Source: Apostichopus japonicus (taxonomy: Eukaryota > Echinodermata > Holothuroidea > Aspidochirotida > Stichopodidae). From it: 64,000 bases of DNA. Position numbers and translations under genes: made by a program. This document shows positions 1 to 64,000 of this stretch, piece by piece. The notes beneath the pieces were generated by a model. It searched no databases. It was not told the origin of the DNA and worked only from the letters and a program-made list of their open reading frames with translations. The stretch is taken from contig NC_092577.1 in the NCBI RefSeq assembly GCF_037975245.1, positions 19,032,898-19,096,897 of the forward strand, given 5' to 3'. The first letter of the stretch is position 1; each line of letters starts with the position of its first letter.

Positions 1-1459
1 GGAATTGTTACATGTTGTTTTAATGGATGAATATGGTTCCCAAAGCTTATTCTCAAATGTTATGGGAAATAAATGCATTGTGGTTCTATTGTACCATAGT
101 TTGTTACGAATCTGTCATTATTTGTATCAAGAGTATGTAATATATGTACAGGAAAAAGTATGAGAATAATGAGATGTGACCAGCATTGCATTCTCGTTGA
201 CAGTTCTTGGCCTAAAGTTAAAGTGATATATCACCATGTTAAATCGTTTAGCTCCCACCCCCCTTCTCCTGCTTTATGCAGATATTGCGCATATGCCCTC
301 ATTTGAACCATTTTACCTCCCTCAAGAAAAATCACTTTCCTGTGCATGCAGTGTGTTACAACTGTATGACAGCAGAGCTCCCCTTAATTAAGAATCTTCA
401 AAGGATTTTCATTGTGTAACCTTCATGACCTGAACTCAACTTTGATCTCCAGCAAAAACAATAAGCGTCTTGGCCTTATGTTTTTACACCTTACTACCAC
501 ATATGTCATCTGTCCTGACTTCTCTCCTTGAGATAATATGTTTACAACTTTCACAATTTTAACCCCAAATGAACTTTGACCCATTCCATAAACAGTAGAT
601 ATCTTTATCAGCGATGTAGACTTTTCCTCTCCAATGGTAAATTTTGTAACAAAATAGCACACAAAGCCAAAAACTCAATGCAGTTCATATATTTCACATA
701 CATAGAAAGGCTGGGCATGCATGTGTGAGAACAAATTCTGAAACACCAACAATACTATATTGCAGTACTACATGTAATGCAAGGCCAATGCAACTTCCAA
801 GAAGAAATTGATAAGAACTGTTATAAAAAGAGAAAGAAACAAGCAATTCAAAAGAGCAATGTAACAAATGGTAAAGTATGTTTAAAAAGAAGCAGACGTT
901 TCCATGGAATGTATCTTCGTAGAGTCAAGGTGAATTCTTCAGCTGTGTAAGCTACTAAGCACTGATAAAAGTTCTTATTTTTTTTTTAGACATTTATATC
1001 ATTTTTGTTAATTAAGCTAGGGAGATGGTCATCTTAGAAAAATATACTACTGTTTGAAAGAAGTGGGGGGGGGGGGGTGAGTGAAGCAGTGAATGACTGT
1101 TTTGGATAAAAGTCTTTTCAGTATATCAAAAATATGTGATATCAAAATAAAGATCATTTTCGAATGACAGTTTTTGATGGCATAACAAATGAACGACAAA
1201 GAAGTGAAAAAATAGTCTGATTAATGGCAAGTATAAAAACAATATATAAGTAAATAGAAAAATGTGAAGAAAAATGGAATACCGGCAAGAATAGCTAACA
1301 AAGATAAATGAAAACATTCCAGCAATCTACATTATGAAAGAAGGAAATAAGACAGTTACGACCTTTCCAACAGATAATGTTTGTTTTCCTTTTAGAGATA
1401 ACCTTTGGAGCATATTTGCTTCTGATCAATCATAATTCATGGGTCAAACTAACATTCCT
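1..1459. other. Non-coding stretch, no gene recognised
   Basis: AT-rich sequence with stop-broken short ORFs. A poly-G tract lies near 1070. I see no recognisable domain, no convincing exon and no element termini. It may be intron or flank of the gene whose first exon lies at 3937-4123 on the minus strand, but I could not identify a downstream exon here. Confidence 0.5.
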
Positions 1460-1495
1460 GAAGCCTAGCTAACATTATAATGTTAGCTAGGCTTC
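1460..1495. repeat. Perfect 36-bp palindrome without spacer
   Basis: The two 18-base arms, each reading GAAGCCTAGCTAACATTA from its outer end, are exact reverse complements and meet at the centre TTATAA. The symmetry stops at the next base on each side. It could extrude as a cruciform, or be the remnant of two inverted element ends. No flanking duplication was seen. Confidence 0.95.
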
Positions 1496-2254
1496 TATAC
1501 CAATAAATGTAACTACTCACTGTACAAGACGACATTCATTTTAACTAAGCCACAATTCACAAACATCACTACACTATGTAAAGTTTGTCGTAATATGGGT
1601 TTGTTGTTAGGCCTTAAGTTACCCTAACATCGGTACAGTAGTTTGGTCACACATGTGTTTAGGCATAGTCTAGTGTATACCCCGCGATCTAGCGATCGCG
1701 GAAAACGGAGAGTACATCTGCAAAGATGAAGAATGTTTCGACAGTGTTGGTAAATGATAGGAACTTACATCGGTATTTCTGGTTTCCATGCTAAGGGCGA
1801 GCGAATATCTTCTTGTGAAATTCTTCTTTTGCAGTAACGAATATCAGCACACTGTCTTTGCGAGATGGACAGGCAGAGTACCGATGTAGATGTATAGACT
1901 GAAGTAACGTTATGTAGCCTGCCTACACTATCTGTCGCTTCGCGATGCCTTGCATTGAGCTGATCATTGTTTATTATTTACCACGTTATGCAATAACGTT
2001 CATAGAGTTTAAATATTCATATAAAGGCGGGGTGTACTGAGATCCTAACGGAAAAGACCTTCGGGAAAAACAGCGCTAAAAGTTCCAAAATTTGCGACTT
2101 TTATTCGACGATTTGAAGTAAGAGTTGCATAGATAAGCTTGTTATGTATGTCGTTATGGTATGGTGGGGTCAACGAGGTTGAGAAAATCCTATAAAAATG
2201 ACGCAAAATGCTGCTTTAAGCTGAAAAGAAAAAGGTATATCTTAATCTTACCAG

Positions 2255-2335
2255 GAAGTTCCTGCACCTACAAACAATTCACCACAATCAGAAGATAAGA
2301 TAGATAGTGAAGAAGATAACCCCCAAGTTTATTAA
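2255..2335 (+). CDS. Possible terminal coding exon of a host gene (unknown product)
   Basis: A pyrimidine-rich acceptor (TCTTAATCTTACCAG) ends at 2254 and is followed by an open frame of 26 codons and a TAA. The peptide is acidic and serine-rich, beginning EVPAPTNNSPQSEDK and ending in NPQVY, which suits a disordered C-terminus. I did not find the preceding exon. The length is too short to exclude chance, so this is a tentative call based on the splice site plus the compositional bias. Confidence 0.25.
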   Translation, partial: EVPAPTNNSPQSEDKIDSEEDNPQVY

Positions 2336-3936
2336 CAGCTGGTACAAAGAGATTTAATGAAGACAATACTACCTGAACCTCCAACCTTAACACTAGCTGG
2401 GTTCTTTATTCAAACAGAATATGCAAATAGAACTGAACTGAGTTGCTCTAAACTGAGGTACAGTTTTCTCAGGTTTGTTAAGATAATGAGTTTGTTTACT
2501 GAAGGAATAAAGCTTTCTGTTCAGTCAGCAAGATATACAGGAAGTTGAGACAATATTTTTTTTCTTCACACCTTACTGTCTTTTTCCTTCTCTAATTCTT
2601 TCCCAAACCTCTTCACTTAATCCTCTTTGTCCATCTCCTGGCTAAGTCTTAAGCACACTGTCTCTTTGTGGTCACCACTGGCAATACATCTTTTCTTTTA
2701 AATTTTAACTGACAATATATCTACCTTCATGTTGTGATAAGTATGTGCATAATGACTAGGTCACCTAGGTACCAAAATAAGTACATTATTGTGGGGGAGG
2801 TAGGAACAGCCCTGTACAATTTCATTCCTTTCTTTCAATAATAATGAAGGAGTCAGCAAGTAACTTGAAGCAAGAATGGGTGTCACCATACCCTTAGGCA
2901 CCTTAAGCGATATTCTGGGTTTGTCCAAAAAATGCTTTCCTCTCCAGATGGAGATCCACCTATACTTCTTCATGGATTGATCTTTAAAAACACTTCCATG
3001 GGATTCATCCCGCCACTTGCCTTATTTATGAAATCAAGCTAATAACTTACAGTAACTGGAGCTAAGCATTTTTGTTATCTAATAGAAAAATTTTCAAAAC
3101 CACACTGTTTGTGTGACATTCTTGTTATATAATTCATGAGCTGTCGGTGACAGCCAAACAGGTGCCCTTATTATTTAATAACAAACATGAAGGGAATAAT
3201 CTGATGTAACCTACAGGGACATGTATTCTTTGATCTTGATCCCACTTTTTTACAAATTCAGGGAGTAAGTAAACAGCTACTTTATACACCATTCATACTT
3301 AAACAAGACAAAGAATAAAATGCCATTGACTATTTCTAGTGCTAAATGTACTGAATTGATCTGCACTTGTTAACATCTGCTGTTTCCGTCATAGAAAAAG
3401 TACCAGGTTCCTGCCAAGACGGTGCACATTATTGTGGGTGCATTGTATTTGCAGAAATTAAAGCTTCGCTTCCGTGTAAAAAAAAAATCATATAAATCGA
3501 CAATCAGACTTTTTAATCAACAATCAGCCTAATTGAAACAATTTATATTCAACCAACTATTATATGTATCTGAAAAGTGTATCAACTCTTACAAACTTAC
3601 AATTGAAACGATTCACTGAACCTGTACATTAAAGACTATTTATGAATTCCCCAATCCGTCTCAACTACAATTCAGTCTATCCAGCGAACCGTGAAATATA
3701 AAGACGCAATTCAAGAACTGGCAACTGAGAGAAACAATCGTAACCGACCAAGGCCCATAATGATGTAAGGCTAGACTAACGTTCTAAGGTACTTTGGCCT
3801 AACATACTGTATAACTAGTGAAATAACCTAACAGCGTAAGTAACCTGCTTAGCCTATCGTTGCGCAACTTAATACATCTTTTTCATCCACCCGAATAAAA
3901 TTGAAGAGAACCGTCAAACTGTAGGTGCATGCTTAC
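2336..3936. other. Non-coding stretch, probably intron or 3' flank
   Basis: No exon with convincing splice borders or recognisable product was found on either strand. A minus-strand ORF near 2761-2973 has no domain I recognise and no good splice signals. The right part should be the first intron of the minus-strand gene that starts at 4123. Confidence 0.4.
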
Positions 3937-4123
3937 CATATTCATCTTTTGCCGGGTCGATCGGAATTCGAACCAAGTTCGGTGGTACGCAACGATCGAA
4001 TTCGGCGGACCATCCATCGAAAGTTACATAGTAACTGCTCGAGTCGTCGCTCTTTATCACTCCGTTTTCCCATCTCCCTAACTCATCCACAGCCTGCACT
4101 TTCTGTCCGGTCGTAAATTCCAT
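3937..4123 (-). CDS. First coding exon of a host gene with a Tudor/chromo-barrel-like domain
   Basis: An ATG (context ATCATGG) opens 62 codons that end at a consensus donor (AATATG|GTAAGC) after the first base of a codon. The peptide fits a small beta-barrel reader fold: residues 6-23 are GQKVQAVDELGRWENGVI and the following strand is VTFDGWSAEFDRCV, the arrangement seen in Tudor, MBT and chromo-barrel domains (alternating hydrophobic strands, the FDGW motif, an aromatic cage region). Such domains usually read methylated lysine or arginine in nuclear proteins. The surrounding 4.0-4.3 kb is rich in CpG compared with its AT-rich neighbourhood, in keeping with a promoter at the start of a gene. 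I did not find the later exons to the left. The domain call is by eye, and the gene name is unknown. Confidence 0.6.
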
Positions 4124-4340
4124 GATGTTGGCTATTTGTAATATTCTGAGTAAACCAAAACATTATGCTGGTAAAATCCAGCAGGATGAGAAAGTCAACA
4201 GCCTAGCTTGGGCCAAGGCGTAGCATAACTTGGCTATAACGTAATACGACACTGTATTCGCTCGAGCTCCTGTCAAGATTCTGGCGTACGTAGTTGAACT
4301 TGAACAAGTGCGTTAGTTGGGCTGCTAGGCACTGAACCGT
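4124..4340 (-). promoter_or_regulatory. Probable CpG-rich promoter and 5' UTR of the Tudor-like gene
   Basis: The segment upstream (minus strand) of the ATG at 4123 has more CpG than the flanking kilobases (for example CGTACG, CTCGAG, ACGTAATACG), as expected for an unmethylated animal promoter. I see no clear TATA box. The transcription start cannot be placed from sequence alone. Confidence 0.3.
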
Positions 4341-4894
4341 GCTTTTGTATCAATGTCAACTAGTGATGTAAACAGACTTGTATTCGAGACTACTAACAGT
4401 TTTATTCATACGCGAAACAATTAGTGCAAAGTTTTATTCAAATCGCCCATGAATTCAACGAAAATAGCTTTCACCGTTTTCCTACTTTTTTCAAAGAAAG
4501 AAAGAAAAGATTCTGTACAAATTTATAGAATGTCGACTTTGGTTATCAACTTTATTATTACTTTTTTTATTAGAACCGTATCGCATGCGGAAGAATACTT
4601 GCATAGCAAGGTGGCTGAACACTTAAACTGAGACAAACGTGGTCAGCTGCGTGAATAGTTATGTAATAAACGGACATGCAGCTCATCTGAAGCGCGATGG
4701 GAGGTGAGTCATCCCTCAATTTAACCAAGTGGAAAACCCGTCCTTTGGCGCAAACGGCGGGTTTTGAAAAGCAACCTATAGCTAATGGTAACTTTCGTGG
4801 CATGCAATGGAGAGTACTGTAGTGTAGGATATGCAGGCCTGGGTTATGTTATCCTTTAACGTAAGTTAGACCTACCTCCCAGATAACACAATTA

Positions 4895-5430
4895 TGTTGG
4901 GCCAACATTGGTATTTTAGGTTGGAACTTCTTACGGGTGGCCCAACGCGTTGTCATAACAATGGGCCAACGTTAATTCAATGTTAGTCCAATTTGTTGTT
5001 GTAACAATGGGCCAACACGTTAGGACAACATTGGCAAAAGCTTGTATTTTATATTGGAACTTTATAGGTTAAAGGTAATTTTAAGGTTGGTTGCTCGTAG
5101 TTTTACGGTTGGGCCAACGTGCTGTCGTACCAATGGGCCATCATTGAACCAATGTGGTTTTTACGTGACCCGCCATGCGGAATACAAAACGTCACGGCCA
5201 AACCATCCCATTCTGACAAACGAAACTCAAGTCAAGCGAGCCAATGTTAACCCAACACATTGGTGTAACAATCGGTCAATGCTACACCGACCATAATCCC
5301 AACAAGTTTTTGTAACAATGGGCCAATGTTAATCCAACACGTCCTTATTAACAATGGGTCAACGTTAAACCAACACACTGTTGTAATAACTGGCCAACAT
5401 TGCATCAACATTAACGTAATATTGTGACGA
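4895..5430. repeat. Hairpin-rich degenerate tandem repeat, left block
   Basis: A degenerate unit of roughly 35 bp recurs, with the core CATTGTTGTAACAATG followed by GGCCAACGTTAACCCAAC. The core is itself an inverted repeat with 7-bp arms (CATTGTT / AACAATG) around GT. The same repeat resumes at 6112 after an inserted element. A LINE tail is inserted at 5156-5240. Confidence 0.85.
5156..5240 (-). mobile_element. Tail-only insertion of the Tx1-like LINE (85 bp)
   Basis: This 85-bp block matches the 3' UTR of the LINE that ends at about 22518: both begin on the plus strand with TTTTTACGTGACCCG and run to GCGAGCC, with a few substitutions and one 9-base deletion here. On the minus strand it therefore ends ...CGGGTCACGTAAAAA, the LINE 3' terminus. 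CCAATGT lies on both sides (5149-5155 and 5241-5247), consistent with a target-site duplication, although this word also belongs to the host satellite unit. Confidence 0.75.
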
Positions 5431-5439
5431 GCCCGGCTC

Positions 5440-6111
5440 CTCCGATAGTAATACTATATCGGAACTCGCGATAGAAAGGTACTGGGGTTATCTTGATGCC
5501 GTATTTTATGCTTCTTCAGGAGACGTCTCGAACGGAAGATAGAAGAAAAGAATGAGTTCTCAGAAAAACAAGTTGACGAGATAAGATTTGATTATTGATT
5601 CGGTATAATTTCTTCTCTGTCGATTCTCTTACAAATGAAATTACAATGATTTGACTCCGTCAATTACGCAATTAGAAGGAGTGATGAAATGGTGACGAAG
5701 CCACGACGGAGTGCAGAACATGCGAGACCATGCCGCCTTTTGTACCTTACTTCTATAAAAATCCCACTGCGCACAATCAGAAGGCAGCCAATAACCTGCT
5801 AATCCTGTATTAGCTAACGTTCTAAATATCAATCTAGACAGCACTGATCTGCCCTGATTGGTTGGGAGTATGGAAGTCCACCCCTTTCTATGGAAACTTC
5901 CATACCACGTGAGAAGAACTTTCTCGAATGTTGTACAGACACAATGGGATCTATTTTGGGAAAAGGCCCTGTGACATGATTCAATTAGATAGTTCAAACT
6001 TCTCGTGGGAAAACTAAATCTTCGACCTAGATAAATATATAAGGGGCCTGTAAGGTGTCTCGATGGAGTGTTTCGGTAACATCAAAGAGGCAGTATTACT
6101 ATTTCATAACA
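5440..6111. mobile_element. Non-autonomous inverted-repeat element, copy 1
   Basis: This copy interrupts the hairpin satellite and is repeated at 28868-29500. Near its ends is an 11-bp inverted repeat, ATAGTAATACT (5445-5455) and AGTATTACTAT (6092-6102). The two copies share long blocks, such as CCGTATTTTATGCTTCTTCA and AATCCCACTGCGCA. The ORF at 5641-5997 is not preserved as a protein in the other copy, so it is probably not coding. The superfamily is unknown because no clean target-site duplication could be assigned. Confidence 0.75.
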
Positions 6112-6520
6112 TTAACCCAACATGTTATTATAACAATGGGGCAACCTTGGCAAATGGTTGTATTTTACATTGGAACTTCATTGGCAAAATGTAATTTCAA
6201 GGTTGGCTCATCATAGTTTTACGGTTGGCATAAGACATTGTTGTAACAATGGGCCAATGATAACCAAACACATTGTTGTAACAATGGGTCAACGTTGCAC
6301 TAATGTTAACCCAACACATTGTTGTAACAATAGGCCAACATTAAACGAACGTGTAGCATTGGCCATTGTTACAACAACACATTATTGTAACATTGGACTA
6401 ACATGACACCAGCGTTTACTCAACATGTTGTAACAATGGGCCAACAAATGTTAAACCAACATGCTTTTGTAATTCGTTAATTTACACTAATGTAAATCCA
6501 ACAATGGACCAACAACGTTT
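6112..6520. repeat. Hairpin-rich degenerate tandem repeat, right block
   Basis: Continuation of the 4895-5430 repeat with the same TTGTTGTAACAATGGGCCAAC core. The element at 5440-6111 splits the array into two parts. Confidence 0.85.
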
Positions 6521-7614
6521 ACCCGACATGCTGATACAATGTGAACATTTCACCAAAGCACATATTATTTTGTCCCAACATGAGACTAGTGGTTTTCTGA
6601 ACCCGTAAATATGTGAAAAATATTGTGAAGCTAAAGACAATTCTGATCTGTGGCTTAACGCCAAACAAAAGCTCTGTTCTTACATTTACAAAGATGAAGT
6701 CAAACAAGCAGAATTAACATAAACAAACTTCTTTTAATTCACAACAACTTGAAAATACAAAAGGACATACAAGAATATTTACTGAACGTTTACTTTGTTA
6801 CAACTCTTGTTACAACTCTTACTTTATACAAGTGTTGTTGTTAGGTCAAGTAGCACAGCATGGGGCTTTATCCAGATATTACAAGTGTTTTTTGCCAAAC
6901 ATTACCACCCAACACTTTCGTGTCATTTTTAACATTTCAAACTTCTATTCTGTACCTCCCCTGACACACTAGGTACCACTGGGAATGTGAATGAAAATGT
7001 GAATGGGATCACAAATATTATTCCTTATTGGTCACAAATGATGATATAATACTTGCGATTAATTTGTAAAGACAACATGAAGCAGGGGAGGAAAATCAAG
7101 GTATCTTTAGTGCCTAATAATCTATCATTCTGCTTTATTTTTCCTGGCAAGAAACAATAAGGTAACGATTATGAAAGTGAAGAACTTGTTACAGTAATTT
7201 CCTGCCAACACTCTTCTTGAAAGATTAGGGATGTTCAAAAGATAGAATACATGATAGCACATCAACCGGTCAACAGAAAAGTTTATATATGGTCACCGTT
7301 CAGCAAATCCTTCAAATCAGCAATGGCAAGTTGAATTAATAATGATAATCTTGTATCATTTCAGTCCTAATACAAAATAATTTGATGTTCATAAAGAGAA
7401 AATACAGCCAAGGTAAGTAATTGAAGAAAACATGAGGTACTGATATCGCTGAAAACTTTATCAAAATGCTGCTATTGCAAGCACATTGGAAATGTAGTAG
7501 GCTTGGTTTTTATGCTCAATGAATGTTCCAAGCTTTTAGAGTTGAAGCAACTTTGTGTGATGTCACTAAATGACCACAGCTGAATTAATTATGACTAGGT
7601 CCTTAAAAAATCTG
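6521..7614. other. Non-coding stretch, nothing recognised
   Basis: AT-rich unique-looking sequence without a supported exon, RNA gene or element terminus. It may be 3' UTR or 3' flank of the minus-strand gene whose last exon ends at 7615. Confidence 0.5.
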
Positions 7615-7839
7615 TCAAATGTCCTGTATATCACAACACTGTAACACTGATTTCAATTCAGTGAATGCCCTTAGTTTACCGACCGTTTCATTGACTATAC
7701 AACTTAGAAGGTTCGATCTAGCTTGCAGAATGTTCCGGCAGGCAAAGAAGTAGTGTAATCCTATCCTGTCTGTCACAATGGAATTAACCAAAATCATAAC
7801 CATTTTACATGATGATGTTGTTGCCACTTGTCCAAAAAC
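7615..7839 (-). CDS. Terminal coding exon of an unidentified host gene
   Basis: An acceptor (TGTTTGTACAG) precedes a 74-codon open frame that ends in TGA. The peptide starts VFGQVATTSSCKMVMILVNS and ends LKSVLQCCDIQDI. It reads like a helical globular domain. The exon joins in phase 0 with the upstream exon at 8011-8108, giving ...WQP-VFGQ.... I do not recognise the family. Two good splice sites, a shared phase and a composition unlike random translation support a real gene. Confidence 0.5.
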   Translation of the reverse strand, partial: VFGQVATTSSCKMVMILVNSIVTDRIGLHYFFACRNILQARSNLLSCIVNETVGKLRAFTELKSVLQCCDIQDI

Positions 7840-8010
7840 CTGTACAAACAGTTAAACAGATTCCAACTCGAATCCTTTGTGTAAATTCTGTTAAATTTCT
7901 ACTTTAAAAAAGAAAGGAAAGGAAATAGGTTTTGGCCATACTGGATGAGTGTTAGGGATACAATAACAATGTTGGGTTCACTGATAGGGATGGTAAAAGG
8001 AAGAACATAC

Positions 8011-8108
8011 AGGCTGCCAGTCTCCAGCAAACCGCAGCCAGGACTTCTGCACTTCTTCGACAACAGATGTGGTTACCTTTTGCATCATAGGATTTTTCCT
8101 GATTGCAC
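8011..8108 (-). CDS. Internal coding exon of the same unidentified host gene
   Basis: The exon is bounded by an acceptor (CACTCAG, at 8109-8115) and a donor (CAGCCT|GTATGT). After two bases of a split codon it encodes 32 residues, AIRKNPMMQKVTTSVVEEVQ followed by KSWLRFAGDWQP, and ends at a codon boundary that matches the phase of the exon at 7615-7839. Earlier exons should lie further right. The SINE at 8354 and the Gypsy element from 8917 would then be intronic or upstream insertions. Confidence 0.45.
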
Positions 8109-8340
8109 CTGAGTGAAGAAGAAATAAACATTTATTTTAACACTTTAGTATTCTGGTATTTACATATAGCCATTAATGGCATTTTGGCCATAGCCCAAAC
8201 AATGTTTAAAATAAAACCAAAAACAAATAAAAGGTATGAACACATGATTGAAAAGCTTATTTGTTTGTTGCAGTTAACTGCAACTATGCCAGTAAGATTC
8301 AAACAAAGGTGGGAACATATTCAAGGTGCAAAAATAAACA

Positions 8341-8353
8341 TACCACTAATAGG
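8341..8353 (+). repeat. Target-site duplication of U2-SINE copy 1
   Basis: TACCACTAATAGG occurs at 8341-8353, directly before the SINE, and again at 8543-8555, directly after it: 13 identical bases, or 14 if the ambiguous next A is counted. Confidence 0.9.
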
Positions 8354-8542
8354 ATCGCTTCTCGGCCTTTTGGCTAAGATCATGTGTAGTATCTGTTCCC
8401 TTAGGGAATGGTGATACACACCTGACGATGATCACACAGTCACAGTCCCGATGCAAGGGGACTGGGGCTGAGAGCGGATCAGTCGTTTGGTAGTTTGGTT
8501 TTCGTGCCCAGGTTCTTTCCTGGGTGACTTTTTCTTAAAAAG
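8354..8542 (+). mobile_element. SINE with U2 snRNA-derived head, copy 1
   Basis: The first 45 bases match the universal 5' end of U2 snRNA (ATCGCTTCTCGGCCTTTTGG..., including the GTAGTA branch-point pairing segment), with one mismatch at position 30 (A to T). The rest is unrelated to U2: no Sm site and none of the U2 3' stem-loops. The body contains two potential hairpins (CAGTCCC/GGGACTG and CCCAGG-TTCTTT-CCTGGG) and ends TTCTTAAAAAG. A 13-14-bp target-site duplication flanks it, so it moved by LINE-type retrotransposition. Length is 189 bp, identical to copy 2, with three substitutions between them. SINEs with snRNA heads are a known but rare class; whether this family is described I cannot tell. 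Confidence 0.92.
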
Positions 8543-8916
8543 TACCACTAATAGGAACGACAAAATTAAGACATTTTGTGATTCCTTGTCGATGTAATAT
8601 TAACATTTACTACAAAATATGATACTAGATGTAGTTAATACACAGAGCCAGGGAGTTAGGAATATATATATGAAAGTCGATTCTAACTTGAATATGTCAG
8701 TGGACTGAACATTTTTTTATGTACCAAGTATGGGTGCATTCACATTTTTTCCATTGAATTAGTCTGATTACATGGTTTTCAGTATTTCATCTGTACCTGA
8801 CCTTTGGTTAAACGTGTAGGGTTCATCTACTCAATATGAGTAACCTACATACTAAGTATAGTTTTATCCAAGTTTCTCTCATTGGGTTAGTCTCATTACC
8901 AATTGACCTTTCATAT

Positions 8917-9151
8917 TGTAACGATTGTTCTTTCCAAGGTAGCGTGGGCCGGCAGGATCCTTGGTCATAGATGTTATATTTTGATAGGCCAGGACGAATA
9001 ACACAGTTAATGGAAAAGACGAGCGACACGACAGAAGACACAACACGTAACGTTCCGGAAATCTCTTGTTAGCCTTCCAAAACAGAATTACAGTCGACTA
9101 TCTCAAATACAAACGACATAAACAAAAAATCCAACCAACACAACTCCAAAA
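8917..9151 (-). repeat. 3' LTR of the Gypsy element
   Basis: It starts TGTAACGATTGTTCTTTCC and matches 15165-15391 closely up to CAACACAACTCCAAA, after which the two copies diverge. A 25-bp segment (9074-9098) is in the opposite orientation to its counterpart at 15320-15344. Confidence 0.85.
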
Positions 9152-9638
9152 CTCTCCTCAACTTGCTTCCACCATACGACCCCATATGGTCGCAGACACC
9201 AGCAATGATAAAAAAAACAGCTGTGCACAAATGGATCACCATTCCTAACAACTATATGCACATATCGAACCAGCCATACATTGATTACACACCTGAAAAC
9301 TAAACGTAAATCGGATCAGTGCTTTCTTCCGAAAATAATGACTATGTTCGTGTCACAGTTAAAACACAAATTCCAATATAGTTCTCTCTCGGCATGCCAC
9401 TGGCGTCACTGTCACTGTGTCCTCTACAGGCCTTCAGTATGTCGCTGCGTCTCCCTCTGGGGGTGTGCCGCTCCAGGAGGTACCATACGCCGGGTAGGGG
9501 CATAGACAGGCGGCACATAAAACTACCGATAAGGACCCCCGTGTGTCTGCAACTCCCGCACCGGGCAGCTGTAGGTATGAGTAACCTCGGTCCGCGAGAG
9601 AGCATTTCCCTCACTGTCGACACCAACGGAAACATTCC

Positions 9639-10157
9639 TTAGTGACCACCGTTCACGGAAGTCCAAGCCGGTGGTCTCCTCGGTCTGCGTGGGGGTAGAG
9701 GTAGGGCCCTCTTCGCGAACAGTGTCGCAGCTCTTCGCAGTCGATATAGCTGTCCTCGTACCGGGACAACTTCCCTTCTGTCCAGCTGGAGGTTGCCTTG
9801 GATCTGCCCCTTAGTTTGGACTTCGCGATTCGTTCTCACAGTCAACTCCAAGGCTAGGTCGTCCTACAAGTCCACGTCGATGTCCAAGATGTCGACAACC
9901 GTTGGGTGTCGACTGCTGCAGGGTAGATCCGGTCGGTGTACCCTTCGGGAGCAATGTGTCGATTGGACATTCTCCCTAGCAGCTTCTCTGCACGCAACCT
10001 CGTGACGTCGGCGTACATCTTCCCGGAATAATCCGGTGCCGCAATTGGAGCACTTATCCGTCTTCTCTCGGCCCGTCGAAGGGCAACTCGTCGCTAGATG
10101 CCTCTTCAAAAACCGCTCCCGCACGAAGGTCTTCCCACACGGATTACACTTGAACAT
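9639..10157 (-). pseudogene. C2HC zinc-finger ORF in the env position of the Gypsy element, one in-frame stop
   Basis: A 172-codon frame runs from the ATG at 10157 to the stop at 9639, interrupted once by TAG (9864-9866); the parts on either side are exactly in frame. The N-terminus holds two zinc fingers with spacing C-x2-C-x12-H-x4-C: CNPCGKTF...H...C at about residues 4-25 and CSNCGTGL...H...C at about 36-57. The C-terminus is basic and proline-rich (LPLPPRRPRRPP). It follows integrase on the same strand, where errantivirus-like elements carry env. There is no signal peptide or membrane segment, so it is not an envelope protein. A nucleic-acid-binding role is inferred from the fingers only. 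The TAG may be a mutation or a readthrough site. Confidence 0.6.
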
Positions 10158-10653
10158 CTTTACTTGCAGGCTAGTTTGAAACTATGTGTGAGATGTGCTG
10201 GTCTCCCAAATATTTATACGGTTTTCAAGTCATTGACGAATTTTGCACACCAATTCAATCTGAAATTTTCCTTTCAAAGTTTCCGCAATTCAGAACAACC
10301 GGCATCCGTAGTCTCCTCTCACTCATACGGGCCATACACTCCATAGCTTAAGCGGGCATTGTCTCAGTATAATCCGCTTGAAGGAGGGACACGGGACCGG
10401 AATATTCTAATCCGCTGCTTCCACAATGCAACGTGAAACCCCAATAAAACTCTTTGACATAATCTCCTTCGGAATGTTGATTGCCACTAATTAACACAGC
10501 TCGGAGACGTGAAACCGTTTTGCTGCTTGTTAACATGTTCCCGCTCGTTGATCCCCCGGACGCAGATTATATTTCCCAACACGTTCCTTGTCAACGCAAG
10601 TCTGTACACAATCCTCCCGGGACTTCTTGAACGGGGTGTTCCCCCGGTCCTGG

Positions 10654-10935
10654 TTAGGGTTGCAGCCGTCTGTTATCCCTCGTTATGTTCTCCGGGATAA
10701 TTGGAGTACGGATTTCTGTTTCCGTCACATCTCGCGGTTCTGTTGATTCCTTCAACTCCCACCAGGACTTATCGTGAGTCGCCAAGAACGGCTTCAGTCG
10801 ATCAGAATGAACTATTTTGGGTGTCGTCTTTGGTGATTTCTGAATGCGGTAAGTCACTTCTGTCATTTTCTTGGTAACTACATATGGGCCATCCCAAATA
10901 GGCTGCAATTTGGGGTTGAGTGCAAGTTTCCTCAC
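10654..10935 (-). pseudogene. Integrase C-terminal domain (Gypsy pol)
   Basis: The 93-residue frame begins with NPKLQPIWDGPYVVTKKMT and continues with YRIQ...VHSDRLKPF, the typical SH3-like tail of Gypsy integrases that helps bind DNA during integration. It ends at the pol stop codon. It is separated from the integrase core (11242-11595) by a stretch with frame breaks, so pol is not continuous in this copy. Confidence 0.8.
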
Positions 10936-11241
10936 GGGTGCATGTAACCAAAGGGAATCCCCTTCCGCAAAGGAGCTCCATGTTTACTAGCTCTGTCGTA
11001 GTGTTGCTCTTGCCGCTCGCTCGCTTTACCAAGGTGTGCACGGACTGCTTCATAAGAGAGTCATCTTCTCTCTCAACTGAGCAGCATACTCTAGTTGCCT
11101 GTTCTGTCTTCCGTCGAATATTTCGACAGATTCCTCAGTGGGTGGTAAACCAACGATTATATCCAAAGGCATTGTAGGTTCTCTGCCCAACATTAGCAAG
11201 GAAGATGGCAATCCCAATCCTTCTGGTTATCAGCAACATAG

Positions 11242-11595
11242 TTAAGTCAACATGCATTTCATGGTACGGTTGAACCGTTCTATCATCCCATCTGCCTGAG
11301 GATGGAATGGCGTCGTACGAGTCTTGCGAATACTCAGCTCCTTACAGGGACACTGGAAAAGTCGCGACTCAAAATCCCGACCCTGATCAGTCATGATCTC
11401 TCGGGGGGGGGTACCAAATTGGCAAATAAACTCCTCCACCAAGGTGTCCGAAACGACTTCTGCGGTATGATTTGGTAAAGCGTATGCCTCAGTCCATTTA
11501 CTAAAATAGTCTCCCACAACCATGATGAATCGGTTACCCCGATGTGTTACTGGAAATGGCCCCGCTATGTCTATGGCGATTCTCTCTGATGGCAA
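11242..11595 (-). pseudogene. Integrase catalytic core (Gypsy pol)
   Basis: The 117-residue frame shows the rve core: IDIAGPFPVT with the first catalytic Asp, then MTDQGRDFES with the second, and HPQADGMIERFNRTMK, where the Glu of the DDE triad is present. Its role is strand transfer of element cDNA into the host genome. All three acidic residues appear intact, although the flanking frames are broken. Confidence 0.88.
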
Positions 11596-11610
11596 CCCAA
11601 TTTGGTATCG

Positions 11611-11913
11611 CTACATCGGTTCACGCTCTTTTCTGTTGGGTTTCTTACGTGAGCCACACTTCTCGCATGTAATGCAGTGGTTACGAATGTCTTCCTTCAT
11701 CCCCCGCCAATATACAGGGCGTTGTTTGGCTCTACTCCATGTTTTTGCAAATCCCAGGTGACCTGTAGTCCTTGCATCGTGGAGGTGCATCATGACCTGT
11801 TTCCGCAGACTCCGTGGAATCAACAATTTGAAGCTCGCGGTCTCCCCTTTAACATCTTCCCACCTTAGATATAACGCCCCTCGTCGGACGCGTAATTGCT
11901 GAATTCGAGCCAA
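11611..11913 (-). pseudogene. Integrase zinc-binding domain (Gypsy pol)
   Basis: The frame carries the H-x3-H...C-x2-C zinc site of retroelement integrases: HLHDARTTGHLG followed by NHCITCEKCGSRK, with YWRGMKEDI between. It directly precedes the core domain in the next frame. Upstream, a short linker connects straight to a truncated RT, which shows that the RNase H domain has been lost. Confidence 0.85.
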
Positions 11914-11929
11914 CAGGTCAGCACTTTAA

Positions 11930-12560
11930 CATGCAATGTCATCCCATGATAAAGGAGCATCACTTTTCTCCAGAAAGTCTATAAAATGGCGTAATTCTTC
12001 ATCTTTCATCTCTGATGTTATCGATGTCTAGCCCGTCCATCTCGATTGGGGGATGAAGCACATCACACGACGCGATAACCGCTGATACCGCTTTTCCATA
12101 AACCGTTGCAATGTAGCGGGTGCGCTACACAACCCGAACGGCATCACATTAAAATTCATATATCCCAGTTCGAGTTACGAAAGCCGTCTTTTCTTGATCT
12201 TTCTCCTCAACTTCCACCTCCCAATATCCGCTAGTTAGGTCCCTCCAAGAACCTCCAAGAGATTCGAGACTGTCCTCAATCCGAGGGATGGGGTACGCGT
12301 CTTTAACAGTGACTTCGTTGAGTTTCCGGTAGTCCACACATCCTAGTACTACCGTCCTCCTTAGTTACCAGCACGATGGGTGAGGCCCATGGACTTTGCG
12401 AAGGTGTAATCACACCACTCTTGAACTTCCTGATTCGTTTCAGACATCTTATGGATAGTTACTCTCCTTGGGCGTTGTTTAATAGGAGGATGATTTCCCG
12501 TGTCGATCGTGTGCCTAACAACGTTAGTCCTCTGCCTGGCTCCGTTGGGCATCAGAAAGA
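11930..12560 (-). pseudogene. Truncated reverse transcriptase (Gypsy pol)
   Basis: Conserved RT fingers and palm motifs are visible: DYRKLNEVTVKDAYPIPRIE, then SGYWEVEVEEKDQEKTAFV and FGLCSAPATLQRFM. The sequence breaks off before the catalytic YxDD motif and continues almost at once into the pre-integrase linker. The second half of RT and RNase H are therefore deleted, roughly a kilobase if compared with an ordinary Gypsy pol. The copy cannot reverse-transcribe itself. Confidence 0.85.
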
Positions 12561-12753
12561 CTTCCGCTTATTTCCTTGGAGAGTTCTCTGATCGCTTCCG
12601 GTAACACCCGTTCTCCTTTGTTGACAGGACCCTTAGACGAGTCTCTCTTCTCTCGTAGCACTGTAATCGAACCAAAATCATTATCCCCCGTAATAAATGG
12701 TTGCGCTACATTATCCCTCGATGAGAAACTCGACAGTGGTCCGTTGGGAGTCT

Positions 12754-13465
12754 TTATACAAAGTAACATCGCTCTCCATCGGGTTGAATACGCGTAATGG
12801 TACACAACCTTTCGAGGCATCGATCAATGCATGGGCCACAACTGTCGTGCGAATCGACAAACCTTGGCAAAGGTTCCACCAAGCCTGTTTGGAGCATCTC
12901 TCCTTCATCCATATGTAGTCCTCTCCCTCTCCGCACTAGCTTCGTTTGGGCCAGTGCTTCGTTTCCAGATGGCACAATGGTCGTTTCCGTGACCACTAAC
13001 CTGTAGATAGCCGCCTCTTCCTTCCTTGGAACCATCTGGACCTCGGTCTGGTCAATGGAGAAAATCCCATGTTCCCAATCTAATTTACATCCGTATCCTA
13101 TTAAAAAATCTATTCCAAGGATGGCATCACCTCCAATCCACAATATGCACTTTATGGTCAATCACCTTGTCACCAATTTTCAACCCGACAATGATTGTTC
13201 ATCTATCCTCTATTTTCGTGCAATTGTCGGCAAGCCAGACGTATTTATTTTCTCTCCTCAGCTTGCTGCGTTACTCGTGTGGAAGTGTATCGAAAAATGT
13301 TTTCGAAAGGACCGTAATAGTAGCCCCTATGCCCACAAAAAATTGAGCAGAACAGGAACGGGCTTGAATTGGTACATACATGCCAGACGGATCCATATTG
13401 AAGGCCCGACTGATAACTGTTGGATGTTTGCTCCAAGCTAGTAGACCCAGGTGGATGCACCTCAT
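12754..13465 (-). pseudogene. Aspartic protease region (Gypsy pol), active site altered
   Basis: Two retropepsin segments are seen in different frames. The C-terminal part reads GGDAILGIDFLIGYGCKLDW, a hallmark of Gypsy proteases. The region equivalent to the active site reads VGIGATITVLSK, where families normally have DTGA; the catalytic Asp-Thr pair is Gly-Ile here. With the frame breaks this indicates an inactive protease, which in active elements cuts the Gag-Pol polyprotein. Confidence 0.75.
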
Positions 13466-13488
13466 GAGCCGAGTGGGGGCCTAACTTT

Positions 13489-15128
13489 TCACTCGCTTTC
13501 GTTTCCCTGATTTGCAGTATTACCTCTTTGCGGGTACGGACATCGGTCACGAAAATGGCCGATCCCCCCACAATTCCAGCACCCCTGTCTATCCCCGTCT
13601 CGACCTCCGCTGACTCTGGCGTTCCTCCCTCTCGAGTCCGTACTTGTCCATATTTGGAGCTCCTGTATGTGTTCCTGAATGTCCTTTAGTGCCTGACTGA
13701 GCTGTTGCATGTCACTTGGTGTTTCGTTCACAGTGGGACTCTCGATTGCATCCTGAACTTGGCGAAGATTACAGCCCTGCCTTCGGTTGTGCATTTGAGC
13801 AAGCTGGAATGATTCAGTTTCCGCAGCCACAGAAACTGCTTTGGCCAGGCACCAATCGTCTCATGGCTTGGGCTAGCTGCTGCAAAGATTGGTTTTTCTG
13901 TGTGGTCCTCATCGTCAGTTGGGCTCGATAAAGGGGGCTCTGGTGTGAATGTCCAAACCGGCGTTGCAGGGTCGAAACAATTTGGGAAAAATCGGACTTC
14001 CTCTCCGCTGGAATCTCGGTCGAAATTTCGACAGCGTCTCCCTTGAGACTCGCTCATAAAAAGAGGCCTTGGCCGCATGTGACCAATCGTTGATTTCAGC
14101 TACACTCTCGAAATAAGACAAATAGTCCTCCCCTACCTGGATGCCATTACATTTCTCCGGGAGCATCAATGGTTTCTGTGTACGATGCTCTACCCCGGAG
14201 TGTGGGGGATATCCATCAGAGTTTGGAAGAATTCGTTCGGACCTTGTACGTTCAGGACCCGGGTTATTTTGTCTGCGCTGCCCTCGGTCGAGTGATGGCT
14301 GGGTCCCGCTTCTCCTCGTGTCTTCTGTTTTTTACAGCGAAATCTCCCAGCATGAGCAGGGTGGCTCAGATCCGGTTGGTGGCTCAGAACCGACACCAAA
14401 CTGGTACTCCCCGTGGAACTTCGGTGTAGACTCAAACGGTAAGTTCTTGCCTGTCTCGCCATCCTCGGAACGAACATATGCCCCATATGTGAACAAGGTT
14501 GCTGAGCTTCGTTAGATGTTGTCCGTTCCGGCAACATATGACCGAGAGCCGGTCGGTCTCGGTCACGATGCCCGGAACCTGGCATAGGATGTGTATCACC
14601 AACATTCGAGTTCTCCTTGGAGAACCGTCTATATCGCGGAGTTGTTTGGTGTAATCGTTGGGTATTCAACACGGGCTGTCACCCCACATCATATGTGTCC
14701 TCCAGAAACTGCCGTCCGTTTTCAGCACTCCCCGCTAGCATAGTATCTGTCCCCTTGTTATCTCTGTGATGACCCGTCACCTCTGAGTTATTACCGAGCA
14801 TGGGTTCCGAACCGGAATGAGACTCTATCCTGATAAACATATAGGGATCCCGACGAAACCCCTGATCTTCATCGGAGTGGAAACCGCGTGGAGGCTGTGT
14901 ACTCCCCCCCCCCAAAAAAAAATTCCTGTCTTCCTTCGGTATCCCAGGGGGTAATGGAAAGTTCAAATAACTTGATTCCTCAGAATCATAGACACGTACC
15001 CCTGTTTCCGTAAGGCGCTCTCGAATACCTGGCCGAAGTTTCTGACACTCCAAGTATTCTATCTGTCGTGCAATTCCATCTCCACCAATCGGTAAATTCG
15101 TAGCTCCAGCTTCCGCCATGACGCTCAC
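13489..15128 (-). pseudogene. Gag (Gypsy), frameshifted
   Basis: A gag-like reading starts near the ATG at 15128 (MSVMAEAGATNLP) and continues through at least three frames. A capsid-like part at 13915-14169 contains YLSYFESVAEINDW...AAKASFY. The nucleocapsid has one zinc knuckle, CWNCGGIGHFRDRC (C-x2-C-x4-H-x4-C), near 13580. Gag packages the element RNA in virus-like particles. Breaks between 14679, 14672 and 14169 show decay. Confidence 0.75.
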
Positions 15129-15145
15129 CCTCTTCGTGTTTATTT

Positions 15146-15163
15146 ATCCCATCGCTACCACCA
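15146..15163 (-). other. Primer-binding site, best fit tRNA-Leu
   Basis: One base inside the 5' LTR end, the minus strand reads TGGTGGTAGCGATGGGAT. This is complementary, with two mismatches, to the 3' end of animal tRNA-Leu (AAG type) including CCA. It marks the inner edge of the LTR and the start of minus-strand DNA synthesis. Confidence 0.65.
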
Positions 15164-15164
15164 C

Positions 15165-15391
15165 TGTAACGATTATTCTTTCCAAGGTAGCGTGGGCCGG
15201 CAGGATCCTTGGCCATAGATGTTATATTTTGATAGGCCAGGACGAATAACACAGTTAATGGAGAAGACGAGCGACACGACAGAAGACACAACACGTAACG
15301 TTCTGGATATCTCTTGTTAGTCGACTGTAATTCTGTTTTGGAAGCAAACGCAAACGACCTAAAAAAACCTCGAACCAACACAACTCCAAAT
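15165..15391 (-). repeat. 5' LTR of the Gypsy element
   Basis: It starts at the inner edge with TGTAACGATTATTCTTTCC and is homologous to 8917-9151. The segment 15320-15344 is inverted relative to the other LTR. The outer boundary is taken where similarity stops. Confidence 0.85.
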
Positions 15392-15837
15392 TAACTTCTA
15401 ACCAACGAAACAACCTACCCCTAAAACAACAGAACCTCACTACTCAAACTACAACTCTCTACTGTCCGACGTGCACATCGTTCCTCCTTTAAACTATGCC
15501 CGAGCAATAGATTGGAATGCATGAGGCATTCATGTAAACCGCTAAACCCTATTGATAGGGTATACATGTCAAACCGTTACCATTCAAAAGAGATTATCCC
15601 ACGGCTCCAATTCAGATACATAAGGATAAGAGAGAAAACAACCGCCGCCACGAATGCAACACTCGGCTACACCTGGCGGAAGTTCCTTCCCATTGTGACA
15701 AAGCCTAACATAGTGATCCACGTGCGCACAGCCGGCTCGGGTGTCTCAAAACAAAGCCCCATCGTTACCAAACGCTCACACGCTCCCGCACGACACGGTC
15801 GGCCAGTGTTACAATATCAACCAATATCAACTATATC
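15392..15837. other. Unique-looking flank of the Gypsy element
   Basis: No gene is recognised. The part from 15600 to 15830 is richer in GC and CpG than its surroundings and ends at the target site of the second SINE. Confidence 0.4.
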
Positions 15838-16026
15838 ATCGCTTCTCGGCCTTTTGGCTAAGATCATGTGTAGTATCTGTTCTTTTCGGGAATGGTGATA
15901 CACACCTGACGATGATCACACAGTCACAGTCCCGATGCAAGGGGACTGGGGCTGAGAGCGGATCAGTCGTTTGGTAGTTTGGTTTTCGTGCCCAGGTTCT
16001 TTCCTGGGTGACTTTTTCTTAAAAAG
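15838..16026 (+). mobile_element. SINE with U2 snRNA-derived head, copy 2
   Basis: 189 bp, the same length as copy 1 and differing at only three positions, all within bases 46-51 right after the U2-derived head. It is flanked by a short direct repeat TATATC (15832-15837 and 16027-16032; 7 bp if the ambiguous A is counted). Head, hairpins and the TTCTTAAAAAG end are as in copy 1. The near-identity indicates recent activity. Confidence 0.92.
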
Positions 16027-16702
16027 TATATCAACCATAATTAATGGCATTCATTTACTCATTATGAGTAGATAAATGTTAGAACAGAAAAAGGAAGATC
16101 AGTAAGATAATTGATACTTTTTTAGGGCCAAGTGGATACTTTATTTTGTACTCACTCACTTACTGGATTAATCTGCAGAGACGGTACATTTTCTATATGT
16201 CTATTCCTCTTTTTTCAGCTAACAACAGCATTTGCAATGTTCCTGCTCAATTAGGATCCAGTTGCAGGCTTCATGGTTTCATTTTTCCTTTGTCACGGAC
16301 AGTCATTGTAGAGTTGATACAAAAAGTCAATTGGGGCCTTGTTTATTAGATTATGAAACTCATTGTTTTTTCCTTACTTTTGACTCAAAGTTGGGTGCAG
16401 GAAATAAGTTTGTCACTTCTGTATTCTATGGCATACAAAGCAGTGATGTTGCTGCATTGTATTAATTTGGCTTGGATTTCATATCCTGGAGAGTGGAATA
16501 TAATCCTGCATGAGTTACTGTACCATACCTTGAAATATTAATTGATAATACAGTTGTCATTTCAAAGAGTTCAAGTAAATCAAGTTCATATAGTAGATGC
16601 ATGTGTTAATTAAAGCATTGGAAATATTCCACTTAAGTATCGTTCTAAATTGTACTTCATTCATTGGTTGGGTTGTGTCTTACTGCATTTGGAATGTTTC
16701 AG

Positions 16703-16738
16703 GTACTTGCCCCATCATCAACGAGATGAGTAAGAAAG
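16703..16738 (+). CDS. Possible micro-exon a of a host gene
   Basis: 36 bases lie between an acceptor (GGAATGTTTCAG) and a donor (AAAG|GTACAT). Translated in the frame shared with the next candidate exon it reads TCPIINEMSKK. The phase (2 bases in, 1 base out) is compatible with 16814-16843. Very short exons are easily found by chance, so this is tentative. Confidence 0.25.
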
Positions 16739-16813
16739 GTACATTCCATTATTTGGTTATTTACTAATATTCAGTGAGGAAGTGCTGAATGATTTATCTC
16801 TTTGATTTAATAG

Positions 16814-16843
16814 AGCCCAAGTTGGGAATGGTTTCAGATTCAG
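16814..16843 (+). CDS. Possible micro-exon b of the same gene
   Basis: 30 bases lie between an acceptor (TTTGATTTAATAG) and a donor (TTCAG|GTAACA). Joined with the 36-base candidate it gives KK-EPKLGMVSDS with no stop and both exons in phase 1. No family recognised. Confidence 0.25.
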
Positions 16844-17574
16844 GTAACATGGAATTAGAGGACTGACTTAACCTTTCATGTAATGTTGCACGGTATACCA
16901 GTATTTAAAAAACATATTCGTAATTACCAGTTCAAGCAAGGTACGATACCACCAAAATGAAAGGACTGAAGTACCATCAGTCGCAATACTGGTGATATCA
17001 GGCTTACATGTGTTACACATAGCCTATATCATATAAGTAACTGAAGTATGTTGCTTATTTATCTTTTTTTGGGAACCGAAGTATTTCTGTGAAAACACTG
17101 TATTATCGGGTGCCATTTTTTTCAGTATAACTAGTACTTGTTTTCAACAGTACCATACAATTTGACTCAGATGATTTAATTAGCACGAAAGCAAGCATCA
17201 AATAGTGGATCCTAAATAATTGAAGCAGACATTTTGTCTGCCATGTTTATGACACACGTTTATGATTGCTTGTGTGCTGCTTCCCGGGTCAGTAGTAAAA
17301 AGGAATCCTGATCAATGAAGGAAGACAGTTTTGCTGTCATTTTGTACAGGTTATATCAGACAAGGTTTATAATAGTTATATTGTTATGAATTGCAATCAA
17401 GTCCTGGGGAGAAGGAGCCAGCTCAGTAGTCAGGTGGCTTAGGAACTTTAACGTTACCGGCCGGACAAAAGTACCAAATTTGGTATGGAGTTTCTTTTTG
17501 ACCTATCTATTGATTTTATCCGTCGAACCCATTTAATCGGCTCCGATTTTGAAAGATGGCGGCGAAAAACCAAC

Positions 17575-17680
17575 ATGGCCGCTAGAAAAAAGGAAATGCC
17601 ACATATCTGGCTGTGACAATCAGAAATGGACAAATGAGGGGTCAATGCATGTGTTTCCGGAGTCACTGAAACAGATAATG
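17575..17680 (+). pseudogene. THAP-like zinc-finger first exon, probably frameshifted
   Basis: From an ATGGCC start the sequence reaches CHISGCDNQKWTNEGSMHVF after a one-base frame change in an A-run, and ends at a donor (ATAATG|GTCAGT). C-x4-C, Asn soon after, and a later MHVFPESLK segment resemble the first half of the THAP (C2CH) DNA-binding domain, found in P-element/Kolobok transposases and in host transcription factors. The second half (C-x2-H) would be in a later exon that I did not find. The frame break, or an alternative upstream start, leaves its status uncertain. Confidence 0.4.
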
Positions 17681-17759
17681 GTCAGTACACGTTGCTTGGG
17701 TCACCCATTTCCAAGATGGCGGCCAATATTACACAAAATGCACTTGTTGTCACTGTTAA

Positions 17760-18235
17760 AGGTCAGTGGAAGTGTAGACTTGACTTTAAAGATTCTGACT
17801 AGTATTGAAAATCAAACCACCAGACTGACTTTTAGTCGATGCAGTGTGAAAATTAGACAAATTTACTATTACGTAATGCTTTTGCGACGTCGAGGGGGGG
17901 AAGCAAAGGATAATGCAAAATATCCATTTTCAAAACTCTGCCACTTAATAACGGCGAATCTGATTTCAATGAAAAGTTACAGAATTTTTAAGAATATGTA
18001 CTATGCAAGCATTCATTGACTTTGAAGAAAACATTAACTTGAACTTTTCACCTATGGAGTAAGAAAAATCAGCAATTACTGTGTAAAATCAAAAGCGACA
18101 TTCATTTCGTTCCCCTCTTGACGTCAACGGACCCGGACATTTAATTTAGGTAACACAAAAACGAAATGAGTTTCAAATCAATAAGCTGCACTTAAAGTGA
18201 CCTTCAAAAATGTAAGTTTACACTTCCACTGACCT
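17760..18235. mobile_element. TTAA-target MITE (476 bp)
   Basis: It is flanked by TTAA at 17756-17759 and 18236-18239. The terminal inverted repeats start AGGTCAGTGGAAGTGTA at both ends, with similarity for about 25 bp. TTAA duplication and AG-beginning ends fit Kolobok-like rather than piggyBac-like elements, but no transposase is inside. ORFs within are not conserved features. Confidence 0.8.
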
Positions 18236-18419
18236 TTAAGTACATACTGGAAGTATTCGGGAATTCTGTCTACAATGCTTCGATACGATGTTTCTTTACC
18301 AGATAGTTCACAGTCGATGTACACTATTTGGACGAACATGTGTATCAATAAAGAGATAAGCAAGACATCTGGCCCAACCTCCTCTTTGATTCTACGAAGT
18401 GAGTCACCAATCTGAGTAT

Positions 18420-18690
18420 ACACCCCCAAAGGGCGTGTCACCTTTTGCCGGTTATTGGAAGAGCATCCGGGCCAGTGGTGGCGAAAAAGAAACCGACCCA
18501 GAACGTAACAAAAAAGGCAAAGGGAAACGAAGGATTCTCAAACCCAACGGAAACACCTTTCAAAGGAGAAAGCGCAGTTTAGATGGAAGGTGGACCAAAC
18601 GAAGCCTACCGCTCAAGGGTATCTTTTACAGAACGGTCCTTTTCACAAGGTTTGGTTTTCGCTTTCGCCAAATGAAATAAAAAAAGATTC
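18420..18690. other. Purine-rich unassigned segment
   Basis: An 80-odd codon plus-strand frame rich in Lys, Arg and Gly lies here, but its composition follows the purine bias and no domain is visible. It abuts the LINE fragment and may be part of an unrecognised repeat. Confidence 0.3.
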
Positions 18691-18702
18691 TCTCCAATCT
18701 CA

Positions 18703-19920
18703 TTAAGGCATCTTCACCGTACCAGGATACCAAAGGAGAGGAACAGTAAAACGATTATTAACTGTAACCTTCCCAGGGAGGCACAGCCACCTCCGACTGA
18801 ATGTGTCGAGCTTTGCCTCCACCTGATCAGCCTTCTCGGCCCATGTGGTGGCCTCCGGGGCACCATAACCTAGCCAGATGCCATTTACCCTCATAATGAC
18901 ATCTGACCAAGTAGCATCGAATGGGAGGGATTGGCCGCGCCAACCTCCTTAACGCAACCTTTTGGTCTTGGACTCCAGTCTGGCACCAGTAGCTTCTTGG
19001 AAGGTGGCCAAAACCTTCGATAAAGAATTGAAGGAGGCGAGGTCCTACACAATACAAGTGACGTCATCGGCATATTGCACGCTTGTAACTCTAGCACCAC
19101 CCGGTACACTGAAGGGGTTCAAAACCCAAGCATCTGTCCAGCCAGGTACTGAGCGTTTCGCTGAAGAGAACATACAACAACGGGGAGATGAGACAACCCT
19201 GACGGACTCCCCTTCGAACCGGGAAGGGACCAGAAGTAAATCCGTTAACAGTGACCATGCTCGAGACGTCCTTATATAGTAACGAGACCCAACGAATAAA
19301 CACTGAGTTCAACCCGAAGGACTCTAAGGTTCTGAACAGAAAGTCGTGATCTACCATGTCAAAGGCCTTCTCCTGGTCCAAGGAGACCAGTGCACATGGC
19401 AAATCACGAACTTTAACAAACTCGATCAAGTCTATCATCGACCAGAAGTTTTGTTGAATACACTTGCCTCGCACAGCTGAAGTCTGGAGAGGACCTACAA
19501 TGTCCGGCATCACATGCGCTAAGCGATTTCCTAATGCTTTGGCCAGGATTTTGTAGTCCACAGTTGACAGCGTTATTGGACGCCTATTCGGGTCCAAAGG
19601 GTCTCACGACTTTGGGAGGATATATATAATATTTCCAACCCGCTGTGTTTGGCCTTATGTTATTCAACTGGAAAGAGGTAGTGAACACGTATCAAGTCCC
19701 CAGAGAGGGCCTCCCAGAAGGTCCTATAGAACTCAGCAGGTAGGCCATCGGGACCGGGGGACTTTCCCTTCTTCATCGCTGCTACCGCTGTCCAGAGCTC
19801 ACCAACGGAAAGATTCGAACCCAAGCTATCGATTTTACTATGAGGGGGGGGGGGGGCTTGTCTATACCAGACAACAAGTCTTCCTGGAGATCCTCGCTAA
19901 CAGCAGCCCTGGATCAAAGA
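18703..19920 (-). mobile_element. 5'- and 3'-truncated Tx1/L1-like LINE fragment (reverse transcriptase)
   Basis: The longest frame (19091-19597, 168 residues) reads NRRPITLSTVDYKILAKALG, later LVSLDQEKAFDMVDH and RRGVRQGC, typical of RT domains 2-5 of the Tx1 group. YADD is preserved at 19063-19074 but is soon followed by a stop. The thumb region at 18703-18894 (VNGIWLGYGAPE) matches the equivalent part of the full-length LINE at 22.5-27.4 kb with many changes, so it is a related, older family. A poly-C tract (minus strand) near 19845 breaks the upstream part. Confidence 0.88.
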
Positions 19921-22071
19921 AAATCTGGCTAAAATGTCGATCAAAAAGAAAATAAGTGTCCAAAACTGGACTAGCATTGATAGTAACTTTCCAGTGTGAT
20001 CAGTTATTTCTGTTCTGGTACGGAGACCCATACAGAGAGTAAGACACACGCAAAATATATACGCAGAACTATGTAATGTGCATGCACATTACACACTTTT
20101 ACTATACCTTAACAAACCTTTGGAAACTGATATTGAATACATGTACATTCAAATTTTCGGCCCATGTTAATCATATTACTTACTAAAATAAACTGGCATC
20201 GCGCGGTACCACTAGTACACTCTGTGGTCCTGTAGATGTTAATACTAAATTGCGTTGTGCTATTCTTTTATATGATATATTTGCTTTTATAAATAAGTTC
20301 AAGGAGGGTAATATATGTTCCATTTAGTATCGAAGTTCAGTCCCAAAATATATTCCTTGTTGCCATCCGTTCCAAAAAATTCTTCCTTACTTCTGAGTGT
20401 TCAGTTCACTATAGAATCCTTTGCCAAATCTCCATCACCTTTTCTTAATGTACCGATCCTTTCTATTAAACTTCCTTCTGCTCTGTACTCCTACCATGTG
20501 TACACTCCCTTTCCTATCTCACTCGATCCTAGAGTATCAATACACATATGTCCATTGTTGAAAAGCGGGCTTCACACTTAATAAACCTCTGAGTCATCCT
20601 GTTTGTAGCTAAGACCCTGTGGTTGCGTAGCAACCCAGATAGAGATAGTTACCCCCCCCCCTTTGACTTAGTGTGCACTGTAAGTGATTTACCATTGAAA
20701 TATATGCATAGTGCAGTACCACAATATAGTGCAATGTAAATCTCTATGAAAATACACTATGTAAGAGCATACAGTCTTACATGTAAATCCAGTTATACCT
20801 GACTTTAAATTGACAGCTAAAACTTTATCTGCATATTTGGATTGACTCTATATCCAGTTATATCTGGCTTTATATGGCCAGATAAAACTTGATCTGGCCA
20901 GATTAAACCAGATATAGAGCCAGATGTGTGATTTCGGTTCTGGAGGGCCCAGTTTCATTGAGTTGGGCCTTTTTTACCTTGGTAAACCTGGTTGGGATGT
21001 GAAATTACACAAAGAAAGCTTTTTTTATTTTGTTGGGTTAACCCATAGAAGGACAGATCTCCGTTATAAGAAGACTTTAGCAGTTTATCTTTATCCTTAA
21101 TGCTAGCAATCACACATGGAATATGGCCAGTAAAAGATAAATATACTGAATAAAATTATACCATTTCCAGTGCAGTAGGTGATGCCGTTCCTCAATAAAA
21201 GATGTTTTAACTTTAGCTAATCATTACCAGGGTTGATGTGATTTAAAGCGCGATTGAAATCAGCTATACTTTTTGGGAAATCGCTGATTTTAATCGCTTC
21301 CATAGACTTGTGTATTATGGAAAAATTAAGATGGACTTTTGTGTATTATGTTCTAAAATTAATAGGAAATTGAAAATGTTTTGCATTGGAAGTCATGTGA
21401 AAACTCAAAATTAAGTTACTGATTGATATGATAGGCATACATGTGTATGCCAATCTAGTCCCATTGTTCAACTGCATTGGACTACATAACTTGTAATCTC
21501 ACTACTCAATGTGTATAAAACATCGATACATGTACATTTATGGCAACCATTATGGCAACCATTTTGGCAAATAAATCAAAAGTTTAAATTCCCCAAATTT
21601 AAACCATCTACATACTTAAAACCTGAGATACACTGTCAAAATGCAATTTCATATGGCCGGAGATGTGGTTGAAAAATTAAAACAAATTTTTATGAAGTGC
21701 CCACCACTTTAAAAAAGTTAGAGAAAGAGGCTTTCTTAGTAGGCTCTACTATTTAGCATTTTCCAAAGTTGGTACAACATATTTGAGATCTGATGCTTGA
21801 TTGTCTATCATCTTTGAAATTGAAATTATGATTGTGTAGGGTGGCCAATGGAGCAAGATATATGTATATCTAGGCGTGGTCCTCAGAGAAAATAAAATGA
21901 CATGTTGACTCCTTGCTTGTCTGTATTCCAGTATGCAATTGTTTGGTTCAGTTTGTATTGAATAAAATTGCCAGGGGTTTAAAGTCATCAGTTACTTCCG
22001 TTTTTCAAGAATGCAATTTATATCTTTCATTGTCAATTTCTGAGCCAAAAGTAAGGATCTTCACTTGCCAG
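19921..22071. other. Non-coding stretch with an imperfect inverted repeat
   Basis: No gene is recognised. Around 20845-20935 is an imperfect palindrome built from CTGGCCAGAT / ATCTGGCCAG and CTCTATATC arms. The rest is AT-rich. The 88-residue plus-strand frame at 20315 has no domain or splice support. Confidence 0.4.
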
Positions 22072-22315
22072 CCTATCAAACTGTTGTGAAGATCTCTCAC
22101 ACCCATAACCACATGAATAATAGTGCCGATTCACAGAAGCACAGAGATGTCAGCAGGGAGACGGTTGAGAAAGTCAAAGACTTGTTCTCTAAAGGCCATT
22201 CACCTGCATCAGCTTTGAACACACACAAACTGGATCTGCAACTACAGTATGACCAAGATTATGTGTATGAAGCTGCTTACCGTGCAAAGTGTCCAGACAC
22301 ACAATTCTGTCACAG
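22072..22315 (+). CDS. Exon of a transposase-like or domesticated protein (HNH-rich N-terminal region)
   Basis: An acceptor (CTTCACTTGCCAG) and an excellent donor (CACAG|GTGAGA) enclose 244 bases, open throughout. The peptide has VKISHTHNHMNNSADS, SRETVEKVKDLF, GHSPASALNTHKLDLQLQY and EAAYRAKCPD. From memory this resembles a repeated family of invertebrate proteins related to FLYWCH/SWIM-type MULE transposases, in which a His-x-His-Asn-His zinc motif precedes a helical region. The LINE starts about 200 bp downstream, inside what would be the next intron. I cannot find the catalytic exons, so it may be a remnant. Confidence 0.5.
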
Positions 22316-22680
22316 GTGAGAATTCATATTATAGTGGAAACTTTTGAAGATATATTATGTGGCATATTTCATTTCCAAAAATATCACTTTGCACGTATAT
22401 AACGCAACCGTTTGCGAGAAATCGTTAAAAAAGATCGAGTTTTCGGTGACCTCGACGAAAAAACCGAAATGAGCCTCAGTACGTGATGACGACACAAAAG
22501 GGACGTAAGCTTTGTGCTTTTTACGTGACCCGTCATACGGGATACAAAACGTCACGGCCAAACGGCACTACCAAACCATCCCATTCTTACAAACGAACCT
22601 CAGGTCAAGCGAGCCAAAAAAAAAAAGTACATACGCTCACCGACCTGCAGAGACAAAACGCCCAACCCCCCACTGAAATA

Positions 22681-25600
22681 TTAAAAAACTACAAAAGGAC
22701 GACCAGCACGCAGCGAAACAAAACACCCTTCCCCAGCACACCACCGTCCAAAAAAGGCAGCCCTAGATAAACGGCGAAAATCGCCTTCAACCTGAAGGCG
22801 AATGTCAGACTTCACCGCCTCCAGGACTGCCTGCCAACTGGCAAATTTCCCCCTAAAAACAACATCACATCTATTCCTCCAAATAAGTTTTTTTTTACAA
22901 CAGAACAAACATAAATAATACGCTGCAACACAGCAACGGAACAAACTGGAGGATGTAATCCATACAAGACAAAACCCTGTCCTACCGACCAGGAACGGTC
23001 TCCCGTTAAACGGTCGGTCCAGGACTGAAACCACTCCCACAAGTTCAAAACAAAGGGGCAATGCCAAAAAACATGGGCAGTACTCTCTAAGCTGTCACAG
23101 CCGGTCCTCGGGCACAGTCCATCACCCAATCGCCAGTGATACCTTTTCAGATTGGTCACCAAGGCACCGTGTGCAATTCTCCATGCAAGGTCACGGAGCC
23201 TGCAACCATTCAGCCTTGAATGCACCGAACGCCATACTTCGACAGGATGACGTCCCTGTACAAAAATTGCACCCAAGGCCCTATCCCGCAACGAACTGTG
23301 AACGAGGGCCGGCCGTGACAGGTCAACAGGGGGCAACTCAATCAGAGCGGAGCAAATGACACGCACCACCCTGTTTGGAGTACTACTATGCGGTTCTCTG
23401 TTGCTAAACAGCGCCGGGACCCATCGACGCAGGTGCAAACCTCCCCAAAAACGCACAAAATATGAACAAGGCAACCCTGGGTCAGTTACCGCTACAAACA
23501 ACTGCTTAAATAACAAACAAGTTAACTTACTTCCCAGATGAACCACCCCTAACCCACCCTTCTCCAGTTTTTGGTACATTACCGCCCTTTTGACAAGCTC
23601 TGTACCACCCGACCAAATAAATGAAAATATCGCTCTCTCCAACCGCACTAGGACGCGACGCGGAATTGGATACACCGCGCCCGGGTACCACAAGATGGGC
23701 GAAACAAAACGATTAACTACGGTGACTTTCCCTAGGATCGAAAGCCAGCGGGTGCCAAAGGTTTCGAGCCTGCTCTCAAATACCTCAGCCCTCTCGCTCC
23801 AGGTGACATCACCAGGTGCATCGTAGCCGAACCATATACCATTAATTTTGATATTCTGATCCGACCACGACGCACCGAATGGTAAGTCTCTGTATCTCCA
23901 GCTACCAAGACGAAGGCCCTTTGTCTTTTCTGGATTCAACTTCGCCCCGGTAGCTCTCTCAAAAATAGATAAATCCTGCGAGAGTGCGCGAAAGGAGCCC
24001 AGACTCGAAACAACACATGTCACGTCATCTGCATATTGAGCGCATTTCACTTTGGCACCCCCTGGCACAACGAATGGAACAAGTCTGGAGTCCCTTTCCA
24101 AAAGACGAGAGAGGGACTCGCTAAACAAAACAAAGTAATGGAGACAGAGGGCACCCCTGGCGCACCCCCCTCTCTACGTTAAAAACCTCCGAACAAAACC
24201 CATTTACGATAACAGAACTGAAACTTTCCTGATACAAAACAGAAATCCATTTACGAAAATTTGGGTGCAACTGAAACGTCTCCAATACATTCATTAAAAA
24301 ACCGCGATCCACCATGTCAAAGGCCTTCTGCTGGTCCAGAGACACCAATGCACATGGCAGATCACGCTCAATAACAAAGTCGGTCAAGTCGCGCATCAAC
24401 CACAAGTTCTCCTGGATGCAATGACCCTTCACTGCACAAGTCTGGAGATCACCCACAAGATGCGGCATAGCCAGTGCAAGGCGGTTGCACAAAGCCTTAG
24501 CCAGCAACTTGTAGTCCACATTTAACAAGGTGATCGGACGCTTGTTACGGGGATCCAAGGGGTCCCCAGACTTGGGCAGCAAAGTAATCATGCCCAGACG
24601 TTGACTTTGGTTTAACAGTCCGTTTTGGAAGGCGTCCTCGAAGACGGCTCTGATGTCGGGTCCTATTATTGCCCAGAAGGTTCGGTAGAACTCCCTCGGA
24701 AGCCCGTCCGAACCCGGGGACTTGCCATTCTTCATCTTCGAAAGCGCCTTCCAAAGCTCAACAGTGGTTATTTCGCCCCCCAAAATATCATTGACATCGT
24801 GGGGAACGGTTTTTGAGATTCCCCTCAATAAATCAGCCTGTGCCGACAAGTCGACATTGCCACGCGTAAACAAACTCGAATAGTACTCTTTATATACGCG
24901 GACAATGCCGTGAGGGTCACTAACCACGGTCCCATCAGTAGCGCGTACAGACGGGACGCGTCTGTCACCTGCCGATGAACTAACGGACTGGTAAAACCTC
25001 AGTGAAGGGCGCTCCTCGGCTTCCACCGCTTCGACACGGGCCCTGACGCGGGCACCGTGGTACTTTTCATCGAGATAAGTCTGCAAAGCGATGACTGCCG
25101 AAGGGTCGCCAAACTTCACCTCCGCGCACAGCTTGGAGAATTTTTCTCTTCGACGCCGTGCGCGGGTCACGCAATACTGAATTGCGTAGCGTTTGATGCG
25201 CAACTTGACCTCATCCCACCATTGGGATGTAGAAGCAAAGGCCGGCTTCAATGTTTGCCATCCTTTGTACCTGGTCTCGAAACCCTGGCGGAACTCTGCC
25301 TCGCCAAGAATGCGACAGTTAAGCTTCCATAGGCCCCGCCCGATGGGGAAAATGGAAGGCAAAACAAAACGTGCTACTACTGTGTCATGGTCAGAGAGCG
25401 GACAGCTGAGCGTCTCGCAACCCGAAAATTTCAAACTTACGGGCGCATACACTCGATCTATCCTGGAGGCATCTTCTCCGTTAGGCCTCACCCACGTATA
25501 CACCGTACTACACGGGTGCATATGCCTCCAGACATCGGCTAAAAGGTGTGCCGAAGTGAATCTGTCCAATTCTGTGATCCCAGCGTCGGGACTTGCAGAC

Positions 25601-26072
25601 ACAGAAGTTCCGAGTCTGTCAAGACCCGAGTCTGGGACACAGTTAAAGTCTCCGACCATGACACACGGCGCACTACCAGGAACAAAGGAAGGCAGCGTGT
25701 TAAAAAAATCTCGTCTAGCAAAAGCCGATTGGGAGCATACACATTGCAAACGGCGATGTTACCCTGTGGATACTTGAATAGAATGCAAACCAATCGGCCC
25801 TCGTGATCCGTCTCCACCCTAGTGGCACAACCCGCCTGACGAGCTGACAGAAGGATGACAGTGCCACAGGATGAAGACGAACCAAACGAAGCATGCAGCT
25901 CACCACCCCACTCATAAGCCCATAGAGGGACATCTTCTTCCAAAATATGTGTTTCTTGCAGGCAAACGCAGTCGACCTCCATTGATTTACAATATTGGAA
26001 AATGCGACTGCGCTTGCGATGATCCCTCATGCCATTCACGTTCAAAGTGGCAATTGAAAGTGTATGGGCCAT
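22681..26072 (-). pseudogene. LINE ORF2: AP endonuclease, reverse transcriptase and C-terminal zinc finger; three frameshifts
   Basis: The real start is probably the ATG at 26072 (MAHTLSIATLNVNGMRDHRK), 20 bases after the ORF1 stop. Endonuclease motifs are LNVNGM, CLQETH and VGDFNCVPD. RT motifs are NGKSPGSDGLPREFYRTFW, RPITLLNVDYK, SLDQQKAFDMVD, RRGVRQGCPLSP-like and YADDV (24024-24035, intact). The C-terminal finger is C-x4-C...H-x4-C near ESTAHVFWHC. The frame shifts at about 25703 (A-run on plus), about 24130 and about 22893 (T-run). Everything else is open, so the copy is either recently dead or affected by homopolymer miscalls. The protein would nick DNA and copy element RNA at the nick. 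Confidence 0.88.
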
Positions 26073-26092
26073 GAGAGGGCAGTGGGGCAAAA

Positions 26093-27181
26093 CTACGAAG
26101 ACGACGATTCCGTAAGCTTCAAGCGCGCCCTTGACGACATATCGTCGTCCGAGTCGTCACTTGAAGCCGACCTTTTAAGAGAGGGTTCCCCCATTTCGTC
26201 GTACCAGCTCGTCCCAGTGGCACGTTTCGGCTCGCTGATCACCGATTCACCGGAGTCGCTGTCAGACAGAACCTCCGGAGAATCGATGACCACCGATTCT
26301 CCGTCAGACAAAGCCTCCGGATCTGGCGATACCGGCGGCGGACTGGGGACGGAACTGGACGAGTTGATGGGGGAAGCTGGTGGAGACTTTCTCGGTGCGG
26401 GCACGGGGTTGGGGTCTGCAACGACGGGGGAGGGTGAACCAGGTGCAGGGGAGGGTAAAATCCCACCAGATTCCCCCTCCTCTCGTGAAGTAGTAGGTGC
26501 GTCGGAACTTGACTTACCCCCACTCTTAGTCCTAGAGACATAACAGGAGGGACAAGCTCGAAAGACATGTCCCTCCTTCCCACATAGTGAGCACACAACC
26601 TCGTTTGGGCAAGCGGTGCTATCATGCCCAAGACGAAGGCAGCGCCCACATTTCTTGTTTGGGCAGCCCTTGGCTTCGTGCCCGGTCTCCCCACACCTGA
26701 AGCAGGTACGGGGCTGACCGGGATACCGCACGTGGGCTTTATGCCCTGCTATAAACAGGAAGGAGGGAATGTCCTGTTTCAGGTCGATCCGAACCTGTCG
26801 GTGCCCGTTCAACACCCCAGGGGCTTGTGCATAGGAGCACATTTTGGCAGCCTTGACAGCCCCGAACCGACCCAAAACCGTTACAAGTTCCTGCCGCACC
26901 TCTAGTCCTACGTGGATGACAGTTACCCATACGGATCGCTCGTATGGAGTAACTGTCATCCCCTCGACGTTACTCAGCAACGTGACACCTTTCTGACGGG
27001 CCACGTCACTGGTAAAACGTAAATCGTACGTATTACGACCCTGGAGAGCTTGCAAAGCATCAACCTCTCCAGGCACAACAACACCCTTGCTCTTCAAAAT
27101 ACTAAAAACTTGCACCGGTGGAACAGCTTGTTCACCGGTGAACGACAACTTAACTATCCGAGAATCACGGCGCGATGCCAT
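26093..27181 (-). CDS. LINE ORF1 protein with three CCHC zinc knuckles
   Basis: The likely start is the ATG at 27181 (MASRRDSRIVKLSFTGEQ). The frame is open further upstream, but that part encodes hydrophobic low-quality sequence and lies in the 5' UTR. The resulting 362-residue protein has an RRM-like N-terminal half, then three C-x2-C-x4-H-x4-C knuckles: CFRCGETGHEAKGC, CGRCLRLGHDSTAC and CSLCGKEGHVFRAC. A Ser/Pro/Asp-rich tail follows. Such proteins bind element RNA and act as chaperones during target-primed reverse transcription. The frame is intact. Confidence 0.85.
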   Translation of the reverse strand: MASRRDSRIVKLSFTGEQAVPPVQVFSILKSKGVVVPGEVDALQALQGRNTYDLRFTSDVARQKGVTLLSNVEGMTVTPYERSVWVTVIHVGLEVRQELVTVLGRFGAVKAAKMCSYAQAPGVLNGHRQVRIDLKQDIPSFLFIAGHKAHVRYPGQPRTCFRCGETGHEAKGCPNKKCGRCLRLGHDSTACPNEVVCSLCGKEGHVFRACPSCYVSRTKSGGKSSSDAPTTSREEGESGGILPSPAPGSPSPVVADPNPVPAPRKSPPASPINSSSSVPSPPPVSPDPEALSDGESVVIDSPEVLSDSDSGESVISEPKRATGTSWYDEMGEPSLKRSASSDDSDDDMSSRARLKLTESSSS

Positions 27182-27400
27182 GATACCGAAGGTGGCTAGG
27201 CCACAGGGGAGTAACACAAAACAAACAAAAGACAGGATAGTGAAACAACAAACGATATACGAACTGAGGAAAACACACGAACACAAGCTATCACACCCGC
27301 CTGGCGGGAAGTATAGCACAGCACAGTACAATAACAGCTGTAACAGATGAAGAGCGAGAGCGAAAACACGTCCGCACTCCACGAAAGCCAACTGCAAGCC

Positions 27401-28867
27401 TTTGTACAAATGCATATATAGTTCTATCCCATAGAACAGGAATATAATAAATAAGGCTACAAAAATATTGTCTTGTGGAGTTAGGTCAAGTGAAAAGTCT
27501 AAAAATATTACATTTTTGCACTTATCGCTCAAAAATGTGCTATTTTGAGTGATGAATTGCTCCTAAACCATTGGTACATGGTACTTCATTCTTTCACAGG
27601 TTATTATGTCTAGTACAAGCAATACATAATAATGATTTACAATGCTTTCCTATAATGTATTTGCAAGTTGTGCAACTCTAAATTTTCTATTTCATGCTGC
27701 GATTAAGCATCAGGAAGTGTCTCCCGATTTTCCTCTGTTGCTTAGGCCTAGACAGATTTATGGTTTTGAATATTTTTTCCACGGTATATCTTTAAAAGGA
27801 ATTACCAGTAGTGTGACAGTCTTTAGAAAAGAAGCCAAAATCGACTTAATTTGAGGTTTTTCCGCAGCCTAACGCTAAGTAGGGCCTACGCCTACCTTAG
27901 TATAGTAATACAATTAATTCGTAGTGTTACCTATACCACAAAACTGTACGCCCTGGCCGCCTAGCATATATGTCAGGGACTAGGCGAGATTCTTCCCATT
28001 TATTTTTTGGCGAGTTACCAATGTTAATGATCGAGCGACTTTCGTTTTCATAACGCTAGGCCTACACAATCGAGTAACACTAACAGTAACACTATGGAGT
28101 ATGGGCTAATTCAATTTCTCTATTTCTCAACTGTATTGTCTGGCCCTGAGTGGTCTGGCCCTGGCCCAACCAGGCCCAATTCAGGTTAGTGAAACCCAAT
28201 TGGGCCCCAACTGGGATGTTTCTGCAATAACAGAGGTCGAAGTTTCCTGTTCACTGACGGACATTATGCCGAACACAATTAGGCTAGTTTACAACATGAG
28301 CCCAGGCTTATTTGAACACACTATCGACCGCAGTAAAAATATGCAATACATGGACAAGATTAAAATAATTTATCGGTACACTCTTATCTCAAAATAGGGG
28401 GTGTTGGGATATAAATTGGCTCACCCTTAAACTAAGAACTGGTACTGCAAACGATGATTGAAGTCCCTGGGCTAGTAGTAGTAGCAGGTAGGCCTACATC
28501 TCGTAATAACTGCAGATTCGTTCGCCGTTAACATCGGGTAGAGCCTAAGCTTAGATTGCGAAAATGTTCATTTCTGATGTTTAGAGCTGTAGTATATATA
28601 CTACGCACTAGTTGCGCGAATCATCAACGCGAACTGCAAGCTGGGTTGATTCCATGGGTTCCGGCATCGGTTGTACAAACTTAGGCTAGTGTAGGCTGAC
28701 TTCCTTCGTAGAGTGTGTCCGTTAGGCTATATCGTGAACATACGATGTGTTCCTCGTTAGGACTTCGGGCCAAAAGATCTCCTGTTCGTTACTGAGCGTA
28801 ACGAACGAAAGTTGTTAAAAGTTACGTTACCGTTTTGTTCCTGCAGAAAGCAATCGATCTCCACCAT
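27401..28867. other. Non-coding stretch, host-like
   Basis: No supported exon. Several TAGGCCTA-like motifs and CpG-containing patches occur (27860-28090, 28500-28830). The frames at 27642 and 28200 (+) lack domains and splice support. Confidence 0.4.
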
Positions 28868-29500
28868 GTAATATCATGTCGGGACTCGCGAGAGAAATGT
28901 ACTGGAGTTATCTTCATGCCGTATTTTATGCTTCTTCAGGGGACGTCTCGAACGGAAGAACGGAAGAAAACAATTTCTCAGAAAAACAAGTTGACAAGAT
29001 CACTTGATTAGTGATTCGTTATAATGTCTGTTCTGTCGATTCTCTTCTCTAATTAAATAAAAGTACAATGATCTGACTCCGTCAATTACGCAACTCCAAG
29101 AAGTGATTGACTTGCGGTATATGCCGCCTTTAATAGATTACTGTACCGAAAATCCCACTGCGCATAGTCAGAAGGCAGCCAATAACCTGCTCATCCTGCA
29201 TTAACTTAACGATATAAAATTCAGTGTGTTGGCACTGATCTACCCTGATTGGCTGGGAGTTTGGAAGTCCACCCCTTTTTTTATGGAAACTTCGATACCA
29301 CGTGAGAAGAGCCTTCTCGAATGTTCTACATCACATCTGATCTATTTTGTGAAAAGGCCCTGTAACATGATTCAATAAGATAGTTAAAGCTTCTCGTGGG
29401 AAAACTGAATCCTTCACCTAGATAAATATGTAAATATGTACGGTCTCTCGATGGAGTTTTTCTGGAACGTCAAAGAGGCAGTATTACTATTTCATAACAC
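28868..29500. mobile_element. Non-autonomous inverted-repeat element, copy 2
   Basis: It aligns with 5440-6111 over nearly its whole length and ends with the same CAGTATTACTATTTCATAAC. The left inverted repeat is degraded (GTAATATCAT). Small indels separate the two copies, indicating age. Confidence 0.75.
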
Positions 29501-30582
29501 TGTATACACGCATGATCCTTGAAACCATGGGCCCTTTGGGGGTTCATCTATGAGGTCAATACAATATTCAGTACAACCATCAATTGAAGTGTTGATGGTG
29601 GGGGGGGGGGGTAATGCAAAGTGCGATATTTGGTGTACACTAAAAAACCACAAGTGCTCAAACAGCACTGTAAGTGTTGGTTAGTGTTGGATAGTTCATA
29701 TTAACAGAAAGTTTACGACAATTAACATAGTAATTACGTAATTCAATATATTGTAAATATTAATGTAATTACAAATCAGATATGTAGTTGTAAAGTTATA
29801 AACGTTAATTATGTGCGACTGACAGACATATACCTATTTGGATATACATCTTTCTGATGCACATTGTGGCTTGCGTGCTCGTTACTATGAAGGTCTTAGT
29901 ATTACACCTGCTGGGGTAGGTCAATAAATTTGACAACTCAGCACCTATACAGTGCTTATATTGCACCAGCCTCGTGCTAGCAATTCAGCTATCCGTCTTG
30001 GCGCATCTGCAAAGTGCTGAAATTAGCATCTTAGTTTTTTAGTGTAGCTGTTTCTTTGTTGTTGTTAAAATGTCAGTTTTGGTTAGTGTATGATTCATTT
30101 AATGTAGGGCTGTATAATTTGTCAAGATGGATGTGAGCTTGTTTTTTGGTGAGCTTGTTTTTTGGGCTACGACTTCTTAAGCGGCAGTATGCACCACTCC
30201 AGTGTGTTACAGCTCCAACAGTACTCTCCATACTAGAATGAAAAGATAAAAGTTAGCGCTGAACACGACGTTAAATAACCAAAGAATTTGCAAATAATGA
30301 CACTTAACCACAAGTATATCGATAGTGTGAGGCTATGTTACTTTGAAAACAGTTTGTTGCCATAAATATTTACGAATGGTAAACGATAGACAAAACATCG
30401 CGTGAATGTTGAAATTCTTTTGGAGCTTTGTTGTTTTAAGCGCGCGCGTCAAATAGTAAATGGTTTTTTGGCTACAAATATTTGCAAACTCATTGTTATA
30501 TCAGGTATGATTCATAAAAAGTCAATTTTGTAAATAGTTTCGGCATAAGCTGGTAAATAATTTGTGCCTCCTATATTTTGAT
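29501..30582. other. Non-coding stretch, nothing recognised
   Basis: AT-rich sequence with a poly-G tract near 29600. No exon or element border could be supported. Confidence 0.4.
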
Positions 30583-30694
30583 GGTGACATCCCTATGTTC
30601 CGACGTCTCTATAGATACATAGAGACGTCGGAACATAGAGACGTCGGAACATAGAGACGTCGGAACATAGAGACGTCGGAACATAGAGGCGTCT
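30583..30694. mobile_element. Fold-back element end with 16-bp tandem subrepeats
   Basis: It starts GGTGACATCCCTATGTTCC, the same terminus as the element at 59087-59489. It then shows about five 16-bp units of ACATAGAGACGTCGGA. The first 30 bases are complementary to these units, so the segment can form a long hairpin. The right terminus is missing or not recognisable. Confidence 0.65.
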
Positions 30695-33600
30695 AAAATT
30701 TACCTTGCCGAGTTTGAAAGAGGAATTTTAAGGAGGATGCCAGCTTTCCTTAGGTGCTGACCATCCATTTATACTGGAGAAGCTCTCTTTGAAGCTTCTC
30801 ACTCTCAACATTGATGTACCGATGTACGTTTTGGTTAAAAAAGTTAACCCAAATACTGACTTATGTCTGTAACTCATGTCTGCAAATTGACTTCACATGT
30901 TCTTATACGTTTCTTGATGAAGAGTTAATAAAGAAGAGGGTGATTTAGGTGAGTTACAACTCTTGTTTTTTAATTCCTGCGTTTGATGTTGTCAATGGAG
31001 ATCAGTGACGTTGTTGGACAGATTTTTTACAATTAGATTCGAAAAAAGTGGAAAGCAGAACATTTGTTAACGTTTGCAACCTTATACACTGGTGGCATTT
31101 TTCATGGAGGGTTGAATTTGCTGACATCTTCAACGACGAAGAACACTAATAAATGGTGATAGTTGAACAAATCATCACAGCAGTCAGCTGCTTTATGACA
31201 CGCTATTAGTCACCCTGTTCGTGGGTCAGAGGGGGTTTGTTTGGCCTACATTTTCTTTGTCGATATAAAACGGTATCTGTACACTTGAGACTGTACACTT
31301 GAGACCGTCCACCTGCAAAGTCTCTCTATTATGACATTTTTTATAAGTTTCCCATCGCCCAGTCCTAATTTGATTCGGCTGATTTAGAAACAATGCTATC
31401 CTTTTAGTTCAGCACTGTCTCGTATTTTTAAATAGGTCAGTAACTGGGTGAAGGGCCGTCCAATGCTGTCGCTATGTATTTTATTGTCCAACTGCATTAG
31501 ATTTTCAAGGGGCGTGCGTTATAGGGTGTTTCGTTTTCTGTTATGATTTCGGGTAGCTCCTGTAAACTTTTAAGAATTAATAAATCACTATCATATAATA
31601 ATACAAGACAGGGTATTCCAGTTCTTGAGGCTCTCTATTCAATAGTAATCTGTTTTATAAGCTCATTTACTCATACATCCATATATGGGCATAGATAGGC
31701 TAGGATGGTGGCTGGGGTCAGGGTAGGTATGTAACCTCCAGGCAGGACTGGCCTAAACTGCAGGTTGCATTACAATATGTTACACCTCCCTTTCTTTGTA
31801 AGTTAGATGTCACAACAACCAGTGTATTCAAAACAATGACTACATGAATTTTGAACATACACTCTTAAAACGTTGGGCAAAAATTGGTTGGGTAGAGATG
31901 TTTTAAGAAAATGTTGGTTAATTCTTTAACCATTATGGGTAAAATGGTGTTGGAAACAATTATCCAACGTTTATCCTTTATATATACGAGTCCATTTGCC
32001 CGAAGTCTGGGCAATGTTCCCGCCAAAATAATGTCGTACAATTCGAACTGCAATGTGATCATTGCGAACGTACATTCGTATACTAACTACGCTGGACTAC
32101 TAGTGAAGGCATGTTGCGCATTGCGACGTGATAACAGCACACTTCTAAGTTCTACTAGATACGGTACATGCGATCGAATTGCAGTAGAATATTCTTGGAT
32201 ACATTCATGAGTATATTTTGAATTATGTCTTCCTCGTCCCCGGTTGATGATGGTGATGTGTTGACACTTTAACAAAGTTGGGGGTAGAAGATATGAAGGA
32301 ATCATTTGAAGGTATAGTATTCATACCCCCAAACGGATTGGCTAGTATTACTCGGTCTAGCCTAACGTCAGGCTGTGTCCGTCTACAGACTTGGCAATTT
32401 GCAAACATTAGGTCAACAGTATATATTGTGTTCGTAGCCCAGACTAGCCCGTGCGTAGGCTAGGCCTAACTCTGCTTCACAAGATAGAGCGCGCTTTGCG
32501 TATACGTTAGGCTACGGAGGTATAACGTTATGCTTGTGTTTGGCGTGGGATAAGTAACGTTGATGACACTTGACCAGTTCTAGGCTCACATTTTTCAGTT
32601 TTCTGAAGAAAGTTAAGAAAACTATTAAGATGTCACTAAGGATAGGCCTAACTTAGTCGACTTCATTCTAGCTCGCAGAAAATTGTTTTAGAAAACTTCC
32701 TAGTTTGAGTGGCATATATTACTTACTATTACATATTGGGCCATATTGATCACATTTTTATAAATAAAATAGTTTCTTTTCCTAACTGTTCAGAAAAAGT
32801 GAGGGTGCAGGCAATTAACCTACAGAGAGTGTGATCAGAAGGGGAATTTCTGCGATAAAAATTTGGTTCAAATTTGAAAATAAAAAAAAGGAAGGAAATT
32901 GACCCAGTGGGCAAAAGGATGCAGCCAGGACAAGAAACTACTAAGTTATACCTCGCCTTAGTATAACAAATGTTGATTTTTATTGGGGCTCAGCCTCACA
33001 ATATTCATAAATTTATGGTTTAACTTTAAGTGTACAGTAGATCCTACGTGTGCAAAATTTCCACAAAACTGGTACAGTAGGCATATCTGTAGGTCCGAGA
33101 CTATGTGATCAGAAAGACAAGATTTTGACATGTAAAAATATGTCTCTTCCTTCTATCATTTTCTTTTTCAGATATAAATGAATGATAAATCTTAAAGGGG
33201 CCTATGCTAAGGCTAGGTGTATGCATTTATCCAAAATATTAAGACCATAATGAACTTTCGATAACCTTTTGGTTTGGTAAACCAAGTTGTGTGCAACAAT
33301 AAAAACATTGTTTGGTAATTTTGCATTGATTTATATTATATATATCATCACTTTGCTGGCTCACAGCCAAATATCTGACCCGTGGTAATCATGTATTCAT
33401 TGTCAAGAAATGAGAAAAAAAAAATTCCATTTAATAGGGGTGTCATGGAGGGTAATGTAGTTCTTTCAATAAAACATTTTTGGTCCAAACTGTGTCATTT
33501 GGCTATCAAAAACGGTTGTAACTTTCTTCACGGTAACCACATACAACCATGTAGATTTTAAGACTCTATCTGCTTACAGTAAAAACATAAAAAATCACTA

Positions 33601-33919
33601 CGTGACGAAGGTGCAACAATTTTTTTTAATGAATTCTCCCCTCCTTTTTGACACTGTTTTGATTTTAAAACTTTATACTATTTTCTTTAAATGCTAGTTT
33701 TTTGTTGTTGTTATTTCAGAGAATGAGATAGACAATGCTGCATTGTCCTTGTTATAAAGGAGCTCATACCAAAGATTGGTACCGGGATGAAATTTTTGAA
33801 GGGTTGGTGACAGAAGGTACTTTAAAGAAACTAAATGGGATATACATTTTTCAATTGCCTCAGGGTTGTAGATGGCAACATTAGGACTTATTTCTTTGAC
33901 TTCAAACATGCCCATGGCA
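30695..33919. other. Non-coding stretch, nothing convincing
   Basis: Long AT-rich region without a supported gene. Frames at 31911-32463 on both strands overlap each other and show no domain. CpG and TAGGCCTA-like motifs rise around 32400-32650, perhaps a host promoter, but no associated first exon is clear. Confidence 0.35.
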
Positions 33920-34222
33920 TTAATGCTCAACATAATTCAAATATTATTTGTAGTCAGGGAAAGTGTAAATTAATGCTCAACATAGGTCAAATATTATTTG
34001 TAGTCAGGGAAAGTGTAAATTAATGCTCAACATAGGTCAAATATTATTTGTAGTCAGGGAAAGTGTAAATTAATGCTCAACATAGGTCAAATATTATTTG
34101 TAGTCAGGGAAAGTGTAAATTAATGCTCAACATAGGTCAAATATTATTTGTAGTCAGGGAAAGTGTAAATTAATGCTCAACATAGGTCAAATATTATTTG
34201 TAGTCAGGGAAAGTGTAAATTA
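33920..34222. repeat. Tandem array, six copies of a 50-bp unit
   Basis: The unit starts TAATGCTCAACATAGGTCAA and has a period of exactly 50 bp. Units 2 to 6 look identical; the first differs at a few positions (CATAATTCAA). The absence of divergence points to recent expansion or homogenisation. Confidence 0.95.
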
Positions 34223-34304
34223 AAATTTGGAAGATGCTATAATTACAAAAGGCATCTGCTCACAAAACATAGTTTGCCATCTGAACTAAATTAAAACAAC
34301 GTTC

Positions 34305-34514
34305 ATGGAAGAAACTGAGAGTGGTGATGATGCATATTCATGTGGTAACATAGAAGACAGAGATCTTGAAAATGACCCTGCTACAATTTTCATTGTGAGA
34401 TTGAAAGCCTCAAATCTACCATCATCACTTGTACAGACCATTATTTGTGACACACAAGTATTGATAGGCAATTTTGTTGATGATGTGGAGAAACATATAT
34501 CAGACATTTTATAG
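34305..34514 (+). pseudogene. Coding remnant, acidic segment plus helical region (unknown family)
   Basis: A 69-residue frame starts METESGDD-like acidic sequence and continues with ATIFIVRLKASNLPSSLVQT and later VDDVEKHISDIL. From memory, similar segments (a phrase like FIVRLK followed by LP...VQTI) occur in large repeated invertebrate proteins linked to transposons. No intron borders are obvious and the frame ends at TAG. A decayed exon of a mobile or domesticated gene is likely. Confidence 0.35.
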
Positions 34515-34844
34515 TCATGAATGTTGTTACCGAAAAAAAGGGATCCAATAACCCATTTTATGTGCCAACGTCTCCAAGGAATTACAAAATGTGTAGGTTT
34601 TATATTTAAATTTCAATTCCCATTACAGGTACCATGCTCCAATTTATATACATGCAATGCTTTTTTGAGAAATGTTACATGTTCTTACGTAATACACACT
34701 AACTGGAACAGGGAAAAGGAAATAAGTAACAGGGAAACCTATTTTAGCCCTCCAAAACTGGATGGGAAGCTGTGGATGGCACTATTAAACCTTTGTTGAA
34801 AAAAATTACCCCTAAAACTTAAGTACCTATGCTCTAATTCACAG

Positions 34845-34960
34845 ATCAAAAGAAGAACCTTTCAGTCTTCATGCTATCAATAATACTACGAGGTGTGAAG
34901 GGTAAAAGGGGCAGTAGGTTGGCACAGCAATCCGTGAAAAGCTTCATCACTGTTCAGCCG
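34845..34960 (+). CDS. Possible host exon with strong donor
   Basis: An acceptor (CTCTAATTCACAG) and a strong donor (CAGCCG|GTAAGT) enclose 116 bases. The frame is open across the exon and encodes QKKNLSVFMLSIILRGVKGK then RGSRLAQQSVKSFITVQP. The family is not recognised. It may belong with the segment at 34305-34514. Confidence 0.35.
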
Positions 34961-35880
34961 GTAAGTAGTTTATTCAAAAAGGTAAAATTTGTTGGAATCA
35001 TGCATGAATCAATGAATTTTGTGATCTTAATTTGGAATTGCTTCATGATCTGATTCCCTTTACAAATAAGGTATATTTAATTTGACAGAGATCATGTAGT
35101 CAACTAGTAATAAACTTTATGTTATTTGTTTCCCTTTCATGATTAACTTTTAAGAAACTTCTCCACATTAGAGGGTCTAAAAACTGTACAAATCATCCAT
35201 TTTTGAGAGGTGAATAAACAGACACAACAATTACATCATAGTTTCTCAACCCTGGGTCATTGAGAATTATTTTCCTGGGTGTTGGGGGGGGGGGTCTGTG
35301 AGGGCAGATTGGTTAGCAGGGTTGCCAGCCATCCTGGAAAATGGGAGCAGAACCTTTAAAATTAGTTTCCCTTTTTACAGTCAGGAAAAGTTAGGGAATT
35401 TGAGAAAAATGCCTAAAAAATCAGGGAAAAGCTAGGGAATTTGATTGGCCCAAGAGAGCAGTCAGTCTTATATATTGGCTCATGTCCAAATTGTGCGAAG
35501 ACATATCACACTAGAAATAGGTTGAACTAATCATCTGAGTGGTCAGAGCCAACCAGGAGGCGCGGCTCGATTTCTAATCCCAGCCGTGTCATACCAAAAC
35601 TGTTATCGACCTTCACTGCAGAGTCTAAGTATTTGGTTGAGGAACAAGAGCCAAAGGGCACTGTGGTTCCTTGCTTGGGGTATATGACAATACACATAAT
35701 ATTATCAAGCAAGATTGGGCTGAAATAGTCCAAGTAATTGTGGTCCTACATGTTCCCATAAAAGTAACCAACACTGTAGCAAACACTTTTGTGATCACAA
35801 AATACGATCGGATTTTTGATGAAAAGGCACTTTTGAGATCTTAATATGGCGTCGAAAATGTTAGAAATATAAGAGACCTA
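34961..35880. other. Non-coding stretch
   Basis: No gene is supported. A poly-G tract occurs near 35285, and a repeated TCAGGGAAAAG(C/T)TAGGGAAT phrase near 35380-35445. Confidence 0.4.
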
Positions 35881-37320
35881 CAAGCGTGTCAACAGATATG
35901 ATAACATTGGTGACCTCAGATGACATGACCTTTAAGTTTCAAAATGTTCCACCACCCCATTCACTTGTCCCAAAATATCAAGCATGTCACACCTTGGCAT
36001 TGAGATTTAATTGCATTAAATGTCTAAAAATGAACTTTGAACTTGTATACATAACTTCACACACAAAGGTCACCGGGAGGTCAACCAATTGACATTTTTG
36101 ATCGGTGAGACCTAAATAGAGCATGACTGTAAAAATACATTTTTTCTTTGCCCATTTTCTCCCCCCAAAATACTACTTTTTTATCATTAATTGACCTTTG
36201 GTGACCTTGTAACTACTCCAAAAATATCAACCTTGTCACACCTTGCAACTGGGAGATATTGCATTAAATGTCTGAAATTAACTTTCACCTCATATAACTT
36301 CGCACACGAAGGTCACACGGGGGTCAACCCATTGACATTTATGATCAGAAGGTACCTTTGACATCTGAAAAAAGCATCGAAACTGTAAAATTCCACAAAA
36401 CACGAAAAGGTCACCAGAGGTCAAATTGAGGTCAAGGGTCACCCAGATGTGGGTGGACAATTAGATTGCATTGAAGCAACTCCCAACCCAAACGGAGAAT
36501 TTTTTCTCAAGTTATCGCAAAAATACTAGTTTTTATCATTAATTGACCTTTGGTGACCTCGGATCACATGACCGTTAAGTTTGAAAATATTCCCCTTTAC
36601 CATTTGCAACTTGTCTCAAAATATCAACTGTGTAACACCTTGGCACTGGGAGTTATTACACTAAATGTCTGAAAATTAACTTTGACCTCATATTACTTAA
36701 CATACAAAGGTCACCTTGGGTCAACTTATTGACATTTTTGATTAATGAGACCTAAATAGAGCATCAAACTATACAAATTCAAACATTTTTTTCTTAGCCC
36801 ATTTTCTACACCCAAAATACTAGTTTTTTAACATTAATTGACCTTTGGTGACCTCGGATCACATGACCGTTAAGTTTTAAAATATTCCCCTATACCATTT
36901 GCAACTTGTCCAAAAATATCAACCGTGTAATACCTTGGCACTGGGAGTTATTGCACTAAATGTCTGAAAATTAACAGTTTTGACCCCTAATTGACCTTTG
37001 TTGACTTGGGTCACATAACTGTTATGTTTGGAAATGATCCCTTACCCCATTCAAAACTTTTCTCAAAATATGAACTGCATCAGAGTTTGCACCGGGAGAT
37101 ATTGCAGGTTTAATGATTGGAGTTTTTGGACCATAATTGACCTTTGGCGACCTTTGTGGGCACCAAACACGATTGGGATCTTCTTCTCACTATGGGTTAT
37201 CCATTCACCAAGTTTGATCATGATACATCATATTCTGTTGAGATATCGTGTACACAAGCCAAGCATCACATACACACACATGCCAAGTTGAATGCATAAA
37301 GTTCATAGCTTGGCAAAAGT
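35880..37320. repeat. AGGTCA-rich dispersed repeat, copy 1
   Basis: It contains partial internal duplications (blocks around TTAATTGACCTTTGGTGACC and CTGGGAGTTATTGCA) and many AGGTCA / TGACCT words. It is paralogous to 61900-63480. For example, 36294-36590 aligns with 62940-63240, and 37130-37290 with 63300-63470, both ending in ATATCGTGTACACAAGCCAA and a (CA)n run. No coding capacity is visible. Confidence 0.85.
36408..36441 (+). promoter_or_regulatory. Clustered AGGTCA half-sites with DR4, DR5 and DR1 spacing
   Basis: AGGTCA at 36408, 36418 and 36429 and GGGTCA at 36436 are direct repeats separated by 4, 5 and 1 bases. These are the spacings of nuclear-receptor elements (DR4, DR5, DR1). 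Receptor binding is inference. Confidence 0.6.
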
Positions 37321-38305
37321 CTACCCCTACTTCATTGACAACTTTGAAACCTGGGGGCTTTCCAAGTCTAAGGCCTCACTGAGCAATGCCTTAAAATGGT
37401 CTTATGCATGACTTTTTCCATGAAGTTGCATAGCTTTGTACATCTATATATGTTCTTCAGTTAATGATTACGAAATTTTCTCTGTTGAAAATCACACAAT
37501 GAACAATACATCAAGTTTGGATTTTCTTGTTCATTTATTGAATGAAATGATACCGAACTACTACTGATTGCTGACAAAGTATGGAAATACAATAAACATT
37601 GTATTCTTGTAGTTTAATACAAAGTTTCTTATGAGATAAACATTTAACTTTAAAATACTACATGACATTCTACATGTTCGTATGTTATTTCAGGTCAATA
37701 ACAGCAACCAGCATCTGCTAATCACATCAAATGAAGTAAATAGGTTATTTATCATTTTGTGGTTTTTCTAGTTGTCTACATTAGGGCTACAGGCTATTAC
37801 ATATCTATCTGTGTAGTGTTCTGATGCGTAATTTAGTGCTTCTGTAAAACATCCTAACATATCAGCAAGCTGAAACAAGATTGAATAACTCCAACGCCGA
37901 AATGCTTACTAATCGCTTTGTAAAGGTAGATTGTCATTTTGTGCGATATGTAAATGGTTTTATTGAACTATTACTGTCAATAACACTATGAACTAGAGCA
38001 CCAATAGTACAGAAACTTGAACAGTAGCAACAATCAGCTCAAAATGGTCCCTAAATGGTGTTTTTCACCTAACATTCCTAAATAATCCTCACATGAAGGC
38101 AAGAGCTTGATCACTATGATGAACTTTGATTAACTATTGACCTTAATTTCATGAACATTGCATAGGAAGCACTACCTAACAGACATTTCAACTAACTTTC
38201 TTCAACATCATCAATATATTATTGTATACAATTTGTTAATACACTATACTACACTAAATCATCATACTAAGACTATGAAATAGATATTTCAAGATTGGCC
38301 GTGCT

Positions 38306-38560
38306 GAGGTTGCCATTAATAGCCACTAGTTTCCCAGCACATACTTTGATATTTATCGTGGCTGGAATTACTTGCATTAGTCTATCTTCCATGGAAAGCG
38401 TTGCATCGAAGTACTACTCACCAAGAGATGCAAGCATAGTATTCATTATTTCCGTTGTTGCCTCATAAGTATTGATGTCTTCGTCTACTTGGCAAAGCAG
38501 CTGATAAGTTCCGTCTTCCACATCAAACGCTATTATGGTGAGTGGCATGTCTTCATTTGG
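38306..38560 (-). pseudogene. RPA-like gene, 3'-most exon candidate
   Basis: In one frame the minus strand reads NEDMPLTIIAFDVEDGTYQL and then LLCQVDEDINTYEATTEIMN up to MLASLGE. It then meets TAG and continues in the same frame with YFDATLSMEDRLMQV to a TAG at about 38280. Either a donor at LG|GTGAGT ends the exon, or the TAG is a mutation. The two upstream exons encode OB-fold-like sequence on the same strand, so this is probably the C-terminal part of the same protein. The acceptor is not clear. Confidence 0.4.
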
Positions 38561-39400
38561 GGGTGTAGATATGTAATTAAAAAGAAAGGTTTTTGTATAA
38601 TGGTTCCGAAATCAGAAAAAGCTAGAGCACCAATCGTGCAGTAGCTTGTACAATAAGTTGTGTAATTACTGATAATTTTCTTCAATAGAAAAATCAGCAT
38701 ATATATATAACCAAGCAGAATTGAATTGAGAATAGGTCCTTATACCCTTCATAATCATTCCTTTATAGCCTTATAACATTTGCCCCCTACAAGACATTTG
38801 ACCTTTACTTCTTGAACTACCCCAAAAGGAATATAATCAACTTTCATCAACATCCATTTAATCTGTAAAGAAGCATGTTGCTGCATGGATTTAAAGAGTG
38901 AACCTGAGATGATCTTTGACCACAAATTCTGAAAAATCATATGAAGCTATACTAAATTATCACCAAACTCAATTTTTGCAAAACATTCTATGAAATTGCT
39001 GGAAGAAGCATTTTAAAGATTGTGAAGTATTTTCTACCTATCCCAGATGCACCGTTGGGAAAAGTGGTTAGAGGATACCCCCATTTTGACCTATTAACCT
39101 TGCCCAGTGGGCCACAACTCTGCCCATGTTTAATAATTTGTGATAGAATGTTTAATAGCTGTAGCATCCTTCTAGCATATGTCACACACAAAAGTTGTGA
39201 AGGATAGCACCATGCAGTTTGCATCTAAGCACTGTTAAAACAATTCAACAATTTCACTGGTTTAATCAATCTCAAATACTGACTCGTGTTACTATGTTCA
39301 GGCAAGTTAGTATTGAAGTGTTGGTTCACTATGCATGCATATATACCAGATAACGTACAAAAGCATGCCCATATATTAGGAGTAAGACCAATTACTTTAC

Positions 39401-39616
39401 CTTTATTTTTGTCCTTGAAGTGGTGGAAACCTGCCTCTCGTTTTGGTATTCTGTTGTAACCACATTTTCAGCTGTCACAAAATCCCCCGGCTTCAATTGA
39501 TGGGTGGCGAAATCCTTCCACAAGGACAGTTTTATGTTGTCAGTCTTGTCCTCGATTACTACGGTACGGACTTGCACATTTGAACCTCTGGCAAAAACTT
39601 GTCTTGGGGCTTCATC
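39401..39616 (-). CDS. RPA/OB-fold-like exon 2
   Basis: An acceptor (TTTGTTGACAG) and donor (AAAG|GTAAAG) enclose 72 codons in phase 0: DEAPRQVFARGSNVQVRTVV, then DNIKLSLWKDFATHQLKPGD and FVTAENVVTTEYQNERQ. Alternating strands, the LWKDFA phrase and the L-K-x-G-D-x-V turn are typical of the OB folds of the RPA70 group, which bind single-stranded DNA. The gene runs parallel to and downstream of the Helentron, and RPA-like genes are known cargo of some Helitrons. Confidence 0.65.
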
Positions 39617-40396
39617 CTGTCAACAAAATAATGCAAATTTTTGTACTTGGAAATCCTAAAGTCAGTTGGAAGTTTAGTAAAGAGAACATATTTCAGTCCT
39701 GGTACAAAATGAAGTTTGATTGGTAGTATTTTGGAAGAAAAGTGATTATGGAAAGAACTAGGTCACAGAACTGTAAACATTTGTTGGTAATGGCAGGCTT
39801 CCATGTCAGTAAAATGGCCCCTTGTCACATGTTATAATTTAAACTGTGGTGATAGCTACAGTTCATTTCTGTCCATTTGCAATATAAATTTGACATGAAA
39901 TGAAAGAAAAAAATCTTTTCAAGTGCTGGTTGACAGGGGGGTCTTTAAGGCTTAAGTGTTGGTCAGCAAAGCAAATAGTAGCCAATTCATTAATCATTCA
40001 TCCCTAGAACAATAGATCTAATTAGGACAATATAAAATAAAGTATGACTTCCACCTGATCAACTCCAAACAGATTAACGTTATCTAAATAATTCAACCAT
40101 TTATCATTAATTGGATTTCGATAACAATATTTCCATTATAACAATTCCTTTGACCATAGAGATCATTCAACCAGTACAGCTTGTAAGAATAATTTTCCAC
40201 ATTCAAAGCCACATTCTTGAAGACAGGCAAGGAATACTGTTTGAATCGTTAAGTCACCTATGCAATGTTCATCTACTAAATCTCTTTTTAGAATAATCTA
40301 CAGGTTGTAACAAAAATATGTCTACCAATCTTCCATCATGCAAACCTTTGACAATCATGTAGTTTAGATTAGTTTTGTACATAAATGCACATCATT

Positions 40397-40746
40397 CAGT
40401 GGCATAGGAAGGTACTTATGAGTGGGGGGCTGAAGACTGATGGCCGACCTGGGGGAGGGGTCTACGGGGAGGGTAAGATTTCTTTGCATTTCCAGGTGGC
40501 CTCAGATGCCATTTGGTGCAATATAGCACACTTCAACCAACCCACTCCATTTTGTATATAATTTTGCATTTTCACCTGGCCTTAGATGCAGTTTGGTGCC
40601 CCAAATGAGATTTTTTTCTCATTTGGAAATGAAAAAGGGGTTTTCTGACTTGCAAAGCGGGGGGGGGGGCAGAATGATACTTCCGCCCCTCCATATTTTT
40701 CACTGGGGGACTAGCGCCCCCCAGCCCCCCGGTTCCTACGCCCTTG
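40397..40746. mobile_element. hAT-like MITE inside an intron of the RPA-like gene
   Basis: A perfect 8-bp target-site duplication ACATCATT (40389-40396 and 40747-40754) flanks 350 bp with terminal inverted repeats CAGTGGCATAGGAAGGT and, reversed, CAAGGGCGTAGGAACC. 8-bp duplication and CAGTGGC/CAAGGGC ends are typical of hAT elements. It has no coding capacity and includes a poly-G tract near 40660. Confidence 0.88.
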
Positions 40747-40824
40747 ACATCATTATTAGCTACCTTTTGATGGTGAGTACCTGTACAGAACAACATTGTA
40801 GGAATGGAGTGAGAAATTACTTAC

Positions 40825-41253
40825 TCTTATAACTTTTCCTGTAATTGACTGCATTGATTTTATCGCTGATTTTTTCACAGTTGGAATATCTGAGGGTGGT
40901 GGAGTAGGAGGTCTCAGATAATTTACTGCCTCTCTCAAGACAGTGTCGTCAATAGCCATGGTCGGTGCCCGGTAGATTTTAGTTTGAGGTTATTATAATG
41001 GAATCCGGTTTTGTAATGTAGTTTTTTAGGATAACAGTAGCATTCTCTTTGACGTGTTCTGTTTTCGATACGTCAAATGTCACTGCTTTCATAAAACCTG
41101 TACTGTCACACAGTACAAAGTTTTGCATTTTTTTTTCACACCATCCTTGGTGTAGGTTGTGGGCGGCAACATAGATGGCACGACACACTTCAATGGGAGT
41201 TCAAACGGTTGAGACTTCCCTCTCATCTCCTTGATCTTTGCTATGGTGATCAT
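40825..41253 (-). pseudogene. RPA/OB-fold-like exon 1, two frame breaks
   Basis: The acceptor is TTTACACAG before ATGATCACC and the donor AAGA|GTAAGT. The frame starts MITIAKIKEMRGKSQPFELP, then shifts at a long T-run (about 41128) into MQNFVLCDSTGFMKAVTFDV and TEHVKENATVILKNYI, an OB-fold pattern (strand, D-S/x-T-G, strand, V-x-L-K). It shifts again near 40990 into MAIDDTVLREAVNYLRPPTP and ends SITGKVIR in phase 0, matching exon 2. Probably a single-strand DNA-binding, RPA-like protein. The breaks suggest a decayed copy or homopolymer miscalls. Confidence 0.55.
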
Positions 41254-41259
41254 CTGTGT

Positions 41260-42377
41260 AAAGAATATAGAATAATACAGAATTTGAAGACTGACTTCAT
41301 TAAACACTCAATGAGCACTAACAATAACTAGTGTTTTGTGTATATTAAGTTTCTATTGTTAGCATCTTTTGCATTTAATCACCTTTAATTATACAAAAAG
41401 TGTCAACATTTCAAATGCACCTACAAACATTGACATTATGTCAGTTTAGGTTTATTTAAAAAAAAATCTTTTAAATATCTGCTGATGCTCCTGGTTGCAA
41501 ATTTGCAACCTTTGTTCAGCAATTATTATACCATTATATATGTGTATGGTGCTTATGGCATGCTATTAATGAGGTCACAGGTATGTAGGACGAAATCTGC
41601 AATTGCAAGTTACAATATTCGAATTTGTTATGGTGCTAGTTGTCTGAATTTTTATGTGTAAATAAGAGGGGGGGGGGGGTGGATAACTGATAATGACGGT
41701 TATTAGTCATACTCTATAGGTGGATGGGCTATTAGGAGTAGAAAAATGTTATTGTTGTGGTGATCATGTCATGACTGTTAATGAAGTCACAGGTCAAAAC
41801 AAATCTTACAATTGCAATAACTGTGCAATTGCATGATTGGATTTCTGCAATATTGTTAAGTTGCTATTGGTTGATAACTGACAAGTGCTTGTATATATGT
41901 GTTCAATGTTACAAAATGCATATTTATGAGGGACAGTGCTTATCATTATTTACTTGAATATTTGTATGCACGATATCCACAACAAGGAAATGATTTCAAC
42001 ATACTTGGTGTGCACATGTCTCATGAGTGACCATATCATATATTTGAATGAGGTCATAGGGTCGAATATGAACATTTTCAAATAACTATAGGTGTCATAC
42101 ATAAGGTCATACTTGATTTGATGCTAGATAATAACTGACCACACAGATCATAATGATGTAATTGTAATGTTATGTTTATTATTACGGAGGTGTGTAGAGG
42201 AAGAGAAGTCTGATGCAATGCATGCAATCTGGATAAAGTCTTTGGTTATGATCCGACCAGTGTTTGATCTATTGATCTGCATAAGCAAACATTGACTGCA
42301 TAAGCAAACACTACTGCTAGCTAACCAGTAGATGCACATATGCTTATAAATAGTAAACATAGTTAATGTAATATGCA
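41260..42377. other. Non-coding stretch between Helentron and RPA-like gene
   Basis: AT-rich sequence without a supported exon; a poly-G tract lies at about 41670. It could hold the Helentron 3' end or an intron of the RPA-like gene. No CTRR-type end or hairpin was pinned down. Confidence 0.35.
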
Positions 42378-42747
42378 TTAATGGAGGTTTTGCAAGGAAA
42401 TCCATGTTGGTTTGTGATCACTGCAATAGCTCTCAAGAACTCCACTACCAATTATTTTACTTGTAGCAATGTTTGTGTAGATGTGATCTAAGCATGAGTT
42501 ATAATCTGTTGTAGGAGTAAGTATAAGTTGTTTGTAGTTGAAAGTTTTTGTTAATAGACAAAGAAGGCTGTTTTTGTCTGGTGTGTTTTGGAGCATGTCA
42601 ACATTGAAATCACCAGTAATCAATGTTGGTTGTGAGTGATCTATGTGACCTAACAAGTTATTTAATGCACCTTGGAATTGCTGCATTGGCACTTTTTTAG
42701 ACCTGTACACTACTGCAATTTGAAGACTGCCAGCAAGTGTTTTTTTT
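42378..42747 (-). pseudogene. Helentron AP endonuclease, C-terminal part
   Basis: The frame reads VPMQQFQGALNNLLGHIDHS, then TLITGDFNVDMLQ, DHIYTNIATSK and ESYCSDHKPTWISLQ. GDFN, the D-H of the catalytic core and the final SDH are the defining motifs of LINE-like exonuclease-endonuclease-phosphatase domains. It continues from the preceding ORF after a one-base shift in an 11-base A-run (minus strand, about 42737-42747) and ends at TAA. In Helentrons this domain is fused behind the helicase; its role in transposition is not established. Confidence 0.85.
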
Positions 42748-43792
42748 TTTTGGTAAGGGTAATTTCAACATTGTTTATATTCAGTGTTTGCTCCGACAAT
42801 GTTGTGAAATTATTCTTAGTGTAGATTACAGTGCCATATGGGGAGTTTGAGAGAGGAGCATGAGATGGGATGTTTTTGAATAGTGTAAATCCTTCAATGT
42901 ACAGCTTATCATTTCTTATTGCTTCTGATAAATGGCATTCAGTGAAAAGTAGAATATCAGCAGATGTGATTGTGGTGTCAAGTACAATGTCAGAAATGTG
43001 TTTTCGTAATGATCTTGTATTTTGATGGATGATTGTGGTGTTGCTGTCAATTGGTTGGCTGTTGATCTTCAATAATCTTGTAGAACGAAGGTCTTTTACT
43101 TCCTTGACAACCTTTGGATCAACATTTATATTTGCAGGGTTAAGATGAAGTACGTATAAGCCATTCAGGGAAGTGACTCTACTTAATGCAACATAGTGGA
43201 TGTGACATTGTGATCTAGCACCTGACATATCAACAACTTTCTCTTTCATTGTGTCTCCTTGACATCTATGGACTGTCTTTGCAGTTGCTGGTCTAATGGG
43301 AAATTGTTTTCTCATAACTTGTGCATTTTTGTTACGGCCAATTCTAAATTGTCGACCAACTTGAGATATTGGTGTCCATGATGGAGCAATCTTAGAATTA
43401 TACAGTTCTTTTCTAGCATGCCGACAGGCTTTACCTACAGAAATGTCATCAAATTGTATCCAGATAATGTGAATAATATGTACATTCTCTACATACTTGA
43501 TAATACCAGTGGCACCATTAATCATTCCATCTTCAAGTGAAACATTGAGGCAGAGGTCAACTCTTTGATCAATACCCAAGGATAGTTCAGTGAATAATCC
43601 CATTGTCTTTTGAGGGTTGTTCGGTATGCAAGTCAGTATTTTTTGTTTCACTGTGTTTGGAATATCACCTACAACAACATCTTTTGATCTAACTTTCAAT
43701 TTCAGAGTGTTGAGTTTGGAGAAAACTTGATCATTGTGTGCATTAACTTTCATGTTTGTCTGATAAAGATGTATTTGATGGAACACTGTCAA
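42710..43792 (-). pseudogene. Helentron helicase C-terminal half and endonuclease N-terminus
   Basis: It contains the late superfamily-1 helicase motifs: FPIRPATAKTVHRCQGDTMK (motif V region) and HYVALSRVTSLNGLYVL (motif VI). After a short linker the endonuclease starts: IIHQNTRSLRKHISDI, then ADILLFTECHLSEA with the catalytic Glu, and YGTVIYTKNN. Helicase and endonuclease are fused in one frame here. The ORF overlaps the upstream helicase ORF in another frame, so a frameshift separates them near 43750-43790. The 360-residue frame is otherwise intact. Confidence 0.88.
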
Positions 43793-44654
43793 CTGTAAAC
43801 TGTGTAGTGTTCAGCAGCTTTAAATCATCTTCTGTTTGATTGCCTTCTCTTAGTCGGTTTAAAAGTTTAGCAAAGCTCTGGTCATCCTTTTGTCTCATGA
43901 TTTCAGTCAGTTCAAAGGCCCTAAAATGGTCTTTCCATAAATTAGATGCTAGTGGACCATAATCATGAATTAGATCATTAAATATCCATCCATCAAACAC
44001 TGGCTTGAGTTGAAAGAGATCACCAACAGCAATAATGCTTACTCCTCCAAATGTTTTCTTACTACCCATTATTTGCTGGAGTCGTTTATCTATGTATGTA
44101 AGCATTCCATTACCAACGATAGATATCTCATCAATAAATATGATTTTCAAATTTCGGAACTTCACTCGAAGTGAGTTCAGCTTGTCTGATGTTAATGCTT
44201 TATAATGGAATCCTTGACTAGCTGGAATGAGTAAAGCACTATGAATGATACTGCCTTTAATGCCATAAGCTGCTTTGCCTGTTGGTGCCATTAGAAGAAT
44301 GTGAGTATCATCTGGATCACTTCCAGGCTGGCTAGAATAGTATTTCAAAAGTGCATTATGTAGAGCTTTTAATACTTGAGATTTTCCTACACCAGCTCCG
44401 CCAGTTAGAAATGTGTACAGTGGTTCTTGCTTTGTTTTACACCAATGCAGTACATAGTAGAAAAAGTCTTTCTGCTTTTTATTGAGGCTGCGTACTAGAG
44501 TTCTATATTCTGAATCAGGCATCATACATCTTAGGGTCTTCATTTTCAATATCATCAATTGCCTGTTCAATGATATCTCCACTGTGGTTATATTCTGCTT
44601 CCTTGTCTTTAATCTCGGATTGAACCTGAAGGTATCGTTCTTGGTACGTATCAC
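43743..44654 (-). pseudogene. Helentron PIF1-type helicase, N-terminal half
   Basis: Superfamily-1 motifs are clear: Walker A FLTGGAGVGKSQVLKAL, motif Ia LLMAPTGKAAYGI, Walker B IIFIDEISIVGNGML, motif III SIIAVGDLFQLKPV and motif IV-like FELTEIMRQKDD. It unwinds DNA during rolling-circle transposition. The real region probably begins at MMPDSEYRTLVRSL near 44520, in the middle of this frame. All catalytic residues are present and the frame is open through motif IV. Confidence 0.92.
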
Positions 44655-44847
44655 ATGACTCTATGATCTTGTTTTCAGATCTCCAAGGAAAAAACAACAT
44701 AAGCTGTTCTCTGTAGTATTTTTCAGGGTCAGTTTCCTTGTTAAACCGAACATATCTGATGATCTTGGCTTTGTTTCTTTTCTTAAATTTCAATGCACCA
44801 ACTGTGTAGTATTTGACCTCATCAGTACTTTGCATAATTTCAGTCAT
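44515..44847 (-). pseudogene. Helentron Rep-helicase linker
   Basis: A 110-residue charged segment (VKYYTVGALKFKKRNKAKII, then DPEKYYREQLMLFFPWRSEN) of the type found between Rep and helicase in Helitron proteins. It overlaps the start of the helicase ORF in another frame, showing a frameshift at about 44515-44650. Upstream is an Asp/Asn-rich low-complexity stretch (44850-44950). Confidence 0.75.
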
Positions 44848-44952
44848 AGGTCATCAGCATTATCATCTGAATCATAGTCATCGTTACCACTATCTTTGTT
44901 GAGAAGTTCAGTCATATGAGCATCATCATTATCATCATTGTTAGTACAATCG

Positions 44953-45687
44953 TTAACTCTTGTTGTCACTACTAATATCATACCAAGCTGCAAAGTCTGC
45001 TAAGCAATAATGATGAAGTGCTTGAGGTCGGACAGCATACTTCCTGATAAGTCCCATACATTCAATATCTGTTGAGTTATCTGGCAACTGATGAATATAT
45101 TTCAATGGTTTGATCAGGATTCTTCGATTTTCTGGTGGCGAGGTGTTCACGAACAGAAATTGCCCGGAGGCTTTCCTCAGTGACATTTGCAACACCAAAT
45201 ACACTGCTTCTTGAGCACTCATTTCAACATGATTTAGGAACTTGTTTCCAATGTGTCGAACTTGTTGTTTAATGTCCATGTTTCCTTCTCTTGCTTCTGT
45301 TGTTGCACGCTGCATAAGGTTACTCATACCTCTTTGTCCTTTGCTAATGTAAGATACAATATACATGGCACATGCATATGGGTCCAATATGTATTGGATG
45401 TCCATATTAGCTTTCCAAGTTTCCAGCAAAACTGAATTGTAACCATTAATTCTGACCTCTCATGGTGATCTTTTGAGAAGGATTTTGTCTGATGTTATGG
45501 ATGAACGAATAGCAATAATGTAGTCCTTTTCTGTGGTTTCCAACTTTGCCAGCATATCTTCAAATGTGTCAGTAATGTCTTCAGCAAGTTTAAAATCATC
45601 CAAGTAAGCTTTTATGCACTTGTACAATTCTGCAGTTTTGTCATTGCCTTTATCTTCCAATGGTGTTAGAATCATGGTTCTAGGCAT
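44953..45687 (-). pseudogene. Helentron Rep, C-terminal part with the two catalytic tyrosines
   Basis: One frame is interrupted by a single TGA (about 45460); both sides are in phase. The part after the TGA reads NMDIQYILDPYACAMYIVSY then ISKGQRGMS. MYIVSYISK is the Y-x3-Y-x2-K motif of Helitron Rep proteins, whose tyrosines cut and join DNA strands. The conserved sentence on both sides (KRSP before, EVRIN after the stop) suggests a point mutation of one codon. Downstream, RKYAVRPQALHHYCLADFAA ends the domain. Confidence 0.9.
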
Positions 45688-46280
45688 TGGTGGGATAGGA
45701 AACCCAAAGCGGCAAACACCTTGTCTCTTTTTCCTGCATGGCTGTGAGATTGCAAGTTAACAGTTTGGTTGACTGTGTCCGGAGGTTTGTTACATGTGAC
45801 ATATTGATCAATAAAGGACACAATATCCGTAGCTGCTGCATTTCCATATAAAGGTGCATCTTTGACCCAAACGAGCATGTGAATGTGTGGGGAACCTCTC
45901 TGTTGGAACTCTACTCTGTAGAAATGATCAATGATCTCACCAATTGGATGATATGACCTATCCATGAAATCATTCAGGAACCTGCGAAACATGTAATCAA
46001 AGTGTCGTGCACATGTAACAGGGTCACTCTTGATAAGATTAGACTTGTCATTCCAATTCATGTTTAGTAGTTCTTCATCTGTGAAATGTCTGTTATTAAC
46101 TGTTCTTCCAAGGATTTTGAGTAGGTGAAGCCACCTTGTTTCAGCAGCAGAGAATGATAGAAACCATGTTGGGATTCCAAGTTGTCGAATCATCGCAAAC
46201 AATTCTCTCTTGGACTTTTCCCAATAGGGAGGGGATCCTCGTAACGTTCGGAATACTCTAAATCCTTCATCTAGAGTCAA
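45672..46280 (-). pseudogene. Helentron Helitron_like_N and Rep HUH motif
   Basis: The frame reads RTLRGSPPYWEKSKRELFAM, then LGIPTWFLSFSAAETRWLHL, the signature of the Helitron_like_N domain. It ends with EFQQRGSPHIHMLVWVKDAP, whose His-Ile-His is the HUH metal-binding motif. HUH plus the tyrosine pair further on form the nickase that starts rolling-circle replication. A frameshift near 45690-45735 leads to the next part. Confidence 0.92.
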
Positions 46281-46352
46281 GATTTGATTGACAGTTCTTT
46301 CCCTGTGTTTTCTTCTTTCGCATGCTAAGTGTAACTTTCTGCTGTATTTGGT

Positions 46353-47375
46353 TTATTTGTAGCTTCTTGGTTTTGTAGAATATGTTAGGGACAGATTTGG
46401 CAAATCGTCTATCTTTGTGACGCAATTCCATTTACATATTGTGCTATAGTGTACTTTATCTTTAGTATCACTTCTCGGCTGTCCACAAAACAATGTTGGG
46501 AAAGCAAGTATTTCTGAATTAGTGTCTTGAAACAAGCCCATAGGTCTATTTCCCTCACCTGGTGCTACACAATATGCAAGTTGGTTTTGTTCATCAAATT
46601 CTGGTGTGAGCATAGTATCTAGTGTACCTGTAGGTTGCATGTCATCATTTTGAGGTTCTGTCCAATCATCATCTGAATCTGGATCAATTTCATCTTTAGA
46701 TTGAATTGAGGGAGTTGGTTGTGCTGGAAAATCCATGTTCTCTTTTGTGACAGATTGTTCTTGTGCAGGTTCTACGAATTCCTGCCAATCATCATCCATC
46801 TGCTGCAATGATTCATTCCATGTCTTATGAATTGTAACTCCTTCATCTCTATATAATTGACTGTTTGCAACAAGCCAATTTGCAGCATCAATTACTTTAT
46901 TGGGCCTGACATTTTCATTTTGAACAGAGTGCTTATAGGAAAGTTTCCTTTTAAATTTGACAGGAATGGTCATGCTCTCGTCTATTCTGCATGGTAATGT
47001 CCTTATTGTACTTGATACATTACAAGCAACATTTACCACATTTCCTTTAACATTCAGTTGTCGTCCTTTAGGAAGTTCTCGTATTTGCTTGAATGGTATT
47101 CGAAGGGCAACTAATCTCTCTTCCAGAGAATGTAGTTGCAACTCATTTGGGACAATGGTAAGTCTGATATTATTGTCTAAGCTTAATGGAGGTATCTTGT
47201 CAGATTGAATATATTCCTTACAAGTACCACATATCCAAACTTTGTTGTCAATAATGGAAGAATTGTGTAAAGCAATGCATTCAGTGGAGTTTCTAAGTGT
47301 GTGTCCGAAGTTAGTCACACTTTCTTTGTACCATAACTGTTCACAACAACAGCACACATTCTGGACCAACTGCAA
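46353..47375 (-). pseudogene. Helentron zinc-ribbon-like (DUF6570-like) region
   Basis: A 340-residue frame opens with two Cys pairs (CCCCEQLW and CGTCKEY) and IPPLSLDNNIRLTIVPNELQ, LEERLVALRIPFKQIRELPK and GNVVNVACNVSST, matching the pattern of the DUF6570 family that precedes Rep in many Helitrons. Its end carries YCVAPGEGNRPMGLFQDTNS and EILAFPTLFCGQPR, the usual entrance to Helitron_like_N. Frameshifts separate it from both neighbours. Confidence 0.85.
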
Positions 47376-48901
47376 TTGACTTCCAAAATATTTTTTGCAA
47401 TTGTTGGATTGATGATGTATTCCTGGTAAATATTTTCTTTTGATACATATTGTGGGTCTGTTCTAGCTTCTGCCATTCGTGCTTTGTTTTTTTCTTTCTC
47501 TTGTATAGTGTATATTTTGATGCCACGGATAGTTTTCATTCGTTTTACATTTTGTTCTTTCTCATATTGAGAGTACTCGTCTTTTTGTCTTGTCTTTTTC
47601 ATTCGTTTGATGTTTTGTTTCTTTTCAGTTTGACAATATTCTGTATTCTGTCTTGTCAGTTTCATTCGTTTGATGTTTTGTTCCATTTCTGCTTGATAAT
47701 ATTCTTTTTTCTTTCTTGTCAGCTTCATTCGTTTGCTGTTTTGTATCTTTTCTGTTTGACAATATTCTTCCTTTTGTCTTGTCAGTTTCATTCGTTTCAT
47801 GTTTTGTTTGTTTTCTGCTTGAGAATAGTTTCTATTTTGTGTTATCTCTTTCATCCTTTTACTGTTTTCATACTTTTCACATTGACTGTATGTGTTATGC
47901 TTTCTCTTGGATTTAATCCTTTTTGCATTCTTGGCTCTTTCTTCTTGTTTATATGACTGCTTATTTGTTCTTAACTTTTGCATACGTTTGACACTACCGG
48001 AGTTAGCATGGTTGTTGTCGTGATGCAATTCATCTTTCTGTACATACTTTATTTTTTCATCTTTAAGCTTCTTCCACAAATTTTGCCTTTGTTGTTCCTC
48101 TTGTATCCGTTCTATAGATGTTTTAGGAGTTGAAGATTCAGGGTTATGTTTTACAAGGCAGAGATCAGTATTCTCAAAACCATATACAACATCATAATGA
48201 TTACTATTTGTGTTTTCTAGATAAATTGCACGCTTCTTTCTATTCACATTGTCTGTGAAATTGCCAGAAGCTGGATATCGCAACCATTTCCATTGACTAC
48301 CATATACAGCATATGTATATATGTCAGTTTGTAAAAGTTTGGCAGCAGCCATTATTTCAACTTCAGTAGACCATACTCCATCATTAGAAATATGAGTAGT
48401 CTGAATGTAGTCTTTCACAGAACACCAGGAAGGCGGAAGGTGGCATTCCTCAATAGCTTGGACTACTACATGTCTTAAAATATGATAATTAGCTTCTGAA
48501 TTTGTTATTAAGAATGACAAACTTCTAAAGAAGCAATTGCCATCACCTGTTATTTTCCAAACATTACATGGTTTTGAAGTATTAACATACAAAATCGGAC
48601 TGTTGATTTGCGGCCAATTTAAATTACAACTGATATGGATATTTTGTGTATATTGTTTCAACAGGTCAATCTTTGAAATACTCCATGCATTATTAACTGG
48701 AAAGAAAGCAAATGCATGAGTCTGCACTGAGTGCAAATTAATATCAGTTAGTGCATCAGTTGAATCTTGGACTGACACATCATCCATAATTTGGGTAGAG
48801 TTTGTGCCTGATTGACATTCTCGGTTAGTTCTGCTTTGTTGCATTTGTTGTTGATTTGCTTTTTTTCTTTGCTGGTAACTCCTTTTCTTTGTTTGTGGCA
48901 T
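47315..48901 (-). CDS. Helentron OTU cysteine protease with 21-residue repeats
   Basis: The 528-residue frame has an ATG at 48901 and is intact. Residues about 115-240 are an OTU domain: WKITGDGNCFFRSLSF holds the catalytic Asp120 and Cys123, and NSNHYDVVYG the catalytic His235. OTU proteins remove ubiquitin; a role in Helentrons is not established. Residues about 320-480 are tandem repeats in which KRMK recurs every 21 residues (positions 348, 369, 390, 411, 432, 453, with a variant at 327), each followed by TRQ-like and Tyr/Gln/Glu segments. The helical, charged repeats may form a coiled coil or bind nucleic acid. At its 3' end it runs into the zinc region in another frame, so a frameshift at about 47390 may have separated one larger protein. 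Confidence 0.9.
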   Translation of the reverse strand: MPQTKKRSYQQRKKANQQQMQQSRTNRECQSGTNSTQIMDDVSVQDSTDALTDINLHSVQTHAFAFFPVNNAWSISKIDLLKQYTQNIHISCNLNWPQINSPILYVNTSKPCNVWKITGDGNCFFRSLSFLITNSEANYHILRHVVVQAIEECHLPPSWCSVKDYIQTTHISNDGVWSTEVEIMAAAKLLQTDIYTYAVYGSQWKWLRYPASGNFTDNVNRKKRAIYLENTNSNHYDVVYGFENTDLCLVKHNPESSTPKTSIERIQEEQQRQNLWKKLKDEKIKYVQKDELHHDNNHANSGSVKRMQKLRTNKQSYKQEERAKNAKRIKSKRKHNTYSQCEKYENSKRMKEITQNRNYSQAENKQNMKRMKLTRQKEEYCQTEKIQNSKRMKLTRKKKEYYQAEMEQNIKRMKLTRQNTEYCQTEKKQNIKRMKKTRQKDEYSQYEKEQNVKRMKTIRGIKIYTIQEKEKNKARMAEARTDPQYVSKENIYQEYIINPTIAKNILEVNCSWSRMCAVVVNSYGTKKV

Positions 48902-48959
48902 GACTGATGTTTCCTGTACCCTTACTATATAAGCCTACTTTTATATATTTTGTCGAATA

Positions 48960-50930
48960 TGGCAATATTGAAATTGAAAATCTGATTGATATGCAACTTA
49001 TACGGCTTGACTGATATACATGTTAATAGGCCAATTGATATGGGAGTTGATAATGTAATTGATATGCAAGTTGATAAGCAAGATGAATGGTTGATTGATA
49101 TGCAAGTTGAACAGCTGATTGTTATGTAAGTTGATTGTTTGATTGAAATGCAAGTTTATTGGCTAATTGATGTGCAAGTGTAACGATATGCACGCTAAAA
49201 AGTTCATTAATATGTGAAAAGCTAATTGATATGCAGGCTAAGTGATATGCAAGTTGACTGATTGATATATAAGTTGAATGGTTGATTAATATGCAAGTTG
49301 AAGAGCCGATTGATAAGCTAGTTGATTGGTTGATTGACATGCGAGTTGATTTGCTGGTTGATTCCCAAGTTGGGTGACTAATTGGTATGCCAGTTCAATG
49401 GTTAATTAGTTGATATGCAAGTTGATTGGTTGATTGATTAATATGCAAGTTGAATAGTTGATTGATATGCAAATTGATAGGCTGATTGATATGCAAGTTC
49501 ATTAGTTGCTTGATATGTAAGTTGATTGGCTAATTGATGTGCAGGTGTATCCATATGCAAGCTATCAAGTTCATTAATATCTGACTTGCAAAGCTACTTG
49601 ATATGCAGATTGTTTAAATTTTGTTAAGATTTGTTCAAATTGTATTCAAGTTTGTTCATAGATGTTCCAATTTTGTTCTAGTTTGTTAAATTTTGGTTAA
49701 AATTTGCAAGATTATTCAAATTTGGTTTCAGTTTCATCAATTGTGTTTGATGTTTGAAATAAATTTAAAATTTTGTCCAAATTTGTTCAATGGTTGTTAA
49801 AGTTGTCAAGGTCATAAAATTTGTTCAACCTTGTTCGTATTTTGCTCACGGTTTGTTCAATTTTGTTCTAATATTGTTCACATTTGGTTCAATTTTATTT
49901 CAATTGTTCACGGTTATTCAAATTTGGTTCAAGTTTGTTCAAATTTGGTTCACAGTTGTTCAAAGTTGGAGAAATATTTGGAAGAAATCTCCAAATATGT
50001 TGAAGTTTGTTCAAATTTTGTTAAGATTTGTTCAAATTGTGTTCAAGTTTGTTCACGATTGTTCAAATTTCGTTCTGGTTTGTTAAATATTTGTTAAATT
50101 TGCAAGGTTAATCAAATTTGGTTTCAGTTTCATCAATTTTGTTCCACTTTTAGAAGAAATATCATCAATTTTGTTCCACTTTTTAAAGAAGTATAAAAGT
50201 TCAAATTGTTAGTTCCAATGTTCGTTCAAATTTGCTTCAAGTTGAATGGTTGATTAATATGCAAGTTGAAAAGCTGATTGACATAGAAGTTGATTGGTTG
50301 ATTGATATGCAAATTGAATTGCTGATTGATACCCAAGTTGATCAGATAATTGGTATGCCAGATCAATGGCTAATTAGTTGATATGCAAGTTGATTGGTTG
50401 ATTGATTGATATGCAAGTTGTAAAGCTGGTTGATATGCAAGTTGATAGGCTGATTGACATGCAAGTTCATTGGTTGCTTGATATATAAGTTAAGACTAGT
50501 TGATATGCAGGGTAAGTGATATGCAAGTTCATTGGTTGATTAATATGCAAGTTGATAGGCTAATTGATATGCAGGCTGAATAAATATACAGGCCAATTGA
50601 TATGCAAGTTGATTGGTTGATTGATATGTAAATTGAAAAGCTGGTTGATATACAAGTTGATAGGCTGATTGATATGCAAGTTGATAGGCTGATTGATATG
50701 CAAGTTGATTGGTTGCTTGATGTGTAAGTTGAGTGGCTAATTGATATGCAAGATCAAATGTTGATTGATATGTTAGAACAAAAGATGATTGATATGCAAG
50801 TAGATAAGTTGATTGATATGCAGGTTGTCTGAATAATTGATATTCAGGCAAATTGATGTAAAAGTTGATTGGTTGATTAATGTACAAGCTAAGTTGATGC
50901 AAATTCGCAGAATGGTTGACAATAAGACTA
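48960..50930. repeat. AT-rich minisatellites flanking the Helentron start
   Basis: Two interleaved families. Outer parts (48960-49600 and 50240-50930) repeat variants of TTGATATGCAAGTTGATTGG in units of about 20-40 bp. The middle (49600-50240) repeats TTTGTTCAAATTTGGTTCAA-like units, with a higher-order copy of about 390 bp (49616 onward versus 50010 onward). The apparent ORFs here (for example 50540-50989, minus) are only translations of the repeat. Confidence 0.9.
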
Positions 50931-51080
50931 AGTAAGTTTGGAGTATGACTAGAGTTCTTATGCCAAAGAGAAAGAGTAACAAATAACACAAAGTGAAGGG
51001 CAATAATAATGATTGATTGAAACTAAACTAAACTTACAACAGAGCAAAATGCTGGTTGACAATATTGTAAGACTGATTAC

Positions 51081-51134
51081 CTTATAGGAAGTGGGCCAAG
51101 AGTGCAAATACAACCAGGAAGTCTAACAGGGAAC
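51081..51134 (-). CDS. Possible small coding exon
   Basis: A very strong acceptor (CTTCTTTTCTTTTCAG) and donor (ATAAG|GTAATC) enclose 54 bases that read FPVRLPGCICTLGPLPI in the open frame. Nothing adjacent was recognised. The exon could belong to a host gene that contains the Helentron or be a chance signal. Confidence 0.3.
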
Positions 51135-53021
51135 CTGAAAAGAAAAGAAGGAAGCAATTTTGAATATTTGCCATGAATATATTAGTTTATGGCAATTCTC
51201 TAGCCCTATTGTTATATTTACCATAGATTACAAATAAGTGATGAAATGAAGTATTACCAGACTTGTTGTTAAACAGCGATGTAATCATGTAATTTTTTAT
51301 GGCAATACATTGTTTAATGGTGTTAAATCAATTCTGAAAATGTTGAAATGCAACTGAAATTGTGGATAACAGATTTATCGTACAAAGTTTTGAAAGAAAT
51401 CGTAAATTACTTGGCAAAGTATTCCCTAGTAGCCTTACTTGTGTTCAATTGTTAGACAGCATAGAGGGCTTGGTTGATGTGATCAGAAGAACTGTCAATA
51501 TCTCTTGTCACTTCCACATATTTGGGAAGTATTTTCACAATAAACACCCATGCTCTATTTTATTTCTAAAGCACATTGATGGTTATTAGAAGTTCAAATT
51601 ATTGTGGATGTCACATTTTGTGATTTGGTTGTTTTTAGAAACTGAAACAAACCCTCTATACCCCTTCCAAGAGGCATGCACTAATTGTGTCAGTTTACAT
51701 TTGCAGAAACCAGGTAGCAAATAAATTTAAAAAAGTGTAATCCATAATGACAGTATTGAACCATACTTTGTAGACCTGCCAAAAATATATACAGCCTACA
51801 TGATATATGACAATGCATGCGCAAGAAAATTGGGTCTTTTGAAGGCCCAGAATAATTAATAATTAGGAATGAATTAGTACAGAAGGGGACGGAATATAAC
51901 AGAAGGGGATGGCAACCTTCAGCCATCCTCATGTTGTCCCCTTAACTTTAGGAAGCTGGATTTAAGACCTAAAATAAGCAGTAGTTACAGTAGAAGCGAT
52001 GTTGTAGCTGTGCTCAGTGTTGTGTATAAGGCTATACTGTGTTACATTGATTTCAATAAGGTAAGAGTGGTACTGGAGTACCTTACCATTCTTAGACCTG
52101 TGAGGGTTAATTACAACTAGCAGGTGTATTTGTATGTAATAATCGTTGCATCAATAACCATATAAAAACATGCCAGTAAATTCTGTTGATAGCTGTAGAC
52201 TATGCTGAGGGGAAGCCATATGGGGAATTCAGCTGTAAATTAATTGTTAGGGACCTATTGGGGGTGGGAGAGGGGTGGGGATGAGCCCCGAGGGTAGGAT
52301 GAACAGGGGACTGGGAGACTGCGCCCTGAGTATGTATGCTAAGAGAGGCTCTGACATCTGATGCTGGCGCCGCCAATGGTGGGAAGGAATGGTAAGCATG
52401 AAACCAAATATTTAAAGCAGTGGGATGGGGCACATGTAAAAATTATCATCTTGTGATTTCTTCATTGATTTACAGCTCATTTTGTCAGTGCAGGTTTAGC
52501 TTGCTGGATTATTTTCCCTGTTCCAATTTTTTTTGGCTGAATGTCAAGATGGACTGGCAATATGTTTATTTAAAGTCTTTGGTAGACTCGGGCAGAATTC
52601 TAAGCCTGACCTCCCAGCTGGTTGACAGCCTTAAAAAAAGTGGAGCTTCCCAGAGATCTTTTCTCTTTTTTTTCTTTTCCCTAATCAAAATCCCTAAGGT
52701 CAAATCTGTGTCTTGAAACTTTTGATATTTATTGGGGCAATTAGCAGCAATATAATTTGAAGCAAATACACAGTCCAGAGGGTCACTAAATAAAGTTGAT
52801 TGATTACACAAGCCACTGTAGGTGTAGTAACACATTTACTGTCTGGTATCTATCCACTGTCAGTTGATTCAGTTCATTGGAAAAATTATCATACATATCA
52901 TTTATCATTAAATACCATGTTTAGTTTATACCCTAGTCTCCAGACAATAGAAGCTGCCAGGGCAAAATTCCTTTGGAGATGGTAGAGGGTCAATCATTCA
53001 AGCCTACAGGCAATGATAAGC
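51135..53021. other. Non-coding stretch, nothing convincing
   Basis: Frames at 51362 (+) and 52420 (+) have no domain or splice support. A short GC-rich patch at 52255-52330 looks like a decayed repeat. Confidence 0.35.
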
Positions 53022-53355
53022 TTAAAGTGGCCATGACACGAAAATTTCAAAGTCCTATATTTTTGGGATCCATCAAAGAATGTTCTCTAGAACATGTATC
53101 AACCATTCTGCCAGTTTAAAACTTGATTTTTCAAGTCGAAAATTGAGAATGAATTTACCCTTTTCGGCGTTTGAAACTTTGTTTACTCGAAAATTTTCCG
53201 ATTCGCATGACGTCATGTGACGTCACGTTTTGAACACATTTACGATCCTCCGAATATACCATTCACGTACACAGTAGACAAGTACACATACTACTAGTAG
53301 TTACTAAACAAAACACCGATCACAAGTGCGATATCAAATCAAAATTTCATGTGAA

Positions 53356-53630
53356 ATGGCGGATCCAGAACCAATTGCGGCAACCGAAGTTCAAAGTGAT
53401 AATGGTTCTTCACTAGGCAGTGAAATTGGGCTATAATTAGAGTGCCCTTTCTCATATTCGAAGCAGAGAGTGAAGGCGATGATCATTCCAATATTGAACC
53501 GAACGTTGAGGGTGGAGCGGAGGTGTTAGAACCGTATCAGTTCGATCCTGTTAAACGAGCCGAAATTGAAGCTCCACAACATATCGAAGAAGAAATCCGT
53601 TCGAAACCATTGCAAGGAACATACAACGTG
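53356..53630 (+). pseudogene. P2X7-ballast-like gene, first exon
   Basis: ATG context GAAATGGCGG; the peptide starts MADPEPIAATEVQSDNGSSL and meets a stop after 26 codons. After a shift it continues EAESEGDDHSNIEPNVEGGA, then EPYQFDPVKRAEIEAP, and ends at a donor (AACGTG|GTAAGA). An acidic Ser-rich leader followed by a PYQF(D/E)P phrase is what I know from N-termini of proteins with the Cys-rich ballast domain found at the P2X7 C-terminus. The frameshift marks decay. Confidence 0.6.
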
Positions 53631-54056
53631 GTAAGAATTTATTAACGAAGCATTTAAAAACAAAATCCAGTCCATTTTGTGCATGTGTTGTTGGAATTCG
53701 CGGAACACCCTAAACCATATTGTGCGTTGTGTTACGGTAACTTACAACCCATATGTAGAGTGTGTAGTACTAGTTAGGGTTGTTGCATACTGAAAGTTTG
53801 GCTCGGGGATGTAAGTTGCATTATGCAGCCATGCTAGGTAGGCATATGTGTTATTTCATACTCATTATTACTTGGCTAGTACTTTGGCCTGGAGTTTTGC
53901 AAATCAATTTTCTGAAACAAAAGAATGTTTCATGATACACGGAAGGTGTAAAATCACAACAAATGTAACCATAACTGTACATTGTATGCCTGCTTGTTAT
54001 TGTGGACATCATGGCCAACATTAATACATTTTGAACTTTCATAAATTTTTTCCCAG

Positions 54057-54351
54057 GCAGTACAGATACATAGCCTACGGTCAACAGGTTCAATGATACT
54101 TGGGGTTCCTAGCAAGACACGTCAGGGTTGTGCTACCATCATGTGCAGTCCAAAGGATCAGAAGTGATTTTCCAGCCAATGGTCATTACACTGGATTCAA
54201 GTTGCCAGGAGAAAACTCATTGTATAGGAAGCCTTGGTTGAGAAATTCCTCCAGGAACACCTTTTCTAAACTACAATTGTGTTGGATTATCAACCGTCAG
54301 GGTTCCCTCAGTGTTGATATATTGAAATTCAAGACTTTTAATTCAGGATGA
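54057..54351 (+). pseudogene. P2X7-ballast-like gene, last exon
   Basis: The acceptor is TTTTTTCCCAG. The frame reads QYRYIAYGQQVQ, a TGA (54094-54096), then YLGFLARHVRVVLPSCAVQR and IRSDFPANGHYTGFKLPGE. This matches the end of the ballast domain, including the R-H-x-R-V-x-L-P-S-C phrase and the YxGF(x)LP terminus. The TGA sits where a Trp is usual. The middle exon with the zinc-binding Cys cluster was not found between 53631 and 54056, so the domain core is missing here. Confidence 0.7.
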
Positions 54352-55618
54352 AAAGGTTATTTTCCAGACCCAACATCAACAATGAAAGAAAAGGCATGTT
54401 TTGAAGCATTTGGACACAAGTATTGGCGTGACCATGATGTCATATAATATGTGCATATGGGAACGGGCATTGACCTTTTTAGGGGCATTTACCTCCCAGA
54501 TGTTTGATTCGTACCTTTAATCTGGAAGCCAAAATATCCATATCACCAATGATATTTGACAGAAAAGTCATAATAAAGACCAATGGAGGCAGCAGAACTC
54601 TTGAATGTTTAGACTTTGTTTCTTCAGCAGCAGTTGGTTTGTTTTGTAGTCTTTCTTCAAAAACTCAGCAGTACACCCTGTTAATGGTCTTCGATTGTTT
54701 TAATGCGTGTGATGCTGTGTTTCACATTGCCCATCAGTGTTGTACGTGTCGTCGTGCTTGTGTAACATTTTTGCATGTGAGTTACTTCGTGCAGTGTTTC
54801 TTGGTTTAAATAACCCTTTATTGTATTTGATTCTGGATTATTCTAATTAATTTGTCACAACAATGATTGATAGCGATGGACATGCAACTGCTTTGTAGGC
54901 TTAAAGCAAAAAAAATCATGTAAGTTGTTTTCTTTTAACCTCCTTTGATGTCACAAATCACATTAGTGTAATTTAAGAATGATAATGTTTATGGAAAGTA
55001 CAGTTCTACTTTTATGTCATATAATACAATGATTGTTCTTAATGTTAGTTCAGATTGTCCAGAATGACTGTCTAGAACTGATATTGAATAAATTTTGTTC
55101 AATGATTTAACACTTGAACTATGTTGTGTGAATTTTTGGCTCTGTGACTTTAAAATAAATCGCTTTGAGATTTAATTAAACACCCTTTGGAATAAAATCT
55201 TTTTACCTACCTATTTTGACCCATCCCCATTACCCCCACTCCCTCCACAACATAAAAAATGGTTTTCCTGGAATAGGAATAAGAAATTATTGCTATAACT
55301 AACTGATCCAGCATATTCCAGAAATAAATTGGGGCACTGAGATTTGTTCACAAGAAGATGTAACCCATTGCTTCTGAAGCTAACCTCATAGCTTATTAGT
55401 ATACAATAGAGCAATGAAGGGGGTGTTAATTTAGATGATCACAGTAAAATCTCTTCGTCTATTGCGACTTCAGTGTAGTAACGCTAATACCATAGTACTA
55501 CTAGTGCTCGGCGCGCTACCTCCTAAGGATCGCCACTTGCCCCATTGGAGGTTTCCTGTTCCCCGATCTGGTCTTCAGAGTAGTTTTTTGCGGATTACTT
55601 GACAGAAGAATGACTCTT

Positions 55619-55864
55619 TTATGTGGAACCGTTAAAGTCCATTTGTTTTATTTCATAACAAAAAGGAGGGATCGTAGTATGCTTCCGTGAAGTGTTCGCT
55701 TCATTCGGAGCTGCATACTGGCTAGGCCCAGTGAAATCGGCGCTGGTGTTGTGCACTAACTTGGTCATAATCGCCGTGTTTTTTTCGTCCTTCAGCCATG
55801 GATGAAGGCTAATTGCATGGGTAATGATATTTATGCAGCCCCCAACAACACAACGGACCGGCAT
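55619..55864 (-). pseudogene. THAP domain, broken first exon
   Basis: The frame starts MPVRCVVGGC, the THAP beginning (M-P-x-x-C-x4-C), continues ISLHPWLKDEKNTAIMTKLV, and has ADFTGPSQY, as in THAP domains. Past this point the frame is shifted: in the next frame lies SEHFTEAYYDPSFLL, the C-terminal THAP signature, with a TGA exactly where the third zinc-binding Cys should be. Both a frameshift and a point mutation therefore destroy the finger. THAP domains bind DNA in P-element and Kolobok transposases and in host regulators. Confidence 0.75.
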
Positions 55865-56220
55865 TTCTCTCGGATAGTTTACAACAGTTGTAAAACAAAC
55901 TTGAAATTTCTAACGATATAGCGTAATACAGTGGTTGTTCTCTCAGTGTAAATGTGCGTGTATATGGAACGGTATGATCGTCGCGTATCCGATACATGCC
56001 TGGGCTTTGCACGTGTGTTCCTAACATGACGTCATCATTGTCTTGTTGTGAAATCGCATTCTCAGATATCTATTTTCGGATGCGAATATTAAAACGTTAA
56101 TTACTAATTAGTCCTTGAGGTTTTGAAGGTGTTGAGGATAGTTTTGAACATAGATTTTCTCATAGATTCAGAGGAAGTTACTCTCGATGAGTTGGATTTT
56201 TCGTGTCATGGCCTCTTTAA

Positions 56221-57657
56221 TTAACATTCCCTATTATATTATATGACTGACTAAAAATGAGTTAGTTACAGTGTATTAAGAAGTAGAGTAAGTATTCTGA
56301 TTTCTCCAAGGATGCAATTAACACCAGGTTTCCTTCATCAGTTCATTGAATTTCAGCAAGAAACATTGAATTTGATTTGTATTCATAATCAAGTGTATGA
56401 TTTGAGTCACCTAATTTTCATACAATTTAGTTGAATAATTTCTTAGAGGGGTACATGTGTCAACATTTTTTTACAGTGATCGTGTGTAATTTGGTGGAAT
56501 CAGTTAATTCCAATAATTATATTGTTGGAATTGTAAACCTGATTCTACAATTTTTATGAGTACCAGATCCGAGTGGGGGGTTGAAAGGGCAAGGGAAAAA
56601 ATATGAGGGGAGAAATAACCCACTCCCCCTATAACGCCACCACTGTATCTCACTATGTCCATGGATAAAGAAGTTAAGTCATGTCCTCGGTACCCTGTGT
56701 GTGTGAAACGTCTAGGTGCTATGTCAGAGGAGCTATATATATTGCCTATATATATATATTATTAAGTGGAAAATAGAAGGGATATAAGTTTTTATTGGAG
56801 CTTGGTATTACGTCATGTTTACCTTGTCTGTGGTTAAGTATCAAATTCATAATGTCACCATAAAATTCATATATTTACTATAGGTGATCTGTCAAAAATT
56901 GATACAAACATTCAAATAACCAAAGAAAGTACAGTAATACCAGTCAAAAGTCACCCAGATGCAGGTCAACTATTGGATTGCAATAGCTAACTCCCAACAT
57001 TAATGTCCAACCATGCATGCATTTTATCAGTCATCACTGCTGATAATAATCTGAAGTGGAGACTTCTGCTTGACCTCTCAAGTACAAAAGTTAGCAAATT
57101 GTCCAAAAGTCAAGTTAAATATTTGGATAAAGCATGAGGTTTTTCACCAGTAGCAACACCTGCCTAAGTAAACCAGGAAGGAGTTTTTTTTGGGGGGGGG
57201 GAAGGGGCAACGGGAGACAAAATAGATTTTTGGGAGGTGTATCGTGTATCAAATGGGGACAACTGTTAAATATCTAACCTTTGAAAATACTGCAATTTGA
57301 AACCTGATTAGAGAAATTTTAATGAGTACTAGATCTGAGTGGGATTGGGGGGTGGGTTGAAAAGGGCAGGGGTAAAAAATCTGAGGGGACAAAGGACCTC
57401 TCTTCCTGGAGGCTGATGTGATTTTCTGTGCACGTAATGATTGGTTTACGATTTAATTTGTTATCTAGAACACAACAAAACTTTTCACTGCAAGGTGCCT
57501 TATACACTTATTTTGTTAATACTCTTACTGAACAGACTTTGATTTCACAGTATTCAAGTTATTCACTTTCAGTCTAATATAAAATGATACTGGGACAAAT
57601 GAACTTTAAAATAATATGTCCTAAATAACGTATACCTACTATACACATCTGAGGCAT
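56221..57657. other. Non-coding stretch with two related repeats
   Basis: Blocks near 56560-56640 and 57315-57410 share ATGAGTAC(C/T)AGATC(C/T)GAGTGGG and a following G-rich phrase. A short stretch (56930-57010) resembles the AGGTCA-rich repeat (GTCAAAAGTCACCCAGATGC). No gene is seen. Confidence 0.5.
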
Positions 57658-57910
57658 CAGGGCCGGATCCAGGGGGGAGCTGAAGGTTGTACGCCGCCCC
57701 CTATTTTTTGCAGAGCAATGTATTTTTGGCCAAATTAAATTTGACTTCAAATGATGCTAAATGTTGCACTGGATTGCACCTAAGGGTACTTAACTATTCA
57801 AAAATTTAACCAAAGGTAGCGGGACCCCTCCTCTCTTAGACCCCTCCCCTAGGACTGCAATCACTGGAGGCCACGCCACACTTTTCCAGAAACCTGGATC
57901 CTGGCCCTTG
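57658..57910. mobile_element. MITE with CAGGGCCGGATCCAGG ends
   Basis: Left end CAGGGCCGGATCCAGG; right end, reversed, CAAGGGCCAGGATCCAGG. 253 bp with no coding capacity. A short GCAT lies at both borders, but a full 8-bp duplication is not evident. The ends resemble hAT-type non-autonomous elements. Confidence 0.65.
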
Positions 57911-59086
57911 CATGATTTGTTAATGTTCAAAGATTTGTATAATTGCCAGCTAAAATGTCAGATTAAGTTTATACATTTTGTTAGACAGGTTTAGGTTTTT
58001 CTACCGAAACCCCTAAACCTAAACCTCGCCTGTAGATGTATCTTCTTTTTGGTTGTTACATCACCAATGGTAATGAAGTTGCAGATTTAGCAATAACAAT
58101 CTTAATATTGCATGATATGCTGCCTCAGTAGATTTTTTTAGTGCCAATAACATTAGTCAGGTCATGGGGTCAAACATCCACATTTTAAAATTGTAATAAC
58201 TGTGCAATTGAAAATAAGAAATTATTCGAATTTGACCTAATACCAAATGAGCAGATGATTGATTATGATCATTTTTGGTCCAATTGTTAACAGCTATGGT
58301 CATAATTATAGAGCCACCCAAAGCCTTTCTATACCAGTTAGAGACACTGGATATATATGAATATGGATAACTGATCAGATTGTTCGTTCAATTGATTGTT
58401 GAGAAAATTAAAGAGGGTGAGTTTGGGGATATGGCTATGGGGATATGGCTACGTGGTCAGTAGATAAGTCATAGTGTAGTAGATGATGCGTAATATGTTT
58501 AGTTCTTATATCATCTATATTATGGCCCCTAGAATCAAACATCAAATTGTTAGAAATTGCATATTTGCTATGTTAAGTATTAAAGTTGCCTACAAGTCCA
58601 TAATTTAATTGGCAGAATTTGATGATGTTGAATAAAAGAGTTTATGTTGGTGAGAGAACCAGATCCTAATCTGCCGCACAATGTTAAACACAGCCAGCTT
58701 GGTGACCACATAACATAATTGCTACTGACACATTTGTGAGGTTGTATTGAACATGAAATAAGAATATCAAGTTACAATATTGCTATCCCCATATTATTTA
58801 TACTCGTACTATAAACTTGCTAAGCTTCTTGAAATCCCTGATTAAAGTCTTCATACAATATTTAGAAAAGATACAGACCTCAGAATAGCACAGTGTGACA
58901 TAAAACAGGTAATAGTAGTCACTTGTTTGATAATTGTACAGACCTGCAGCTACACTACAACCTGAGTACAAGCCTGTATCCTTTGGATACATGTCTCCTG
59001 TGTGATTAGCCATAAACATTTTGGATAAATTGTATGAACTATCATGTTTGTTTTTTTATTAACTACTTGACTTTGAGTATGATACT
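57911..59086. other. Non-coding stretch, nothing recognised
   Basis: AT-rich; no exon or element end supported. A short inverted repeat of TAGGTTT / AAACCTA type lies near 57985-58028. Confidence 0.4.
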
Positions 59087-59489
59087 GGTTACATCTCTAT
59101 GTTCGGACGTCTCTATATGTTCCGACAATACCAAATAATTTGTGGACTATATTTTTGTTTACCCAAATTTTTTCGGACCGAGTTTTTTCAGACCAAATTT
59201 TTTTTTGACCAACATGTTTTTCGGACATTTTTTCGCTCCAAAATTGTTTTGGACCAAAATATTTTCTTTATACTACAATTTTTTTACCAACAATTTTCGG
59301 TCCAAATTTTTTTGTACCCACATCTTTTTGGACCAACATATTTTCGGACCAAATTTTTTTGGACCAACATGATTTCGGACCAACATGAGTTCGGTGATTC
59401 CGATGAAAATGGGGGTACATATAAAAATTGAGTCCCCAAAAAAAATTTTTTATCAAAAAATTTACTCCCAAAAACATAGGGATGTCACC
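59087..59489. mobile_element. Non-autonomous element with GGTGACATCCCTATGTT ends
   Basis: Left end GGTTACATCTCTATGTTC; right end, reversed, GGTGACATCCCTATGTTT. The flanks ATGATACT (59079-59086) and ATGATAAT (59490-59497) agree in 7 of 8 bases, like a hAT-type duplication. The interior is made of degenerate units of CGGACCAA(A/C) plus a T-run. Its end is shared with 30583. Confidence 0.75.
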
Positions 59490-59569
59490 ATGATAATAAC
59501 CTACATACTACTTATAGATTAAAAGCTACAGTAGGAGTACTTTAGACTGAGTAGGCTGTTAGTAAGTAA

Positions 59570-61000
59570 TATCAATATTATAGCAATAGTACTTGACCAG
59601 CTGGTTATACTTCAAAGTTTGTTTTTTCACAAAAGTAAACTGATCATAATTCCATTACATGCAAAACAAAGGTATTACCTTACTGCAGCGACGCTAAACA
59701 AGTTGAAGCATGAAGTTGAAATGAAGTTAAGTGGACTGTTGATTGTCCCGTGGACTGTACTGAAGGCTGTATTATCAGTCTGTGTCACTTTCAGAAGTCA
59801 GCAGAATAAATTCCTGAAATTGAAATTCAATTACGATTTTCTTTAACACTGATCAAAAAAGGCATAATCAACAGCTATAAGACTCAGTCTAAGAGCAAGA
59901 AAGTAAAATTGAAGAAAATGTTCATGTTGGAAGAGCTACCTGAATGCAGTGCTATGCCTATGTGTTGCCGGGTATGACGGGTGGATGTGCCCTCTCCAGA
60001 AACATTGTGCCTCCTCCCCCCAGATGAGATGTGGAGTGTTAAAAAAAGTATTCAAACCAAAATTTAATTTTCTTAAACAATAAATTATTTAAAGTTGCAA
60101 AATATAGCACAAGATTGCATCTAAGGACCCTTGATTTATCCAAAATTTCTCAAAAAAAAAGGATTAATTGCTATTTTTGGTATAATTTTTTATCTGTCTC
60201 AACTAAAAACGTAATTCCAGACAGATTAATAACCCCCAAAAATAAGGCAATTCTTGAACGTAAAGTTACGTAAAGTTTCAAATATAGCACCAGATTGAAT
60301 CTAGAACCCTTAATTTATACCAAAAAATATCTAAAAAGTCAAAGGATTTATTTCCATATTTCTTCTTTTATCTGTCTCAATTAAGACGAAACTTCAGACA
60401 GAATAACCCATAAATAATACAATTCTTGAACATAACTTATAATTGAAAGTTCTTGAAGCCTAACTGTATTCATTATGAAAAAATTAGAAAAGAATTGTTT
60501 ACATGCTCCATGGAACAGTATGGTAGTTGCATACTTCTAGACTAACCTAGTACTAATATTACTAGTAAACTAGACTAGACAGTTCTAAAAACTTGTAAAT
60601 TGGTTGAATATACTGGCCCTGGTTCCTGCCAACACTGTATTACTAGAAATTACAAATTAAAACTTGAACTGAAAGCCTAACTATTATTATGAAAGGATTT
60701 TAACACTAATAGTACTAGGCTAGCATACTTGACTAGCTGGATATACTTCAAAGTTTGTTTAGTCACAAATCCTGATTCCATTTCAAACTTATCCAGTATC
60801 CAGTAATAAATTTACATTAATATACATTTATATTAAATGCAAAACAAAGGTACATACCTTACTGCAGTGAAACAGAACAAGTTGAAGTTGAATTGAAGTA
60901 TTAAGAAAGTACTTCAAGAAGACTGTCCTCTAAGCTGAATGCTGAGTTATAGATGTAGTATTGTTGAGTCTGGCTCTTTCTGAAGTCAGCAGCAGAGTGA
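59570..61000. repeat. Local duplications
   Basis: The segment at about 59580-59810 (from ACTTGACCAGCTGG to TCAGAAGTCAGCAG) recurs at about 60725-60985 with changes. Between them, a unit of about 185 bp (ATAGCAC(A/C)AGATTG...TCTTGAAC) is repeated in tandem at 60100-60265 and 60285-60435. No coding function is apparent. Confidence 0.7.
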
Positions 61001-61387
61001 TCACCTGTTGTTCGATACTACTTTGTAAGTACTACTTACTAACTCCCAATCAGGTCACCCAGGGGATCTGGTAGTTAGAACTCCCTGGTAGTAGGGACAC
61101 CAGCATCTTCTCACTCAACACAGACTCAAATTGAAAACCCAAGCACTCTATCATTAGACTCCTTATAATTGATGATAATAGTTTCTGCATTATACCCTAT
61201 CAAAGGGTCAAGTTGGTCCAGTACACAATCAAGATGGATGTTTGTATAAAACATCTGTGAAAGTATGATTAATGATTATGGGAAAGTTGAGTATTTCATG
61301 TCCCTTTAAGGGGGAGGGGGGATAATATATTGGCCTGCAGTATGGAACTTCATTGGAGGTGTAACAAAAGGAAATATTTTTACTGAC

Positions 61388-61453
61388 CATGTTTATATGC
61401 ATAGGTATTGCAACTGTTATTTGTTTCACAACTCGTCCCAATACATCAGCCAT
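61388..61453 (-). CDS. Possible first coding exon of a host gene
   Basis: An ATG in good context (CCAACATGGCT) opens 22 codons, MADVLGRVVKQITVAIPMHI plus NM, ending at a donor (AACATG|GTCAGT). The family is not recognised and later exons to the left were not found. Short and tentative. Confidence 0.3.
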
Positions 61454-62255
61454 GTTGGACTTTGTCAATTAAAAAATTAACATCAGTGGGCATTTTTCTG
61501 TCAATTAATAAATTAACATATAAGTGGGCATTGTTTGCCCATTAGTGACCTTAAATGACCTGACAGTTTTTATCAAAAATGTTCCTCTCGATGATGTGCA
61601 TTCTATCCTAAAATTGTTATGTGCTCTAATATACACACACAATGTTATTGCTAAAAAGGTATTAAAACTAGCCTTTGGAACCTCATAACTTGAGAACCTG
61701 ATGTCCGATTGAAGCAGGAGTTGGTTTCCTCTACATAGCACACAAAGCTGTATCTCATATCAACGTATTGACAAAGTTCTTTTCTTTGCCCCCTTTTCCA
61801 ATGAAAATGAGCTTATTTTTCAAGATTTGTCCTTTTAACCTCATAGTAGGATGTAGTTTGACACACTGATTCAAAAAAGTTAACATGACAAGTCTGTACG
61901 ACCATCCTAACCACATGTGCTTATTAAAACCAACAAAACCTTTAACCTCTGATAATTTCGCACAGGAATGTCACACAGGGGTCAACGCATGAACAATATT
62001 GATGAAAAGGTACCTTTCAGACCCAAACATGGCTACGAAATTTGTATTAACCAAAGGAAGCAATGTAGGTCGCCTGAGGTCAAACGTCACACAAATACAG
62101 GTCGACTATTGGATTACACCTGTACTTATTAAAAAAAATGGTCTCTTATAACTTCGCACACACGAAGGTCGCACAGAGGTCAACCTGGGACAATTTTGAT
62201 CGGAAGGTACCTTTGAGATCCGATTATGGACACGAAAATCCAAAGAAACTGATAT

Positions 62256-62289
62256 AGGTCATCGGAGGTCAAACTGAGGTCAAAAGTCA
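62256..62289 (+). promoter_or_regulatory. AGGTCA half-site cluster, degenerate last site
   Basis: AGGTCA, 4 bases, AGGTCA, 5 bases, AGGTCA, 1 base, AAGTCA: the same spacing as at 36408 and 63056. The last half-site is imperfect. Confidence 0.5.
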
Positions 62290-63055
62290 CCAACATGCTA
62301 GTCAACTAATGGATTACAATAGCGTAACTCCCAACCTTGACGGATATTTTGTCTCAATTTATTGCAAAATTACTAACTAGTTTTTGACCCCAAATTGCCT
62401 TTGTTGAACTTGGATCATATGACTGTTGTTTGGAAACGATCCCTTACCCCGTTCACAACTTGTCCCAAAATAACAACCATGTCGGACCCTGTCAGTGGGA
62501 TTTCTTTGCCCATTCTTTGCCCATTTTCTCCCCCAAAATACTAGTTTTCTAACATTAATTGACCTTTGGTAATCTTGCATCACAATACCGTTAAGTATGA
62601 AAATATTCCCCTATACCATTTACAACTTCTCAAGAATATCAACCCTGTCACACCTTGAAACTGGGAGTTATTGCATTAAATGTCTGAAAATTAACTTCGC
62701 ACACAAAGGTCACACGGGTGTCAACCCATTGACATTTTTGATCGGAAGGTACCTTTGGTATCCAAATCTAGCATGAAAACCAAACATTTTCTTTTTTGCT
62801 CGTTTCCTCAGAAAATAAGCAATTTTTTCTAATGTGACCTTTGACCTTGGTTTCAAAAGTAGTTTAATATCCTGATTCCAAAAAACAAAACGACAAGTCT
62901 GTACAACAATCCTAACTCCAACCGAAAAACTTTCACCCCATATAACTTTGCACATAAAGGTCACACGGGGTCAACCTATTGACATTTATGATCAGAAGGT
63001 ACCTTTGACATCTGAAAATGGCATCAAAACTGTAAAAATCCCCAAAAACACGTAA

Positions 63056-63089
63056 AGGTCACCGGAGGTCAATTTGAGGTCAAGGGTCA
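63056..63089 (+). promoter_or_regulatory. Clustered AGGTCA half-sites with DR4, DR5 and DR1 spacing
   Basis: AGGTCA, 4 bases, AGGTCA, 5 bases, AGGTCA, 1 base, GGGTCA: identical architecture to 36408-36441 in a separate copy of the repeat. Nuclear-receptor binding is inference. Confidence 0.6.
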
Positions 63090-63480
63090 CCCGGATGCGG
63101 GTCGACAAATGGATTACATTGAAGCAACTCCCAACCCTAACAGACATTTCGTTCTCGAGTTATCGCAAAAATACTAGTTTTTTATCGTTAATTGACCTTT
63201 GTTGACCTTGGATCACATTACCATTATGTTTGGAAATGATGAAAATTATCAAAATATCAAACATGTCTGGCCCTGTGAATGGGAGTTATTACTGTTTTTA
63301 ATATATTGGTTTTTGGCATCTAACTGACCTTTGGTGACCTTTGCGGGCACCAAAAACAATAGGGATCTTCCTCTTACTATGGGCTATCCACCCACCAAGT
63401 TTGATGATGATGCATCATTTCCTTATTGAGATATCGTGTACACAAGCCAAGCGTCACATACACACACACACATACACACG

Positions 63481-64000
63481 CATACATGTTTGGGGCTCCA
63501 AACGGGGCAGTAGGTTTTTAAGGGGATAATCGGGGATATTTGTTCTAAGGGTCATATGGCTTAAATATTAGCTGCACTGGCGTCATTACCCTCTGACTCT
63601 TCAAGGTGGCTATTGAATCAGTCCAATTTATGCTTCCTTCCATGAAGGGTCCCTTACCACCCAAGTGTGGACACACATAGTATAGTGCCCTTAACATGAG
63701 ATCGGGGCTTGTCCCCATTTTGTATGTTACAGTCATTTTAGTGTAGGAAAGGTACCTGTTACATTCAAATTGAGGACATCCTATTGTTTCATTGTTCCCT
63801 CTGACCTATATCTCTTATCACAAGTTTAGAAATAAATGTGAGGGCTGTCATTGCATGGTTGTCCATATCATGAATTTACATGACAATGTTGGGTTTTGTA
63901 AGCCATTAATATGTCTGCATGGCAACCTCATGTTTACATATACTGCTTGGCATCCAAGGAGGGACAATGAAGAGGTTCTCCTTTGGAGTGGTCCCCTACG
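63481..64000. other. Non-coding end of the window
   Basis: No exon or element border is supported. The sequence runs off the edge. Confidence 0.4.

Follow-up and report, generated by a model that had tools for sequence, protein, structure and literature searches.

The element and its copies in the genome

The 64-kb stretch of Apostichopus japonicus DNA analysed here (the window) holds a transposon of 3,191 bp at positions 53026 to 56216, in which remnants of a ballast gene, KolX, and of a gene with a THAP domain run inward from the two ends (Table 1). An earlier note on this DNA had described a 3.2-kb segment with 19-bp inverted ends and TTAA on both sides, and the coordinates it gave for that segment are exact. 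The two inverted ends are identical at 18 of 19 positions, both start with AG, and each is bordered by a TTAA target-site duplication. When the whole window was scanned, the element's own two ends excepted, no third site came within fewer than 6 mismatches of an element end.

Table 1. Positions in the window of the element's ends, target-site duplications and gene remnants
Feature	Positions	Strand	Basis or remarks
Left target-site duplication, TTAA	53022..53025	.	Sequence
Left terminal inverted repeat, AGT type, AGTGGCCATGACACGAAAA	53026..53044	+	
KolX/ballast exon 1 remnant, P0001 residues 1-92	53356..53630	+	tblastn; in-frame stop and frame break
Place of missing exon 2 (zinc-coordinating cysteine exon, P0001 residues 93-171)	53631..54056	+	No tblastn match
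KolX/ballast last exon remnant, P0001 residues 172-224	54057..54216	+	75% identical over 53 residues; one stop
THAP domain remnant, start of inward-facing (presumed transposase) gene	55659..55864	-	Frame broken; inner limit approximate
Right terminal inverted repeat, AGA type, AGAGGCCATGACACGAAAA	56198..56216	-	
Right target-site duplication, TTAA	56217..56220	.	Sequence

The window also contains a Helitron-like element on the minus strand (positions 43743-48934), with ORFs for an OTU protease, a Helitron N-terminal/Rep domain and a PIF1 helicase; LINE-like ORFs at 24121-27562 (reverse transcriptase, endonuclease and zinc knuckle); a second RT-like fragment, recognised by eye, at 19091-19603; and an integrase-core ORF at 11242-11610. 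Two U2 snRNA matches scored above the Rfam gathering score, at 8354-8437 (84 bases) and 15838-15932 (95 bases), the model having 192 positions.

The genome (671.58 Mb in 35 contigs) was searched with the ends, as the earlier note had proposed, and full-length copies were collected. The pattern of TTAA plus end, with at most 2 mismatches, was found 266 times in forward and 264 times in reverse orientation, a total of 530 matches, compared to 0 and 0 for the control. Facing ends less than 12 kb apart were then paired among the first 100 of these 530 matches. Sixty-six of the 100 ends formed 33 pairs, each made up of one AGT and one AGA end, and the other 34 had no partner at less than 12 kb. Spacing was 3.1 to 3.2 kb for 28 of the pairs, 1.4 kb for one and 3.7 to 4.8 kb for four, with 4.8 kb the longest among the ends covered.

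Copies were sampled as the best 40 of 522 candidates (41 matches at 40 places, L001-L040, the window copy included), which were 97 to 100% identical. Both ends were present in 38 of the 40 fetched copies, and TTAA stood on both sides in 37 of these 38, the exception being L014, which has the flanks TGAA/TTAA. Of the remaining two, L038 had its left end missing in the fetched stretch, and the stretch fetched for L039 stopped before an insert (L052 is its longer version). The termini were AG...CT at 53026/56216 and in all 38 two-ended copies, and the bases to the left of the element were unlike one another in every copy printed. Divergence was low: the 37 full-length copies compared, 3,186 to 3,219 bp long, differed pairwise by 0.09 to 2.2% (mean, 1.31%; 666 pairs), with a median nearest-neighbour difference of 0.53% and a difference of 0.09% between the closest two. 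A form of about 1.4 kb with an internal deletion is represented by L053, L048 and L069; these are 80 to 93% identical in parts, and no ballast last exon was found in them.

Ballast and THAP remnants

The closest protein found to the ballast remnant was a KolX of the sea cucumber Holothuria leucospilota (P0001), which served as the reference for ballast residues. The exon 1 and last exon remnants stand in P0001 order on the plus strand, and tblastn matched exon 1 of the window copy to P0001 residues 1-33 and 32-92 in two different frames. The last-exon piece, with X placed at its stop, matched the Pfam family P2RX7_C (PF20478) with an E value of 1.8e-7, and the raw ORF piece did so at 3.5e-5. 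Two of the three exons of the ballast gene were recovered; 'remnants', the word used in the earlier note, is apt for these and for the THAP sequence as well. The last exon was found in 62 separate elements, where it was 62 to 83% identical to P0001 and contained a stop in 54 of the 62. Its pN/pS, based on small numbers (7 older copies giving 21 non-independent pairs), was approximately 1.16, which gives no sign of constraint, i.e., of a shortened protein being kept. As judged from sequence, the KolX/ballast remnant is a degraded derivative and not a working KolX.

The exon that is missing between these two is the one that in P0001 (residues 93-171) holds the WCTCGHC...CLCC cysteines. None of 40 loci matched it, nor did any in a larger set of 74 loci. 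The latter amount to 68 separate elements (L041 and L042 are the ends of L027, L043 and L044 those of L056, L052 is the same as L039, and L068 lies in L045), a count that excludes L072, which is another gene, and L076, which was fetched later. The exons on both sides were kept in 60 of the 68 elements, and in the window the gap opens with a GT donor at 53631 and closes with an AG acceptor at 54055-54056, both read by eye. When five KolX proteins were searched against the family copies with their cysteine parts alone, the best E value was 0.058, over 18 residues; cysteine-part queries against the control ballast genes L072 and L076 gave values of about 1e-15 to 1e-25. With one tblastn setting, a second protein, P0002, matched from the last exon into the upstream region (residues 118-208, 39%). 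The match shrank to the last exon with composition adjustment, and because the upstream part was removed in this way, we read it as a chance extension. No trace was detected of the zinc-coordinating cysteines that are conserved in the ballast fold, the exon that holds them having no match in all 68 separate elements. In the paralogue L076, the ballast protein is encoded in three exons, the middle one of which is the cysteine exon; the family therefore lacks one exon, and its absence looks like a deletion.

The copies share a further lesion, a stop at residue 27: of 63 separate elements in which this residue is covered, 58 have it. Four of the others (L067, L071, L073 and L075) read E at residue 27. 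These are the most divergent copies, 75 to 86% identical to the window copy over matching stretches, and the cysteine exon is also absent from them. The fifth element without the stop is L053, which has the 1.4-kb deletion form. Stops at other positions are carried by L071 and L075, and in L045 (92 to 94% identical) the residue-27 stop is present, the frame break is absent and the last exon is open. Because the divergent copies that lack the stop also lack the cysteine exon, the exon was probably lost first, followed by the residue-27 stop and then the rest. The likely order of decay read from these copies would be loss of the cysteine exon and later gain of stops, with the ends still mobile.

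The THAP remnant starts at 55864 on the minus strand (MPVRCVVGGC...) and is convergent with the ballast remnant, as the earlier note had indicated; the domain is right but barely readable in the window copy. Its raw ORF had no Pfam match, and with X at the breaks two readings had none and another gave 0.088. Joined across the break, it matched PF05485 with an E value of 1.1e-4 (23.4 bits versus a cutoff of 23.9), which became 3.7e-5 when residues from three other copies were added to the joined reading. Older copies read across their frame breaks matched PF05485 at 1.9e-5 (L053), 2.1e-7 (L048) and 5.3e-5 (L060). Against the PDB, the remnant matched only THAP2 (E = 0.35), and a protein search with the THAP part returned 5 candidates, none of which scored. 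The THAP frame was broken in all translated copies. A DDD/E core with C/DxxH was looked for in six ORF pieces, which gave no Pfam transposase match with a set of profiles that did not include a Kolobok transposase profile.

The ends do occur elsewhere with both ballast and THAP sequences between them, since other copies carry both. No intact copy encoding a THAP transposase together with a complete ballast protein was found among the copies seen, the 68 elements without a cysteine exon included. The idea in the earlier note of a ballast gene travelling inside such an element holds insofar as ballast sequence lies within a mobile element; a copy with a complete ballast protein was not seen. With no intact transposase or complete ballast protein in them, the copies seen cannot themselves spread a working ballast gene.

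Search for an autonomous partner and other ballast genes

When the genome was searched with P0001 and the best 150 of 1,124 candidates were scored, four matches spanned the cysteine and last exons at 51 to 53% identity, one covered residues 129-202 at 58%, and the other 145 covered the last exon alone at 70 to 81%. The cysteine exon alone gave 115 matches among the best 150 of 212 candidates. The best-scoring of these was 51% identical to P0001 over residues 3-74 of the exon used as query, and values above 52% were reached in short pieces only. From a true partner one would expect a similarity to P0001 comparable to that of the family's last exon (62 to 83%). None of the scored candidates reached it, so the partner is either missing from the genome, strongly diverged, not assembled, or one of the candidates that went unscored. 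A close autonomous partner was not found by way of the ends (100 of 530), the KolX protein, the cysteine exon, the longer end pairs or the divergent copies. The four end pairs of 3.7 to 4.8 kb (L049-L052) turned out to be ordinary copies enlarged by inserts; no transposase was seen in these inserts when the ORFs were judged by eye. The divergent copy L067 carries a LINE, its reverse-transcriptase ORF likewise judged by eye. Viral contigs scanned with KolX contained no relative.

The genome holds other, more distant ballast genes, two of which were fetched. The first, L072 (9.5 kb; C1:20302500-20312000), is a diverged ballast gene in which a single ORF covers both the cysteine part and the C-terminal part. 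DNA comparison of this locus with the element yielded nothing of note, and the best TTAA-flanked inverted match within its 9.5 kb, 11 of 16 bases, was unconvincing as a pair of ends. L072 may represent a KolX that was domesticated or has decayed. The second, L076 (3.4 kb), had no end with fewer than 6 mismatches to the element's end. At L076:579, approximately 265 bp upstream of exon 1 of its three-exon ballast gene, stands TTAA-AGGTTTATGGACAGG, and this TTAA-AGG may be a candidate for another Kolobok end.

Among the matches listed, open last exons of ballast genes turn up repeatedly close to contig ends, roughly 170 to 245 kb apart and with equal or similar scores. They lie at C20:0.24-1.38 Mb, C19:31.27-32.39 Mb (end at 32.43 Mb) and C4:29.07-29.52 Mb (end at 29.64 Mb), with others close to where C21, C14 and C11 begin, and look as if they were carried by long subtelomeric repeats. 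One contig-end ballast exon, L075 on C19, belongs to an older, 83%-identical member of the element's family.

Origin of the family and its relation to known Kolobok elements

We consider it very probable that the element belongs to a non-autonomous family within the Kolobok superfamily, for which the Kol0 lineage is the most likely source. The suggestion of the earlier note that THAP and TTAA together point to a Kolobok-like element is supported by the TTAA, the AG...CT termini, the THAP domain and KolX; its putative position inside the superfamily was drawn from KolX rather than from a transposase phylogeny. The ancestral autonomous element would have carried a three-exon KolX running inward from its left end and a THAP-headed transposase gene running inward from its right end; the cysteine exon of KolX would have been deleted and the transposase core lost. 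Since the ends stayed intact, a transposase made elsewhere in the genome could recognise them, excise the element and insert it at TTAA, moving the family in waves. Lineages still being copied would gather lesions, giving rise to nested subfamilies. A more specific version, which we regard as possible but rather unlikely, is that the family is an orphan: its own autonomous element would have died out before it, and a distant Kolobok transposase encoded in the same genome would be moving it to this day or have done so until very recently. This version is suggested by the 0.09% difference between the closest copies together with the lack of a family-grade cysteine-exon ballast gene among the scored candidates.

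The TTAA duplication and a ballast piece without the cysteine exon would also fit an element of the piggyBac type. The AG...CT termini, however, are of the 5'-RR/YY-3' form that separates Kolobok from piggyBac (PMC9587614), a THAP remnant is present, and in the paralogue L076 the cysteine part has an exon to itself, so that its absence looks like a deletion; we hold a piggyBac affiliation to be highly improbable. An intact autonomous Kolobok element, with a ballast gene that works and aids its own spread, would account for the presence of both genes, as convergent fragments, but is scarcely credible when the cysteine exon is undetected in 68 elements, 60 of them with both neighbouring exons, the residue-27 stop occurs in 58 of 63, and the THAP frame is broken in the translated copies. 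The end pairs speak against it as well: the longest of the 33, from 100 of 530 ends, measures 4.8 kb, and the four of 3.7 to 4.8 kb were without a visible transposase. Fragments of host ballast and THAP genes might instead have been captured by an unrelated TTAA element, and other ballast genes do exist in the genome (L072 and L076), but KolX is normal in Kol0 elements and THAP is usual in the Kolobok transposase (PMC9587614, PMC6004289). Finding KolX and THAP between Kolobok-type ends therefore calls for no capture, and this origin seems to us the least probable of all.

As a non-autonomous Kolobok family, the element can be set beside systems already described. No description of it was found in the open-access library of papers searched. 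KolobokP, which Table 1 of PMC9587614 lists for Apostichopus japonicus, shares the superfamily and a sea cucumber host with the element, but has long terminal direct repeats of approximately 450 or 660 bp, whereas the element has none, the longest direct repeat in 52800-56500 being 18 nt. The Xenopus Kolobok elements (XKol) and T2-MITEs (PMC6004289) have in common with it AG termini, TTAA and THAP, and the T2-MITE is a non-autonomous relative there; the end sequence differs, and 'KolX' and 'P2X7' are absent from the main text of that paper. Free ballast proteins across animals were described by Rump et al. 2020 (PMC7016195), in whose main text the string 'transpos' is absent. Kojima and Bao 2022 (PMC9587614) identified the KolX of Kol0-type Kolobok elements as the ballast domain and proposed a fusion between a P2X4-like gene and KolX as the source of P2X7. 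The ballast-Kolobok link and the origin of the P2X7 tail were thus already published in 2022, and the family is, on the sequence features that it shares with the published elements, a new example. It provides a well-sampled echinoderm case of ballast sequence in a TTAA-specific Kolobok-type element, in line with that proposal for the P2X7 tail (PMC9587614), and suggests that some invertebrate gene models named 'P2X purinoceptor 7-like' may be transposon genes or debris. The Kol0 lineage (Kolobok-1_XT type) as described there encodes a DDD/E transposase and KolX; compared to it, the element has broken genes, no KolX cysteine exon and no recognised DDD/E core, and it shares with Kol0 the TTAA duplication, the 5'-RR termini and a KolX with ballast similarity (PMC9587614).
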